A stretch of DNA of 64,000 bases, taken from the NCBI RefSeq assembly GCF_004015795.1, contig NZ_ML137219.1, positions 131,440 to 195,439 on the forward strand, written 5' to 3'. This DNA comes from Falsirhodobacter deserti. Its GTDB lineage: Bacteria; Pseudomonadota; Alphaproteobacteria; Rhodobacterales; Rhodobacteraceae. Shown here one piece after another: positions 1 to 64,000 of the stretch. Below the pieces are notes generated by a model. That model worked only from the letters and a program-made list of their open reading frames with translations, was not told where the DNA came from and did not search any database. The position numbers were made by a program, and so were the translations under genes. Numbering within the stretch: the first letter of the stretch is position 1; each line of letters starts with the position of its first letter.

Positions 1-1942
<1,942 letters not shown>

Positions 1943-2056
1943 ATCCAGAAAAAGCAGGATCAAAAGCAAACACCGACTTGAACAAGCGACATGAAAAACC
2001 ATGTCCCTGATGTTGTGAAACCTCCCTGGCTCCCGCCAGGGAATGGGTTCTTCTCC

Positions 2057-2174
2057 GGTTTGGTGGTCATAGCACGAGCAAAACACCCGATCCCATCCCG
2101 AACTCGGCCGTTAAGTGCCGTCGCGCCAATGGTACTGCGTCTTAAGACGTGGGAGAGTAGGTCACCGCCAAACC
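2057..2174 (+). rRNA. rrf: 5S ribosomal RNA
   Basis: The sequence has the 5S signature CCCGATCCCATCCCGAACTC. The terminal stem pairs GGTTT at 2057-2061 with AAACC at 2170-2174. It follows 23S by about 115 nt, the normal spacing in an rrn operon. Confidence 0.95.
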
Positions 2175-2255
2175 TGAAAAGAACCCAATCTCTCAGAACA
2201 AACCCTCACAAGATCAAAAAACAGCGCCGCACAAAAATAATCGCAGCGCAAACGT

Positions 2256-3977
<1,722 letters not shown>

Positions 3978-4010
3978 GGGGAAATCTCCGCTTCGCGCGG
4001 GGGAGGGAAG

Positions 4011-4250
4011 TCAGTCACTGCCGTGTCTCTGCTCACTGAGGTGATCGGCGCGAGCGGCATCGCGCGCCAGGGCTCGGACCAGGGCGAGCAGGTGATCCCG
4101 AGGGTGCGATACCTGCCGAGTCCCGGCAAGGGGCGTGCCGGGGGTGTCGGCCAAAGTAGCCATAACACAGGAGCCGGGAGATACCGACGGGACGGCTGCC
4201 GCTTGCGCGGCACCCTCCTTGTCGGCATTCTTTCTCCGGTCTCGCGCCAT
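4011..4250 (-). CDS. Small hypothetical protein upstream of the recombinase
   Basis: A possible 79-residue protein starts MARDRRKNADKEG and ends 33 nt before the recombinase start, in the same direction, which fits a two-gene transcript. The N-terminus is very basic and the middle is low-complexity Ala/Pro, with no recognised domain or membrane segment. A longer overlapping frame (3974-4354) was judged less likely because its composition is poor. A role in binding DNA or in recombination directionality is only a guess from position and charge. Confidence 0.4.
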   Translation of the reverse strand: MARDRRKNADKEGAAQAAAVPSVSPGSCVMATLADTPGTPLAGTRQVSHPRDHLLALVRALARDAARADHLSEQRHGSD

Positions 4251-4617
4251 GGGCCGAGTTGCTCCCTGCGCCGCAGGGCAGGGCCTGTCGACGTTTGCTG
4301 ATGATGATCCTGGGTGCGGGCGGTCCCGCGGCTGTTCAGATGATCATACGGCATGGGTGAGGCTCTCTAAGCTGGAAACACGGATCTCTGGGCTCGTGAA
4401 TGTGGATAACCTGCCTGAAAAGCGGAAATCTCATTCTTCATAGGGTGGCCGAGAGACAACGTCGGGTCGCTGGATGATGCGATGACCGCATTCCGATGGC
4501 TGTCGGGGTGATTGCCAAGCACCGCAGAACCTCGGGGGCGAATTATCCGGATTTTTTTGCCGCGTTCGCGAGGGCAGGGTCAGATGCCCCAAGGCTGACT
4601 ATCCAGCGGCAAGGCTG
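4251..4617. other. Intergenic stretch, no gene recognised
   Basis: About 370 nt between the small recombinase-linked frame and the next gene. No convincing coding frame, RNA gene or clear hairpin with a T-run was seen. It should contain the promoter for the leftward recombinase transcript. One TCCGGA lies near 4547. Confidence 0.4.
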
Positions 4618-5070
4618 TCATCGATGGCCGTCTTTGTCGGCGCGGCCTCGCGCCTGGCGATCGTGCGCGTCCATCTCTCTGAGCCACTCGATATAGACCT
4701 CCAACCGACGTTCGATTTGTGCGCGGTCGGGCGGCAAGAACGGCGCGAGGTAAGGATGGGCGCGATGCACATGTCCCACCCGCGGATCGTGGTGCTGGAG
4801 TCGATACCAGCGCGACACTGTTCGGACCCAGCGTCCGTCGGGATCGAGAGCAATGACGGGTGAGGTGATGATGGCCTTGTCCCCCAACGTCGGATGGCCG
4901 CACACGTTACCTTCCAGCACCAACTCGCCGAAGACATTGATCTGCGGCCGCCAGAGATCGAGCTCCGGTGCGTGTTCCAGGTCTCCGGCGGACGGACCGA
5001 CTTCGGCGGCGATGATCGAGATGAGGGCGCGATCAAGCCAGGAGCGCTCATGTGCGGACAATACTGTCAT
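4618..5070 (-). CDS. Hypothetical island protein (possibly DUF6634-like)
   Basis: A 150-residue protein is predicted from the ATG at 5070, chosen because AGGAG (5077-5081) lies seven bases upstream. An in-frame ATG 19 codons earlier has no such site. The middle holds a pattern resembling small proteins of rhodobacterial islands: GNVCGHPTLGDKAIITSPV, followed by WVRTVSRWYRL. I believe these belong to DUF6634, but that is from memory and unverified. The C-terminus is a charged helix. There is no membrane segment or signal peptide, and the function is unknown. Confidence 0.6.
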   Translation of the reverse strand: MTVLSAHERSWLDRALISIIAAEVGPSAGDLEHAPELDLWRPQINVFGELVLEGNVCGHPTLGDKAIITSPVIALDPDGRWVRTVSRWYRLQHHDPRVGHVHRAHPYLAPFLPPDRAQIERRLEVYIEWLREMDAHDRQARGRADKDGHR

Positions 5071-5422
5071 GTCGTTCTCCTGTATCGAGGGCAGGTGTGC
5101 GTCGTTCTGAAACAAATCGGACTGCAAGACGCGCGCATGGGTTGGCAGTCATGGACCATCGACACTCGGTCGACGGCGAAGGATTTTGTCTGGTGGATCT
5201 TCCCAGTCTTTGTTCTTTGTTTTTTGTTCTTTCTCGTCTTCTCTTCTTTGTGCCGGGGGAATGGAGTGGGCGGCGGATGGGACCCGCCGCAAGGAGTGCG
5301 GCTTTTGGTCTTGGGTATTTGAAAGGCGGCTCCGCCGCTCTTCTTCGTTTTTGTCTTTTTGTTCGGTGGTGACGGGTTCGCTGTCGCGGGCGAACGCCCG
5401 GGGCTGGCGCAGTTGTCTGCAT
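5071..5422. other. Intergenic region with a long pyrimidine tract
   Basis: No gene was seen. About 5205-5250 is almost pure T/C on the plus strand (A/G on the minus strand), far from the surrounding composition. It lies roughly 135 nt upstream of the leftward gene starting at 5070 and could act as an AT-rich promoter element. Near 5388-5401 CGGGCG and CGCCCG form a short hairpin just after the stop of the FtsH-like gene, and a GGCGGAGCCGCC hairpin follows near 5323-5335. Both are plausible ends for its transcript. Confidence 0.45.
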
Positions 5423-7687
5423 CTATCGGGATTGCTGCGCGACGCGCGTGCGTGGGTCTTCGTCCGGTGCTGTAGGGCGCAGGCGCGCGAGCCAGCTTCG
5501 GGCTTCGGCCTGATCCATATCGCGCGTGGTGATCAGCGCTTCGGCCATCTTTTCCAGAAGGGGGCGGTGAAGGGCGAGGATCTGCGTTGCGCGTTTCTCG
5601 GCATTCTCGAGTTCGCGCCTGACCCGGAATAAGGCATCGGAGTCGTGCGCCAGAAGTGCCTCGGGGTCTGTGTTCCAGACCGGGCCATATCCTCCCAGCC
5701 CATAGCGCATCTGGATCCCGGAGGCGATGGCCGTCGCCATGGCCAGATCAGAGTCCGGACCACCTCCTGCTCCGGCGGAGACGTCGCCCATCACTAGCCG
5801 TTCCGCAGCGCGCCCCGCCAAAAGTTGCGCCATCCGGTTCTGCATGTCGGCGAGCACGCCATGTTTGGCGTCAGTATCGAAAACGGTTCCGCCGCCCCCG
5901 TCGCGATCCAAGTAGACCCTCTTTACGGGACCAAGATCCAGCGCGGCGCAGACGATGGCGTGGCCGCATTCATGGAGGGCGACGCGGCGATCGATTGCCG
6001 GATCATGTGTGAGGCGGAACACGTTCCGTAGATCATTGATGACGAGATCTCGCTTGGCCCCGCGGGCGGCGGCCCGTGCCTGGCGGATGACGGCGTCGAC
6101 ATCCGCTGCCGAGCACCCCACGGCACGGGCGGCAAGATCACGCAGGTCAGCTTCGGTCCAGTCCGGCAGACAATGTCGGAACACGCCATAGAGTGTATCA
6201 GCGTCGGGCAACGGCACGGAGACCTTCATATCGATCCGGCCCGCGCGCAAAACGGCTGGATCGATCATGTCGGGATTATTGCACGTGCCAACGACCACAA
6301 CGCCCTCCGCGCGCGCGATTGCGTCCATCTCCGCCAGAAACGCATTGATCACTTGGGTGCGATAGCTCCGGTTGTGCTGATCACGGTCTTCGCGCGAGCC
6401 TACCGCATCGATCTCGTCGATGATCAGCACGGACGGTGCCTTGTTGCGCGCCTCGGCAAAGCTTCTGCGCATCTCGCGCAGCATATCGCCCAGATGGCCC
6501 GCAGCCTGCCAAGCGCCAAACGTTCCGGTGACGACGCTGAACCCCGCCGAATTGCCCATGGCGCGGGCAATCCAGCTCTTGCCAGTGCCGGGCGGGCCAT
6601 ACAGCAACAGCGTTCGCGTCAGATCGGCCCACGCGACCGCACCCGCCTTCCATGCGCGCAGGTCGCGCACGATCTGACGCGCCGCCCGCAGCGCAGGCGT
6701 ATCGCCGTGAATGTCTTCCAACCAGGGGCCGTCCTCGGCGATGCGTGGAACTGCCGTAAGGGCGGCGACCCGTTCGGCTACTGCTTTGGCGGTGGGCGCT
6801 CTCATGGCGAGGCTCAGGGACAGCGCATCGAGGTTTGAAAGCGCGGCATCGTTGGTCAGGACATTGCGCACCGCTGCCTCGTCGATCCGACCTGTCGCAC
6901 TGTGCGTGGCGCGCAGGGCGGCGATCAGGATGTCCACTGACAAAGGCGCAAAGATCCGGCGTTGGACCGGCGCCTGCTGCGGGATTGTCAGACCCTTGGC
7001 TTCCTCCGGCAGCAAGATCAGGATCGGGGCGCGCATATCGACAGCCCGCGCGAGATCATCCGCAAATGCGGCCTCCGCGCGTTCCGAAACCTTGCCGTTC
7101 ATGGGCTCGGGATTCAGCACTAGCAGGTATGGCTTATCCTGCGGGAGACGGCCCAATGACATGGCCGGTGACCAGCCCGTCGGCAACAGGAGCGGCAGCA
7201 GCTTCTGCAGCATGTGGATGAGATCAGCCGGAACGCGCTCAAATACGGTGATCGCACCCGAAGCCAGCATGGCATCGCGATCCGGAATATCGCCAATGCT
7301 GGCGACCAGGCGCAAAAGCGGGATAAGCTTGCCCGACGGCAACCGGATTCGGGGCTGCGACGTGCCATCCGACGCGGTCGCTGCGGGATCGCCGCTGGCA
7401 TCGGCGATGGCGTCGTGTTCCTCCGGGGAGATGTTCTGCGCCGTCGGACTGCGGTTCAGCTCATTGAGTGCGGCCGACCCCGGAGGCGACATTGTGGTCA
7501 CCAAGAGTTCGGGCAGGTCCATGTCGTCCGGGTCGAGGGACGGATCCCAAGCAGGCGTCAGCCGGGCCGCCAAGTCGGCCTGCAAGTTGTTGATGGCATG
7601 ATGTGCAAAGGGAAGCCAGATGGGTGAATTGGGGGATCCGGAATTGGACTCGGAGTTGCTGGGCGTGATTGAGGTTGTCTGGGTCAT
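5423..7687 (-). CDS. Soluble FtsH-like AAA+ ATPase / M41-type metalloprotease
   Basis: A 754-residue protein is predicted from the ATG at 7687, preceded by GGAG; a GTG start 21 codons upstream is less likely. The first 330 residues match nothing I recognise. An AAA+ domain follows: Walker A GPPGTGKS (364-371), Walker B LIIDEID (D424, E425), and a second region of homology ending in the arginine-finger motif RAGRID. The C-terminal domain has the zinc protease motif HECGH (572-576), where FtsH has HEAGH, and a downstream SAGAGGGPDSDLAMAT segment that aligns with the FtsH region giving the third zinc ligand. FtsH is normally membrane-anchored, but no transmembrane helix is visible here. It probably unfolds and degrades cytosolic proteins; the substrate is unknown. 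Confidence 0.85.
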   Translation of the reverse strand: MTQTTSITPSNSESNSGSPNSPIWLPFAHHAINNLQADLAARLTPAWDPSLDPDDMDLPELLVTTMSPPGSAALNELNRSPTAQNISPEEHDAIADASGDPAATASDGTSQPRIRLPSGKLIPLLRLVASIGDIPDRDAMLASGAITVFERVPADLIHMLQKLLPLLLPTGWSPAMSLGRLPQDKPYLLVLNPEPMNGKVSERAEAAFADDLARAVDMRAPILILLPEEAKGLTIPQQAPVQRRIFAPLSVDILIAALRATHSATGRIDEAAVRNVLTNDAALSNLDALSLSLAMRAPTAKAVAERVAALTAVPRIAEDGPWLEDIHGDTPALRAARQIVRDLRAWKAGAVAWADLTRTLLLYGPPGTGKSWIARAMGNSAGFSVVTGTFGAWQAAGHLGDMLREMRRSFAEARNKAPSVLIIDEIDAVGSREDRDQHNRSYRTQVINAFLAEMDAIARAEGVVVVGTCNNPDMIDPAVLRAGRIDMKVSVPLPDADTLYGVFRHCLPDWTEADLRDLAARAVGCSAADVDAVIRQARAAARGAKRDLVINDLRNVFRLTHDPAIDRRVALHECGHAIVCAALDLGPVKRVYLDRDGGGGTVFDTDAKHGVLADMQNRMAQLLAGRAAERLVMGDVSAGAGGGPDSDLAMATAIASGIQMRYGLGGYGPVWNTDPEALLAHDSDALFRVRRELENAEKRATQILALHRPLLEKMAEALITTRDMDQAEARSWLARLRPTAPDEDPRTRVAQQSR

Positions 7688-8362
7688 GGCGGGACTCCGG
7701 GTGTGATGGGGCAAACCATCCGGCGTTCCGGATGGCGATAAGGGGGGCACGGCGGGAGGTCTTATCCCACGCGGTGAATGGCGGCACCGGTGTCGTATCT
7801 GGGGCGAACGAAAACCCGGAAGCCTCGTAGGCTCAGCTCTGTTCAGGCCGATGGGATCCGGAGTCCGGGACGCGCGCCGCAGATCGCTCCGGCAGTCCGG
7901 CAGCCTGGCTTGGCCTCCGGATCACGGAAAGATGCGGCTCCGGCGCGGGTTCTCAGGGTCATCCGGATCCGTCGGCATAGGGTCAGCCGTGATCCGGAAA
8001 CACCGGGCCGGCGGCCTTATCCGGGGCGGCCCGGATGGCGGCGCAGCATCGGAGAGCGATCCCGCGGTGAGGTCCTAGGCAGCGGCTTGCGCCGGGCGCG
8101 GGTTCGCGCCGGAATCCGGCGGGCCGATACGGTCAACGGATGCGCCTTCAGGTTGTCCGGCATGGCGTCCGGATCGGTGGGGCCCGCTGTTCGCGACAGA
8201 GTGGAAACAAGATCCGGACCCCGGATGCGGGCCGCATCCACGATATCCGCCTCGATCCGGTTGAGATTCTCATGGAGGAGGGGCAGGCTCTCAGGCCTAT
8301 AGACCTCGGACGCGACATTCATCAGATCCGCGTATTCCGGATGCGGAACGAGGGACTCCGGA
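7637..8362. repeat. Cluster of ten TCCGGA palindromes
   Basis: TCCGGA occurs at 7637, 7727, 7857, 7916, 7962, 7993, 8168, 8213, 8336 and 8357. That is ten times in 726 bp, where base composition predicts well under one. The cluster spans the start of the FtsH-like gene, the 329-bp gap to its neighbour (which holds no gene) and the 3' end of the nuclease-like gene. Related forms such as TCCGGC and TCCGGG are also frequent. The function is unknown. Confidence 0.75.
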
Positions 8363-9186
8363 TGGGTGCGCCGAAGGTCCGCATGGGTAGCCTTCTCGCG
8401 GGCACAGGCTTCATGTCCGGTGGGCATCGCCACGACCCGGAGGACCTCGACAACTGCCTCTTTCGGTAACCCGAGCTGGTGTTTGTGTCTCTTCAGGGGA
8501 TGCGCCGAATACCCGAGCTTAAGAAAGTGTCTTCCCGTTCCAAAGTGGCGGATGTCGAGCAAGTAGATAAAGGATGGCTTGGCAGTCCAGGATTGCCCGC
8601 AGCCAGAGCAATCGCATTGCCCCCACTTCATGTTCCCCACCGCGATACGCTGTGTGTGGCCGCATGCGTGGAGATAATGGCGATACGATGCATTGCCCTT
8701 GAGGTCGCGCCCCAGGCGCGTCCAGCCGAACCTCTGGGCCTCGGCGTCTTCACGCGCGATGAGACAAGCGTCGCAGCGGGCCGCCACTTCGCCCAAGGCC
8801 ATGCGTTCAACGAACTTGAACTGCCGACGTGACTCATGGCCACAGGGCAGCCCATAGCGGCCGTAATGCCGATGAGCAGTATCCCGTCCAAGCCAGATCA
8901 AGCCAGCGGTCAGGGCTGTCTGACGCCAACGGGCCTCGATGCAATGCGGGCACAAAGGTTGCGCAGACATGACAACCGAATGGCGCGCGGCATGGACCCC
9001 GCCGCAGGCATGGCAGCGCAGTGCGACATGAAGGCGATCACGGACGCGGGCGATCAGGTCGAAGCCTTTGCCGCGCGCCGCCTGGGTCCAGTGCTCGTGG
9101 ATCGGACCCGGATGAATGACAAGGGGGAGTTCAGAAATCGAAAGCAGGTTCGGGGACGCATTCGAGGTGAGGATGGTCTTGGACAT
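8017..9186 (-). CDS. Cys-rich GIY-YIG nuclease-like protein
   Basis: A 389-residue protein starts at the ATG at 9186, preceded by AGGAGG (seven to eight bases). The N-terminal half holds three Cys/His clusters that look like zinc ribbons: CHACGG...CPHC near 58-82, then two CGH...C..C units near 115-140 and 175-197. The C-terminal half has a GIY-YIG-like core: FIYLLDI near 206-212, KLGYS near 224, an arginine/histidine segment (PLKRHKHQLG), and a glutamate in ACAREKATH near 264 in the place of the family's catalytic Glu. It is probably a DNA-binding nuclease. It runs in the same direction as the FtsH-like gene 329 bp away. Confidence 0.75.
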   Translation of the reverse strand: MSKTILTSNASPNLLSISELPLVIHPGPIHEHWTQAARGKGFDLIARVRDRLHVALRCHACGGVHAARHSVVMSAQPLCPHCIEARWRQTALTAGLIWLGRDTAHRHYGRYGLPCGHESRRQFKFVERMALGEVAARCDACLIAREDAEAQRFGWTRLGRDLKGNASYRHYLHACGHTQRIAVGNMKWGQCDCSGCGQSWTAKPSFIYLLDIRHFGTGRHFLKLGYSAHPLKRHKHQLGLPKEAVVEVLRVVAMPTGHEACAREKATHADLRRTHPESLVPHPEYADLMNVASEVYRPESLPLLHENLNRIEADIVDAARIRGPDLVSTLSRTAGPTDPDAMPDNLKAHPLTVSARRIPARTRARRKPLPRTSPRDRSPMLRRHPGRPG

Positions 9187-9342
9187 GGAAAGTCCTCCTG
9201 AAAACAGGATGAGGGGAAGCTGGGGGCGTGGCAGGCACACGAAGGGCGCGGCCGGATACCCCTGACAGAAGGAATGGTGTGGGCGCACAGCGAGATCGCC
9301 TGCTATGTGCAGCAGGCAAATGCTGTCAGGTCTGCAGGATGG

Positions 9343-9879
9343 TCAGGCGGTGGGGGCCAGCATGGTCTCGGGCGCGTCCGGCTCCGTCGTGCAACAGTCC
9401 GCCTCAACCGTGTCCATGATATCCGCAAGAGCCCCAAGGGCATGCAGATGGTGTTGAAACGACGCGACCATGAGATCGACGCGCCGTGCAACGGGGCCAT
9501 TGCTGGCGCATCGAAAGGCATGGGGAAAACGGTCGGGCAAGAGGAGAATATCTCGGACATGCCTCGGGCTATCACTTTCGATCACCATCTGTGCCACGGC
9601 AGCGCAGCGCCGGAGAGGCAGATCTTCAGCGCGACGGATTGGTGCACCACGCAGGCTGGCGATCGCGTCCAAAACGTGGGTCCGGGCGTGCTCGGCATCG
9701 CGAATCCACATGTCGCACGCTGGATCCCAACTACCACAATGCTCGAGGTCGCGCTCCGCTTCGACATAGGCGGAGAGATTGCGCATCATGGCGCCAAACA
9801 GAACAGTGACGGGGGAGGGGCGAAACGATGGCGCCGCTTCCGAATGGCGCGGCGAAATGATAAGCGTGTGAATAGCCAT
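9343..9879 (-). CDS. Hypothetical protein, divergent from the ribbon-helix-helix gene
   Basis: A 178-residue protein starts at the ATG at 9879, which has AGGAG seven bases upstream; an upstream in-frame ATG at 9969 lies in the operator region. It seems largely alpha-helical and is rich in His, Arg and Ala, with no signal peptide, membrane helix or familiar motif. It ends 156 bp before the nuclease-like gene and runs the same way, so the leftward genes could form one unit controlled from the operator at 9960-9997. I do not recognise the family. Confidence 0.6.
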   Translation of the reverse strand: MAIHTLIISPRHSEAAPSFRPSPVTVLFGAMMRNLSAYVEAERDLEHCGSWDPACDMWIRDAEHARTHVLDAIASLRGAPIRRAEDLPLRRCAAVAQMVIESDSPRHVRDILLLPDRFPHAFRCASNGPVARRVDLMVASFQHHLHALGALADIMDTVEADCCTTEPDAPETMLAPTA

Positions 9880-9959
9880 GAGTGATCTCCTCGAAAGATC
9901 TTTATGGTTAGGGCGGGGCAAGAGGGTAGGATCTCTTGTCTCTGCCCGCACAATATGTG

Positions 9960-9997
9960 ATATTGCCATTTCAATGTCAACATCATAATGGCAATAT
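9960..9997. promoter_or_regulatory. Dyad-symmetric operator between divergent island genes
   Basis: Perfect 11-bp arms ATATTGCCATT (9960-9970) and AATGGCAATAT (9987-9997) flank a smaller palindrome ATGT-CA-ACAT (9974-9983). Both dyads share the same centre at 9978.5. The site ends five bases before the ATG of the ribbon-helix-helix protein, a layout expected of an autorepressor operator. It also lies upstream of the leftward genes. Confidence 0.75.
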
Positions 9998-10001
9998 TGT
10001 T

Positions 10002-10169
10002 ATGGCACCCCCGAAAAAAGATACGGAAGCTCTTACGCTCCGTCTCTCGCGCGATCTAATAGAGGCTATAGATGAGCGCCGCCGCGATGAGGCAGATCTA
10101 CCCACTCGCCCTGAGATGATCCGCCGAGCCTTGATTGAATGGCTGGAGATGAAAACCCAGAAAATCTGA
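10002..10169 (+). CDS. Ribbon-helix-helix transcriptional regulator
   Basis: A 55-residue protein is predicted from the ATG at 10002. The LTLRLSRDLIEAIDERRRDE segment is a typical ribbon strand and first helix, followed by RPEMIRRALIEWLE as the second helix. Such proteins dimerise and insert the ribbon in the DNA major groove. The ATG lies just after the palindromic operator and no Shine-Dalgarno sequence fits between them. Translation may therefore be leaderless, or start at the in-frame ATG at 9936, which would put the operator inside the gene. It probably represses itself and the divergent genes. Confidence 0.75.
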   Translation: MAPPKKDTEALTLRLSRDLIEAIDERRRDEADLPTRPEMIRRALIEWLEMKTQKI

Positions 10170-10376
10170 ACCGGGTAGGATACTCTATACTTTCGACGAG
10201 TGACTTCGAGTTTGATGGTAATTCCGGCGCCTGGCACGGGAGTGCAACGTCACAGATAAATTCCCCGCCGGATCCTAGGTTCACAGCATGTTCTGTTCTG
10301 GGCCGTTGGACCAGTTGGATTCTCGGACCGCTACCGCGCCACAGTCCATATCCGCGCCACCTTGCATCCCCAGCCC

Positions 10377-10403
10377 GGTGCAACAGGTCCAACAGGTCCA
10401 ACG
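10377..10403 (+). repeat. Three tandem 9-bp repeats upstream of the DUF927 gene
   Basis: GGTGCAACA, GGTCCAACA and GGTCCAACG follow each other without a gap. An inverted copy of the core (TTGGACC) lies at 10306-10312. The repeats sit in the 415-bp gap (10170-10584) between the regulator and the helicase-like gene, in which no gene was seen. They could be binding sites for a regulator or a replication protein. Confidence 0.6.
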
Positions 10404-10584
10404 GACCAGTAACCGGCAGAGGGAAATTCTCCAGATTTTCTGACTTGCGATGCCCGCCGCCTCCCGTGTTCGTCGGCTCATCGCAATTGCGCACCCAGGT
10501 TGTCCCCAAAATTCGCACGTCCGAGGCCGTTGTCCACACTATCCCGCAGCGCCGACGCTGACTTGTATCCCGTCATGGAGGATC

Positions 10585-12489
10585 ATGTCGGAGATGGCGC
10601 AACGCTGCGTTCTATTTGGAAAAACGATGCCGGATCATAATTCTATCGACGAGCAGGCGCGCGAAGCGCATTCCGAGACCGTGACCACGTCCACCGGGGC
10701 CGAGCGGATCGCTCCCTTGGAAACGGTTCCAGAAGAGACGGTCGATCCTCGGTTCGACCCCCTTCATCAGGACCCGGATATCGCGGCTTTTCTGGTCACT
10801 ATGCGCGAGGAACTCCCGCCGTTCTGGACCCATCTTCCCCGCGAGCAGATGCTGGGGTATGGCGGCATGGATGATGAGTGGGTGCCGATGTGCGGCCCGT
10901 TGCGCGTCGAGGCTTTGATCCGCGACGGCGAGGGTCAGCACTGGAGCCGCCGTATCCGCTATCTCGATCGCGACGGACATCTGCGTCGCGAAACCATCTC
11001 CGAGGCCGATATCCTTAACAGGCCGCGTAGCGTTTGTGCGCAGCTGATCTCGGCGGGGCTCGCTATCGAGGGCAATCGTACTGACATCATTCAGTTGATC
11101 CGTAAATGGCCCGTGGATGCCCGCCGGATCCTGTCGGTGTCGCGTCCCGGCTGGTTGGAGGAAACGGGTGCGGAACCCGCGTATTTGTTGCCGGACGGCA
11201 GACTGATCGCGGCGGATGCGCAGCGTGACGACGACATCGAGCTGACCCACGCCCGCAGCGCGGTCCCGCCGTCAGGGTCATTGGAAGGATGGCAAGCCAC
11301 CGTGGGTCGTATGGCTGCTGACAACCCTGCGCTGATCAGTGCCATCTGCGCGGTTCTTGCCGGTCCCCTCCTGAAATACGCCAGGCTCGAGACGCTGGGG
11401 ACGAACCTTCACGCCTCGACGAGTTCGGGAAAGACCACCGCTTTGATTGCCGCGCAAAGCTGTATCGGCCCCCCGCAACTCGATCGCTGGAATGCGACGA
11501 ACACCGCGTTGGAGCTTACCTGTCAACAGGCCCACGACGGCGCGTTGATGCTGGACGAGTTTCCGGCCCAGCCATCACCCGCCATTATCGAAGCCCTCTA
11601 TATGATCGGCAACGGCACGGGCCGCGGGCGCGGCAACTGCAAGCTGATGCGCGAGGAGACGATGCGTTGGCGGACGGTTTTGCTCTCGACCTCGGAGAAA
11701 CCAATCGCCCAGATCCTGGCCACCGCCCGGATCCAGATGCCGGAAGGGATCGGCGTCCGCCTGATCGATATTCCCGCGCGGTCATGGGAGTTCGGTCTCT
11801 TCAAATCTTTGCACGAATATGGTTCGGGGCATGCCTTTGCCGAAGCTCTTCAGGCAGGGGCCAGAGAGCACCACGGGCATGTCTTGCCGGCATTCGTTCG
11901 GAGCGTTGTCGCGAGGCACAGGTTGATGGAGGAGACCTTGCCCCCGATGATTACGCGCCTGCGCACCGCGATGCTGGCGGCGATTGGGTTGCCCGCGAAT
12001 GCGAAAGAAGGGCCGGTGCTGCGCGTTCTGACCTGTCTGGCCCTGGTCGCGGCCGCCGGTGAAATCGGCAGCAGACTCGGCGTTCTGCCCTGGCGGAAGG
12101 GCATGGCGGCGGAGGCGCTGGTCGAGATCGCGACGATCTGGCACCGGGCCTATGCCGCGCGTCCGCCCTCGACCGCGGAGTCCATGGCCGATCGTCTGGT
12201 CGGATACCTGCGCCGCAACTGCCACCGCCTGTGCCCCCCCGGAGCCGAGCCGGATCCGGACGCCATTGGCTGGTGTGATGCACGCTGGATCTACCTCGGC
12301 ATGGAGGCCTTCCGGACGGAGATCGCGGACGGCATGGCGGCCAGCCTGGCGGTGAAGCTGCTGGAGGATTCGGGGCTGCTGGTTCCCGGAGGTGAGCAGA
12401 GGTCATTTCAGTATCGCCTTCCCCGACATGTCGATCCGGACAGGGCACGGGTCTATCGTCTCGACAGGCAGAGGATTGAGGATCGATAA
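10585..12489 (+). CDS. DUF927-domain helicase/primase-like ATPase
   Basis: A 634-residue protein is predicted from the ATG at 10585, which follows GGAGG with short spacing. It matches the DUF927 family of mobile-element ATPases. The Walker A motif is ASTSSGKTT (277-285), and Walker B-like residues are ALMLDEF near 321-326. A GNGTGRGRG segment follows. The family is linked to replication of phages, plasmids and integrative elements, probably as a helicase. No primase catalytic motif was recognised, so the protein may be only the helicase part. It is the last gene of the accessory module before the IS21 remnant. Confidence 0.8.
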   Translation: MSEMAQRCVLFGKTMPDHNSIDEQAREAHSETVTTSTGAERIAPLETVPEETVDPRFDPLHQDPDIAAFLVTMREELPPFWTHLPREQMLGYGGMDDEWVPMCGPLRVEALIRDGEGQHWSRRIRYLDRDGHLRRETISEADILNRPRSVCAQLISAGLAIEGNRTDIIQLIRKWPVDARRILSVSRPGWLEETGAEPAYLLPDGRLIAADAQRDDDIELTHARSAVPPSGSLEGWQATVGRMAADNPALISAICAVLAGPLLKYARLETLGTNLHASTSSGKTTALIAAQSCIGPPQLDRWNATNTALELTCQQAHDGALMLDEFPAQPSPAIIEALYMIGNGTGRGRGNCKLMREETMRWRTVLLSTSEKPIAQILATARIQMPEGIGVRLIDIPARSWEFGLFKSLHEYGSGHAFAEALQAGAREHHGHVLPAFVRSVVARHRLMEETLPPMITRLRTAMLAAIGLPANAKEGPVLRVLTCLALVAAAGEIGSRLGVLPWRKGMAAEALVEIATIWHRAYAARPPSTAESMADRLVGYLRRNCHRLCPPGAEPDPDAIGWCDARWIYLGMEAFRTEIADGMAASLAVKLLEDSGLLVPGGEQRSFQYRLPRHVDPDRARVYRLDRQRIEDR

Positions 12490-12607
12490 TCTTGTGGGCG
12501 GTGCATCCAACCAATGACGGGGACGTTTATTGTGGTGGTTTCCGAGCCGCCTCGGCCGGGCATCGCGGCATCATTTGATGTCGAATAATATCGCTCATAG
12601 GTTCTCT

Positions 12608-12628
12608 GCCCTTCAATTATAGAAGGGC
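12608..12628 (+). terminator. Hairpin downstream of the DUF927 gene
   Basis: GCCCTTC (12608-12614) and GAAGGGC (12622-12628) form a perfect 7-bp stem with a seven-base loop, about 120 nt after the DUF927 stop. No uninterrupted T-run follows, so termination is plausible but unproven. Confidence 0.4.
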
Positions 12629-12700
12629 CTTCGGTCTTGCCCTGCCAAAGCTATCTTGGCCTCCCAGACGTCAGGCGACACGTGAAACGCCTTTTACAAA

Positions 12701-12744
12701 GCTCGATAATATGGGGGTAGGGGCATTTCATCATGTTATCGAGC
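12701..12744. repeat. Inverted repeat in the gene-free gap before IS21
   Basis: GCTCGATAA (12701-12709) and TTATCGAGC (12736-12744) are exact inverted copies separated by 26 bp, in an unusually AT-rich patch. A related string (CGAATAATATCG) lies near 12584-12595. The gap 12490-12820 contains no gene. The repeat could be a protein-binding or recombination site near the right edge of the module. Confidence 0.45.
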
Positions 12745-12977
12745 AATATAAGTGACCTGCCACAGGTCTTTCACCCATCTGCAACCGCGGGCCGTGGTTA
12801 TTTGCGCCGATCGTCCCGATTGTCAACGGCGGCGCCAAAGTCGGCCACGGCGGCGGAGCAAAACCAGGCCAGTTGGTGAGGGTGTGCGCCATGGCGCGAG
12901 GGCTTCCCACATAGCCGGCGCGTGCCATGGCGCACCGGCCCGTCAGGTCCAGTCGGTAACAGGTATCTGGATGGCGA

Positions 12978-13734
12978 TCAGCGCCGTTTACGGGCAGTGC
13001 TGTTGGCGAGGCGGTAACTTTCGCCGTTCATCTCGAGGATGCTGACGTGGTGGGTCAATCGGTCGAGGAGTGCGCCGGTTAGACGCTCGGAGCCGAATGT
13101 TTCAGTCCATTCATCGAAGGGCAGATTGCTGGTGATCAGGGTCGATCCGCGCTCATAGCGCTGCGAGATCAGCTCGAACAGCAATTCGGCACCCGTCTTC
13201 GACAAAGGAACAAAGCCGAGCTCGTCGATGACGAGAAGCTTGTAACCCGCCATTTGCTTCTGGAAGCGCAGCAGACGGCGCTCATCGCGGGCCTCCATCA
13301 TCTCGCTGACCAGGGCTGCGGCGGTGGTGAAGCCGACGAGAAAGGCCCTTCTGGCAAGCGGCCAGCCCGATGCCGAGGGCGACATGGGTCTTGCCGGTGC
13401 CGGACGGGCCGAGGGCAATGACATTCTCACGACGTTCGATCCATTCGCACCGGGTCAGCTCCAGAACCTGCATCTTGTTCAGCTTCGGGATGGCCGCAAA
13501 GTCGAAGCTGTCCAGGCTTTTGACGGCTGGAAACTTCGCAGCCTTGATGCGGCGCTCGACCATCCGCCGTTCCCGATCGATCAGTTCGAGTTCGACAAGC
13601 CGTGCCAGGTATCGGACATGGTCCAGCCCTTCCGCCGCGCACTGGCGGGCAAGCTTCTGATGCTCGCGCAGGAATGTCGGCAGCTTCAGCGCCTTGAGGT
13701 GATGGGCGAGCAGGATTTCCGGGGCATCACTCAC
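12978..13734 (-). pseudogene. istB: IS21 helper ATPase IstB, frameshifted
   Basis: IstB is the AAA+ ATP-binding helper of IS21 transposition. The first part, from the GTG at 13734, includes Walker A GPSGTGKTH and continues to CQKG near 13345. The rest of the protein is in another frame from about 13340 (VGFTTAAALVSEMMEARDE, then Walker B LLVIDELGF). Joining the frames gives a normal-length IstB of about 250 residues. The frameshift falls just after the ATP-binding loop and should abolish function. Confidence 0.85.
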
Positions 13735-15182
13735 GCCGCATCCTCCGCGTCGCCCGACAGCAGCCGCATGTAAGACCCGGCTCTGGTCTTTTCGACCGTG
13801 GCCTTCGGCAGGTAGGGATAGAAGTCGAGGTCCAGTCGTGGTGGTCGGCGTTCCACCCGGCATAGGAGAAGATGCTTCACCGCATCGAAGCTGAGCGCCC
13901 CCATCCGGAGAGCCTGGAGAACTGCCGCACGCACGTCTGCCAGATCGAAGGCCTCCAGGAGCCGCAGGACCTGGACATATTCGCGCCGACCCTGTCGGTT
14001 CATCCGCACCTCCAACAGGCGGCGCAAGGTGGCGAACTCCTCCGGCAGGTCCCAGCCCTGCAACGGGGCCGCCTGATCCAACGCGTTGATCTTCTACTCG
14101 ATCAGCGGAAGGTAATGGATCGGGTCGAAGACGAACTCATCGCGATTCCAGCATCGGGGATGGCGGGCGATCACCTCTCCCCGGCAGCCGATCACCACCT
14201 CATGGATATAGCCCCGGATCCAGACATCCTGATGACCGTGCGCGACCGGCACCGAGTAATCATTGGTCTTGTAGCGCACGAGCGATTGCGACGAGACACG
14301 ACCGTTGTCCTGATCGCAGGCCTCGAACGCCGCCGCCGGGAGGGGGCGCATCGCAGCAAGGTCACGCTGCAATCTCTCCGCGATCGTCTCGCTTTCGCCG
14401 CGCAGGATAGCGCGTTGGCGCTTGCGGCATTGTTCTTCCAGCCAAAGGTTGAATGCGTCCCATGTGGCAAACTCCGGCATCGGCACCATGAAGTTGCGCC
14501 GCGAATAGCCCACCAGACCTTCGACATCCCCTTTGTCGTTGCCCTTACCCGGACGGCCGTAGCGATCGCGGATCAGGTAGTGCGACAAGAACCCGCTGAA
14601 CAGCGAGGCACGCTTTCTGGTGCCATCCGGCAGGATCTTCGCCAGAAGGCACCGGTCGTTGTCGTAGAGCACAGACTGGGGAACCACGCCGAAGAACGCA
14701 AAGGCATGGATGTGGCCATCCACCCAAGCCTCGGCCACTGCTGCAGGATAAGCCCGGACGTAACAGCCATCGCTGTGCGGGAGGTCCAGCACGAAGAAGT
14801 GCGCCTTCTGCTCGACACCGCCGATCCGGACCAACGCCTCGCCGAAGTCGGCCTGAGCGTGGCCCGGCGGATGCGACAGCGGCACGAACACCTCCTGGCC
14901 TCGCCGCTCACGTTCCCGGATGTAATCCTTGATGATCGTGTAGCCGCCGGTAAAGCCATATTCCTCGCGAAGCCGGTCAAATACCCGCTTCGCCGTATGC
15001 CGTTGCTTGCGCGGCATGCTCCGGTCCGCCTCCAGCCAACCCTCGATGATCGGGATAAACGGATCGAGCTTCGGGCGCCGGACCTCGATCGTCCGACGGT
15101 AGCCCGGCGGAACCGAAAACGACATCATCTTCCGAACCGTGTCCCGCGAAACGTTGAATACCCGTGCCGCTTCGCTTTCTGG
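13731..15182 (-). pseudogene. istA: IS21 transposase IstA, 5'-truncated with an internal amber codon
   Basis: IstA is the DDE transposase of IS21. The helix-turn-helix segment (EAARVFNVSRDTVRKM), the catalytic-core start (HAQADFGEA) and the C-terminal region (GWDLPEEFATLRRLLEVRM) are recognisable. The first 15-20 residues are missing at the 15182 breakpoint. A TAG at 14094-14096 interrupts the frame after HYLPLIE, and the same frame then continues to the normal end at 13731. Confidence 0.85.
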
Positions 15183-15394
15183 GCAAGCACCTGACGATCC
15201 GGGGCTACGAACTGTTCGAGATCACCGCCGATGATGCAAAGTGCGGATGCGCGAAGAAGTTTCTCACTGCAGGCCTGACGTCTGGGAAGCTTTGGGCAAA
15301 GATTGACCAAGTGTTTGAGGCCACCGAGATAGCAGCTGCCCCTGAGCATCTTGAAAGCAACACGCAGGTCGGGAAGGTTGTCGTACGCGTTTGA
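15179..15394 (+). pseudogene. C-terminal remnant of an MDR-family (quinone oxidoreductase-like) dehydrogenase
   Basis: About 70 residues match the end of zinc-independent medium-chain dehydrogenases: GKHLTIRGYELFEI, then FLTAGLTSGKL, then HLESNTQVGKVVVRV. The nucleotide-binding domain is missing because the gene is cut at the IS21 junction. Its end resembles the intact enzyme at 29263-30255 but is not a copy. It shows that the redox gene cluster once extended further left. Confidence 0.75.
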
Positions 15395-15457
15395 CAACGA
15401 CTGACAACGACTTCCCGCCTCGGACTAGAGGAGGGCAACAAGCGGAGAAGCCAGCAT

Positions 15458-16777
15458 ATGTCCAAGCCAAGGCAGATACATCTCGGGGCGTTCATGCGGC
15501 CCGTTTCCATCCATACGGGCGGCTGGCGGCATCCCGAGGCGTTAGCCGACGCCAACTTCAACCTCCCGGCGCTGGTCGACTATATCAAGAAACTCGAAGC
15601 GGCGAAGTTCGATGCCTTCTTCATGGCCGATCATCTCGCCGTGCTGAACAAGCCGATGGAGGCGCTGAAGCGCAGCCATACGGTGACGTCATTCGAGCCA
15701 TTCACCCTGCTGTCCGCGCTTGCGATGGTCACAAGCAGGATCGGGCTCGTCGCAACCGCCTCCACCACCTTTGACGAACCTTATCACATCGCGAGGCGGT
15801 TCGCCTCGCTCGACCACATCAGCGGCGGGCGTGCAGGATGGAACATCGTGACCACAGCCAATCCCGACGCGGCTCTGAACTTCGGCTACGACACCGAGCT
15901 TGACCATGACGACCGTTATGTCCGTGCACAGGAATTCTTCGAGGTTGTAACGGGCCTCTGGGACAGCTTCGCCGACGACGCCTTTATCCGGGACCGCGAA
16001 AGCGGCGTGTTCTTCGATCCGGACCGGATGCATGTGTTAAATCACAAGGGGCCAAGCCTGTCGGTTCGGGGGCCGCTGAACATCGCCCGCCCGGTGCAGG
16101 GGCATCCGGTGATCGTGCAGGCCGGCGCATCCGAGGCCGGTCGCAATCTTGCGGCCAAAACCGCCGAAGTGGTGTTCAGTACCGCCCAGACCATCGAGAG
16201 CGGCCGCGCTTACCGTGATGATCTGCACCGCCGGATGGCAGCGTTCGGACGCGATCCTGACGGCCTGCGTGTCCTGCCTGGCGCACTGGTCTTTGTCGGT
16301 AACGACATCGAAGAGGCAAAGGCGAAGCGCGCCCATCTCGACAGTCTTGTCCACTACGACAGTGGCATCTCCTCGCTTTCTGCTATGCTGGGCTTCGACG
16401 TCTCGGGCTACGATCCAGACGGCCCCTTGCCCGAGATCCCCGAAACGAACGCCGGCAAGACTTCACGGCAAACCGTGCTCGACATGGCGGCAGAAGGTCT
16501 CACCATTCGCGAACTCGCGGCGCGCGCGGGAAGCTACTGGGGATTGGCTTTCGAGGGCACCCCTGAGAGCATTGCCGACGACATGGAGGCTTGGATCGAC
16601 GGAGGCGCATGCGACGGGTTCAACATCATGTTCCCGTGGTTGCCGGGGGGACTGGACGAGTTCGTGACGCGGGTGATCCCCGAGTTGCAACGGCGTGGCC
16701 GCTTCCGGAGTGATTACGAGGGCACAACACTTCGGGAACATCTGGGGCTTCAAAGGCCGAAAAACCGATTCTTCTGA
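15458..16777 (+). CDS. LLM-class flavin-dependent monooxygenase (NtaA/SnaA/DszA group)
   Basis: A 439-residue protein with the bacterial luciferase-like TIM barrel of the NtaA/SnaA/DszA/SoxA group. Recognisable parts are the N-terminal HLGAFMRPVSIHTGGWRHP, SFEPFTLLSALAMVTSRIGL, and AGWNIVTTANPDAALNFG with HDDRY just after, a block typical of the group. These enzymes use reduced FMN, supplied by a separate reductase, and O2 to oxidise chelators, organosulfur compounds or related substrates. A GGAG lies about 12 bases upstream of the ATG. No obvious flavin reductase partner of the usual type is adjacent. The substrate is unknown. Confidence 0.85.
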   Translation: MSKPRQIHLGAFMRPVSIHTGGWRHPEALADANFNLPALVDYIKKLEAAKFDAFFMADHLAVLNKPMEALKRSHTVTSFEPFTLLSALAMVTSRIGLVATASTTFDEPYHIARRFASLDHISGGRAGWNIVTTANPDAALNFGYDTELDHDDRYVRAQEFFEVVTGLWDSFADDAFIRDRESGVFFDPDRMHVLNHKGPSLSVRGPLNIARPVQGHPVIVQAGASEAGRNLAAKTAEVVFSTAQTIESGRAYRDDLHRRMAAFGRDPDGLRVLPGALVFVGNDIEEAKAKRAHLDSLVHYDSGISSLSAMLGFDVSGYDPDGPLPEIPETNAGKTSRQTVLDMAAEGLTIRELAARAGSYWGLAFEGTPESIADDMEAWIDGGACDGFNIMFPWLPGGLDEFVTRVIPELQRRGRFRSDYEGTTLREHLGLQRPKNRFF

Positions 16778-16948
16778 CAGAAGCAGACGCCCTGAGCGGG
16801 ACCATGTCGCTTTGGCGGGCAGAGTCGTCTGTGAGCTGGTCAGGACGACCTCCGCATCAACTGCATCGCGAGGTTTCAGCCCACCACCTCGTGGCGGCCC
16901 TTGAGCAGGTTTATTGCCACCGCCTGCCCAGGTCGAGGAAGTCGGCTT

Positions 16949-17794
16949 TCAGCCGCGCCTTTCTTCCATATGAGCCTTGAACGCCTCGGCGTAATCAGGA
17001 TGCCAGCGCGACAGGGCAGGGCGGTTCTCAATGATGTCGGCGGCGCTCCAGGCGATGCGCCGCTCGTCGATGTCGCGAGTGACGTCGTTGTCTGGACAGA
17101 GGATGTAGAAGTCGCCGCGCGCCATTCCGGCAAGCATGAAGTCGGTAACTTGGTCCGCCGTCCACGCGGCAGCCGGCTTTTCTGCGGCACCGCGACGCTT
17201 TGTGAAGCCGGTATAGGTGAAGCCGGGAATCAGCAGATGCGCGCTCACCCGGCCACGGGTGGGGAGCAGATCGTGCGCCAGGGATTCGGTGAACGCCTTC
17301 AGACCTGCTTTGCTGACGTTGTAGGCTGTGTCTCCGGGCGGAAGCGTGATTCCCTGTTTGGAGCCCGTGTTGACAATCGCGCACGGCCAATCTGCCGCGA
17401 TCATGCCGGGCAGGAACTGCTGCACCCCATAGATCGCGCCCATGAGGTTCGTGGCCATCGTCTGCTTCCATACATCCGGGCCCGCGAGGATGCCGCCGCC
17501 ACCCTCTCGTCCCGCATTGTTCATCAGCAGCGCCACCGGCCCGACTGCATCCGCCGCCTGCTTGAGCGCGGCGAGCTGCACAGGATCGCTCACATCCGTC
17601 GGCACCGCATGCACCTCTGCCCCTTGTCGGAGCAGATCCTCCACCGCGCGGTTCAGGTGGTCTCTGTCGATGTCAGCCAAGACAAGACGCATGCCGACCG
17701 CGCCCAATTTCTTGGCCACCGCAAGGCCAATGCCGCTTGCGGCTCCGGTGATGACCGCAACACGATCGGCGGTGATGGCGGGATGCTTGTCCAT
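16949..17794 (-). CDS. Short-chain dehydrogenase/reductase (SDR)
   Basis: A 281-residue classical SDR. The cofactor motif TGAASGIG is near the N-terminus, NNAG is in the middle, and the active site reads YNVSK with a serine in NTGSKQG. The ATG at 17794 follows GAGGA; a start five codons earlier lacks this. An unusually long C-terminal tail (after about residue 240) ends in a charged helix. It is the last gene of a leftward four-gene run (20954 to 16949) and starts 14 bp after the previous stop, so it is probably co-transcribed. The substrate cannot be told from sequence. Confidence 0.85.
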   Translation of the reverse strand: MDKHPAITADRVAVITGAASGIGLAVAKKLGAVGMRLVLADIDRDHLNRAVEDLLRQGAEVHAVPTDVSDPVQLAALKQAADAVGPVALLMNNAGREGGGGILAGPDVWKQTMATNLMGAIYGVQQFLPGMIAADWPCAIVNTGSKQGITLPPGDTAYNVSKAGLKAFTESLAHDLLPTRGRVSAHLLIPGFTYTGFTKRRGAAEKPAAAWTADQVTDFMLAGMARGDFYILCPDNDVTRDIDERRIAWSAADIIENRPALSRWHPDYAEAFKAHMEERRG

Positions 17795-17808
17795 GGTCGT
17801 CCTCAACA

Positions 17809-18852
17809 TCAGGGAAGAATTTTCTGCCGCTTCAGGCTATCGATCGCGTTCAGCAGCGAGGTGGTGGAGCTCATCCGCTCCGTGAAGCCGTATTCGTAAA
17901 TCTTGTTCACGTCGGAGATGACGTCGGTCTCGGTGTGGAAGATGAAGTCCCCGAAGCCCCAGCCGACAAGGCGCGCGAGGTCGGATTGCCCGAGGCCATG
18001 CCGCTCTGCCAGCGTCTGCCACAGCGGTCCCTTGTCGGCCATGTGCCGGACAAGCGTCAGCGGCACGGGCGAGGCGGTTTCAAGCCCCAGGTGGCGGGCG
18101 ACGTCAGTCCACATACGCTCCCACCGGAAGATGTCGCCATTGGTCACGTTGAACGCCTCGCCGCCGGCGCGCTCCGTGACCGCGGCCCACCGGCTGGCGC
18201 GCGCCAGCAGACGGGAGTCGGTGAACTGGACGAGCTGGCCGAACGCCTTGTCGCTGCCGGGAAAGCGCAGGGGGATGCCAAGGGCACGGCTGATTTCGGC
18301 AAAGGCGCCGACCACCAGCGCGATGTTCATCGGGTTGCCCCAGATGTCCCCCACCACGACATCCGGCCGCAGCGCCACATAATCCCAGCGACTGCGCGCC
18401 GCCCGTTCGCGAAGCGCCGCCTCCTGCGCCATGTAGAGGTTGGGCGGCATGTGCGGCGGATCACTTTCGCGTGCCGGGGTCGGGACCTTCGCCCCAAGGT
18501 GGATCCCGTAGATCTTGAAGCCCTGGTAGATAATCACCCGCTGAAGGGGCGCGCCCGCCGCCTCCAGCCCGTCCAGCAGGTTGCCCAGCATGGCGGCGTT
18601 GCGTGACGCCTCGGTGGCGAGATCGGGATCCGGCGCGAGAGCCGCATAGAAGAGGTGCGTTGTGTCTGCCGCGTCCCGCATTGCAGCCGCCGTGGCCTCC
18701 GCATCCGTAAGGTCGGCCTGAAGGGAAGGGTACGCGCTCAGCCGCCTGCGCGACAGGCCGCGGACCTTCCACCCGTTGCTGCCCAGTTCGTGCATCACCG
18801 CGTCGCCGATGATCCCTGCTGCGCCCGCGACCAGCGCCGTTCCCGTTGCCAT
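17809..18852 (-). CDS. Atypical SDR resembling progesterone 5-beta-reductase (PRISE-type enone reductase)
   Basis: A 347-residue extended or atypical SDR with N-terminal GAAGIIGDAVM and GLSRRR for NADP(H) binding. The region IIYQGFKIYGIHLG, then PPNLYMAQE and WDYVALRPDVVVGD, matches the PRISE enone-reductase family, where NFYY replaces the normal YxxxK; here the corresponding site is NLYM. Such enzymes reduce C=C bonds of activated enones. The gene starts three bases after the stop of the MDR gene and ends 14 bp before the next SDR, within the same run. Confidence 0.75.
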   Translation of the reverse strand: MATGTALVAGAAGIIGDAVMHELGSNGWKVRGLSRRRLSAYPSLQADLTDAEATAAAMRDAADTTHLFYAALAPDPDLATEASRNAAMLGNLLDGLEAAGAPLQRVIIYQGFKIYGIHLGAKVPTPARESDPPHMPPNLYMAQEAALRERAARSRWDYVALRPDVVVGDIWGNPMNIALVVGAFAEISRALGIPLRFPGSDKAFGQLVQFTDSRLLARASRWAAVTERAGGEAFNVTNGDIFRWERMWTDVARHLGLETASPVPLTLVRHMADKGPLWQTLAERHGLGQSDLARLVGWGFGDFIFHTETDVISDVNKIYEYGFTERMSSTTSLLNAIDSLKRQKILP

Positions 18853-18854
18853 GG

Positions 18855-19862
18855 TCACCACTCCACCCCGATCTTTCCGAAATGCCTGCCGCTCATCTCG
18901 AAGCGGAACGCATCCGCGAGCTGGTCTAGCGGAAAGCGGCGGTCCACGATCGGCCGGATCCCGCTTCCGTCGAGTGCGCGAACGAAATCCTGCTGCTCGC
19001 GCCGGCTGCCGACGATCAGGCCCTGAAGCCGCGCCTGCCTGGCCATGAGTGCGGCGGTCGGAACTTCGCCCACACCACCGGTCAGCACGCCGATCAGCGA
19101 GATATGTCCGCCCACGCGCACCGCCTCGATCGATTGGCCAAGCGTTCCGGGGCCACCAACCTCCACGACATGGTCTACGCCGCGCCCGCCCGTCCAATCG
19201 CGGACAATACGGCCCCAGTCCTGCTGCTCGCGATAGTTGACGAGGAAGTCGGCACCAAGGTCGCGCGCACGTTCCAGCTTTTCGCCCGAGGACGAGGTGA
19301 TCGCCACCGTGGCACCCATCAGCTTTGCGATTTGAAGTGCCCAGATGGAGACCCCGCCGGTGCCGAGCAGCAGCACCGTGTCACCAGCCTTTAGCTTGCC
19401 GTCCCCAACAAGCGCGCGCCACGCCGTCAGGCCCGCCGTCGTGATTGCCGCTGCCTCAACGGCATCATATCCTGCGGGTGCGCGGGTGAAGGCGGTGGCG
19501 GGAAGCACCACATGCTCTTGTGCGAAGCCGTCCATGCCGTCGCCGGGCGTGCGGCTGAAGTCGCCAATCGTGGGTGCGCCATCCTGCCAGTCGGGAAAGA
19601 AGCACGAGACCACCCTGTCGCCGGACGCAAACTCGGTCACGCCCGCTCCCACGCTCTCGACCACTCCCGCGCCATCGGCAAGAGGGATGCGGCCGTCCTC
19701 AGTGGGCATTCGCCCGGTTACGACTCCCAGATCGTGAAAGTTCAGCGAGCTGCCATGCAACGCCACCCGGATCTCCCCGGGGCCAGGCTCTCCAGGATCA
19801 GGCCGGTCCTCCCGGACCAGCCGGTCCAAGCCGGCCGGAGATCGCAGTGCGATTACCTTCAT
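18855..19862 (-). CDS. MDR-family NAD(P)-dependent alcohol dehydrogenase
   Basis: A 335-residue medium-chain dehydrogenase. The start at 19862 is chosen for the AGGAG seven bases upstream. The N-terminal GroES-like domain has NFHDLGVVTG and DGAGVVESVG. The Rossmann domain shows LLLGTGGVSIWALQIAKLMG and ends with FEMSGRHFGKIGVEW. The catalytic zinc ligands of classic alcohol dehydrogenases are not evident, so it may be a zinc-independent reductase. It sits second in the leftward run, 36 bp after the zinc dehydrogenase gene. Confidence 0.82.
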   Translation of the reverse strand: MKVIALRSPAGLDRLVREDRPDPGEPGPGEIRVALHGSSLNFHDLGVVTGRMPTEDGRIPLADGAGVVESVGAGVTEFASGDRVVSCFFPDWQDGAPTIGDFSRTPGDGMDGFAQEHVVLPATAFTRAPAGYDAVEAAAITTAGLTAWRALVGDGKLKAGDTVLLLGTGGVSIWALQIAKLMGATVAITSSSGEKLERARDLGADFLVNYREQQDWGRIVRDWTGGRGVDHVVEVGGPGTLGQSIEAVRVGGHISLIGVLTGGVGEVPTAALMARQARLQGLIVGSRREQQDFVRALDGSGIRPIVDRRFPLDQLADAFRFEMSGRHFGKIGVEW

Positions 19863-19898
19863 TTGCTGCTCCTCATCTTTCAGGCGCGCAAACACCGG

Positions 19899-20954
19899 TC
19901 ACGCCGAAAGCGTGCTGTTGTCGATCACGAAGCGGTACTTCACGTCGCTGCGTTGCATGCGGTCATAGGCTTCATCAATCTCCTGGATGCGGATCATCTC
20001 GATGTCGGCGACGATCCCGTGTTCGGCGCAGAAGTCCAGCATCTCTTGTGTCTCGGCAATGCCGCCGATCAGCGATCCCGCGACCGCGCGGCGGCGAAAG
20101 ATGAGGTTGAAGACGCTGGGCGAGGGGTGGGGATGCTCGGGCACGCCGACCAGCGTGAGCGTGCCGTCGCGCTTCAGCAGATTCGTGAAAGTGTCGAGGT
20201 CATGGCTTGCCGCCACCGTGTCGAGGATGAAGTCGAAGGTGTCGGCGTGGCTCTCCACCTCTTCGGAATTGCGGGAGTTGATGACCTCGTCGGCCCCAAG
20301 CTTTTTTGCGTCCTCTCGCTTGCTCTCCGATGTGGTGAAGGCAACGACATGCGCGCCCATGGCATGGGCAATCTTGATTGCCATGTGACCCAGCCCGCCG
20401 ATGCCGACCACGCCCACCTTCTTGCCCGGCCCGACGTTCCAATGGCGCAGCGGCGAGTAGGTGGTGATGCCGGCACAGAGGAGCGGGGCGACCGCAGCAA
20501 GCTGATCCTGCGGGTGGCGGATGTGGAGGACGAAGTTCTCGTCAGTGACGATCCGCTGTGAATAGCCACCCAGCGTGTGCCCGGGTGCATCCTCGGTGGC
20601 GCCGTTATAGGTGCCAATGAAGCCGGTTCCCGTGCAATATTGCTCTTCGCCGTCGCGGCAAGAGGCGCATTGCTGACAGCTTCCCACCATGCAGCCGACG
20701 CCCACCGTGTCTCCCACCTTGAAGCGGGTGACCTGGTCGCCGACCGCGCTGACTTGCCCGACGATCTCGTGGCCGGGCACGCAAGGAAACAAGGTACCAC
20801 CCCACTCGGAGCGCACGGTATGCAGGTCCGAGTGGCAGACACCGCAATAGGCGATCTCGATCTGCACGTCGCTCGGCCCCGGCTCCCGCCGCGGGATCTG
20901 CATCGGCTCGAGGGGCTTGTCGGCAGCGTGGGCACCATAGGCGGGAACGGTCAT
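19899..20954 (-). CDS. Zinc-dependent NAD(P) alcohol dehydrogenase (YahK / cinnamyl-alcohol type)
   Basis: A 351-residue enzyme with full zinc sites: catalytic CGVCHSDLH and GHEIVG, and structural cysteines in SCQQCASCRDGEEQYC. The cofactor motif is GIGGLGHMAIKIAHAMG. This is the YahK/AdhC-like branch that interconverts aldehydes and primary alcohols with NADP(H). AAGGA lies upstream of the ATG at 20954. It is the first gene of a leftward four-gene run and faces the aldo/keto reductase at 21283 across a shared promoter region. Confidence 0.9.
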   Translation of the reverse strand: MTVPAYGAHAADKPLEPMQIPRREPGPSDVQIEIAYCGVCHSDLHTVRSEWGGTLFPCVPGHEIVGQVSAVGDQVTRFKVGDTVGVGCMVGSCQQCASCRDGEEQYCTGTGFIGTYNGATEDAPGHTLGGYSQRIVTDENFVLHIRHPQDQLAAVAPLLCAGITTYSPLRHWNVGPGKKVGVVGIGGLGHMAIKIAHAMGAHVVAFTTSESKREDAKKLGADEVINSRNSEEVESHADTFDFILDTVAASHDLDTFTNLLKRDGTLTLVGVPEHPHPSPSVFNLIFRRRAVAGSLIGGIAETQEMLDFCAEHGIVADIEMIRIQEIDEAYDRMQRSDVKYRFVIDNSTLSA

Positions 20955-22269
<1,315 letters not shown>

Positions 22270-22292
22270 GGCGAAGATTTGGAGTTGAAACA

Positions 22293-23027
22293 ATGAAGAT
22301 GCAGGATCTGACCGGCAAGGTCGCGGTCATCACAGGCGCGTCAAGCGGGATCGGCGAGGCAACGGCACGCTTGCTTGTAGAGGAAGGTGTCAGCGTCGTC
22401 CTTGCCGCCCGCCGCAAGGAGCGGATGGACGCGCTTGTTGATGAGCTGGGGGGCAAGGCGGTCGCGATTGCGGCGGATGTCGGCGATGGGCAGCAGGTCA
22501 CGTCGCTGTTCGATGAAGTCCGCGAACGCTTCGGCGGGCTGGACCTGCTGTTCAACAACGCGGGCATGGGCATCAACGGGCCGTTCGCCGAGAGCGAACC
22601 AGAGGGGTGGAAAACGCAGATCGACGCCAACCTCTACGGTGTTCTCAACTGCACGCATGCCGCGATCCCGCTCCTGAAGGGGCGGGAAGCGGCGATGATC
22701 TCCTCGGTGTCGAGCGTCGGCGGCCGCTACGGGATTGCCGGATGGAGTGTCTACAACGCGACCAAGTTCGCGGTCGTTGGATTCCATGATGCGCTCCGCA
22801 AGGAGCTTGGACCGGAGGGCATTCGCGTGTCACTCATTGAACCCGGCTCCGTGTGGACTGAATGGGGCCACAATGTCCCGGAGGAGGTGATGCGCGAGCG
22901 GCGCGAGAGCCTGGATGCGCTTACCGCAGAGGATATCGCGCAGGCGCTGGTCTATTCCTTTGCGCAGCACCCGCGCGTGCTGGTGGAGGAGATCCTGATC
23001 CGCCCGGTCAAGCAGATCTCGCCCTGA
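22293..23027 (+). CDS. Short-chain dehydrogenase/reductase (SDR)
   Basis: A 244-residue classical SDR with TGASSGIG, NNAG, a catalytic serine in ISSVSSVGG and YNATK. It resembles NADP-dependent SDRs annotated as YdfG- or serdh-like oxidoreductases, whose substrates are usually hydroxy acids, aldehydes or small ketones. GGAG lies eight bases upstream of the ATG. It is the second gene of the rightward run starting at 21283. Confidence 0.86.
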   Translation: MKMQDLTGKVAVITGASSGIGEATARLLVEEGVSVVLAARRKERMDALVDELGGKAVAIAADVGDGQQVTSLFDEVRERFGGLDLLFNNAGMGINGPFAESEPEGWKTQIDANLYGVLNCTHAAIPLLKGREAAMISSVSSVGGRYGIAGWSVYNATKFAVVGFHDALRKELGPEGIRVSLIEPGSVWTEWGHNVPEEVMRERRESLDALTAEDIAQALVYSFAQHPRVLVEEILIRPVKQISP

Positions 23028-23079
23028 GCATGCTCCGCTGCTGCCCGCGGGACCATTTTTCAAGTTACAGGAGACCATC

Positions 23080-23922
23080 ATGTCGGATACAAAGCGCACA
23101 TGGCTCATCACCGGATGCTCGACCGGCCTTGGACGCGCACTGGCCGAGGTCGTGATCGCGCGCGGCGAACGTATTTTCGCCACGGCCCGTAATCCCGAAC
23201 AGCTTGCCGATCTCGTTGAAGGCCATGACAATGCGCACGCGCTGCAGCTCGACGTCACCTCGAACGAGGACATCAGAGCTGCAGTTGCGGCTGTCGAGGA
23301 GACGGGCGGCGTCGACGTGCTCGTGAACAACGCCGGATACGGCTACCTCACCGCCTTTGAAGAGGGGGATGAGGAAGGCTATCGCGCGCAGTTCGAAACG
23401 AACATGTTCGGCCTCATTGCGATGACCAAAGCCGTGCTGCCGGCGATGCGCAGACGCGGCTCCGGCCACATCGTCAACATCGCCTCGGTGGGTGGCCTCG
23501 TCGGCAACCCCGGCTCGGCTTATTATGCCGCCACGAAGTTCGGCGTCGTCGGTCTGTCCGACGCGCTGTCCAAGGAGGTGGGGCCGCTGGGCATCAAGCT
23601 CACCGTGGTGGAGCCCGGGCCCTTCCGGACGGACTGGGCCGGGCGCTCGCTCCAGTCCTCCGGCAAGCGGATCGACGCTTATTCGAAGACGGTTCACGAA
23701 CGTCTGGATCAGGTGGCGCAGCAGAGTGGCCATCAGCCTGGCGATCCGGTGCGTGCGGCCGAAGCCATCATCACCGCCGTCGACAGCGAGCAGCCGCCTC
23801 TCAACCTTGTGCTTGGTGCGCCGGGTCTGAAGATGGCCCGCGAGAAGCTCGCGGCGCTCGCAACCGAATTTGACAAATGGGAAGCTGTGACGCTTGGCGC
23901 GGACTTCCCGGACGAGGCATGA
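23080..23922 (+). CDS. Short-chain dehydrogenase/reductase (SDR)
   Basis: A 280-residue SDR with TGCSTGLG in place of the usual TGxxxGIG, then NNAGYGYLTAFEE, NIASVGG and YAATK. This is the common group annotated simply as oxidoreductase, often found in LysR- or TetR-controlled stress clusters. AGGAG precedes the ATG. It is the last gene of the rightward run. About 750 bp without a gene follow it. Confidence 0.86.
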   Translation: MSDTKRTWLITGCSTGLGRALAEVVIARGERIFATARNPEQLADLVEGHDNAHALQLDVTSNEDIRAAVAAVEETGGVDVLVNNAGYGYLTAFEEGDEEGYRAQFETNMFGLIAMTKAVLPAMRRRGSGHIVNIASVGGLVGNPGSAYYAATKFGVVGLSDALSKEVGPLGIKLTVVEPGPFRTDWAGRSLQSSGKRIDAYSKTVHERLDQVAQQSGHQPGDPVRAAEAIITAVDSEQPPLNLVLGAPGLKMAREKLAALATEFDKWEAVTLGADFPDEA

Positions 23923-24678
23923 CGCGGGATTGGGCTGGAGATGGAAGCGCCGTCCTAGCCCATCAAACCGCCTCAGCCATAGCGGGCTCCGAATTCTCGC
24001 GCGAAAAAAGCTCGAGGATAAATCCTGCTGCCCGAGCAGACAGTCCGCCGAACCGCGTGTGACAAAAATCGCCGCCGCTGGGCGGGCCGGGACCGGCATG
24101 ACGGAAGAGCGTTTTGCCGAATCTCCTTTGAAAGAGCAGGGGAGAACGGCCCCAACGCAGCCTCAGAACAGTAACAGCTGCATCGGCGGATAGCCCGGCC
24201 GGCACTTTGCCATCTTGGGCCTCTTGAACACGGATTCAGCCACTGCCCGTGTCGGCCATACACTGGCGTTCTCCTCGAAAGGTACCGCTGCGACAATTGC
24301 GTCCCCCAACTCTCCCTTTGGGAGGCGCACCAGTCAACACCGGGATTCGGCAACACTCGATGTAGACTGGTGCGGCAGTGTGCGGGGAGGACGCACCCCT
24401 TAATTACTTGCCGAAGGATAGAATGTTCCCGACTGTGGCGTTCCACCAGCGTGCCGTAACGCAGCGTGCCGAAGCTCTCCGGCACGGGAGCCGCGCGCCC
24501 GTTGATGGTGGATCCCGGCAGTCCCGCATTCATTAACATGAAGCGCGCGCTGGAGGTGGCCGCTCTGCTTGTAACCGAGCATATAATGCCTGTAACACTG
24601 ATCCGGTCGCACAATCAGGCCATGTAACCGTATCCCTCCTCAGGGAATGGATGCGGCGCTGATCGGGAAGGATATACC
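23923..24678. other. Gene-free gap inside the redox cluster
   Basis: Some 755 bp contain no gene I can support. Several short frames exist on both strands but none has a family, a good ribosome site or convincing composition. A plus-strand frame near 24507-24626 looks weakly protein-like and could be the tail of a lost gene. The promoter of the following aldo/keto reductase should be at the right end. Confidence 0.4.
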
Positions 24679-25665
24679 ATGAACTACAGAAAGTTCGGCC
24701 GCACAGGCCGGTCCGTGTCCGAGATCGGTTTTGGCGCTTGGGCCATCGGCGGGTCTTGGGGGGACGTTTCGGAGGCGGACGCCCGCGGCGCCCTCCATGC
24801 AGCCCTCGATGCCGGAACCAACTTCATCGACACGGCCGACGTTTATGGCGATGGCAGGTCCGAACGCATCATTGCCGAGGTGCTGAAGGAACGCGGTGGA
24901 CCACGGCCCTTCGTAGCTACCAAGGCGGGCCGCCGCCTGTCGCCTCATGTCGCGGAAGGTTACACGAAGGACGCGCTGACAGGGTTCGTCGAACGCTCGC
25001 TCCGCAATCTTGCCACGGATTGCCTGGACCTTGTGCAGCTGCATTGTCCGCCCACAGAGGTGTTCTATCGCCCCGAAGTGTTCGACGCGCTGGACGACCT
25101 GGTCGCGGCCGGCAAGATCCGCAACTACGGCGTATCCGTCGAGAAGGTGGAGGAAGGGCTGAAGGCGATTGAATATCCCGGGGTCGCCTCCGTCCAGATC
25201 ATCTACAACATCTTCCGGCAAAGACCGGCAGACCTGCTGTTCCGCGAAGCCAAGGCGAAGGACGTGGCGGTGATCGTGCGGGTTCCCTTGGCCTCCGGCC
25301 TGCTGACCGGCAAGATGAATGCCGCGACGGAGTTCGCGGCGGACGACCACCGCGCGTTCAACCGCAACGGCGAGGCGTTCGACAAGGGTGAGACCTTCGC
25401 GGGCGTGCCCTATGATCTGGCGCTGGAGGTTGTGGAGGAGATCCGCAGGCTGGTGCCCGCCGGCGTGCCACTTGCCCGGTTTGCGCTGCGCTGGATTCTC
25501 ATGGAGGATGCTGTGAGCGTGGTTATCCCGGGGGCGAAGACGGCAACGCAGTCATCGGCCAACAGTTCGGCCAGTGATCTCGCCGGGCTGCCACCGGACG
25601 TGATGGCGGAACTGCGCAACATCTATCGGACACGCATTGCGCCCCATGTGCACCATCACTGGTGA
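24679..25665 (+). CDS. Aldo/keto reductase
   Basis: A 328-residue AKR with FIDTADVYGDGRSE, VATKAG, a histidine in LVQLHCPP, and a phosphate-binding end GAKTATQSSANSSA. It belongs to the group of aryl-alcohol or general stress aldo/keto reductases and differs clearly from the AKR at 21283. AAGGA lies upstream of the ATG. It converges on the dehydrogenase at 25738 across a strong hairpin. Confidence 0.88.
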   Translation: MNYRKFGRTGRSVSEIGFGAWAIGGSWGDVSEADARGALHAALDAGTNFIDTADVYGDGRSERIIAEVLKERGGPRPFVATKAGRRLSPHVAEGYTKDALTGFVERSLRNLATDCLDLVQLHCPPTEVFYRPEVFDALDDLVAAGKIRNYGVSVEKVEEGLKAIEYPGVASVQIIYNIFRQRPADLLFREAKAKDVAVIVRVPLASGLLTGKMNAATEFAADDHRAFNRNGEAFDKGETFAGVPYDLALEVVEEIRRLVPAGVPLARFALRWILMEDAVSVVIPGAKTATQSSANSSASDLAGLPPDVMAELRNIYRTRIAPHVHHHW

Positions 25666-25709
25666 CGAGCGCCTCAAGCGGCATCCCGACGCCGACGATG
25701 CTGGGACTC

Positions 25710-25732
25710 CGGGCGGCCGCCGCGGCCGCCCG
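25710..25732. terminator. Hairpin between convergent genes
   Basis: CGGGCGGCCG (25710-25719) and CGGCCGCCCG (25723-25732) form a perfect 10-bp GC stem with a three-base loop, placed between the stops of two convergent genes. Neither side has a long T-run, so it may act as a bidirectional barrier rather than a textbook terminator. Confidence 0.55.
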
Positions 25733-25737
25733 TAGCT

Positions 25738-26751
25738 TCAAAACCCTTCAAGCACGATCTTGCCGCGCGCTGTGCCCGCCTCGATCAGCGCATGGGCTTT
25801 CGCCAGATTGGCGGCGTTGATCGGCTGCAACGTCTCAGTCAAAGTTGTGCGGATCCTTCCATCATCAATCAACGTGGCGATTTCGTTCAGCAGCTTGCCC
25901 TGCTCGCCGATGTCGGGCGTGCCGAAGATGGCGCGGGTGAACATCAGTTCCCAATGGATGGACACCGTCTTGCGCTTGAAGCCCAGCACGTTCAGCGTCT
26001 CTGGATCGTCGATCAGGCCGAAGCGACCCTGCGGGGCGATCAGTGCCTCGATGCCCGGAACGTGGCGATCGCTGTTGGTGGTGGAGAAAACGAAGCCGGG
26101 GGCGCCGATCCCCAAAGCATCGATCTGTGCGGCCAGGTCGCCGTGGTGGTCGATGACGTGATGGGCACCGAGTTCGCGCACCCAGTCCTGCGTTTCAGGA
26201 CGTGAGGCGGTGGCGATGACCGTCAGGTCGGTCAGCGCACGCACCAGCTGGATCGCGATGGAGCCAACGCCGCCCGCGCCGCCGATGATCAGAACCGCAT
26301 TGGCCGCGCCGGGCACCGGGCGGCGGATGTCCAGCCGGTCGAACAGCATCTCCCAGGCGGTGATCGCGGTCAGCGGCAGGGCCGCGGCCTCGGCGTTGGA
26401 CAATGTGCTGGGCTTGTGGCCAACGATGCGGGCATCGACCAGATGAAACTGGCTGTTGGAGCCCGGCCGCATGATGGAGCCCGCATAGAATACATCATCG
26501 CCCACGGCAAAGCCTTCGGCGTCGGGGCCGACTTCGGCCACGCGACCAACGGCGTCCCAGCCCAGCACCTTCCACTCCCCTTCGGGTGGGGTCGCGCTTT
26601 TCCGGACCTTGGTGTCGACGGGATTTACCGACACTGCTGCCACCTCGACCAGCAGGTCATGGCCCGCGGCGGTCGGGCGGGGCAGGTCGATGTCCTGCAA
26701 GGCGTCCGCGCGGTCGATGTCTCCGGGGGTTTTGTAACCGATGGCTTTCAT
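25738..26751 (-). CDS. Zinc-type (ZADH1-like) MDR dehydrogenase/reductase
   Basis: A 337-residue medium-chain reductase, start at 26751 with GGAG upstream. It begins MKAIGYKTPGDID and has VNPVDTKVR, LGWDAVGRVAEVG, the Rossmann motif IIGGAGGVGSIAIQL, and ends TARGKIVLEGF. These features match the group annotated as zinc-binding alcohol dehydrogenase family, although no classic zinc cysteine cluster is present. Members reduce enones and quinones with NADPH. Monocistronic, with about 380 bp of gene-free DNA upstream. Confidence 0.85.
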   Translation of the reverse strand: MKAIGYKTPGDIDRADALQDIDLPRPTAAGHDLLVEVAAVSVNPVDTKVRKSATPPEGEWKVLGWDAVGRVAEVGPDAEGFAVGDDVFYAGSIMRPGSNSQFHLVDARIVGHKPSTLSNAEAAALPLTAITAWEMLFDRLDIRRPVPGAANAVLIIGGAGGVGSIAIQLVRALTDLTVIATASRPETQDWVRELGAHHVIDHHGDLAAQIDALGIGAPGFVFSTTNSDRHVPGIEALIAPQGRFGLIDDPETLNVLGFKRKTVSIHWELMFTRAIFGTPDIGEQGKLLNEIATLIDDGRIRTTLTETLQPINAANLAKAHALIEAGTARGKIVLEGF

Positions 26752-27129
26752 GGGCACTCCATACTGCAGTTGTCCTGAAGCGAAGGTAGGACCACGTCCG
26801 AAAAGGCCAATCAAACAAAGCGGCGGAAGGCTGGATGTCACTCTGGTTCATGAGCTTTGGGGGGTGCGGCGAAACTGAGGGGGGCAGATACCACAACAAT
26901 AAACAGAGGTCGCAGCACGAGCAGAGACCACGTCTCGAGTGCTGGGCACTTCACCAGGGTGCCACCAGTTCGCCCCCATCAAACTTCGGCATCCCTCGCC
27001 TGTGACGAAAGGATCAAACATAACTGTTTGATCCGAGGCGCCGGGGGGACTCCGAATCCCAATCCGAACGATCTTGCCGCTCCCGATAAATACGCGCATC
27101 TTTTCGGCGGTGGGCAGTTCGTCAGCTTG
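26752..27129. other. Gene-free gap with the promoter of the MDR gene
   Basis: No supported gene. The leftward promoter of the dehydrogenase should lie within the first 100 bp. The right part adjoins gene remnants and may be degraded coding sequence that is no longer recognisable. Confidence 0.35.
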
Positions 27130-27400
27130 TCAAGCAGGTCCTACACCTGGCGTGGCCGTAGGAACCGCGTAGAGCGACTGGCTGGCCGCCATGAAGAGAT
27201 GGTTGCGCGTCGACCCTCCCAAGTAGAGATTGCCGCAAACCTCGGGCAGACGGATGCGGCCGAGCAGTTTTCCGTCAGGCGAGATCGCTTCAAAAGGCTG
27301 TGGGGTGGCTTCTAGGCTGCTGCCAGCGACCTTGTAGTTAGGAGATCCAGCGCCGCCTAGAGTCACGGCGCCCTTCGGGCCGCCCGGCATCGACCATCGC
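27130..27400 (-). pseudogene. C-terminal fragment of an SMP-30/gluconolactonase-family protein
   Basis: The segment PFEAISPDGKLLGRIRLPEV, then GNLYLGGSTRNHLFMAASQSLYAV, is the last beta-propeller blade of SMP-30/gluconolactonase lactonases. Only about 85 residues remain, with no start or other blades. Directly upstream in the same direction is an SDR tail, so two decayed genes have been joined. Confidence 0.6.
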
Positions 27401-27404
27401 TGCC

Positions 27405-27583
27405 TGGGGCCCCGGCAGGTCATTCCGCCAGCGGAAAGCGTCGAAATCCCGCCCCGTCACGCCGTCCGAGGCCTCCGAAGCCAGCCATAGAAGCGGCAGG
27501 ACGATGATCCCCGGGTCGAGGAGCTTCCGCCGCTCGGCCTCTGGGAAGCCCTCCTGGATCATGCCCGGATGGCTTTGCTTCAA
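27405..27583 (-). pseudogene. C-terminal fragment of a short-chain dehydrogenase
   Basis: The sequence IVLPLLWLASEASDGVTGRD followed by FDAFRW is a typical end of classical SDRs that bind sugars or ketones. No Rossmann motif or active site precedes it. The fragment begins at the end of the ArsR-type gene, so most of the SDR was replaced or deleted. Confidence 0.6.
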
Positions 27584-27930
27584 GCGCCTCCACCTTTTGC
27601 CTCATCCTCCGCCTCCTTGCCAGCATTCACCCCTATTGCGCCCAGCACTGCATCGAGCAGTCCCGGGAAGCGCAGGTCCAGCTCGGCGCGGCGCAAGGTG
27701 TTGATATGCATGGTGCCTTTGATTCGGGTTCTGATGAGGCCGCTGTCGCGCAACACCCGGTAGTGATGGGACATGCTCGACTTCGGCCTGCCGGCATTGA
27801 GCATGGTACACGTGGCCTCGGTCATCGTTGCCAACCGGTTGACGATCTCGGTCCGGACGGGGTCGCTCAGCGCCTGAAACATATGCTCCAGAGCGACGTT
27901 CTCGATTGCAGGGTGATGGAGTTCTTTCAT
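27580..27930 (-). CDS. ArsR/SmtB-family winged-helix regulator
   Basis: A protein of up to 116 residues with the ArsR-type winged helix: MFQALSDPVRTEIVNRLA, a recognition-helix region SSMSHHYRVLRDSGLI, and the wing TRIKGTMHINTLRR. No CxC metal-binding pair is present in the usual helix; one lone Cys (TCTML) lies near residue 41. It is therefore more likely a redox or electrophile sensor than a metal sensor. It is divergent from the Old Yellow Enzyme gene 100 bp away and probably controls it. The first Met lacks a clear ribosome site; Met17 is an alternative. Confidence 0.78.
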   Translation of the reverse strand: MKELHHPAIENVALEHMFQALSDPVRTEIVNRLATMTEATCTMLNAGRPKSSMSHHYRVLRDSGLIRTRIKGTMHINTLRRAELDLRFPGLLDAVLGAIGVNAGKEAEDEAKGGGA

Positions 27931-27968
27931 CGGCAGGCTGATAGCACAGGTTGTATGGTCATCCTAAC

Positions 27969-27986
27969 GTTCGCTTGTATTCGAAC
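27969..27986. promoter_or_regulatory. Possible operator between the ArsR-type regulator and the OYE gene
   Basis: GTTCG (27969-27973) and CGAAC (27982-27986) form an inverted repeat, overlapped by the near-palindrome TTGTATTCGAACAA. It lies in the 102-bp divergent gap next to an AT-rich TAGAAT that could be a -10 box for the OYE gene. Confidence 0.45.
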
Positions 27987-28032
27987 AATAGAATAATTAG
28001 GTGGTTAAGCTGCTTTCTGATGGAGAATGCCC

Positions 28033-29130
28033 ATGCCGACCCTGTTCGATCCGTTCAGCCTCAAGGGTTCTACCCTGCGCAACCGCATCGCCGTCTCGCC
28101 CATGTGCCAGTACATGGCCGAAGAAGGCGAGGTGAACGACTGGCACCGCGTTCACTACGAAGGGCTTGCGCGTGGCGGCGCAGGGCTTGTCGTAGTGGAG
28201 GCGACGGCCGTTTCGCCGGAAGGACGAATCACGCCTGCCGACCTCGGTCTGTGGAACGACGCGCAGGCGGAGAAGCTCCGCCCGGTGGTCGCGGCCATCA
28301 AGCGTTGGGGTGCGGTGCCGGGCATTCAGATCGGCCACGCCGGCCGCAAGGCAAGCGCCAACCGGCCTTGGGAGGGAGACGACCACATTCCCGAAGGGGA
28401 TTCCCGAGGGTGGGAAACGATCTCACCTTCGCCGCTCGCGTTCGGCGGCGACCTGCCGCGGGTGCCGACGGAGATGACAGTTGAAGAAATCGCCCGCGTC
28501 CGCAGCGATTTCGTTGCCGCCGCAACACGCGCGCGCGACCTCGGGTTCGAGTGGCTCGTGCTCCACTTCGCGCACGGCTACCTCGCTCAGAGCTTCTGGT
28601 CGGATCACGCCAATCAGCGCAGCGACGAGTATGGCGGAAGTGCGGAAAACCGCGGCCGCTTCCTGCTCGAAACGCTAGCCGCCGTGCGCGAGGTCTGGCC
28701 GGAGGACCGCCCCCTCACCGCGCGTTTTGGCGTGATCGAGTTCGACGGCCGAGATGAGGAGACGCTCGCCCAATCTATCGGCCTGGTTCAGCAGTTCAAG
28801 GCTGCCGGGCTCGACTTCATTGATGTCTCGATCAGCTTTTCAACGCCGCATGCCAAGATCCCATGGGGTGCCAGCTTCATGGCCACGATCGCGGAACGCG
28901 TGCGGCGGGAGACCGGGCTGCCGAGCTCGACCAGCTGGTATATCAGCGACGCCGAGCAGGCAAACGCGTTGATCAGCAAGGAGCAGGTCGACCTCGTGAT
29001 GCTCGGCCGGCCGCTGCTGGCTGACCCGCATTGGCCGTATGCCGCCGCGCGCAAGCTTGGCTTGGAGCACCCCGCCTCCGTCCTGCCTGCGCCTTACGCT
29101 CACTGGCTGGAGCGTTACCGCACAGCCTGA
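28033..29130 (+). CDS. NADH:flavin oxidoreductase, Old Yellow Enzyme family (YqjM/NamA type)
   Basis: A 365-residue FMN ene-reductase. The start at 28033 has GGAG seven bases upstream; the ATG six bases earlier is too close to it. The thermophilic-like OYE signatures are present: SPMCQYMAEEG, then QIGHAGRKAS, the active-site histidine pair in HFAHGYLAQSFWSD, NRGRFLLETL, and phosphate-binding VMLGRPLLADPHW. These enzymes reduce activated C=C bonds of enones, nitroalkenes or N-ethylmaleimide using NAD(P)H. The divergent ArsR-type gene suggests induction by electrophiles, as known for OYE-regulator pairs in other bacteria. Confidence 0.92.
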   Translation: MPTLFDPFSLKGSTLRNRIAVSPMCQYMAEEGEVNDWHRVHYEGLARGGAGLVVVEATAVSPEGRITPADLGLWNDAQAEKLRPVVAAIKRWGAVPGIQIGHAGRKASANRPWEGDDHIPEGDSRGWETISPSPLAFGGDLPRVPTEMTVEEIARVRSDFVAAATRARDLGFEWLVLHFAHGYLAQSFWSDHANQRSDEYGGSAENRGRFLLETLAAVREVWPEDRPLTARFGVIEFDGRDEETLAQSIGLVQQFKAAGLDFIDVSISFSTPHAKIPWGASFMATIAERVRRETGLPSSTSWYISDAEQANALISKEQVDLVMLGRPLLADPHWPYAAARKLGLEHPASVLPAPYAHWLERYRTA

Positions 29131-29197
29131 TTTTTATGGGCGGCCTGATCTCATCTGTTCATATGGGTTCAGGCCGAAAGGCGACTCTGGCGCTTTG

Positions 29198-29215
29198 AGG
29201 TTAGGCATGTAACCT
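29198..29215. promoter_or_regulatory. Possible operator upstream of the last MDR gene
   Basis: AGGTTA (29198-29203) and TAACCT (29210-29215) are perfect inverted 6-bp arms with a 6-bp spacer, 48 bp before the start of the downstream reductase. The position suits a repressor or activator site; no cognate regulator is adjacent. Confidence 0.45.
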
Positions 29216-29262
29216 GACGCGCCCGATCCGGCGCTGAGACACAACATGCAAGGAGAATGAGT

Positions 29263-30255
29263 ATGACCAGAGTTGTGCGCTTTCACGAATACGGCGAACC
29301 TGACGTGCTGCAGATCGACGACATCGAGGTCTCACCTCCGGCTGCCGATGAGGTGCAGATCAACGTCCGGGCCATCGGTCTGAACCGGGCCGAGGTGATG
29401 TTCCGGCGGAACGCCTATCTTCAGGAAGCAGAGTTCCCGTCACAGCTGGGATATGAGGCCGCCGGCACCATCAAAGCGCTTGGACACGAGGTCGAGAATT
29501 TTGCCGTCGGTGATATCGTCAGTGTCATTCCGACCTTGGATATGGCGCGGTGGGGAACCTACGGCGAGATCATCAACGTTCCGGCCCGCCACGTCGTTCG
29601 GCATCCCGAGAACCTGACCTACGAGCAGGCTGCCGCATCCTGGATGCAGTATGTCACGGCTTGGGGCGCGCTTATCGAGCAGGCAAAGCTTTCTGCCGGT
29701 GAATTCGTGATCGTTTCAGCCGCATCGAGCAGCGTGGGCATCGCGGCGATCCAGGTCGCCCGCAGCGTGGGCGCCAACGTGATTGCAACGACCCGGACAC
29801 ATGCAAAGGCGGAAGCGCTGCGCAGCGCCGGTGCTCATCACGTCATTGCAACAGCGGAAGAGGACCTGCCGGCTCGTGTCAACACGATCACGGAGGGCAA
29901 GGGCGCGCGCGTTGTCTTCGATCCGATCGGCGGACCAGCCATTGCGCAACTGGCCGATTGCATGAGCGTCGGCGGCATCCTGTTGGAATACGGCGCGCTC
30001 AGCTCCACCGAAGGACCGTTCCCTCAATTTGCAGTGCTTGGGAAAAGCCTGACGCTGAAAGGTTATCTCTACACTGAGATCGTCTCTGACGATGCGATCC
30101 TTGAGCGGGCAAAGTCCTTTATCAACGACGGCCTGCGGTCTGGTACTTTGGCGCCTCTGATATCCCGCACCTTTGCCTTCGATGAGATCCAGGAAGCCAC
30201 CCGCTTTCTGGAAAGCAACGAACAGGTCGGAAAGATCGTCGTTCGTGTAGAGTAA
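29263..30255 (+). CDS. MDR-family quinone oxidoreductase-like dehydrogenase
   Basis: A 330-residue zeta-crystallin-like reductase. The start at 29263 is chosen because AGGAG at 29251-29255 is too close to the ATG at 29257. It shows GLNRAEVMFRR, LGYEAAGTIKALG, the cofactor region VIVSAASSSVGIAAIQVARS, FDPIGG, and the end FLESNEQVGKIVVRVE. These enzymes usually reduce quinones or enones with NADPH without zinc. It is the right-hand end of the redox cluster; insertion-sequence debris starts about 160 bp downstream. Confidence 0.87.
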   Translation: MTRVVRFHEYGEPDVLQIDDIEVSPPAADEVQINVRAIGLNRAEVMFRRNAYLQEAEFPSQLGYEAAGTIKALGHEVENFAVGDIVSVIPTLDMARWGTYGEIINVPARHVVRHPENLTYEQAAASWMQYVTAWGALIEQAKLSAGEFVIVSAASSSVGIAAIQVARSVGANVIATTRTHAKAEALRSAGAHHVIATAEEDLPARVNTITEGKGARVVFDPIGGPAIAQLADCMSVGGILLEYGALSSTEGPFPQFAVLGKSLTLKGYLYTEIVSDDAILERAKSFINDGLRSGTLAPLISRTFAFDEIQEATRFLESNEQVGKIVVRVE

Positions 30256-30412
30256 AGCGGTGTCCCCTTATCGTGTTAGGCGGTGAGGGGGCAAACGTCG
30301 GCAAAGGGCTTAGGCTGTTTGGAAACTCGTCGTCGATGACCGTTTAGACTGCGGCGAGGATGAAGAAGATGTCGCACCACGGGGCGGATCTCCACAGGGA
30401 GTGCGGCCTTCT

Positions 30413-30496
30413 TCAGGCCTTCACCGCTTCCATCAGCCCTTGGATCCCGATCAGCGCCACCATCCGCTTGATGTTGTAGGCGAAGACGTTCAGAGG
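30413..30496 (-). pseudogene. C-terminal remnant of a DDE transposase (IS1182/IS5-like)
   Basis: About 27 residues (LNVFAYNIKRMVALIGIQGL, then MEAVKA and a stop) match the end of IS1182- or IS5-type transposases. The fragment is cut exactly where an IS3-family terminus begins at 30497. The 150 bp to its left may be the old 3' flank of the same element. Confidence 0.6.
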
Positions 30497-30576
30497 TGGT
30501 CCAGGAGATCCGGACAGCCGGGATAAGTGGATTTTCCGCGCAACAGCGGCATGATGCTGCGAGCGAGGAGATGACC

Positions 30577-30888
30577 ATGGCAAGACGACCGCGCCGGAAC
30601 CACAGCCCGGCATTCAAGGCGAAAGTGGCGGTGGCAGCGATCAAGGGCGAGAAGACTCCGATTGAACTGGCGCAGGATTTCGACGTCCATCCCAACCAGA
30701 TCAAGCAGTGGCGCGATCAGCTGCTCGAGGGCGCGACCGGAGTGTTCGGTGATGGCCTGAAGGCTGAGCCGGAACCGGTGATCGACGTGAAGACCCTGCA
30801 GGCCAAGATCGGAGAGCTGACGCTGGAGAACGATTTTTTGTCCGTCGCGCTCGGCAAGGCGGGTCTTCTGCCGAGCGCAAGAAAATGA
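30577..30888 (+). CDS. IS3-family OrfA (helix-turn-helix subunit)
   Basis: A 103-residue protein starts at the ATG at 30577, six bases after AGGAG. The helix-turn-helix region (FKAKVAVAAIKGEKTPIELA, then FDVHPNQIKQWRDQLL) and the leucine-zipper tail (AKIGELTLENDFL) are typical of OrfA of IS3 elements. Its stop overlaps the orfB start in ATGA. It may be expressed but cannot transpose the element alone, because orfB is cut. Confidence 0.85.
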   Translation: MARRPRRNHSPAFKAKVAVAAIKGEKTPIELAQDFDVHPNQIKQWRDQLLEGATGVFGDGLKAEPEPVIDVKTLQAKIGELTLENDFLSVALGKAGLLPSARK

Positions 30889-31011
30889 TCGACCCCACCG
30901 CGAAGCTCAGTGTCAGCCGCCAGGCCATCGTGCTGGGGATCAGTCGGAGCAGCGTCTATTACAAGCAGCGTCCGGTCGCGGATGCCGATCTGAAGCTGAT
31001 GCACCGGATCG
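30885..31011 (+). pseudogene. IS3-family OrfB, N-terminal stub
   Basis: The first 42 codons match the intact OrfB at 51092 (KLSVSRQAIVLGISRSSVYY) and end at 31011 in MHRI. The DDE core is absent. The frame runs on by chance into unrelated sequence to 31175. Confidence 0.85.
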
Positions 31012-31104
31012 GCATTGATGATGTAACCGCCCCCCGACGGCATCTGTGTGCCAAGGTGGGTCTATCAGGATCCACAAGGGGAGCGGTCATGTCGGAGATT
31101 ATCA

Positions 31105-31669
31105 CGGTCCGGCTCATCGCGTCGCTGCGGAATTTCACATCAAGCGGGCTGTCGAAGGAGAGGCGGCTGAAGTAATCGCTTTCGGTCAGCACGAGGCTTT
31201 CGTCGTCGTCAAAATCGCCATGGAACTTGACAATCTGGGTGCTTTGGCTGTCGGCAAGCGCGATGTCGCGTGCATTGGCGATCTTGGCAAAGCTGCGGCC
31301 GTGCAGCCCGAAAGCAACCTCAAGGTTGCGGTCGTAGTTGGTCGTGTAGATCAATGGAAAATCCAGCGAAACGATCAAGTCGTGAATGCTCGAATGCTGG
31401 ACCTGCTCCTCGGAGACCTTCCATTCCCGATCCATCCAGCTGCGCAACGCACCAATGCTTCCCCGACGGATGCGGTAATATTCCGCCACCACCTGATGGG
31501 TGCTGCCGGGAAGCAGCCCGTCCGTCGGTAGGTCCAGTTCGCGCACCATATGGTCGACCAGTCTCTGCCACGAGGGCAGCCCCACGACCATCGATACACC
31601 CGCACCGACGAAGAGAATGGCCCGGCGTTCCCGGATGGATCGGGCAAGATCGTCAAGATCGTCCGACAA
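31105..31669 (-). pseudogene. SIR2-like NAD-binding domain protein, C-terminally truncated
   Basis: About 185 residues of a SIR2-family fold remain: ILFVGAGVSMVVGLPSWQRL (the GAG-x-S NAD site), IYTTNYDRNLE (TTN-D motif), and KFHGDFDDDESLVLTESDY (the catalytic HG pair). Homology stops near 31110 and is replaced by unrelated sequence that runs into the IS3 stub. No ATG is available; a TTG at 31669 is the only in-frame start seen. SIR2-domain proteins of this kind often act in anti-phage defence by depleting NAD. No partner gene survives, so this is probably a dead defence gene. Confidence 0.7.
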
Positions 31670-32261
31670 CTCATATGGCCCCCTGCGAACGTAAGGAGGG
31701 CGCGCCCTCCGCCTTCACGCGGCTTCAGCCTCAGCATTCACAGCCAGGGGATCAGCCAGCTTTTCCGCCAGCTCGGTCATGAGCGGGTCTCGCGCTCCTC
31801 CAGCGTCTGCTCCGTCAACTCAATGACGTTATGAAGGATGCCGATCCGGCATCCTCGGACATCAAGAACAGGTTTGGCGTGTTAACGTTCAGCCCTCTCC
31901 ATCAGCCAAACGCGGCCTCGTGAGGCAAAGATTCGGATCATGTTCATGACGGTCGCTGTCGTCGCTTCCGTCTGGAGGGCGATGAGCCGCATTCGTTGCC
32001 TCCCGATCCCGACAAATGAGGTGCTTTGGTTGCAGTGACGCCGATGCGGCCCTCATCCCATATCCATGGCAGTGACGGTGAAACCCTGAACGCTTCCATT
32101 GCTTCACTAAGGCGGGGGTGAAGGCCATTCATCCGCCATTCCCGTCGCGAACCGCGTGGTCGTGCGCGCCCGGCAGCGGCCTCCCGATCCTCATTGTCGC
32201 TGATCGTTCGATGGTTGCTGCGACCTGCCGGTGTGCAAGACTCGTCGTGATGCGCGGTGCT
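31670..32261. other. Unresolved mosaic of gene scraps
   Basis: No complete gene. On the minus strand a short peptide (DVRGCRIGILHNVIELTEQT, then LEERETRS and stop, about 31780-31880) runs by an ATGA overlap into a 21-codon frame (MTELAEKLADPLAVNAEAEA). Both look like real coding tails but I cannot name them. The part 31890-32118 may be the flank of an old insertion sequence. Confidence 0.35.
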
Positions 32262-32555
32262 TTAACCCGGGACGCGGCTTCGCAAAAGCGAACGGAGCAC
32301 AGCCCCCAGATCATCGCCGGAGAAGGGCTTGGCCAGCACGGGAGTGGCTTCGAAGCCGACGGGCAGAGCCTCACGGCCATAGCCGGTGGCGAAGGCGAAG
32401 GGAATTCCACGCCTTGTGAGGATCTGCGCCAGATCGTCGGTCCGCAGCCCGTTCAGGTTTGCGTCGACCAGCGCCGCATCGAAGGTGGCCTGTTCCGCGA
32501 GGTGCAGGGCCTGTTCCAGCGTCGCCGCAGGCCCGACGACGCCGGCCTCCAGGCC
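32262..32555 (-). pseudogene. Response-regulator receiver domain, C-terminal two-thirds
   Basis: The frame reads GVVGPAATLEQALHLAEQA, then DAALVDANLNG with the phospho-acceptor Asp region, GIPFAFATGYG and the conserved Lys in VLAKPFSGDDLG, and ends at the TAA at 32262-32264. This matches single-domain receiver proteins common in alphaproteobacteria. The N-terminal acidic pair is missing, because the sequence is joined near 32558 to the tail of the broken plasmid rep gene. Confidence 0.75.
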
Positions 32556-32792
32556 ACCACGCTCTCCCGAAGAAGGGGCGCCAGTCGCTTGTCGAAGCTA
32601 TATGTTAGCATCCCATGCCGCCTCTCGCTATCGACCATGTCGTTACCGCCGAGCAGCTGCACGCGGGTCGTGCGACCGTCGATCCCACGCACGATGACAA
32701 CGGTTTTCATTAGCGCCTCAATGCTATCGCTGATGCGCTCGTGTATCGACCCAGTGAAAATCTGCTCATGCTATAAGGAGTAAAACGTAGCG

Positions 32793-33110
32793 ATGAGTGG
32801 ACCATTGGAAGACGTCGTCAAACGGTGGACGGCCAAGCGCAAGTCGGCGCTGGTTATCGAGATCATTCAAGGCAAGACGACGGTGGCGGAAGCCAGTCGC
32901 AGTTTTGACCTTTCCCCGTCCGAGATTGAGGGTTGGGTCGATGATGCCCGTCGGGGCATGGAGAATGCGCTTCGGGCGAACCCGCTCGATGTCCGGCAGG
33001 AATACGAGAAGCAGCTTCGCGACCTGCAGGAAGCCTATGGCGAAGCGATGTTGGAACTCCGCGCCCGAAAAAAGTTGGCGGCCCTCATGGAGCGGGAGGA
33101 CGACAATTGA
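32793..33110 (+). CDS. IS3-family OrfA of the intact element
   Basis: A 105-residue protein with a helix-turn-helix (KRKSALVIEIIQGKTTVAEA followed by FDLSPSEIEGWVDDA) and a coiled-coil tail (EYEKQLRDLQEAYGEAMLEL). It binds the element ends and, through ribosomal frameshifting, forms the N-terminus of the OrfAB transposase. Its TGA overlaps the start of orfB (TTGA). Confidence 0.9.
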   Translation: MSGPLEDVVKRWTAKRKSALVIEIIQGKTTVAEASRSFDLSPSEIEGWVDDARRGMENALRANPLDVRQEYEKQLRDLQEAYGEAMLELRARKKLAALMEREDDN

Positions 33111-33928
33111 TCCGGACGCTCCATGAGGGCCTGCTGGCGGACGGGATCCGGGTATCGCTGGTGAAGCTCTGCGCATGGTTCGGCGTGCCGCGGCGGACCG
33201 TCTACTACAAGCCGACCAAGGCCGCCCCGAAGATCAATCTTGGCTTCGCCGAGCCAATCAAGGCCATGATCGAGGAGAACCCCTCCTTCGGCTACCGCAC
33301 GGTGGCGTTCCTGCTGGGCTTCAACAAGAACACCGTGCAGCGGATTTTCCAGCTGAAGAACTGGCAGGTCCGCAAGCGGCCCATTGGCATGCGGCCCCGC
33401 ATCCAGGCGATGCCATCCGTCGCCACGGCGCCGAACGAACGCTGGTCCACCGACCTCTGCCGGATCTGGGCTGGCAAGGACGGCTGGACCTCGCTGGCAT
33501 TGGTCATCGACTGCCACACGCGTGAGCTTCTCGGTTGGCACCTGTCGCGCACCGGCAAGGCAACCACGGCAGCCAGCGCGTTAGAACACGCCCTGATCAG
33601 CCGCTTCGGCACCCTCGGACGCGTCAACCGCGAGTTCCTGCTGCGGTCGGACAATGGCCTGGTCTTCACCAGCCGCCACTACACGGCATTGGTCCGTAGC
33701 TACGGGCTAAAGCAGGAGTTCATCACCCCGCATTGTCCGCAGCAGAACGGCATGGTCGAGCGTGTGATCCGGACGCTGAAAGAGCAGTGCGTGCATCGGC
33801 ACCGCTTCGAAAGCATCCAACACGCTGCCCGCGCGATCGGCGATTGGATCCAGTTCTACAACACCCGCCGCCCGCATCAGGCACTTGCAATGCGAACACC
33901 TGCCGAGGCATTCAGATTAGCGGCATAA
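33107..33928 (+). CDS. IS3-family OrfB transposase of the intact element
   Basis: A 273-residue DDE transposase with an rve integrase core. The catalytic residues sit in WSTDLCRIW (Asp), LLRSDNGLVF (Asp) and NGMVERVIRTLKEQ (Glu). The N-terminal HTH_21-like segment (FGVPRRTVYY...SFGYRTVAFLLGF) is standard. It ends with the usual FYNTRRPHQAL. The frame is intact and overlaps orfA by 4 bp, which fits translational coupling or a -1 frameshift fusion. Confidence 0.92.
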   Translation: MIRTLHEGLLADGIRVSLVKLCAWFGVPRRTVYYKPTKAAPKINLGFAEPIKAMIEENPSFGYRTVAFLLGFNKNTVQRIFQLKNWQVRKRPIGMRPRIQAMPSVATAPNERWSTDLCRIWAGKDGWTSLALVIDCHTRELLGWHLSRTGKATTAASALEHALISRFGTLGRVNREFLLRSDNGLVFTSRHYTALVRSYGLKQEFITPHCPQQNGMVERVIRTLKEQCVHRHRFESIQHAARAIGDWIQFYNTRRPHQALAMRTPAEAFRLAA

Positions 33929-34168
33929 CCTGAGCAGATTCTGCTGGGTCGATACACTCGTTCCCAGCGTGGGTGCCTCGAAGCTCAGAAAGAGGAATGG
34001 AGAAGTCTCTGCCTTCAAACCCCATGTCCGGGCCGAAAGCATTGGCCAGCAGGCGGTTGTAGAGGCGCCGCGCAGCGAGAGAGAGGCCCGTTGCGCCTTG
34101 GATATCGATCAGCTCGGCGGGCTTGATCATCTCGCCGTTTAAGGGGCGCACTTCAAGCGTCCGGCGCA

Positions 34169-34190
34169 GATTATAACTTTTGGGGTGATC
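34169..34190 (-). repeat. Inverted iteron inside the 5' end of rep
   Basis: On the minus strand GATCACCCCAAAAGTTATAA matches the iteron consensus found upstream (ATCACCC, a 5-6 bp gap, then GTTA). It lies within the first ten codons of rep and points the opposite way to the main array. It could let the initiator repress its own gene. Confidence 0.55.
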
Positions 34191-34275
34191 TTCTGCTTGC
34201 ACCATGCCTGCCTGTCTCGCTTTTTGCAGGCGATGATAGTCATTTTCTTGATCTGGAGAAGCCCCGGAAGATAAA

Positions 34276-34407
34276 TCACCCCATCGGTTACAATGCGGTG
34301 GTAAATGTCTGCACCAAAATCACCCCACTGGTTACGATAGATCACCCAGTAAGTTACAGAAAATCACCCGAATTGTTTCGATAGATCACCCGATTAGTTA
34401 TCGTCAT
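34276..34407 (+). repeat. Iteron array of a plasmid replication origin
   Basis: TCACCC followed by a GTTA/GTTT core recurs with starts at 34276, 34320, 34342, 34364 and 34386. The spacings are 44, 22, 22 and 22 bp, so all sites lie on one face of the helix and one unit has decayed. Such arrays are the binding sites of iteron-type initiators. The array starts about 70 bp upstream of the broken rep gene. Confidence 0.82.
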
Positions 34408-34410
34408 GGA

Positions 34411-34715
34411 AATTATACAAGTTGTTTCAGTAGCCTATCCCTGCCGAAGAAGAAGAAAGAGAAGAAAGAAGAGACCGGAAAAGGTGACACACAACATGTC
34501 CCCTAATTCCAAGGCCCCTGGACCCAGTCCTACGAATGCACTGGCCTTCTCAGACCTTCCATGCACCTGCGCATACTCGATCTCCGACAGCATCTTGATG
34601 ATGCCGAGACGAATACCCGGATCAGCTGCCACCTCGCCATGATCGAAGTGGGGGCTCCTCGTCTGCAAGCACCCTGGCGGAAGGGGTCGAAAGCCCCACC
34701 GATCTACTGCTTTGG
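34411..34715. other. Gap between the iterons and the IS5-type element
   Basis: No gene can be named. A minus-strand frame of 77 codons (34435-34668) has a plausible soluble part (AADPGIRLGIIKMLSEIEYA) and a hydrophobic end, but no ribosome site or family was recognised. A purine-rich run (GAAGAAGAAAGAGAAGAAAG) lies near 34444-34463. Confidence 0.35.
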
Positions 34716-34721
34716 ATGAAC

Positions 34722-35482
34722 ATGCGAGACAAGCGATACTTCTGGCTGAGCGCGCGGCAGATGCAACGACTTCAGCCGTTCTTTCCCAAGGTGCGAGGCC
34801 GGGCGCGGTCCGACGACTGCAAGGTGCTGAGTGGGATCATCTACGTCAAGCGCTATGGGCTGCGGTGGCAGGATGCGCCTTCTGTCTATGGGCCCTATAA
34901 GACTCTGTATAACCGGTTCGCCCGCTGGTCTCGAATGGGCATCTTTGTCCGGATATTTCAGGAACTGGCGCAGCCCGGCAACCATGGCGACACGTTGATG
35001 ATCGACAGCACATTCCTGAAAGCGCACCGCACCGCAGCAAGCCTGCGAAAAAAGGGGGCCGTCCGCGGGCGATCGGACGCACGAAAGGCGGCCTGAACTC
35101 CAAGCTGCACATGCTCAGCGACGGCGAAGGCCGCCTGCTGAACGTCTTCCTCTCCCCAGGCCAGATGGCCGACAGCCGAGGTGCCCTCGTGCTGCTACGC
35201 CATCTGCCGAAAGCGAAGCGCTTCCTGGGTGACAAGGCTTATGATGCCGACTGGCTGCGCGATGACCTCAAGAACCGTGGCATCCGTCCCTGCATCCCGC
35301 CCAGGAAGAAGCGCAGAAAACCGGCCAGATACAACAAGCGCCTCTATCGCAAGCGCTACCGCATCGAGAATGCCTTCGGTCGTCTGAAGGACTGGCGTGG
35401 GGTCGCGACCCGCTATGAGCGCTGCGGGGACATCTTCCTCAACGCCATCATCCTGGCCGCGATCATCATCTTCTGGATATGA
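34722..35482 (+). CDS. IS5-family (IS427-like) transposase in two overlapping frames
   Basis: The first frame (34722-35096, 124 residues) carries the N-terminal domain and the first Asp (LMIDSTFLKAHRTAASLRKK). The second frame continues with GGLNSKLHMLSDGEGRLL, then FLGDKAYDADWL (second Asp) and YRKRYRIENAFGRLKDWRG (Glu), and ends at 35482. The frames meet at a slippery AAAAAAGGGGG near 35049-35059, as in IS427-group elements that make the transposase by frameshifting. The terminal repeats could not be defined; the right end is probably near 35498, where another transposase fragment begins. Confidence 0.82.
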
Positions 35483-35499
35483 AACTTATAGGGATGGAC

Positions 35500-35694
35500 C
35501 CTATGATAACTCAGCTGTCGAAAGCTTCTTCAAATCCCTGAAGGCCGAACTGATCTGGCGCTAGGATTGGCACACCCGGCGCGACGTTGAGATCGCACTC
35601 TTCGAATACATCAACGGTTTCTACAACCCGCGCCGGAAACACTCGACCTTGGGCTGGACATCACCCGTGGCCTTCGAACAACGGGCCGCATAAC
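35500..35694 (+). pseudogene. IS3-family OrfB C-terminal remnant
   Basis: The fragment reads PYDNSAVESFFKSLKAELIW, a TAG stop, and then continues to FEYINGFYNPRRKHSTLGWT and a TAA. This is the end of an IS3-family transposase unlike the two others in the window. It abuts the IS5-type element, which probably inserted into it. Confidence 0.8.
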
Positions 35695-35730
35695 ATGAGC
35701 ACCCGACCGGAACAGAACCGGCGCAGGTCC

Positions 35731-35910
35731 AAGCTCTTCGCGTTCCTGATCTGTGAGCCAAACGAGGTCGTGGGTCAGATCCATCCCAAGGCCATGCCGG
35801 TGATACTGATCACGCAGGACGAGGTCGAGATGTGGCTGAGCGCGGACTGGCGATTGGCGCAGGCTCTGCAGCGGCCGCTCCCTGATACCCTTCTATTAGC
35901 TACCTCTTAA
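35731..35910 (+). pseudogene. SOS response-associated peptidase (SRAP/YedK) C-terminal remnant
   Basis: About 59 residues (FAFLICEPNEVVGQIHPKAM, then PVILITQDEVEMWL and ALQRPLPD) match the end of SRAP proteins, which shield abasic sites in single-stranded DNA. The catalytic N-terminal Cys and most of the domain are missing. The fragment follows directly on the IS3 remnant, so insertion or deletion removed its 5' part. Confidence 0.7.
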
Positions 35911-36196
35911 TTTATCTGTCATAGCTGAACGCTAGTGCCCTAAGCTGCATGCCGTCACCGATACAACCTGACCGCCCAACGCCTCTACAAAGTGCTTTAC
36001 AATGGCGCGCATCATAGCCGCAGCATCATGTGGCCAGTCTTTCCAGACAAGTAGTTTCACCGCTTTTGAGTCTGTAGAAAACAGCCCGGACCCGATCGGG
36101 CGATCATCATGCTGGCCCGCCCTCCCAGTCCGGGGCGGAATACCGGCGAGAGTTGACGATATTCAGACCGGCCCACATGAGAAAGAACAAGCGTAA
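35911..36196. other. Upstream region of the GGDEF-EAL gene
   Basis: No gene or RNA was recognised in 286 bp. It marks the end of the insertion-sequence pile-up and should contain the promoter for the c-di-GMP protein; no clear promoter motif could be chosen. Confidence 0.35.
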
Positions 36197-39100
36197 ATGG
36201 CACGCCTCACAACAGCCGACCGTTCTGACCAAGCCCGTGGCCCTTCTTCCGCACCCGGGGATACCACACAACCTCACTCTGCAGGGTATGAAACCTCGTC
36301 ATCGGACCTTCCCGGAGAGATACTGGGAAGTCTGATCAACGGCGTTCCGGACCCGATCGCAGTGAAAGACAGGGATGGCCGCTTCGTCCTGATGAACGAC
36401 GCGATGTGCGCGCTATTGGGGCGCAGCCGCGATGAGGTGCTGGGGCGGACCGACTTCAATTTCCTTCCCGAGGAGCAGGCGCGGGGCTTCCGCGCGGACG
36501 ATCAACACGTTCTGACGACCGGCGAGGAACGCGACGTTGAAGAGGAACTGACGTCGGCCGACGGCCGCGTCCAGCTTCTCAGAACCCGCAAGCGCTGGAT
36601 TTGGCTTCCTGGACCAACGGGACGGGCACCCTTTGTCCTCGCGACCATACAGGACATCACCGAGAGCCGGCGGGCCGAGATGGCGCTGCGGGAGAGTGAG
36701 GCCCACTTCCGGTCGATGGCCGATGGCGCGCCCGTGATGATCTGGATGAGTGACCCGAGCGGCGCCGGCATCTTCTGCAACAAGATGTGGCTTGCGCTGA
36801 CCGGGCAGAGTTATGAGGAGGCGCTTGGCTATGGGTGGCTGAAGGCCATTCATCCTGACGACCAGAAGAGGGTGGAACAGATCTTCCTGGCCGCGAGCGC
36901 GCGTCGGGAGCCCTATCAGGCCGAGTACCGTCTGCGGACCGTGAGCGGGTCATGGGCCTGGGTGATTGATGTGGGGCAACCGCGCTTTGATGCGCACGGG
37001 AACTTCCAGGGCTATGTCGGTTCTGCTCTCGACATCACGGAGCGGCAGGAGATCCAGGCCGCCCTGCAGGAAAGCGAGGAGCACTATTGGCACTCGGTCG
37101 AGTTGAACCCTCAGATCCCGTGGATTGCAGATCCACAGGGGAACATCGTGGAGGTCTCCAACCGCTGGTGTGCCATGACGGGGGTCTCTCTTGATCAGGC
37201 CCTCGGGCAGAGTTGGACCCGTGCGCTGTATCCTGACGACATTGCGCAGACAGTCCGTCTTTGGAGCACGGCTTTGTTGAGCGGGACGCCCGTGGACGTC
37301 GAGTATCGTCTGCGAAGCGCTGACGGAAGCTATCGGTGGTTCAGGGCGCGCGCCGCGCCTCGTCACGATGACTCCGGTGCGATCCTGCGGTGGTATGGCA
37401 CAATTGAGGATATTCACGAGCACAAGCAGGCGACACTGGCCCTGCAGGAGCGCGAACGGCAGCTTCAGACCGTGTTCAACCAGGCGGTTGTCGGCCTCAT
37501 GCACCGTGACCAGAGCAACCGGGTGCTCATGATCAACCAGCACTACTGCGAGATCCTGGGCCGGGCCCGGGAGGAGCTCGAGGGCGTGTCCATGATCCAG
37601 TTCACGCATCCCGAGGACGCCAAGTGGCAAGCGCCACTGCTGCAGCAACATGAAGCCACCGGTGAGCCGCTTCAGCTGGAGAAACGCTATCTCCGACCGG
37701 ACGGCTCCGTCGTCTGGTGCAAGGTCAACGTCTCCTATGTGCGTGACGACGCTGGCGCGGTTGCCGGGACGATCACCGTGGCGGAGGACATCACCGCCCA
37801 CAAGCTGGCGGAGGAGCGCGCTCAAGAGGCCCACAGTCTTCTGCAAGAGGTGATCGACAGCGTGGACGACCTGATCTTCGTCAAGGATCGGAACGGGCTC
37901 TTCCTGGCGGCAAACCTGAAGTTCGGCGGTGCCAAGATCATAGGGAAATACGATCATGAGTTGTACGAGCCGGAGATTGCCGAAAAATATCGTTCGGATG
38001 ATCTTCGGGTCCTTGCAAGCGGCCGCAAACTGAGCGTTGAGGAGGACGTTCCCGGGGAGACTGTTCGACACTATCACACCGTCAAGGTGCCGTGGCGCAA
38101 AAACGGCGACATCATCGGCGTCATCGGCATCGCCCGAGACATCACGGAGCGGAAGAAAACCGAGGAGCGCCTGCGGTGGGCGGCCCATCACGATGAGCTG
38201 ACCGGCCTGCCGAACCGTCGGCTGTTCCAGAAGAAAATCAAGGATGCCTTCGAAAAGACCATGGCCGGGCAGCGCCGGGTCGGCCTGCTGTCCTTGGACG
38301 TGGATCACTTCAAACAGATCAATGACAAGTTTGGGCACGATGTGGGCGACATCTTCCTGAAGGGCTTTGCCGACCGCCTGCGTCAGGCGGTGGGGCGCCA
38401 AGGTGTGATAGCCCGGCTCGGCGGGGATGAATTTGCGGTTCTTCTGCCTGATATCGGTGGAGAAGACGACGTCAGGAGGATCGCGCAAGCCATCCTCGCT
38501 CACATGCACGAACCCCTCTCGCTCCACGGGAATATCTTGGACTGCCGCACCAGCATCGGCGGCACGGTTACTGTCTTCAAGCGGGATGAGGACCCTGATG
38601 AGTTGCGCAAGCAGTCCGATCTTGCCCTTTACGCCAGCAAGGCATCGGGCCGGGGCATCTTCACCATGTTCCGCCCGGCGATGCGCGAAGATGAGCAGAA
38701 AGTGGCGTCCGCTCTTCGGGTGGCGGGCCAGGCGGTCGCCTTCGACTGGATTATGCCTCACTATCAGCCAAAGGTCGACCTGCGTTCCGGCCGTTTGAGC
38801 GGCTTTGAGGCTTTGCTGCGCTGGCACCCCCCTGGCACCGGCATCCAGCCGCCTCACATGATCGCGCCCGCCTTTGACAACACCGATCTCGGCATCAGCA
38901 TCGGCATGCGCATCCGGTCCTGTGTGTTCCAGCACCTCCAGAAGTGGCGGGGTTCAGGCACCGAGGTTGGACGGATCGCAATCAACGTCTCTGCAGCCGA
39001 GTTCCGGCGCGATGACTATGCCGAGCAGGTTCTGGACGAACTGGACCGCGCCGGCCTCCCGACGCGTTGCCTTGAGGTCGAGGTGACCGAAGGCGTGTTC

Positions 39101-39487
39101 CTAGGGTATGGAGCCGACTTCGTGAAACGAGCCTTGCGCAAGCTCAGCGACGCGGGGGTGACCATCGCATTGGATGACTTCGGCACAGGTTATGCCTCCC
39201 TGTCGCACCTGAAGCAGTTCCCCGTCGACGTTCTCAAGATCGACCGGTCCTTTGTGATGGACATGGAAAGGGACGCCAGCGACGCGGCCGTTGTCAAAGC
39301 GGTTCTGAGCCTCGGACTGAACCTCGATCTCCAAGTGGTCGCCGAAGGGGTCGAGACGGTTGAACAAGTGGCCCTCCTGCGTCAACTGGGCTGCAGCACC
39401 GCCCAAGGATATCACTTCGGCCGGCCCATGGCCGTCACCGACGTGACGCGCTTCATCTCCTCGTGGGATGGCAGCAAGGTCTGGTAA
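36197..39487 (+). CDS. Five-PAS GGDEF-EAL protein (cyclic-di-GMP turnover)
   Basis: A 1096-residue protein with, in order, about five PAS/PAC repeats (roughly 45-155, 165-285, 290-410, 420-540, 545-655), a GGDEF domain (motif GGDEF at 742-746) and an EAL domain (EALLRW at 871-876). The cyclase motif is canonical, and the RxxD inhibitory site is absent. The EAL side also looks active: ALDDFGTGYASLSHLKQF, DVLKIDRSF and VAEGVET are all present. No transmembrane segment or signal peptide is visible, so it is probably a cytosolic sensor whose PAS domains bind ligands or cofactors. The ribosome site is weak. It is monocistronic and flanked by mobile DNA on both sides. Confidence 0.92.
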   Translation: MARLTTADRSDQARGPSSAPGDTTQPHSAGYETSSSDLPGEILGSLINGVPDPIAVKDRDGRFVLMNDAMCALLGRSRDEVLGRTDFNFLPEEQARGFRADDQHVLTTGEERDVEEELTSADGRVQLLRTRKRWIWLPGPTGRAPFVLATIQDITESRRAEMALRESEAHFRSMADGAPVMIWMSDPSGAGIFCNKMWLALTGQSYEEALGYGWLKAIHPDDQKRVEQIFLAASARREPYQAEYRLRTVSGSWAWVIDVGQPRFDAHGNFQGYVGSALDITERQEIQAALQESEEHYWHSVELNPQIPWIADPQGNIVEVSNRWCAMTGVSLDQALGQSWTRALYPDDIAQTVRLWSTALLSGTPVDVEYRLRSADGSYRWFRARAAPRHDDSGAILRWYGTIEDIHEHKQATLALQERERQLQTVFNQAVVGLMHRDQSNRVLMINQHYCEILGRAREELEGVSMIQFTHPEDAKWQAPLLQQHEATGEPLQLEKRYLRPDGSVVWCKVNVSYVRDDAGAVAGTITVAEDITAHKLAEERAQEAHSLLQEVIDSVDDLIFVKDRNGLFLAANLKFGGAKIIGKYDHELYEPEIAEKYRSDDLRVLASGRKLSVEEDVPGETVRHYHTVKVPWRKNGDIIGVIGIARDITERKKTEERLRWAAHHDELTGLPNRRLFQKKIKDAFEKTMAGQRRVGLLSLDVDHFKQINDKFGHDVGDIFLKGFADRLRQAVGRQGVIARLGGDEFAVLLPDIGGEDDVRRIAQAILAHMHEPLSLHGNILDCRTSIGGTVTVFKRDEDPDELRKQSDLALYASKASGRGIFTMFRPAMREDEQKVASALRVAGQAVAFDWIMPHYQPKVDLRSGRLSGFEALLRWHPPGTGIQPPHMIAPAFDNTDLGISIGMRIRSCVFQHLQKWRGSGTEVGRIAINVSAAEFRRDDYAEQVLDELDRAGLPTRCLEVEVTEGVFLGYGADFVKRALRKLSDAGVTIALDDFGTGYASLSHLKQFPVDVLKIDRSFVMDMERDASDAAVVKAVLSLGLNLDLQVVAEGVETVEQVALLRQLGCSTAQGYHFGRPMAVTDVTRFISSWDGSKVW

Positions 39488-39601
39488 ATGTCTCAGCCAT
39501 GAGACGATGACGACCGAACATTCGGAACTTGGGGGTGGCCGCCGGCCGCCTCAAGATTATGGCCTTATCAAGGCCGGTGATGAAGTAGATACTATGTCCA
39601 G

Positions 39602-39641
39602 CCATCCCTGTTCAAAACCGAACGGTTTTGAACAGGGATGG
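39602..39641. repeat. 40-bp perfect palindrome upstream of the resolvase (res-like site)
   Basis: CCATCCCTGTTCAAAACCG (39602-39620) and its exact inverse (39623-39641) are separated by AA. Related half-sites follow: TGCTCAAAACGG at 39649-39660 and TGAACAGTTTTGG at 39706-39718, the second ending at the resolvase start. A smaller palindrome ACATCT-A-AGATGT lies near 39681-39693. Arrays of 12-bp inverted half-sites next to a resolvase gene are typical of res sites. Confidence 0.65.
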
Positions 39642-39721
39642 GGAAGGGTGCTCAAAACGGGTCTTGCACGGGGGTTGTGAACATCTAAGATGTGATCGAC
39701 CCTTCTGAACAGTTTTGGCCC

Positions 39722-40288
39722 ATGTCCCGCACCTTTGCCTATGTCCGCGTCTCCACCATCCAGCAGACCATCGAGAACCAGGTGCAGGAGCTGGAGACAG
39801 CCGGCTTCACCATTCCGAAGCACCGGATCATTTCGGAAACCGTCTCGGGCAGTGTCCCTGCACAGCAGCGTCCGATGTTCGCCCGCCTGATCGACCGGCT
39901 GGAGCAGGGGGATGTGCTGGTGGTCACGAAGATGGATCGGCTCGGCCGGGACGCCATGGACGTGGCGCAGACCGTGACCCTTCTGGGCAAGATGCAGGTG
40001 CGTGTTCACTGTCTCGCCTTAGGCGGCAGTGACCTGACCAGTCCCGCGGGACAGTTCACCATGACCATCCTGAACGCCGTCGCACAGTTTGAGCGGGAGT
40101 TGCTGATCGAGCGGACCCATGCAGGCATGGCCCGCGCCCGATCTCAGGGAAAGATCATCGGCCGCCCCTCTACGCTGTCGGAGACTCAGAAGCAGAGCAT
40201 CCGTGCCGAGCTTGATGCTGGGGTGACGGTTTCGGATCTTGCCCGCCGCTATGGATGCAGCCGCATGACAATAGCCCGCTGTCGCTAA
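39722..40288 (+). CDS. Serine resolvase / DNA invertase
   Basis: A 188-residue small serine recombinase of the TnpR/Hin type. FAYVRVST holds the catalytic serine; KMDRLGRDAMD and the long E-helix region follow, with the DNA-binding helix-turn-helix at the C-terminus (VSDLARRYGCSRMTIAR). It starts just after a likely res site and probably resolves cointegrates or multimers. No Tn3-type transposase is nearby, so it is either the leftover of a transposon or plasmid, or a free-standing module. Confidence 0.9.
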   Translation: MSRTFAYVRVSTIQQTIENQVQELETAGFTIPKHRIISETVSGSVPAQQRPMFARLIDRLEQGDVLVVTKMDRLGRDAMDVAQTVTLLGKMQVRVHCLALGGSDLTSPAGQFTMTILNAVAQFERELLIERTHAGMARARSQGKIIGRPSTLSETQKQSIRAELDAGVTVSDLARRYGCSRMTIARCR

Positions 40289-40469
40289 AGCCCAATGCAG
40301 ACGTTCACCTTGCAACATGGCAGGCGATACAATGGGACTTTTTAAGCATCGCAGTGTAGCGTCGAGATCGGCTTAAACGAAGGATGGGATCATTCCTTCT
40401 GGACATGGGTTTCGTGGCGGGTGATTGAACGCGCGCAACAGCATAGCCCTGATCGTAATGGCACATGGA

Positions 40470-41612
40470 ATGATCCTGCTTGAGGATGGTCCGGATGGCG
40501 CGCCCTCAGTTTTTGCGCATCCTGCTCGGGTGATCACCGTCAAGACGGCGGCTGAGGTCGAGCCTGCCCTTCGCACTCTGGAGCAGGCACGTCGCGACGG
40601 CGCATGGATTGCTGGCTGGATGGGGTATGAAGCTGGCCTTGCGCTTGAACCCCGGCTTACCCCCTACATTCGGACGCCCCAAGCCGAACCCCTCTTGGCT
40701 TTCGGCCTTTTCGAGGGGCCGAGCGATCCCGCGCCGGTTCTGGCGCGTGCAATATCTGACGCGCCGCAGACGCGGCTTGGGCCGATAGCATCGTTGATAG
40801 AACGAGCCGATTACGACGCTGCCTTTGCGCGAGTGGCGAGTTACATTGCCCGAGGTGATTGCTATCAGGTCAATCTGACTTTTCCGTTCGCCAGCCGTCT
40901 GCAGGCTGGAACGCCGCTCGGTCTCTATGGCGCATTGCGTGGTATCCAGCCCGTCGGCCATGGAGGATTCGCTGATATGGGTGGGGGGCCGGTTCTCGTC
41001 TCCCGTTCGCCCGAACTGTTTGTGCGGTTGGAGCCCGATGGACTGATAGAGGCGCGCCCGATGAAAGGCACGGCCCCACGCCACAACGATCCTATGCAGG
41101 ATGTGGCTTTGGCGCAAAATCTTTACGGCGACGAGAAAACACGCGCCGAAAATTTGATGATCGTCGATTTGTTGCGCAACGATATCGCCCGCCTCTCCGT
41201 ACCTGGATCGGTTCGTGTGCCCAAGCTTTTTCATATCGAAACGCTGAGCACGGTCCATCAGATGGTTTCTCGGGTGACCGGACGGTTGAGTGACGTCGCC
41301 CGATTTGACCGCCTGATGACCGCGCTGTTTCCCTGCGGGTCGATCACCGGCGCGCCGAAGATACGTGCCATGGAGATTATTGCCGAACTGGAACCGCATC
41401 CGCGTGGAGCCTATTGCGGAACGATGGGTTGGATGGCTCCCGATGGCCGTGCCAGTTTCAACGTCATGATCCGCACAATGCGCGTGTTCCCCAACGGGCA
41501 TGTGCTGTTGAATGCGGGTGGTGGTGTGGTGCATGACTCGACGGCCGATGGCGAATGGGAGGAGGCGATGTGGAAGACACGCTTTGCGGATCTGACACGC
41601 AGCTCAAGCTGA
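40470..41612 (+). CDS. pabB: Aminodeoxychorismate synthase component I
   Basis: A 380-residue chorismate-binding enzyme. Together with a PabA-type amidotransferase it makes 4-amino-4-deoxychorismate for folate synthesis. Conserved segments are YIARGDCYQVNLTFPF, EARPMKGTAPR, LMIVDLLRNDIARL and CGSITGAPKIRAMEIIAELE, with the anthranilate-synthase-like fold throughout. The start at 40470 (MILLEDGPDG) fits the family; in-frame ATG at 40458 and TTG at 40425 are alternatives and none has a strong ribosome site. It overlaps pabC by 43 bp, so the two are translationally linked. Confidence 0.9.
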   Translation: MILLEDGPDGAPSVFAHPARVITVKTAAEVEPALRTLEQARRDGAWIAGWMGYEAGLALEPRLTPYIRTPQAEPLLAFGLFEGPSDPAPVLARAISDAPQTRLGPIASLIERADYDAAFARVASYIARGDCYQVNLTFPFASRLQAGTPLGLYGALRGIQPVGHGGFADMGGGPVLVSRSPELFVRLEPDGLIEARPMKGTAPRHNDPMQDVALAQNLYGDEKTRAENLMIVDLLRNDIARLSVPGSVRVPKLFHIETLSTVHQMVSRVTGRLSDVARFDRLMTALFPCGSITGAPKIRAMEIIAELEPHPRGAYCGTMGWMAPDGRASFNVMIRTMRVFPNGHVLLNAGGGVVHDSTADGEWEEAMWKTRFADLTRSSS

Positions 41613-42199
41613 TCGAGACGCTTTTCTGGGATGGGCACATCCTGCGAAACTTGCCCTTGCACATGGAGCGGATGACCAAGTCGGCCTGTCGTCTGGGATG
41701 GAACAGTGATGCCGCACAGATAGCCTTGGCAGTGACCAGTGCTACCCCCGCATACCCCGCGCGGATGCGTGTGACGCTTGACCGTGCGGGGTATGTCGAG
41801 ATCACCCATGCCACAATAACGCCTACGAAACCCGTCTGGCGCGTCGGGATGTCGCCGCACCGACTGCGATCCAGCGATCCGTGGCTTCGTGTCAAATCCA
41901 CACGCCGCGCGCTATATGACAGTCAGCGCGCTGCCCTCTCGTCGGCGTTGGAGGAAGTCATTTTCGCCAACGAACGCGATGAAATCTGTGAGGGCACGAT
42001 CACCAATCTGTTCTTCGATAAAGGTCAGGGATTGCGCACGCCTCCGTTATCATGCGGCCTGCTGCCCGGGATTTTGAGATCGACACTTCTTGCCTCGGGA
42101 GTCTGTCAAGAGGAGGTATTGCTTCGCGCTGATCTGCACCGCTGCCAACTTTGGGTTGGCAATTCGCTGCGGGGTATGATCCGTGCAAGGTTAGAGTAG
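41570..42199 (+). CDS. pabC: Aminodeoxychorismate lyase / class IV aminotransferase-like protein
   Basis: About 209 residues of the PLP fold-type IV family. ETLFWDGHILRNLPLHMERM matches the N-terminus. KSTRRALYDSQRAAL contains the PLP-lysine region, and DEICEGTITNLFF and GLLPGILR are the typical cofactor-binding blocks. It probably converts aminodeoxychorismate to 4-aminobenzoate and pyruvate. The GTG at 41570, after GGAGGAGG, is preferred over the ATG at 41555. Overlap with pabB supports the folate role over branched-chain transamination. Confidence 0.85.
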   Translation: MEDTLCGSDTQLKLIETLFWDGHILRNLPLHMERMTKSACRLGWNSDAAQIALAVTSATPAYPARMRVTLDRAGYVEITHATITPTKPVWRVGMSPHRLRSSDPWLRVKSTRRALYDSQRAALSSALEEVIFANERDEICEGTITNLFFDKGQGLRTPPLSCGLLPGILRSTLLASGVCQEEVLLRADLHRCQLWVGNSLRGMIRARLE

Positions 42200-42503
42200 A
42201 CGTGTTTCGGCTGCTGCGGCCGCTTCTGGCCGACAATACATACCCTTGTTCCAAGCGCCCCGCGGCGGCGGCGGGATATGGTGACGAGTTCGGGGGACAT
42301 GGCATTGCCTTCCGATCCTCCGCTCCCGCCCGCATTTCGGAATGATGCAAACGAAGGATAGCACGAAAGGGCGGTTGTCGTCGCATCGAGCCCTATAGCC
42401 GACATTGATCGACCGATCATGTTGGCCCATATCTCGACCGTTCGAGTGATGCGGCCCATTGGCGAGGCGCCGCCTTGAAAGCCAGCGCCTCACCTGTTCG
42501 CGG
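42200..42503. other. Convergent gap between pabC and thiC
   Basis: No gene was seen in 304 bp. GAGGCGC (42464-42470) and GCGCCTC (42485-42491) form a hairpin just downstream of the thiC stop and could terminate it. A CTCGA-CCGT-TCGAG repeat lies near 42433-42446. Confidence 0.4.
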
Positions 42504-44864
<2,361 letters not shown>

Positions 44865-45947
44865 ATGCTCGGCAATCTAGCATCTGCGCTTGAGCTTGAA
44901 CAAGTGTCGCGCCATTTTGATGGCCGGTCCGTTTTATCGGACATCTCGCTTGCGATTCCCTCAGGACGGATCACGTGCCTCCTTGGGCAATCGGGCTGCG
45001 GCAAATCGACGTTGCTGAGGATAATCTCCGGCGTGGATCGTCCCGACCCCGGCGGCCGCATCGTTCTGAATGGAGCAGAGGTTGCTGGCCCTACCTGCTT
45101 CGTGGAACCCGAAGACCGCCGGATCGGGTTTATGTTTCAAGATTATGCCCTGTTTCCCCACCTGACCGTTGCCGACAACTTGGCCTTTGGTCTGCGCCAT
45201 CTCTCCGGACCTGAGCGTCGTGGACGCGTGACCGAGGTGGTGGAACGGATCGGCCTGGCTCATCTGCTGGACCGCCATCCCCATTCCCTGTCAGGCGGCG
45301 AACAGCAACGGGTAGCTTTGGCCCGGGCGCTCGCCCCTCAACCGGATATTTTGCTGATGGACGAGCCGTTCTCGAACCTTGATCAAGGCCTGCGAGAACG
45401 CGTGCGTCGAGAGACTGTCGATATCTTGCGCAAGACTGGCACCACCGCGATCATAGTGACCCATGATCCACAAGAAGCGCTTGCCGTGGGTGATTTGATT
45501 GTGCTGATGCGGGCAGGACGCATTGAACAGGTCGGCACTCCGTTCGAGATCTATGACCAGCCCTGCTCGGCCTATGCGGCGGAGTTCATGGGCCCGTGCA
45601 ATCGTCTGACGGGCCTCTGGTCTGGGGGGCGGATCGAGACGCCCATAGGCACCTTCCCAGCTGATCTGGATTTGCCCGACGGAACGCTGGCCCTTGCCTG
45701 CATCCGCCCCCAAGCCTTGTCGATCAGACCTGACGGGCAAGGGATCTCCGCCCGCATCCTGGGCAAGACCTTTACCGGAGAAAGCGAGCAGATCGACATC
45801 ATGGTGCATCCATTGGCCCAGACGTTGCGGATGCATTCGCATGTGCGCATCCCCATGGGCATTGGCGACAGGGTCAGCCTGCAACTGAACGGGGCCCAGA
45901 TCCATGTCTTTCCCCAGGATGGGTATGATCCAACGAACCAAACCTGA
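44865..45947 (+). CDS. fbpC: Ferric iron ABC transporter, ATP-binding protein
   Basis: A 360-residue ABC ATPase with Walker A GQSGCGKST, Q-loop FMFQDYALFPHLTV, signature LSGGEQQRVALARALAP, Walker B ILLMDEPFSNLD and the H-loop THD. After about residue 240 comes a TOBE-type regulatory domain, as in FbpC/PotA-like proteins. GGAGG lies upstream of the ATG. It is the first gene of fbpC-fbpA-fbpB and drives import by the FbpB permease. Specificity for iron is inferred from the binding protein. Confidence 0.9.
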   Translation: MLGNLASALELEQVSRHFDGRSVLSDISLAIPSGRITCLLGQSGCGKSTLLRIISGVDRPDPGGRIVLNGAEVAGPTCFVEPEDRRIGFMFQDYALFPHLTVADNLAFGLRHLSGPERRGRVTEVVERIGLAHLLDRHPHSLSGGEQQRVALARALAPQPDILLMDEPFSNLDQGLRERVRRETVDILRKTGTTAIIVTHDPQEALAVGDLIVLMRAGRIEQVGTPFEIYDQPCSAYAAEFMGPCNRLTGLWSGGRIETPIGTFPADLDLPDGTLALACIRPQALSIRPDGQGISARILGKTFTGESEQIDIMVHPLAQTLRMHSHVRIPMGIGDRVSLQLNGAQIHVFPQDGYDPTNQT

Positions 45948-45984
45948 CAAAATTAGTAGACTACCGCCGCAACCTTGGTTATGA

Positions 45985-46004
45985 CCCGTGGGAACGTCCA
46001 CGGG
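45985..46004 (+). promoter_or_regulatory. Hairpin overlapping the fbpA ribosome-binding site
   Basis: CCCGTGG (45985-45991) and CCACGGG (45998-46004) form a perfect 7-bp stem with a 6-base loop. The GGG at its 3' edge is part of the Shine-Dalgarno GGGAGG (46002-46007) of fbpA. It could protect the downstream mRNA end or limit ribosome access, tuning fbpA relative to fbpC. Confidence 0.5.
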
Positions 46005-46011
46005 AGGTCAT

Positions 46012-47037
46012 ATGAAAGCTGCATCGATCATTTTAAACGCCACCTTGGCCTCAACAGTCATTCTTGCCGCAGTGGGCGGAGCTCATGGTCAGGAGCTGAA
46101 CCTCTATACCTCGCGGGAGCCGGGCCTTGTAGAGCCCCTGCTGGCCGACTTTACCGAGTCCACGGGCATCACGGTGAACACCGTCTTTCTCAAGGACGGG
46201 CTGGCCGAACGCGTGGCGTCCGAAGGTGAAAGCTCGCCGGCTGATCTGCTGATGGCCGTTGACGTGGGCAACCTGACCGATCTGGTGGAGAAGGGGCTGA
46301 CCCAGCCGGTGGAGTCCGAGGTCCTGACCTCTGCCATCCCGGACAACCTGCGCGACCCCGGCAACCAGTGGTTCGGCCTGTCGATGCGCGCCCGCGTGGT
46401 CTATGCCGTAAAAGATCTCGAGATCGATCACATCACCTATGAAAGCCTGGCCGATCCGGAATGGAAGGGCCGCATCTGCATCCGGTCGGGGCAGCATCCC
46501 TACAACACCGCGCTCTTCTCGGCCTTCATGTCGCATCATGACGCGGCCCAGACCGAGGAATGGCTGACGGGCCTCAAGGCCAATCTGGCACGGCAGGCCG
46601 GTGGCGGCGACCGCGATGGGGCCAAGGACATCCTTGGCGGCATCTGCGACATCGCGGTCGCGAACTCCTACTATGTCGGCCTGATGCAGTCGGGCAAGGG
46701 CGGCGACGAGCAGCGCGCGTGGGGTGATGCGATCAAGGTGATCCTGCCCACCTTCGAGGACGGCGGCACCCATGTGAACATCAGCGGCGCGGCCGTGGCC
46801 AAGCATGCCCCCAATCCTGAGCAGGCGGTGCAATTGCTGGAATATCTGGTCTCGGATGAGGCGCAGAAGATCTATGCCGAGGCGAATTATGAATATCCAG
46901 TCAAGCCCGGCGCCGCTGTCGACCCGATCATTGCCTCCTTCGGCGAACTGCAGGTTGATCCGACACCGCTGACCGCCATCGTGACAAACCGGAAGGAGGC
47001 CAGCGAGCTGGTCGATCGTGTCGGCTTCGACAACTGA
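46012..47037 (+). CDS. fbpA: Ferric iron ABC transporter, periplasmic binding protein
   Basis: A 341-residue protein with a signal peptide (MKAASIILNATLASTVILAA, cleavage probably after AHG or AHGQ). The mature start ELNLYTSREPGLVEPLLADF is typical of FbpA/AfuA. The central blocks IRSGQHPYNTALFSAFM, CDIAVANSYYVGLM (the Tyr pair that binds ferric iron) and NISGAAVAKHAPNPEQAV are conserved. GGGAGG precedes the ATG. It captures ferric iron in the periplasm for FbpB-FbpC. The last 20 bases overlap the start of fbpB. Confidence 0.93.
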   Translation: MKAASIILNATLASTVILAAVGGAHGQELNLYTSREPGLVEPLLADFTESTGITVNTVFLKDGLAERVASEGESSPADLLMAVDVGNLTDLVEKGLTQPVESEVLTSAIPDNLRDPGNQWFGLSMRARVVYAVKDLEIDHITYESLADPEWKGRICIRSGQHPYNTALFSAFMSHHDAAQTEEWLTGLKANLARQAGGGDRDGAKDILGGICDIAVANSYYVGLMQSGKGGDEQRAWGDAIKVILPTFEDGGTHVNISGAAVAKHAPNPEQAVQLLEYLVSDEAQKIYAEANYEYPVKPGAAVDPIIASFGELQVDPTPLTAIVTNRKEASELVDRVGFDN

Positions 47038-48736
47038 TACAAGCGGCGGGGCGAAGACTCGTCGCGCCGTGCCAGCGGTTGCACTCGTCTCGGCTGCACT
47101 GGCCCTCCGCCTCCGCGGAGGGTCTTGGGCTCTGGCAAGCCTGCTGATCGCGGCGCTGGTCCTTGTGCCTGTGTTGGTTTTGGGCTGGCAGGCGGTCCAA
47201 GGCTCCGAGGGCTTGTGGTCTCATCTGGCACACCATGTCCTTCCGCACGCGCTGAGCCAGACGGTGATCCTGATGGCTGGTGTCGGCTGCCTGACGGCAG
47301 CGATCGGCACCGGGGTCGCATGGCTGGTTGCGGCCTATGATTTTCCCGGGCGCCGTGCGCTGGAATGGGCGCTGCTGCTGCCTTTAGCAGTGCCGACCTA
47401 TATCATCGCCTATGCCTATTTGGACATGCTGCATCCCCTCGGCCCATTCCAGTCGGTGATAAGGGCAGTGCTTGGCTTTGACAGCCCCCGCGACTTTCGC
47501 CTGCCCGATATCCGCTCGATGACCGGGGCAATCCTGCTTCTGGGCCTTGTGCTCTATCCATATGTCTATCTGCCGGTGCGGGCGATGTTCATGACCCAGG
47601 CCGCAAACTTGGTCGAGGTCGCCCATACGCTTGGCACCGCGCGGCGCCAAATCCTATGGCGCGTCGCGCTGCCCCTGGCGCGACCGGCTATTGCGGTCGG
47701 CGTCAGTCTGGCCCTGATGGAGACGCTGAACGACATCGGCGCATCCGAGTTCTTGGGCGTCCGCTCGCTGACGATCTCGGTCTATACGACTTGGGTAACG
47801 CGGTCCGATCTGGCGGGTGCCGCGCAGATCGCCTTGGCGATGCTGGTGCTTGTCGTCGCGCTGGTTTCTCTGGAACGATGGGCACGCCGGAAACAGCGTT
47901 ATTCGGTCAGCGCGCAGCGTCCCCGCAGCATGGCACGCCAGCCCCTGAAGGGCGCGGCCCGCTGGATGGCGCTGTGGTTCTGCCTGCTCCCCGTGCTGCT
48001 GGGCTTCATCTTGCCCGCTACCTATCTTGCGGCAGAGGCATGGAAGCGGTTTCAGTTTGCAGGTCTGTCCGCCCGCCTCCTGGCCGAGGCGTGGAACACC
48101 TTCATCCTGTCGGCCTTGGCAACCGCCGCCGTGCTGGCCTGCGGCCTCATCGTTGCCTATGCTGCGCGCATTTTTCCGCACCGCGAAATGCAGCTCGTTC
48201 ACCGGGTGGCATCGCTGGGCTACGCCATGCCAGGGACAATCTTGGCGCTTGGCATTCTAATTGCGGCAGGCGGGTTGGACCGCTGGATCGGCAGGATGAC
48301 CAAAGAACTGCTGGGCATCGATCCGGGCCTGGTGCTGATCGGGTCGGGACTGGCTCTTGGCTACGCCTACCTCGCGCGGTTCCTGGCCATCTCGATCGGG
48401 TCGGTCGAGGCGGGACTGACCCGCATCCCGCGCAGCTATGACCAGTCCGCGCGCACCTTGGGTCATGGGATCGGTAGCACGCTGCGCCACATACATCTGC
48501 CGCTGTCCAAGGCGGCCTTGTCCGCTGCCGGGCTGCTGGTCTTTGTCGATTGCATGAAGGAACTGTCCGCGACCCTGCTGCTGCGACCGTTGAATTTCGA
48601 AACTCTGGCGACGCATCTTTACGGCGAAGCGGCTCGTGGAACCTATGAAGAAGCCGCTATCGCAGCCTTGGCCATCGTCGTGGTAGGTATCCTGCCCGTG
48701 ATCCTGTTGGCGCGTCTCGGGCGCGGCAGCGCGTAG
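47018..48736 (+). CDS. fbpB: Ferric iron ABC transporter, fused permease
   Basis: A 572-residue inner-membrane protein that is an internal duplication of two permease domains with about 12 transmembrane helices in total. Each half has a permease EAA-type loop: VEVAHTLGTARRQILWRVAL in the first and YDQSARTLGHGIGSTLRHIH in the second. This FbpB layout belongs to ferric iron and related importers. It starts at a GTG overlapping fbpA by 20 bp, so translation is coupled. IS110 debris begins immediately after its stop. Confidence 0.92.
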   Translation: MSASTTDTSGGAKTRRAVPAVALVSAALALRLRGGSWALASLLIAALVLVPVLVLGWQAVQGSEGLWSHLAHHVLPHALSQTVILMAGVGCLTAAIGTGVAWLVAAYDFPGRRALEWALLLPLAVPTYIIAYAYLDMLHPLGPFQSVIRAVLGFDSPRDFRLPDIRSMTGAILLLGLVLYPYVYLPVRAMFMTQAANLVEVAHTLGTARRQILWRVALPLARPAIAVGVSLALMETLNDIGASEFLGVRSLTISVYTTWVTRSDLAGAAQIALAMLVLVVALVSLERWARRKQRYSVSAQRPRSMARQPLKGAARWMALWFCLLPVLLGFILPATYLAAEAWKRFQFAGLSARLLAEAWNTFILSALATAAVLACGLIVAYAARIFPHREMQLVHRVASLGYAMPGTILALGILIAAGGLDRWIGRMTKELLGIDPGLVLIGSGLALGYAYLARFLAISIGSVEAGLTRIPRSYDQSARTLGHGIGSTLRHIHLPLSKAALSAAGLLVFVDCMKELSATLLLRPLNFETLATHLYGEAARGTYEEAAIAALAIVVVGILPVILLARLGRGSA

Positions 48737-48739
48737 GAG

Positions 48740-49159
48740 CAACATGCAACGCGGGTCATCTTGTTCGCCAAGCCTGACAAGCAAGCGAGACTGGCGAGCC
48801 AGCATCTGGCCCAGCCAGCCACTGAAGCCGCTCCGATGATGAGCAGGCGGCGCAAAGCACGATGCCCATGTTCGGTGTCCGGCCTATCCGCTCTTTCCCT
48901 CCGTACAAATGTTGTCTCGAGGTCAGGCCTGTCCAGGCAGAAAATCGCAGCCTCCGTCAAAGCTGCTTGAGTCGGGTGACAGAGCCGCACGCGCCGCTGC
49001 GGTGATGGGTCCGACACCAGAAGCGGTCACAAGCCGCCTACTTACCACTTTGTTGTTTTCGGCTTCGAGGCGTATGCCGTCCTCGAGCTTGATGATCTCG
49101 GCCTCCAGCATCTCGACGCTCGTGACGGTCGAGACCGTCGCGGCAATCCACTCACGCAA
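48740..49159 (-). pseudogene. IS110-family transposase, C-terminal half, frameshifted
   Basis: The first part reads RRLVTASGVGPITAAARAAL, the helix-hairpin-helix of the transposase_20 domain of IS110 transposases. After a frameshift near 48955 another frame gives HRALRRLLIIGAASVAGWAR and SGLANKMTR, the known C-terminal blocks. The catalytic DEDD domain is missing. It abuts fbpB and probably broke whatever gene preceded the YqaA-like protein. Confidence 0.75.
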
Positions 49160-49300
49160 GGTCAGAGGTCGGTCTCTGTGGCTGGCAAAGCTTGCCGACT
49201 GCGCGCCTCACCTCTCAGGTGCGCTTGTCACTCTTGTCGGTCTCTATTTGGGGTGGCATGGAGCGATAACCCTTCTTGCCTGAAAAGGTGGCTGCGCCGG

Positions 49301-49726
49301 ATGATCTGGGAAATGCTTGGACTTTTCGGTGCGGCTTTTCTGGCGGCAACGCTGCTGCCGGCACAGTCGGAGGCGCTGTTGTTCGCCTTGCTGCGCACAG
49401 GCGAGACACCAGTTTGGGCGCTTGTCTCGATTGCAACCTTGGGTAACGTGCTCGGCTCATTGGCAAACTGGCTGATCGGGCGGGAGGTCAACCGCTGGAA
49501 GCATCGGCATTGGTTCCCTGTGACAGACCGTCAGATGCGTAGGGCAGAAGCCTTCTATGGGCGATGGGGCCGCTGGAGCTTGCTTGGAAGCTGGCTTCCC
49601 ATCATTGGCGATCCGCTCACGTTGATCGCCGGTGTTTTACGTGAACCCCTTTGGTCCTTCCTTCTTCTGGTTACGCTGGCCAAAGGTGGGCGCTACGTTA
49701 TTGTGGCAGTTCTGGCGACGTTCTGA
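49301..49726 (+). CDS. YqaA-family (DedA-like) membrane protein
   Basis: A 141-residue protein predicted from the ATG at 49301. It has hydrophobic segments at about 4-24, 38-58 and 110-138, with the conserved middle ATLGNVLGSLANWLIGREVN and WGRWSLLGSWLPIIGDPLTL, typical of YqaA/DedA-like proteins. Related proteins act in lipid flipping or membrane homeostasis. There is no strong ribosome site. A short plus-strand tail ending at 49283 (HLSGALVTLVGLYLGWHGAI) looks like the C-terminus of another membrane protein cut by IS110. Confidence 0.8.
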   Translation: MIWEMLGLFGAAFLAATLLPAQSEALLFALLRTGETPVWALVSIATLGNVLGSLANWLIGREVNRWKHRHWFPVTDRQMRRAEAFYGRWGRWSLLGSWLPIIGDPLTLIAGVLREPLWSFLLLVTLAKGGRYVIVAVLATF

Positions 49727-50060
49727 TCTCGCGTGCTCGCACTTACATGGAAACATCCGTCGACAACTTCGCTCTATTCTTGACTCATCTTGTGCCGTAG
49801 CGAATGGCAAGAATGTCCCGCGAGCAGACTCTGCACCCATCATGCCACCGTCGCCGACCCCGCTACTACGGCCCTTTCAGGGAGACCGGGCCTAGGCGGG
49901 CTCACCGCTGCAACTACCGCCCTGCGCCACTTCTACTTCGCCAAACCGCGACGTTTTACTCGGTTACAACACTTCGTGGGGCAGACAGGCGACCGTCAGA
50001 CAGCGATAGGATTGATGACTATCGCACCCGCTCTATGCTCAAGGGTGGCCTCCCCGGTGA
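49727..50060. other. Gene-free gap
   Basis: No convincing coding frame, RNA or repeat was seen in 334 bp. Confidence 0.35.
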
Positions 50061-50320
50061 ATGGTGACTGTCATGCACAGAACATGGGCTGAGGATATCG
50101 TCTTCACGCATCCCGAGTCGGGGCCACGATAGTTTTCCAAGATACAGGCGCGGCGATCATCTTCCTGTTCGAAGAATGGGCTTGGGGTGAAGGCGCTGAA
50201 TTTCGCAAAGCGTCTGAGGCATGTTACCGGTCGATGGAGATGGAGAGTGCCGCCTGCCATGAGGTCGCACGACAGGCGGTCGCGGATGCCCTTGTTTCCG
50301 CAGGTATCAAGATAAGGTAG
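50061..50320 (+). pseudogene. DUF982-like small protein with a frameshift
   Basis: The first frame starts MVTVMHRTWAEDIVFTHPES and hits a TAG at 50140-50143. A second frame continues TIVFQDTGAAIIFLFEEWAW, then FRKASEACYRSM and ARQAVADALVSAGIKIR, with a stop at 50318-50320. The joined product of about 85 residues fits the pattern of DUF982 proteins, which are common small proteins of unknown role in Rhizobiales and Rhodobacterales. A one-base indel near 50138 explains the break. Confidence 0.45.
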
Positions 50321-50390
50321 CCTTATGCTGCAAGCGATTTTTGATTCCTTCTAGCTAGCTTGGTGCAAAGGCAAGTATTTCTGGAAGCGA

Positions 50391-50403
50391 GCTCCCGCAA
50401 CCA
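50391..50403 (+). repeat. Second copy of the tRNA-end att core
   Basis: GCTCCCGCAACCA matches 2320-2332 exactly and in the same direction, 48,071 bp away. Left of it the tRNA T-loop is not preserved, so only the core was duplicated. As at the tRNA, a recombinase tail and a terminator-like hairpin lie immediately to the right. Confidence 0.6.
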
Positions 50404-50433
50404 TCGTTCCCGACCTGAAATGGTCAGCACCAG

Positions 50434-50456
50434 CCCTCGCAAACCGCGGGGGCTTT
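50434..50456 (+). terminator. Terminator-like hairpin in the recombinase remnant
   Basis: CCCTCGC (50434-50440), a five-base loop and GCGGGGG (50446-50452) pair with one G-T, followed by CTTT. It sits in the same place relative to att as the rrn terminator at 2354-2377, which suggests this arrangement is conserved in the integrase family. Confidence 0.5.
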
Positions 50457-50815
50457 GTCATGTCCGGACCATGGCCTTCCGACAGCGACAGGATCGCAGC
50501 CAGTTCCCCGACCAGTTCCATCCGATGACCTCCACGGGCCTCCGCGTCCGGGATCATCCGGATCTCCGACACCAACCCGCGCAACGCCTCCGTCGCCTCC
50601 AGCTTCACCGAAGGGTCCGACAGGGCCGAGGAGAGATCGGCGATCTTCCCCTTGTAATGATCGGCCAGGCGCGGATGGAGCCGCAGGGCAGGGGGCTCGG
50701 GGGTGTCGGCAAGGGCGGAGGACAGCCGCGCTTTCTCGACCTTCAGCTCCTACATCCGCGTCTTCATCGATGGGTCATACATCCCGTCCTCAATGGCCGA
50801 CAGGATCCAACCTAA

Positions 50816-50990
50816 CTAACAGAATTCACTATTAATATTGTTTTTCACAAACCGGAATAGGAAAGCTAGATACAAAGAGAGACTATAGGTAGCTAAAGCT
50901 ACCTCGTCTGCCCCTTACGCCGGGGAGGCGCTCCGTCAGCTCGATATCAATGCGGGGCATTATTATCGAGCCGACTGTGCGGGCTTCGCC
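50816..50990. other. AT-rich junction before the truncated IS3 element
   Basis: No gene. AGGTAGCT (50887-50894) and AGCTACCT (50897-50904) form a perfect palindrome split by AA. The AT-rich patch 50817-50885 differs from the rest of the window and may be the scar of a deletion. Confidence 0.4.
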
Positions 50991-51978
50991 GACGTGAAGA
51001 CCCTGCATGCCAAGATCGGAGAGCTGACGCTGGAGAACGATTTTTTGTCCGTCGCGCTCGGCAAGGCGGGTCTTCTGCCGAGCGCAAGAAAATGATCGAT
51101 CCCACCGCGAAGCTCAGCGTCAGCCGCCAGGCCATCGTGCTGGGGATCAGTCGGAGCAGCGTCTATTACAAGCAGCGTCCGGTCGCGGATGCCGATCTGA
51201 AGCTGATGCACCGGATCGACAAGCTGCACATGGAGTTCCCGTTCGCGGGCAGCCGGATGCTGCGGGCCCTGCTGGTGCAGGAAGGCTTCAAGGTCGGGCG
51301 GCTGCACGTTGCCACGCTGATGAAACGCATGGGCATCCAGGCGCTCTATCGCAAGCCGAACACCTCGAAACCGGCTCGCGGACACAAGATCTACCCATAT
51401 CTGCTAAGGAAGCTGCCCATCATCCGGCCCAACCAGGTCTGGGCGATGGACATCACCTACATTCCCATGGCGCGCGGCTTCATCTACCTCGCCGCCGTAT
51501 TGGACTGGTTCACCCGCCGCGTTCTGGCATGGCGGGTGTCGATCACGCTGGAGGCGGATTTTTGCATCGAAGCTGTGGAGGAAGCGCTTGCGCGTCACGG
51601 CACGCCCGAGATCTTCAACACGGATCAGGGCAGCCAATTCACCTCGACCGACTTCATCAAGGTTCTGGCCGCACGCGAGATCAAGATCAGCATGGACGGC
51701 AAGGGAGCCTGGCGCGACAACGTCTTCGTCGAGCGCCTCTGGCGGACCATCAAATACGAGGAGGTCTACCTGCGGGCCTATGCCAGCGTCTCGGAGGCAC
51801 GCGCGTCGATTGGCCGTTATCTCGGCTTTTACAACAGCCGCCGCCCACACTCCGCGCTTGACGAGAAAACGCCCGATCAGGCCTACTTCAACCAGCCGAT
51901 GCCCGAAGCGGTGGCGGCGTAACCGAGGCGGAAAATCACTTAGAAAACGCCCGGAACCTGTTCAGACAAACCGAACCA
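50991..51978 (+). mobile_element. IS3-family element, right part only (~990 bp)
   Basis: This piece carries the last 33 codons of orfA, the complete orfB and the right terminus, whose inverse reads TGGTTCGGTTTGTCTGAACA and ends at 51978. Bases 50991-51218 are nearly identical to 30784-31011 of the left-part copy. Without the left end and most of orfA the element cannot move by itself. Confidence 0.82.
51092..51922 (+). CDS. IS3-family OrfB transposase
   Basis: A 276-residue DDE transposase, complete. Catalytic residues are in WAMDITYIP (Asp), FNTDQGSQFTS (Asp) and NVFVERLWRTIKYEEVY (Glu). The N-terminus KLSVSRQAIVLGISRSSVYY and the end FYNSRRPHSALDEKTPDQAY are standard for the family. The frame is open but its OrfA partner is cut, so it is probably not productive unless supplied in trans. 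Confidence 0.92.
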   Translation: MIDPTAKLSVSRQAIVLGISRSSVYYKQRPVADADLKLMHRIDKLHMEFPFAGSRMLRALLVQEGFKVGRLHVATLMKRMGIQALYRKPNTSKPARGHKIYPYLLRKLPIIRPNQVWAMDITYIPMARGFIYLAAVLDWFTRRVLAWRVSITLEADFCIEAVEEALARHGTPEIFNTDQGSQFTSTDFIKVLAAREIKISMDGKGAWRDNVFVERLWRTIKYEEVYLRAYASVSEARASIGRYLGFYNSRRPHSALDEKTPDQAYFNQPMPEAVAA

Positions 51979-52099
51979 CCTCTCATCGTTCAGGTTGATC
52001 TTGGGGATGCAAGCTCGATCGGCTGGTTCAGGCTGATCGAACTTGCCGCTTGGGGCTGCGCATGGCACCCCGGGACCCGCAACTTTCACGCTTCCGGTG

Positions 52100-52137
52100 G
52101 CGGATGCATTCGCCGGACAGGCCGCGAATGCATCCGC
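52100..52137 (-). terminator. Strong hairpin after dctM
   Basis: GCGGATGCATTCGC (52100-52113) and its exact inverse (52124-52137) give a 14-bp stem with a 10-base loop, starting 5 bp beyond the dctM stop. No T-run follows, but position and stability suggest the end of the dctPQM transcript. Confidence 0.6.
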
Positions 52138-52141
52138 TTGA

Positions 52142-53467
52142 TCAGTTCATCCCCAGAAGGCGCGGAAGTGTCAGCGTCAGGGCTGGCACGTAGGTGATGA
52201 GCATCAGGAAGGTCAGGGCCGTCAGCAGCCAGGGCAGGGTGGCGCGGCTTACCTCGGTCAGGCCAAGGCGCGATATGGCCGATCCGACGTAGAGGTTCAG
52301 GCCCACGGGGGGCGTGCACAGCCCGATCTCCATGTTCACGATCATCATGATCCCGAAATGCACCGGGTCGACACCAAGCGCGACGGCGACGGGGTAAAGG
52401 ATCGGCGCCATGATCAGGACAATGGCCGACGGCTCCATCACCATGCCGATCAGAAGCAGCATCACGTTCACGATCAGCAGGAAGCCGATCTTTCCAAAGC
52501 CCAGATCCGTGATCCATGCCGACAGCGCCTGCGGGATCTGCTCGGACGTCAGGATGAAGGCGAACATCACGGCGTTGGTGATAATGTAAAGCAGCATTGC
52601 CGACATCGCGGCCGAGGTGAGCAGCACCCGCGGCACATCCCGCAGGCTGATATCCTTGTAGACCCAGACCGCGATGACGAAGGCATAAACGGCGCTGACG
52701 GCGGCGGCCTCGGTCGGGGTGAAGATGCCGCCATAGATGCCGCCCATGATGATGACGATCAGCAGCAGGCCCCAGACGGATTCGCGGAAGGCCTTCCAGC
52801 GGGTGCGGAAATTCGCCCGCGGCATGCGCGGATAACCGCCCTTCCACGCCTGCCACACGGTCGTGCCGCCCAGCATGGAGGCCAGCATCAGCCCCGGCAC
52901 CACCCCCGCCATGAACATCGTCCCGATGGAGGCGGACATCACCGTTGCCCCGTCCGGCCCCGTCACCACCATCCCCGAGGTGGCGACCGCGTACATCACC
53001 ATCACGATGGAGGGCGGGATCAGGATGCCAAGGCCGCCCGCGGTCGCGATGGACCCTACGCCGAATTGCGGCGGATAGCCCTGCTTCACCATGGCCGGGA
53101 TCAGGATGGACCCGACCGCCATTACCGTCGCAGGAGAGGAGCCGGAAATCGCGGCAAACATCGCGCAGGCCAGCACCGCCGCCACGCCCATGCCGCCATA
53201 CCAGTGGCCCACCATCGCGGTGGCAAAGCGGATCATCCGCCGCGCCACGCCGCCATGCGTCAGGAAGTTGCCCGCAAGGATGAAGAACGGGATCGCCATG
53301 ATCTCGAACTTCTCGATCCCAGTGAACAGTTTCAGCGCGATGCTGTCCATCGGGATTTCGGTAAAGGCGAACAGGAAGGAAAACACCGTCAGGCCAAGCG
53401 CGATCGATACGGGCATGCCGGTGATCAGCAAAAGCGCAAGTATCAGGAAGATGATGATCGCGGTCAT
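52142..53467 (-). CDS. dctM: C4-dicarboxylate TRAP transporter, large permease
   Basis: A 441-residue integral membrane protein with about 12 helices, the main transport subunit of a DctPQM-type TRAP system. Family blocks are GMPVSIALGLTVFSFLF, IPFFILAGNFLTHGG, SGSSPATVMAVGSILIPAM, GIFTPTEAAAVSAVYA and ICTPPVG-like GLCTPPVGLNLYV. Its ATG overlaps the stop of dctQ by four bases. It uses a sodium gradient rather than ATP. It is the last gene of the leftward dctP-dctQ-dctM operon. Confidence 0.95.
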   Translation of the reverse strand: MTAIIIFLILALLLITGMPVSIALGLTVFSFLFAFTEIPMDSIALKLFTGIEKFEIMAIPFFILAGNFLTHGGVARRMIRFATAMVGHWYGGMGVAAVLACAMFAAISGSSPATVMAVGSILIPAMVKQGYPPQFGVGSIATAGGLGILIPPSIVMVMYAVATSGMVVTGPDGATVMSASIGTMFMAGVVPGLMLASMLGGTTVWQAWKGGYPRMPRANFRTRWKAFRESVWGLLLIVIIMGGIYGGIFTPTEAAAVSAVYAFVIAVWVYKDISLRDVPRVLLTSAAMSAMLLYIITNAVMFAFILTSEQIPQALSAWITDLGFGKIGFLLIVNVMLLLIGMVMEPSAIVLIMAPILYPVAVALGVDPVHFGIMMIVNMEIGLCTPPVGLNLYVGSAISRLGLTEVSRATLPWLLTALTFLMLITYVPALTLTLPRLLGMN

Positions 53468-54093
53468 GCCTTGCCCTCCGATGCGGCGGCGGCTTCGTCC
53501 TCGACGCCGTCAACGGCACCGACATCGTGATGGGCGATTTCGCCCGTTGTCAGGAACATCCACAGCGCCTGGATGAAGCGGAAGCACATCAGCGCGGACC
53601 CCAGCGGCACCGCGAGGTAGACGATCCACATCTTGATCTCCAGATCCGGAGAGATCTGGCCACCGTGATAGACGTGATAAACAAAATCCGTCCCGATCCA
53701 GACAAGGATGCCCGTGAACAGGATGCCGCCCGACATGGCGATTGCGGTGATGACGGTGCGCGCCGTGCCGGTCAGCCGCTGCGCAAGGATGTCCACGCCC
53801 ACATGGATGCCGATCCGCACGCCATAGGCGGCGCCGAACTTGGCCATCCACACGAACAGATAGATGCAGGTTTCCTGCGCCCATGTCAGCCGGATGGAGT
53901 TGATGGCCTTGAAGGACGACCGTGCGGCATCCATCAGGGCGGGCATGTCATGGCTGCGGGCAAAGCCCACCATGTCGGCGGCAAGGCCGATGGAGAAACG
54001 GTGAACGACGGCCACGAAGATCAGCACGACCGCCACGGCCATGAGGATGGAGATGAGGGTTTCTTCGAGGCGGTCGAGGATGCGCAGGAACAT
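53464..54093 (-). CDS. dctQ: C4-dicarboxylate TRAP transporter, small permease
   Basis: A 209-residue membrane protein with four helices. The N-terminal helix begins after FLRILDRLEETLISILMAVA, and the conserved WAQETCIYLFVWMAKFGAAY and HVGVDIL blocks are present. Between helices 1 and 2 there is a longer loop than in many DctQ proteins (about 35-70), and the C-terminal tail is acidic. It pairs with DctM. The gene starts 48 bp after the dctP stop. Confidence 0.92.
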   Translation of the reverse strand: MFLRILDRLEETLISILMAVAVVLIFVAVVHRFSIGLAADMVGFARSHDMPALMDAARSSFKAINSIRLTWAQETCIYLFVWMAKFGAAYGVRIGIHVGVDILAQRLTGTARTVITAIAMSGGILFTGILVWIGTDFVYHVYHGGQISPDLEIKMWIVYLAVPLGSALMCFRFIQALWMFLTTGEIAHHDVGAVDGVEDEAAAASEGKA

Positions 54094-54141
54094 GGCGGAC
54101 CTCGGATGGTGGGGGCACCATGCGGCACCCCCGGATTGGCG

Positions 54142-55152
54142 TCAGTTGGTGGTGCCGAGCGCGTCATAGACCTTTTGCAGAAGGTCCGCGCCGATGCGGT
54201 CGGCCATTTCCTCATGCACGGGGCGCAGGGTTTCGTACCATTCGGCACGCTCTTCCTCGGTCAGTTCGTGGAATTCGGTCGTGCCGGCATCCATCATGGC
54301 CTGCAGGGCGCGGTCGTTCTCATCCTCGGCGATGCCATTGGCATATTCGGTCGCCTCGGTCATGGCGCGGTCCAGCCCTTCGCGCACATCGGCGGGCAGC
54401 CCGTCCCAGAACGCCTTGTTCACGATGACCGCATAGCCAAGATAGCCGTGCTGCGACAGGGTGGCGTGGGACTGCACCTCGTTCATGCGTTGGGTATACA
54501 TGTTGGAGGGCGGGTTTTCCGTTCCGTCCACGACGCCGGTCTGCAGCGCCTGGTACACCTCGGAAAAGGCCATGACCTGCGGCACCGCGCCAAGCGCCTG
54601 CATCTGCGCTTCAAGGATCTTGGACGACTGGATGCGCATCTTCAGGCCAAGGAAATCGTCCGGTGTCACCAGCGGGCTGTTTGCCGACATGATCTTGAAG
54701 CCGTTATCCCAATAGGCAAGGCCGGTGATGCCCTTCGGCTCCAGCATGTCCAGAAGCTCGCGGCCCACGTCGCCCTCGGTGATCTTGCGCAGATCCTCGC
54801 GGCCGTTGAACAGCATCGGCAGGTCGAACAGTTCGAACTGCTGCACGCCCAAGGGGCCGAACTTCGCAAGCGAGGGGGCAAGCATCTGCACCGCGCCCAG
54901 CTGCAGGGCCTCCAGCTCTTCCTTGTCCTTGTAAAGCTGGCTGTTGGGATAGACTTCGACGCGCACCTTGCCGTCGGTATATTGCTCGGCCAGTTCCTTG
55001 AACTTCTCGGCGCCCTTGCCCTTGGGCGTGTCGGACGCCACGACGTGGCTGAACTTGATGACGATCGGGTCCTGCGCGAAGGATGGCAACGCGGTGGACA
55101 GGGCAATGATCGCGGCGCCTGCAAGGCGCGCGAAGTTGCGACGATTCAGCAT
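54142..55152 (-). CDS. dctP: C4-dicarboxylate TRAP transporter, periplasmic binding protein
   Basis: A 336-residue protein from the ATG at 55152 (GGGAGG upstream). The signal peptide ends near SFAQ. The mature part begins DPIVIKFSHVVASDTPKGKG and contains VEVYPNSQLYKDKEELEALQ, MRIQSSKILEAQMQALGAVP (with the carboxylate-binding Arg of TRAP receptors) and FSEVYQALQTGVVDGTENPP. The match to DctP suggests malate, succinate and fumarate as ligands. It is divergent from dctS. Confidence 0.93.
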   Translation of the reverse strand: MLNRRNFARLAGAAIIALSTALPSFAQDPIVIKFSHVVASDTPKGKGAEKFKELAEQYTDGKVRVEVYPNSQLYKDKEELEALQLGAVQMLAPSLAKFGPLGVQQFELFDLPMLFNGREDLRKITEGDVGRELLDMLEPKGITGLAYWDNGFKIMSANSPLVTPDDFLGLKMRIQSSKILEAQMQALGAVPQVMAFSEVYQALQTGVVDGTENPPSNMYTQRMNEVQSHATLSQHGYLGYAVIVNKAFWDGLPADVREGLDRAMTEATEYANGIAEDENDRALQAMMDAGTTEFHELTEEERAEWYETLRPVHEEMADRIGADLLQKVYDALGTTN

Positions 55153-55259
55153 GGTCTTCCTCCCGTTGATCCCGCCCTCCCCGGCGGGTCCTGTCATTTC
55201 TTGCCATGCGCGGCGCGGCGCAGCTATTGTGGGTTTCCGCAATAGGGAGATGCGGCAGC

Positions 55260-57263
55260 GTGGAAGATGATACCGGCAGTCGGGCCGCCCGCGCGGCAGC
55301 GGGCGACCCGTGGGTGCCGCAGGGACGGATCGCGCAGGGCCGCGGCCTTGACCTGCTGTCGCTGGTTCCGCTTGTCACGATCATCGCGCTGGTCACGCTG
55401 GTGGCCGGCGTCGTCTGGGCCGTCAGCCGGAACGAGGCGGCGCAGGCGCGCGTGAAGCTGGCCACCGATGCGCTTTGGGTCGAACAAACGCTGCGGTTCC
55501 AGATGTCGCTGGACGAGGACATGCTGGCGCGGCTGGCGCTGGAGGCCGCAGGCGGCACCCCGGAAGACATGCTGGACGCCCGGGCGCGGCTGCACCTTGC
55601 CAACAACCCCGAGGTGCTGTCGCTGGCATGGCACGATGCGGCGGGCCGGAGGGTGCGCGTTCTTCCGGGGGCAGGCGCGCCGGGCGATCCCTTGCTGATG
55701 GCGACGCTGGTGCAGTCGGGCGCGCGGCCCGCGCGTCCGGTTTACGGCGATGTCGCGCCCGACGGCACGGTGACGATGGCGCTTGCGGGGCATGACGGAT
55801 TCCTGTCGGCAACCATTTCCCTGCCGCTTCTGCTGGACCGGCATGTGCCGTGGTGGATCGCGGAACAATACGGCGTGCGCATCTTCGGAACCGGCGGCCA
55901 GTCCTATGCGGAACGCCAGCGGCTGCAGCCAGCACCCGATGCCCCAACGCATGCGATCAGCTTCGATCCGCCCCTGCGCGGCACCTTCCTTGGCATCACC
56001 GCCTATGAGGCGCCCAAGGCGCTTCAGTCGGCGCTGCCGATGGGGGTCATCGCGGCACTGGCCGCCTTTGCGATCCTTGCGCTGCTGATCGTGCAGCGCA
56101 ATGCCGACCGGCGGCGCGCGGCCGAAGACCGGTGGCGCGAGGAGACGGCCTTCCGCCGCTCGATGGAGGAAAGCCTGACCGTGGGCTTGCGGGCAAAGGA
56201 TCACGAGGGGCGGGTGCTTTACGTGAACCCGGCCTTTTGCAACCTTGTCGGGCGCGATGCGCAGGATCTGGTCGGGCAGGTTCCGCCCATGCCCTATTGG
56301 GATCCCGAACACCTGCCCGAAACAGAGGCACGCCAGTTGCAACTGAAGGCGGGCGGGCGGATCCCGCGAAGCTTTCAGACGCGCTTTCTTCATCGTGACG
56401 GGCACGGCATCGACGTTCAGGTTTATGAAGCGCCCCTTGTGGATGCGCAGGGGGTTCATCGCGGCTGGATGGGGTCAGTCATCGACCTGACAGATCACAA
56501 GCGCGCCGAACGCATGGCCCGCGCGCAGGAAGACGCGCTGGCGCGCACGGGCCGGCTGGTGACGCTGGGCGAAATGGCCTCCACCCTTGCGCATGAATTG
56601 AACCAGCCCTTGTCGGCCATCGCCTCCTATGCTGCCGGCATGGCCAACCTGATGGAGCGGGATGACACCAACATCGCCCTGTTGCAGCAGGCGAACGGGA
56701 AGCTGGCGCGGCAGGCCGACCGGGCGGGCCAGATCATCCGCCACATCCAGGACCTGGTGAAGAAACGCGCCCCTTGCTTCGCCCCCACGCGGCTGGACGA
56801 GGTGGTGGCCGGAACCATCGGCTTTCTTTCGGCCGATGCACGCGCCCATCGGGTGGCCCTGCGGTCGCGGATCGATGCGGCGCCGGTGGTGGATGCCGAC
56901 CGCGTGCTGCTGGAACAGGTGCTGATGAACCTGATCCGCAACGGAATGGAGGCGATGGCCGAAACACGCATGGCGGATGTGCTTTGCGTGCGGCTGGCCG
57001 AACAGGACGGGCAGGCCGTGATAGAGGTGGCCGATCGCGGCGCGGGCATCGCGCCCGACATCGCGGGCCGCCTGTTCGACGCTTTCGCGACAACGAAACC
57101 ACAGGGGATGGGCATGGGGCTGAAGATCTGCCGGTCGATCATCGAACTGCATGGGGGGCGGCTTGACCATCGGCCAAACCCCGAAGGCGGCACGATCTTC
57201 CGAATCACGCTGCCGGTGCAGGCCGCACAGGACAACACGGATGCAGGCGAGGGGCCGACATGA
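55260..57263 (+). CDS. dctS: Sensor histidine kinase of the C4-dicarboxylate system
   Basis: About 667 residues from a GTG at 55260, preceded by GGGAG. There is a transmembrane helix near 33-54, a periplasmic sensor domain to about 258, a second helix near 259-279, a PAS domain (about 297-412), a HisKA domain with phospho-acceptor His445 in LAHELNQPLSAI, and an ATPase domain (LMNLIRNGMEAM, DRGAGIAPD, GMGMGLKICRSII). The divergent position next to dctPQM and the FixJ-type partner match DctS of Rhodobacter capsulatus, which senses external C4-dicarboxylates. The stop overlaps dctR. Confidence 0.9.
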   Translation: MEDDTGSRAARAAAGDPWVPQGRIAQGRGLDLLSLVPLVTIIALVTLVAGVVWAVSRNEAAQARVKLATDALWVEQTLRFQMSLDEDMLARLALEAAGGTPEDMLDARARLHLANNPEVLSLAWHDAAGRRVRVLPGAGAPGDPLLMATLVQSGARPARPVYGDVAPDGTVTMALAGHDGFLSATISLPLLLDRHVPWWIAEQYGVRIFGTGGQSYAERQRLQPAPDAPTHAISFDPPLRGTFLGITAYEAPKALQSALPMGVIAALAAFAILALLIVQRNADRRRAAEDRWREETAFRRSMEESLTVGLRAKDHEGRVLYVNPAFCNLVGRDAQDLVGQVPPMPYWDPEHLPETEARQLQLKAGGRIPRSFQTRFLHRDGHGIDVQVYEAPLVDAQGVHRGWMGSVIDLTDHKRAERMARAQEDALARTGRLVTLGEMASTLAHELNQPLSAIASYAAGMANLMERDDTNIALLQQANGKLARQADRAGQIIRHIQDLVKKRAPCFAPTRLDEVVAGTIGFLSADARAHRVALRSRIDAAPVVDADRVLLEQVLMNLIRNGMEAMAETRMADVLCVRLAEQDGQAVIEVADRGAGIAPDIAGRLFDAFATTKPQGMGMGLKICRSIIELHGGRLDHRPNPEGGTIFRITLPVQAAQDNTDAGEGPT

Positions 57264-57856
57264 TCCACATCATCGACGACGAGGAGCCGATCCGCGATGC
57301 GCTGTCCTTCCTGTTCGCCTCTCGCGGGATCGAGGCGCAGGGCTGGCCCTCGGGCGAGGCGTTTTTGCAGGCGCAGCCCGTGACCCCCTGTTCCTGCATC
57401 ATCCTTGATGTGCGCATGCCGGGTTTGGCCGGACCGGAGGTTTTCCAGCGGCTGAAGGCGGCAGGGCAGCAGGCCCCCGTGATCTTCCTGACCGGCCATG
57501 CGGACGTGCCCGTGGCGGTTGGCGCGCTGAAGGCCGGCGCGTTCGATTTTCTGGAAAAGCCGTTCAACGACAACCAGATCGTGGATCTGGCGCTGCGCGC
57601 CATTGCGCTGCATGAAAGCGCCTGCGCCGCCGCGCGGCATCACAAGGATCTGGCGGCCCGCCGCGCCAGCCTTTCCCCCCGCGAAGAGGAGGTGATGCAG
57701 CTGATGCTTTCAGGCGTGCCGAACAAGCAGATCGCGGACATCCTGCACATCGCCACCCGCACCGTGGAGGTGCATCGCGGCCGGGTTCTGGCCAAGATGG
57801 GCGCCCGCAATGGAATAGAGCTGGCCGTGATGCTGCCGCAGGATGCCCGCCGCTGA
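57260..57856 (+). CDS. dctR: Response regulator of the C4-dicarboxylate system (FixJ/LuxR type)
   Basis: A 198-residue regulator. The receiver domain has the acidic pair in IIDDEEP, phospho-acceptor Asp50 in IILDVRMPG, and Lys in FLEKPF. The LuxR-type helix-turn-helix reads LSPREEEVMQLMLSGVPNKQ followed by ATRTVEVHRGRVLAKMG. As in R. capsulatus DctR, it should activate dctP transcription when phosphorylated by DctS. The gene overlaps dctS by four bases (ATGA) and ends next to the convergent DeoR gene. Confidence 0.92.
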   Translation: MIHIIDDEEPIRDALSFLFASRGIEAQGWPSGEAFLQAQPVTPCSCIILDVRMPGLAGPEVFQRLKAAGQQAPVIFLTGHADVPVAVGALKAGAFDFLEKPFNDNQIVDLALRAIALHESACAAARHHKDLAARRASLSPREEEVMQLMLSGVPNKQIADILHIATRTVEVHRGRVLAKMGARNGIELAVMLPQDARR

Positions 57857-58612
57857 TCACGCATCCCGCGGCGCGATGACCAGCCTCGGCATCGGCGGCC
57901 ACGGGGCGGGGGGCAGGCGATCCGTCACCAGCCAATCCAGCGCCTCCAGCGGCGCGATCGAAACGCGGCTGCGATGCCCCAGCTTTGCGGCATGGGCCAG
58001 CGCCATCCGCCGCTCTGCCGCCTCGAACATGGCCGAGGCAAGCTCCGCCTCGCGCAGGTCGAAATTCGTCAGGCCCGCCGCCGCATCGATCGCAACCGGC
58101 GAGATGACGGCAACATCCACGCGGAAGCGGCGCAGCTGCGCCAGCGTCAGTTCGCCATAAACGCCTTGTCCGGCCTTGTCCGGCACGCCCCCCAGCAGCA
58201 GCGTGTCATGCGACGCCGCCAGCCGCCTTGCCACATGCAGCGAGTTTGTCAGGATGCGCAGATCCGGCCGCGCGGAAAGGGAACGGGCAAAGGCCGCAGT
58301 GGTCGATCCCGCATCGATCAGCAGGCTTGCCCCGCGTGGCAGCAACCGCGCGGCTTCACGCCCGATGGCAAGCTTTTCCGCCGGATGATCCTGAATCCGC
58401 GTCTGGAACGACGCCTCCGGATCGTCGGGGGCGGGCGCGATGACGGCCCCGCCGCGAACGCGCAGGATGTCGCCCGCCGCCGCCATTTCTTCCAGATCCG
58501 CCCGCAGCGTTTCGCGCGTCACCCCCGTGTCCCGCACAAGGTCGGAAATCGACACGCGCCCGCTGACGCCCAGCTTCTGACGGATCAGCTTGTGCCGTTC
58601 CACTCGCCACAT
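57857..58612 (-). CDS. DeoR/GlpR-family transcriptional regulator
   Basis: A 251-residue protein with the DeoR helix-turn-helix at the N-terminus (VSISDLVRDTGVTRETLRAD followed by RVRGGAV) and the sugar-phosphate-sensing domain (LIDAGSTTAAFARSL, LTNSLHVARRLA). These regulators repress sugar or polyol catabolic genes and respond to phosphorylated intermediates. The nearest candidate target is the pentitol operon to the right (60268-64000). Its stop is adjacent to that of dctR. Confidence 0.88.
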   Translation of the reverse strand: MWRVERHKLIRQKLGVSGRVSISDLVRDTGVTRETLRADLEEMAAAGDILRVRGGAVIAPAPDDPEASFQTRIQDHPAEKLAIGREAARLLPRGASLLIDAGSTTAAFARSLSARPDLRILTNSLHVARRLAASHDTLLLGGVPDKAGQGVYGELTLAQLRRFRVDVAVISPVAIDAAAGLTNFDLREAELASAMFEAAERRMALAHAAKLGHRSRVSIAPLEALDWLVTDRLPPAPWPPMPRLVIAPRDA

Positions 58613-58655
58613 TCCGGATCCTCCTTTTTCCCGGTGGTCCCAGCTTCGCCAAGGT

Positions 58656-58797
58656 TTGCCAAGTGGTTTCCGTTCCTGTCGTCAGGTCTTCGCAGAAGTG
58701 AATCAGCCCGGTCACATTCGTCATGTTACTGCCCCCACAGCGAATGCAGCACTGGCCAGACGGGTCCGGAACATCGGCATTTGCCAAATATTGCCAA
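58656..58797. promoter_or_regulatory. TTGCCAA repeats upstream of the DeoR gene
   Basis: TTGCCAA occurs at 58656-58662, 58781-58787 and 58791-58797. The last two are 10 bp apart, one helical turn, and are framed by GGCATT (58776-58781) and AATGCC (58795-58800). They lie between the DeoR gene and a divergent small secreted frame, and are candidate operators for the regulator. Confidence 0.45.
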
Positions 58798-58840
58798 TGC
58801 CGCCGCAGCGGCACGACCGTGGACGCGAAAGGATCATTTC

Positions 58841-58993
58841 ATGCCCCGCACGCTTCTTATTGCGACGGCCCTTGTGGCGCTGACGTCTTCGCCGCTTCTG
58901 GCGCAGGCCATCCCCGATGCCGAAAACCACCAGATCGCCACAAGGGCGATCGTTTGCATTGTTCCGGACCGCAGCGACCGGCCCGATATATAG
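58841..58993 (+). CDS. Short secreted peptide or truncated exported protein
   Basis: A 50-residue frame begins with a clear signal peptide (MPRTLLIATALVALTSSPLL, cleavage after LAQA) and then only about 28 residues (IPDAENHQIATRAIVCIVPD...). AAGGA lies seven bases upstream of the ATG. The short mature part suggests the 5' remnant of a periplasmic solute-binding protein, though a genuine small exported peptide is possible. It is divergent from the DeoR gene. Confidence 0.45.
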   Translation: MPRTLLIATALVALTSSPLLAQAIPDAENHQIATRAIVCIVPDRSDRPDI

Positions 58994-59007
58994 GCGCTGC
59001 ATCCGGC

Positions 59008-59540
59008 ACCCGCTCACTTACTTTCAGGCTCATGTCGAGTTTCCTGTCAACGACAGGATTACCCTTCTGGCCGAATTATCATTACGTTAGTGAAGGTTCT
59101 TGATATCCGCGCATAAGATATCCTCCATGGCCCGCTCGGCTCTCCATCCCATGATGGGGAAATGCCGCGCATGGCACCAACGCCGCATCCGACGTTCCGG
59201 CGGCCCCGCTGCCGATGCCGATGCCGATGCCGGAAGGAGGCGAATGTGCCTAGGGCTTGAAAGAGGGGGTGAACGTGCCCCTCGCCGGCAGCGACGCGCC
59301 GGATGCCGCCTTCGCGTTCTTTCGATACGGGTACGCCCAAATGGACCGCGTGTGGAACAGGTTCGGCTGTCTTCCTGCCGCGGATGTGGGGGTGGCTGAT
59401 CCCGCCTGTCCCGAGATCTTTGCCACGTTCGAGGATAGCATGAAGTTCGCGCGCAGCCGCGGCCCGGCCCTGAATGGCCGCTAATCTCCAAGGTGAGCCA
59501 GTTTGGGCTGACGGGGCAGGCGAGCGCCGGCGATGCGCTT
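59008..59540. other. Gap with a possible solute-binding-protein remnant
   Basis: No intact gene. The plus-strand frame 59257-59484 (AFAFFRYGYAQMDRVWNRFG, then ADPACPEIFATFEDSMKFAR) vaguely resembles the C-terminal end of extracellular sugar-binding proteins. With the signal-peptide frame at 58841 it could represent the two ends of one deleted gene. Confidence 0.3.
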
Positions 59541-59542
59541 CC

Positions 59543-60268
59543 TTACACCGCGAGGAAGCCGCCATCCACCGGCAGAACCGCGCCCGTCAGCATCCGCGCA
59601 TCGTCCGACAGCAGCATCGCGATGGCGTCTGCAACCTCTTCCGCCTCGGCGAAGCGGTTGAGGGGGTGGCGCACCATCATCGGTTCTGCCTTGGCGGGCT
59701 CGCTCCATGCCTCGGCGGCCAGTTCCGTCAGGGTGATGGTGGGGGCAACGCAGTTCACGCGGATGTTGTGGGGGCCAAGCTCCCGCGCCAGAACGCGGCT
59801 GGCGCCTTCCAGCCCCGCCTTGGACGCGGCATAGCAAAGGTGATCGGGAAAACCGCGATGCCCCGCGATGGAAGTGATGTTGACGATCGCGCCGCCGCCG
59901 CCCGCCTCAACACGGGCGCGGGCGAATTCCTGGCAGGTGATAAGGGCCGCGCGCAGGTTGATACCCAGAACCGCCTCATACCCGTCATCGGTCATGTCGA
60001 AGGTGCTTTGCAGCACGTTGATGCCGGCGCTGTTGATCAGGAAGTCCGCCGTTCCCGCCTTTGCCATCGCATCGCGGGTGGCGGCTGCGTCCTGAAGGTC
60101 CACGGCGATGGATTGGCCGCCGATCTCGGCCCGCAGGCTTTCAAGGTCCGATGCGGTTCGCGACAGGGCGATCACCTCGGCCCCGCGTGCAGCCATGGCC
60201 TTTGCGCAGGCGCGGCCGATACCCTTGCCAGCGCCCGTGATGATGACGCGCTTACCCGTGAATTGCAT
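59543..60268 (-). CDS. SDR resembling L-xylulose/dicarbonyl reductase
   Basis: A 241-residue classical SDR from the ATG at 60268 (GGAG upstream). TGAGKGIGRACAKAMAARGA, VIALSRTASDLESL, NSAGINVLQ, NITSIAGHRGF and YAASK are present, and the end TGAVLPVDGGFLAV matches. The order and wording of these blocks are close to the DCXR/L-xylulose reductase group, which interconverts xylitol and L-xylulose with NADP(H). It is the last gene of the pentitol operon and overlaps the kinase stop by 17 bp. Confidence 0.85.
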   Translation of the reverse strand: MQFTGKRVIITGAGKGIGRACAKAMAARGAEVIALSRTASDLESLRAEIGGQSIAVDLQDAAATRDAMAKAGTADFLINSAGINVLQSTFDMTDDGYEAVLGINLRAALITCQEFARARVEAGGGGAIVNITSIAGHRGFPDHLCYAASKAGLEGASRVLARELGPHNIRVNCVAPTITLTELAAEAWSEPAKAEPMMVRHPLNRFAEAEEVADAIAMLLSDDARMLTGAVLPVDGGFLAV

Positions 60269-61856
60269 TGTCGTCTCCGCTGGAAGGTTCGGCATCGCGA
60301 AGCGCGCGGGCCGTGGATTGAAGGGTCAGGAAACCTTCGAAGCGCTGGCCATGCCGCGCCGCAAAGGAGGGGGAGGGCGCGCAGCGCGAGGCGATGCGCG
60401 ACATCGCGGGCATGGCGGTCTGCAGATCGGGATAGGCCCGTGCCGCCACCGCCCCCAGCATGGCCGAGCCAAGCAGAACGGGTTCGGCGCAATCCGTCAC
60501 CTCGACCTCCAGCCCGGTGGCGTCGGCAAGGATCTGCCGCGTCAGGGGATGGGCCGCCGCCCCGCCGGAAACCGAGATAGTGGAAACCGGCGCGCCATAT
60601 TCGGCCTGCGTGGCGATGATCTGGCGCAGGCCATAGCCCAGCCCGCACACCCCCGCGACATACAGCGCCACAAGCGAGGCGATATCCTGCTCCATCCCCA
60701 TCCCCAGGATCACCGCCCGCGCATGCGGATCGGCAAAAGGGGCGCGGTTGCCAAGAAATTCGGGCACGACATGCAGTCCATCGGCCAGGCGCACGGTTTC
60801 GGAAAGGCCGCCCGCCAGTTCCACGGCACGGTCGGCCAGCCAATGCGGCAGGCCGATGCCGGCCTCCTGCGCAAGGGCCTCGGCCTCGGCACGGGCGGGG
60901 TGCAGGTTCAGAAGGCGGGCGATGGCTGCGCCGGCGGCGGATTGCCCGCCCTCGTTCAGCCACATCCCCGGAACCATCGCGGAATAATATGGCCCCCAGA
61001 CGCCCGGCACGAAAACCGGATCGCGCGTGGTGGTCATCGTGCAGGACGATGTGCCGAACACATAGCCAAGGCAGGCGGTCGCATCGCCGCCCGCGGCCAC
61101 GGTGCCGACGCCGCCCGCATGGGCATCGATCAGCCCCGCAGCAACGGCGGTGCCGGCGGGCAGGCCCAGATCGGCCGCGGCCTGCGCGGTCAGGCCCGAA
61201 CCCAAGGCAGTTCCGGGGGGAACAACCTCGGTGCCGATACGGGCGAACCCTTCATCCGCCAGATCGCCAAGGCCGATGGCACGGAAATAATCGGCGTCCC
61301 ACCGCCCTTCATGGGCAAGATAGGTCCATTTGCAGGTGACGGTGCAGGACGACCGCGCCGCCGCACCCGAGGCTTTCCATGTCAGGAAATCCGTCAGGTC
61401 GAAGAAATGCGCGGCGTTGGCATAAACCGCCGGCAGGTTTTCCTTCAGCCACAGCAGCTTCGGCGTCTGCATCTCGGGCGAGATGCGCCCCCCGACATAG
61501 CGCAGCACCGCATGCTTGCCCGCGTTGATGCGCGCGGCCTGTTCCAGCGCGCGGTGATCCATCCAGACGATGATGTCACGTTCGGGGTGGGCGGGATCGC
61601 CAACCGGCTGCCCTTCCACCACAAGCGAGCAGGTGGCGTCGAAGCCGATGCCCTTCACCTGCGCGGCATCAAGCCCCCGCATCGCCGCCCGGACCGAGGC
61701 GCAGACCGCCTGCCAGACCTGCGTGCTGGATTGTTCGACATGCGCGCCCTGAACATGCATGTCGATATCGTGCTTTGCGGTGGCCAGCAGCGTGCCCGCC
61801 GCGTCGAACACACCCGCGCGGGCCGATCCGGTTCCGACATCAACGCCAATGAACAT
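60252..61856 (-). CDS. FGGY-family pentulose kinase (probably D-ribulokinase)
   Basis: A 534-residue sugar kinase of the FGGY family. FIGVDVGTGSARAGVFDAAG is the phosphate-binding N-terminus, and WMDHRALEQAARIN and GIGFDATCSLVV follow. The second domain has GLIDAHAGGVGTV (catalytic Asp) and the family signature region ISVSGGAAAHPLTRQILADA. It resembles YoaC/FGGY ribulokinase-like proteins from pentitol operons. After ribitol oxidation it would phosphorylate D-ribulose. The gene starts one base after the ribitol dehydrogenase-like gene stop. Confidence 0.88.
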   Translation of the reverse strand: MFIGVDVGTGSARAGVFDAAGTLLATAKHDIDMHVQGAHVEQSSTQVWQAVCASVRAAMRGLDAAQVKGIGFDATCSLVVEGQPVGDPAHPERDIIVWMDHRALEQAARINAGKHAVLRYVGGRISPEMQTPKLLWLKENLPAVYANAAHFFDLTDFLTWKASGAAARSSCTVTCKWTYLAHEGRWDADYFRAIGLGDLADEGFARIGTEVVPPGTALGSGLTAQAAADLGLPAGTAVAAGLIDAHAGGVGTVAAGGDATACLGYVFGTSSCTMTTTRDPVFVPGVWGPYYSAMVPGMWLNEGGQSAAGAAIARLLNLHPARAEAEALAQEAGIGLPHWLADRAVELAGGLSETVRLADGLHVVPEFLGNRAPFADPHARAVILGMGMEQDIASLVALYVAGVCGLGYGLRQIIATQAEYGAPVSTISVSGGAAAHPLTRQILADATGLEVEVTDCAEPVLLGSAMLGAVAARAYPDLQTAMPAMSRIASRCAPSPSFAARHGQRFEGFLTLQSTARALRDAEPSSGDDNAIHG

Positions 61857-61857
61857 C

Positions 61858-62589
61858 TTACATCCGTGCGAAGTTCGTGGGCATGATGATCAGGTCGCGC
61901 ACCGTCACCGTACGCTTGCGCGTCAGCATGTATTCGACGGCGTCGGCCACTTCCTCGGGGTCCATCAGGCTGCCCGATTCCTTGGCCTTGCGCAGGTTCT
62001 CCTCGGGCCAGTCGGCCAGCAGGGCGGACACCACAGGGCCGGGGGACACTTGCGCCACGCGCACGCCATGCGGGATCATCTGGCGGCGCACACCCTGCAC
62101 GAAGCTGGTGATCGCCCATTTGGAGGCGGAATAGACCGGCTCCCACTCTGCCGGGAAGTGCCCCGCGATGGAGCAGGTGACGATGATGTCGCCCGTCTTG
62201 CGGCCCATCATGTGCGGGATCACGGCGTGGACGTTCTTCATCACCGCGTTGATGTTCAGGTTCAGCATCCGGTCGATGGCTGCGGGCGTCGTGTCCACCA
62301 GATCGCCGCCGATATAGCTGCCGGCGTTGCAATAAAGGATGTCGATGTGATCGACCTTCGACAGGATCTCGGGCACCATCGCGTTGCAGCTTTCGGCATC
62401 CAGCAGGTTCGTCACCTGCGGGATGGCGCGGTCGCCCAGCTTGGCCACGACCGCCTGCAGTGCGGTTTCGTCCCAGTCGACCATGACAACCGTGGCGCCG
62501 CGTTCCAGCAGACGCTCGGTCGTGGCAAGGCCGATGCCCGAAGCGGCGCCGGTGATGACGGCGATCTTGCCGTTCAGGGATACAGACAT
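61858..62589 (-). CDS. Ribitol 2-dehydrogenase-like SDR
   Basis: A 243-residue SDR from the ATG at 62589 (GGAGAA upstream). Motifs are TGAASGIG, a modified CNAGSYIGGDLV, IIVTCSIAGHFPAEWEPVYS and the active-site YSASK. The C-terminal part (GPVVSALLADWPEENL, then VADAVEYMLTRKRTVTVRDL) closely follows ribitol 2-dehydrogenases, which oxidise ribitol to D-ribulose with NAD. It lies between an RbsC-like permease and an FGGY kinase, which fits ribitol uptake, oxidation and phosphorylation. Confidence 0.87.
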   Translation of the reverse strand: MSVSLNGKIAVITGAASGIGLATTERLLERGATVVMVDWDETALQAVVAKLGDRAIPQVTNLLDAESCNAMVPEILSKVDHIDILYCNAGSYIGGDLVDTTPAAIDRMLNLNINAVMKNVHAVIPHMMGRKTGDIIVTCSIAGHFPAEWEPVYSASKWAITSFVQGVRRQMIPHGVRVAQVSPGPVVSALLADWPEENLRKAKESGSLMDPEEVADAVEYMLTRKRTVTVRDLIIMPTNFARM

Positions 62590-62604
62590 GTTCTTCTCCG
62601 ACAT

Positions 62605-63567
62605 TCAGCGCCACTCGCGCCCGATATAGATGGCCAGAAGGATGATGAGGCCCTTGATCACGTCCTGCATGTAGGGGTTGATCCCCATCAGGTTCAGGCC
62701 ATTGTTCAGGATGCCCAGAAGGATTGCGCCGATCAGCGTGCCAAGGATCAGCCCGCGCCCGCCCGCGATGGCCGTGCCACCCAGAACGACGGCGGCGATC
62801 GCATCAAGCTCGAACCCCACGCCGGCGTTCGGCTGGCCCGACATCAGGCGGCCCGTCAGGATGATCGCGGCCAGCGCGGCGGTAAGGCCCGAGATGGCAT
62901 ACACCGCCAGTTTCACGCGCTGCGTCTTCACGCCCGACAGCTTGGCGGCAAGTTCGTTCCCGCCGATGGCATAAACGTGGCGGCCAAAGGCCGTGCGCTG
63001 CAACAGAACCCAGGCAAGCGCATAGATGATGACCATGGCGATCACCGGCACCGGCACGATGCCGATGCGCCCAACGCCGAACCACGAAATCCACGACGGA
63101 ATGCCCGAGATCGGATACCCCCCCGAATAGATCAGCCCAAGGCCCCGCGCCATGCCCATCGTGGCCAGTGTCACGATGATGGCGGGCATCCGGCCCCAGG
63201 CCACAAGGAAGCCGTTGAAGATCCCCAGCACCACGCCCACGCCGATGCCTGCCAACAGGCCGACCCAGCCGGGCATGCCCATGTTCACCATCAGACCGGC
63301 CGCGATCGTGCCGGCCAGCGCCATGACAGCGCCCACCGACAGATCGATCCCGCCCGTCAGGATCACGAAGGTCATCCCGACCGCAAGGATCGCGATGATC
63401 GAAACCTGCCGCAGCACGTTGAAGATGTTCGACACCGAAAAGAAGTTGTCGCTGGCAAAACCCATCAGCACCGACACCACGATCAGGCCGATCAGCGGCA
63501 GGGCCAGCGGCGAATGGATCATGCGGCGCAGATCGAAGCCGCGGCCGGCTGTTGCCTCATGCGACAT
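62605..63567 (-). CDS. ABC transporter permease, ribose/pentitol type (RbsC-like)
   Basis: A 320-residue membrane protein of the BPD_transp_2 family with eight to ten helices. [20 protein letters not shown] is the hallmark of sugar permeases of the Rbs/Xyl/Ara group, and [20 protein letters not shown] and [20 protein letters not shown] are also present. GGGAGG precedes the ATG. It starts 11 bp inside the end of the ATPase gene. The periplasmic binding protein is probably to the right of the window. Confidence 0.93.
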
Positions 63568-64000
63568 TGCGGGTCCTCCCCGTGGTGGCGTGCGTCATGA
63601 TTTCCTCTGAGTTGATGTGATCGCCCTCCACCGTCGCCACGATCCCGCCCGACCGGAACACGCAGACGCGGTCGGACATGCCGATCACCTCGGGCAGTTC
63701 GGACGAGATCATGATGATCGAGTGGCCCTGCGCCGTGTATTCGCGCATCAGGGCATAGATTTCCGCCTTGGCGCCGACATCGATGCCGCGCGTAGGCTCG
63801 TCGAAGATCAGAACGCGGGTCTGGTGGTTCAGCCAGCGCGCGATGACGACCTTCTGCTGGTTGCCGCCCGAAAGCGTGTCCAGCCGCGCATCGGGCCCCT
63901 GCGCCTTCACGCGCACCTGCTTCATCGCGTCCTGCGTGGCGGCGCGTTCGGCCTTCAGGTCGATGAACCAGTGGCCCTTGCGATACTTGCCGTAATTGTT
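63557..64000 (-). CDS. ABC transporter ATP-binding protein, RbsA-like (C-terminal part)
   Basis: The window ends inside this gene. The visible 147 residues are the second ATPase domain of an RbsA-type protein: signature [15 protein letters not shown], Walker [21 protein letters not shown], and the typical tail [20 protein letters not shown]. It energises the RbsC-like permease. The 5' part lies beyond 64000. Confidence 0.93.

Follow-up and report, generated by a model that had tools for sequence, protein, structure and literature searches.

Whether a rep gene and a set of iterons inside a large contig mark a working origin or only what is left of one is the question raised by a locus of Falsirhodobacter deserti. 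The stretch analysed here, called the window, comprises 64,000 nucleotides (C2:131440-195439; positions below are those of the window unless a contig is named) and lies on contig C2 (257,933 bp) of a genome of seven contigs and 2,982,257 bp in total. Contig C1 (2,292,967 bp) was taken as the chromosome from its size. The earlier note, made from the letters alone, described the locus as a whole plasmid replicon that had integrated into the chromosome and had been inactivated by an insertion sequence (IS).

The split of rep by a simple IS insertion was borne out. A 1,215-bp IS3-family element (32742-33956, plus strand; ends TGTATCGACCCAG.../...CTGGGTCGATACA) lies between two Rep_3-family pieces and is bordered by a CTCG target-site duplication (left copy 32738-32741, right copy 33957-33960). 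It carries overlapping orfA (HTH_Tnp_1; 32793-33110) and orfB (rve integrase core; 33107-33928), both on the plus strand, and shows the helix-turn-helix, the DDE integrase core, the terminal inverted repeats and the short target duplication of the family. The 5' piece of rep (33960-34205, minus strand) encodes residues 1-82 in 82 codons, and its open frame now continues through IS sequence to 33912. The second piece (32556-32740, minus strand), with 59 codons at 32561-32737, covers residues 84 to about 143, where homology to the intact rep ends.

The plasmid search that the earlier note proposed for Rep was carried out by running each piece in tblastn (E ≤ 0.01) on a set of 72,556 plasmid records. 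The first piece matched 19 records and the second 28, the annotated features under the matches were always named replication initiation or initiator protein, and the best match was pCP157_06 of Paracoccus marcusii CP157 (NZ_CP065898.1, 41.7 kb). Genome contigs were also scanned with an alignment of five relatives, which gave 44 loci. The close set consisted of pCP157_06 and the loci of P. gahaiensis (L034), P. shandongensis (L035), P. aerius (L072) and Falsigemmobacter faecalis (L040). In all five of these uninterrupted relatives, exactly one residue (E, glutamate) separates the two pieces, indicating that the frame restored by removing the IS and one CTCG, as originally suggested, is correct. 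The first piece is identical to pCP157_06 at 72 of 82 residues and to both L035 and L072 at 75 of 82; for the second piece the figures are 58 of 59 and 59 of 59, respectively. Searched alone, the pieces gave either a Rep3_N match of E 0.3, below the Pfam cut-off, or no match, so that their membership in the Rep_3 family, including the WH1 domain, is assigned through relatives: the P. marcusii rep, which matches both pieces, matches Rep3_N at 4.1e-9, and a scan of four intact relatives, pCP157_06 plus three copies on plasmids, showed both Rep3_N and Rep3_C in each. DUF matches of single pieces were below the cut-off and were rejected.

The five iterons upstream of rep, placed at multiples of 22 bp in the earlier note, are genuine. 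They occupy 34273-34404 on the plus strand (starts 34273, 34317, 34339, 34361, and 34383), and their 44-22-22-22 spacing is identical to that of the five direct iterons of pCP157_06. The original count held for the direct copies and missed a sixth, inverted copy (34173-34189, minus strand) within the rep 5' end, a putative operator of rep. In both the window and pCP157_06, the distance from this single inverted copy to the closest direct iteron is 101-102 bp, and the inverted copy is kept in 5/5 close relatives. The P. shandongensis and P. aerius loci have six direct iterons and one inverted iteron each, the P. gahaiensis locus three direct iterons (≤1 mismatch) and the inverted copy, and the F. 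faecalis locus four direct iterons (≤2 mismatches) and the inverted copy. The pattern ATCACCCN5GTTNN, chosen after the repeats had been seen, occurs six times in the window, always in the iteron region; 100 sequences of 64 kb simulated with a Markov-1 model gave a mean of 0.11 and a maximum of 3. In a scan of 21 loci, 15 taken from the set of 44 on contigs and six from plasmids, the pattern was present in the four close loci and in none of the 17 others, at least one of which (L014) is truncated on the upstream side of rep. The direct repeats, which precede rep in helical phase and recur in the relatives, characterize the region as the remnant of an iteron-type oriV. No DnaA box with ≤1 mismatch was detected at 34130-34520, and pCP157_06 has one such box, with one mismatch, near its iterons.

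How much of a replicon is present was judged from the extent of homology. Leaving out the IS, the block in common with pCP157_06 runs from 32559 to 34469 and then stops; it takes in rep, the inverted iteron, and the five iterons at equal spacing, and its outer end, defined by homology to pCP157_06, is the segment 34405-34469. The Rep of pCP157_06 has ~268 residues, of which the window retains about 143; homology stops at 32556-32559, and the WH2 domain is gone. The left coordinate of 32561 given previously marks no gene end; it lies where the homology to rep breaks off (~32556), and the rejoined gene lacks its second half. A protein search with pCP157_06 Rep (E ≤ 0.001) revealed no C-terminal half of this rep elsewhere in the genome; the matches were the two pieces on C2 and distant full-length relatives on C3 (45%) and C4 (31%). 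The ParA proteins of pCP157_06 and the P. shandongensis locus had no full-length match in the genome and nothing on C2; the only matches were to other ATPases, encoded on C1 and C5, over 41-61 residues at 39-49%. When ORFs of pCP157_06 and of four close relatives were compared with the window and three C2 stretches (E ≤ 1e-8), only a 30% transposase and 31-38% resolvases were found in common besides rep.

Where rep breaks off, it is fused to a response-regulator receiver fragment (32265-32552, minus strand). The profile match of this fragment is weak (20.6 of 30.2 bits, below the curated cut-off; E 0.0005), with clear relatives elsewhere, and covers profile positions 24-109 of 111, the first 23 being missing. 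Searches for an intact source gave only 33-47% relatives in the genus and matches under 60% on plasmids. Since both rep and the receiver gene are incomplete at the junction, two genes were cut at one point. Judged by its sequence, the Rep_3 gene here is a remnant and no working member of its family, and the ~700 bp of remnant plasmid sequence would probably be incapable of replicating alone. Because rep ends near codon 143, excision of the IS would not restore a whole gene. The description as a whole replicon therefore fails: only ~143 of ~268 rep codons and the iteron region are present, and neither a WH2 half of this rep (E ≤ 0.001) nor a full-length relative of the matching ParA was found in the genome.

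The placement on the chromosome did not hold either. C2, which is not the 2.29-Mb C1, has its own replication and partition module at C2:54262-57733, where a DnaA_N-domain protein adjoins ParA and ParB. This stretch matches 38 plasmid records, including those of Paracoccus, Leisingera, and Ruegeria. The best match is a Falsirhodobacter algicola plasmid (97.6 kb) with the same three gene kinds and 82.6% identity over 43% of the query. DnaA-like plasmids of Rhodobacterales are named in the literature (PMC9025767), and the C2 module resembles theirs in that the DnaA_N-domain protein adjoins ParA and ParB, whereas C2 adds a partial rRNA operon and the broken Rep_3 module. By its gene content C2 would thus belong among the DnaA-like replicons. 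We infer that C2 is an extrachromosomal replicon run by the DnaA-like initiator, with the DnaA-like module as the active one. As far as sequence can show, the contig is a plasmid with another origin, a finding that the earlier note had itself named as fatal to its reading. Other initiators of the genome are the Rep_3 genes on C3 and C4 and a RepC on C5; an RPA-type initiator (PF10134) was considered and rejected, with 0 matches in the genome. Of the AAA_31 genes on C2, one is the ParA of the DnaA-like module, and the others are a MinD-like gene present twice. The ends of C2 have an identical 39-bp sequence in common, an overlap which suggests, without proving, that the contig is circular.

A 23S gene cut by the window edge, a 5S gene, and tRNA-Met were observed at positions 1-2332, so that C2 carries at least a partial rRNA operon, which may explain why the locus had been called chromosomal. 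Given this operon, C2 may be a chromid; the genes relevant to that possibility are the partial rRNA operon in the window, minC, and the MinD-like gene. A 16S search of the genome gave no match and is uninformative, as the same search was positive in only 9 of 14 control genomes. Outside the window, at C2:201734-206368 (L032 6735-11369), a 2,311-bp stretch with minC and the MinD-like gene is present as a tandem duplicate of 100% identity, either genuine or produced by the assembly.

The age of the decay was estimated from the 116 retained codons. Against pCP157_06 and the P. gahaiensis, P. shandongensis, P. aerius, and F. faecalis loci, dN was 0.023, 0.048, 0.012, 0.012, and 0.162, and dS was 1.45, 1.43, 2.31, 2.03, and 1.21, respectively, giving dN/dS of 0.005-0.13. 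No stop, frameshift, or surplus of replacement changes was found. Had rep drifted over a fraction f of its branch, ~190-300 × f replacement changes would be expected, and 3-12 were seen against the four nearest relatives; this allows a drifted share of roughly 1-6% of the branch, a rough estimate since dS is saturated. With so few replacement changes and no stops, the loss of rep looks recent, and the word fossil, used previously, overstates its age. A second copy of the IS at C1:1865018-1866232 is identical in all 1,215 bases and has its own 4-bp duplication, TCCG. It shows that one of the two jumps was recent, but not the direction, so the insertion into rep is not dated by it. The claim that the IS came after integration likewise could not be sustained: the order of events is not readable from a simple insertion, because the 3' truncation, a second lesion, could have killed rep first.

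The two rep pieces and their join, the iterons, the truncation, and the presence of a second replication module are read directly from the assembly. We consider it likely that the locus is what decay has left of a second replication module in a composite replicon, an ordinary relic of a plasmid merger and of a type of event already known. C2 would have acquired all or part of a plasmid of Paracoccus type. The incoming Rep_3 initiator, going by the roles known from its family, would bind the 22-bp iterons, opening the origin, and would bind the inverted iteron, limiting its own expression. With a resident replication system in place, this second module would not have been needed. One break, a deletion or an illegitimate junction, would have cost rep its second half (WH2) and the neighbouring response regulator its start, and in the other the IS3-family element would have jumped into the remaining half of rep. 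Both the fusion and any order of the lesions are inferred here. An empty site was sought in the six other genomes of the genus, and among the candidates scored (up to 40 per genome) the matches were only partial and none joined the flanks, so the fusion event is not seen directly. A composite plasmid combines replication systems of separate origins; on C2 the DnaA-like module is accompanied by the Rep_3 remnant, which is broken, and no complete second system was seen.

Because only ~700 bp are left, we also weighed whether the fragment had ever replicated here: it could have arrived in truncated form, carried along by transposition or recombination within an IS-rich stretch, so that the IS hit a dead sequence. 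Transposase debris on either side of the remnant is in keeping with such an arrival, as are the lack of the C-terminal rep half and of a matching parA in the genome and the scarcity of other genes in common with the relatives in the window and the three C2 stretches. Yet the iterons, the inverted iteron, and the 5' half of rep stand together in their native layout, and the retained codons bear no sign of relaxed selection, though a very recent arrival would look alike. We regard this course of events as unlikely, if worth keeping in mind. Another thought is that the remnant is kept as a device of plasmid exclusion, in which the iterons titrate, or a WH1 stub poisons, the Rep of incoming pCP157_06-like plasmids. 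The iterons, the inverted iteron, the rep start, and the first 82 codons are intact, and plasmid incompatibility is described as determined by iterons (PMC3832669); however, the loss is too recent for conservation to carry meaning, and around the resident Rep_3 gene of C3 (45% related) there is no copy of the pattern, only one site with two mismatches. This role is very improbable. Integration of a whole replicon into the chromosome, with the IS alone inactivating it, would account for the clean duplication around the IS in rep and for the iterons upstream, but C2 carries a replication and partition module of its own and rep is without WH2 even when the IS is removed, which, barring a misassembly of C2, makes that reading scarcely credible.

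Several known plasmids come close to the locus in one respect or another. Like the window, pCP157_06 has rep, the inverted iteron, and five direct iterons, but there rep is uninterrupted, includes WH2, and lies beside a hypothetical gene and ParA on an independent circular plasmid. Small Paracoccus plasmids with Rep_3 modules include pHAE2, pAES2, pAES3, pHAE1, and pMARC4 (PMC3832669). As described in that source, 19-bp repeats occur five times in pHAE2, set 3 bp apart, which gives the same 22-bp period, and in the pAES2 group a single partial iteron in inverted orientation adjoins the rep start, as here; all five are whole plasmids, unlike the remnant. Composite plasmids are known in this group, according to the report on pMM259 of Martelella mediterranea (PMC5613091). 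Like C2, pMM259 combines replication systems of two origins in one replicon, one of them dispensable and expected to be lost; both of its systems are RepABC and reported functional, whereas C2 has a Rep_3 module, already broken, in a DnaA-like replicon. The locus would accordingly offer a fresh snapshot of a step predicted there, the decay of a spare replication system after two plasmids fuse. The Rep_3 module, whose other occurrences in this analysis were in Paracoccus and Falsigemmobacter, is here on a replicon of probably another genus, and the presence of rep and iterons does not necessarily mark the origin of the contig that carries them. No current view is changed by the locus. A search of titles and abstract openings found no description of it, which is not proof of absence.

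Three partial loci among the 44 were read. On a 1.42-Mb contig of Flavimaricola marinus, a Rep_3 remnant contains a stop (L076 5001-5300); in Falsigemmobacter intermedius, a Rep_3 frame runs, as judged by eye, into a transposase-like frame after residue ~92-105 (L074 2901-3176); and the third (L077) is a partial Rep_3 locus cut short near the end of the available stretch. With broken Rep_3 genes found elsewhere, such events are not unique to this genome.

Several further features were observed around the locus. Beyond the right edge of the remnant lies an IS4/5-type transposase element in two frames (34716-35507, plus strand), 99% identical to C1:1907088-1907879. On the left, a gene with a SIR2-like domain (30959-31669, minus strand) is next to IS3-type debris and may be a broken defence gene. 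A large serine recombinase (2289-3977, minus strand) directly adjoins tRNA-Met, and the genes after it match DUF6634, AAA plus M41-peptidase, and DUF927; together they are perhaps an integrated element. At 36171-39488 (plus strand), a PAS-GGDEF-EAL protein is encoded, and its paralogous stretch, 84-87% identical in nucleotides, breaks off at the two ends of C5, which suggests that this contig (106,094 bp) is circular. A TPP riboswitch was located on C2 at 44411-44530 (minus strand), near a stretch resembling thiC of other plasmids.
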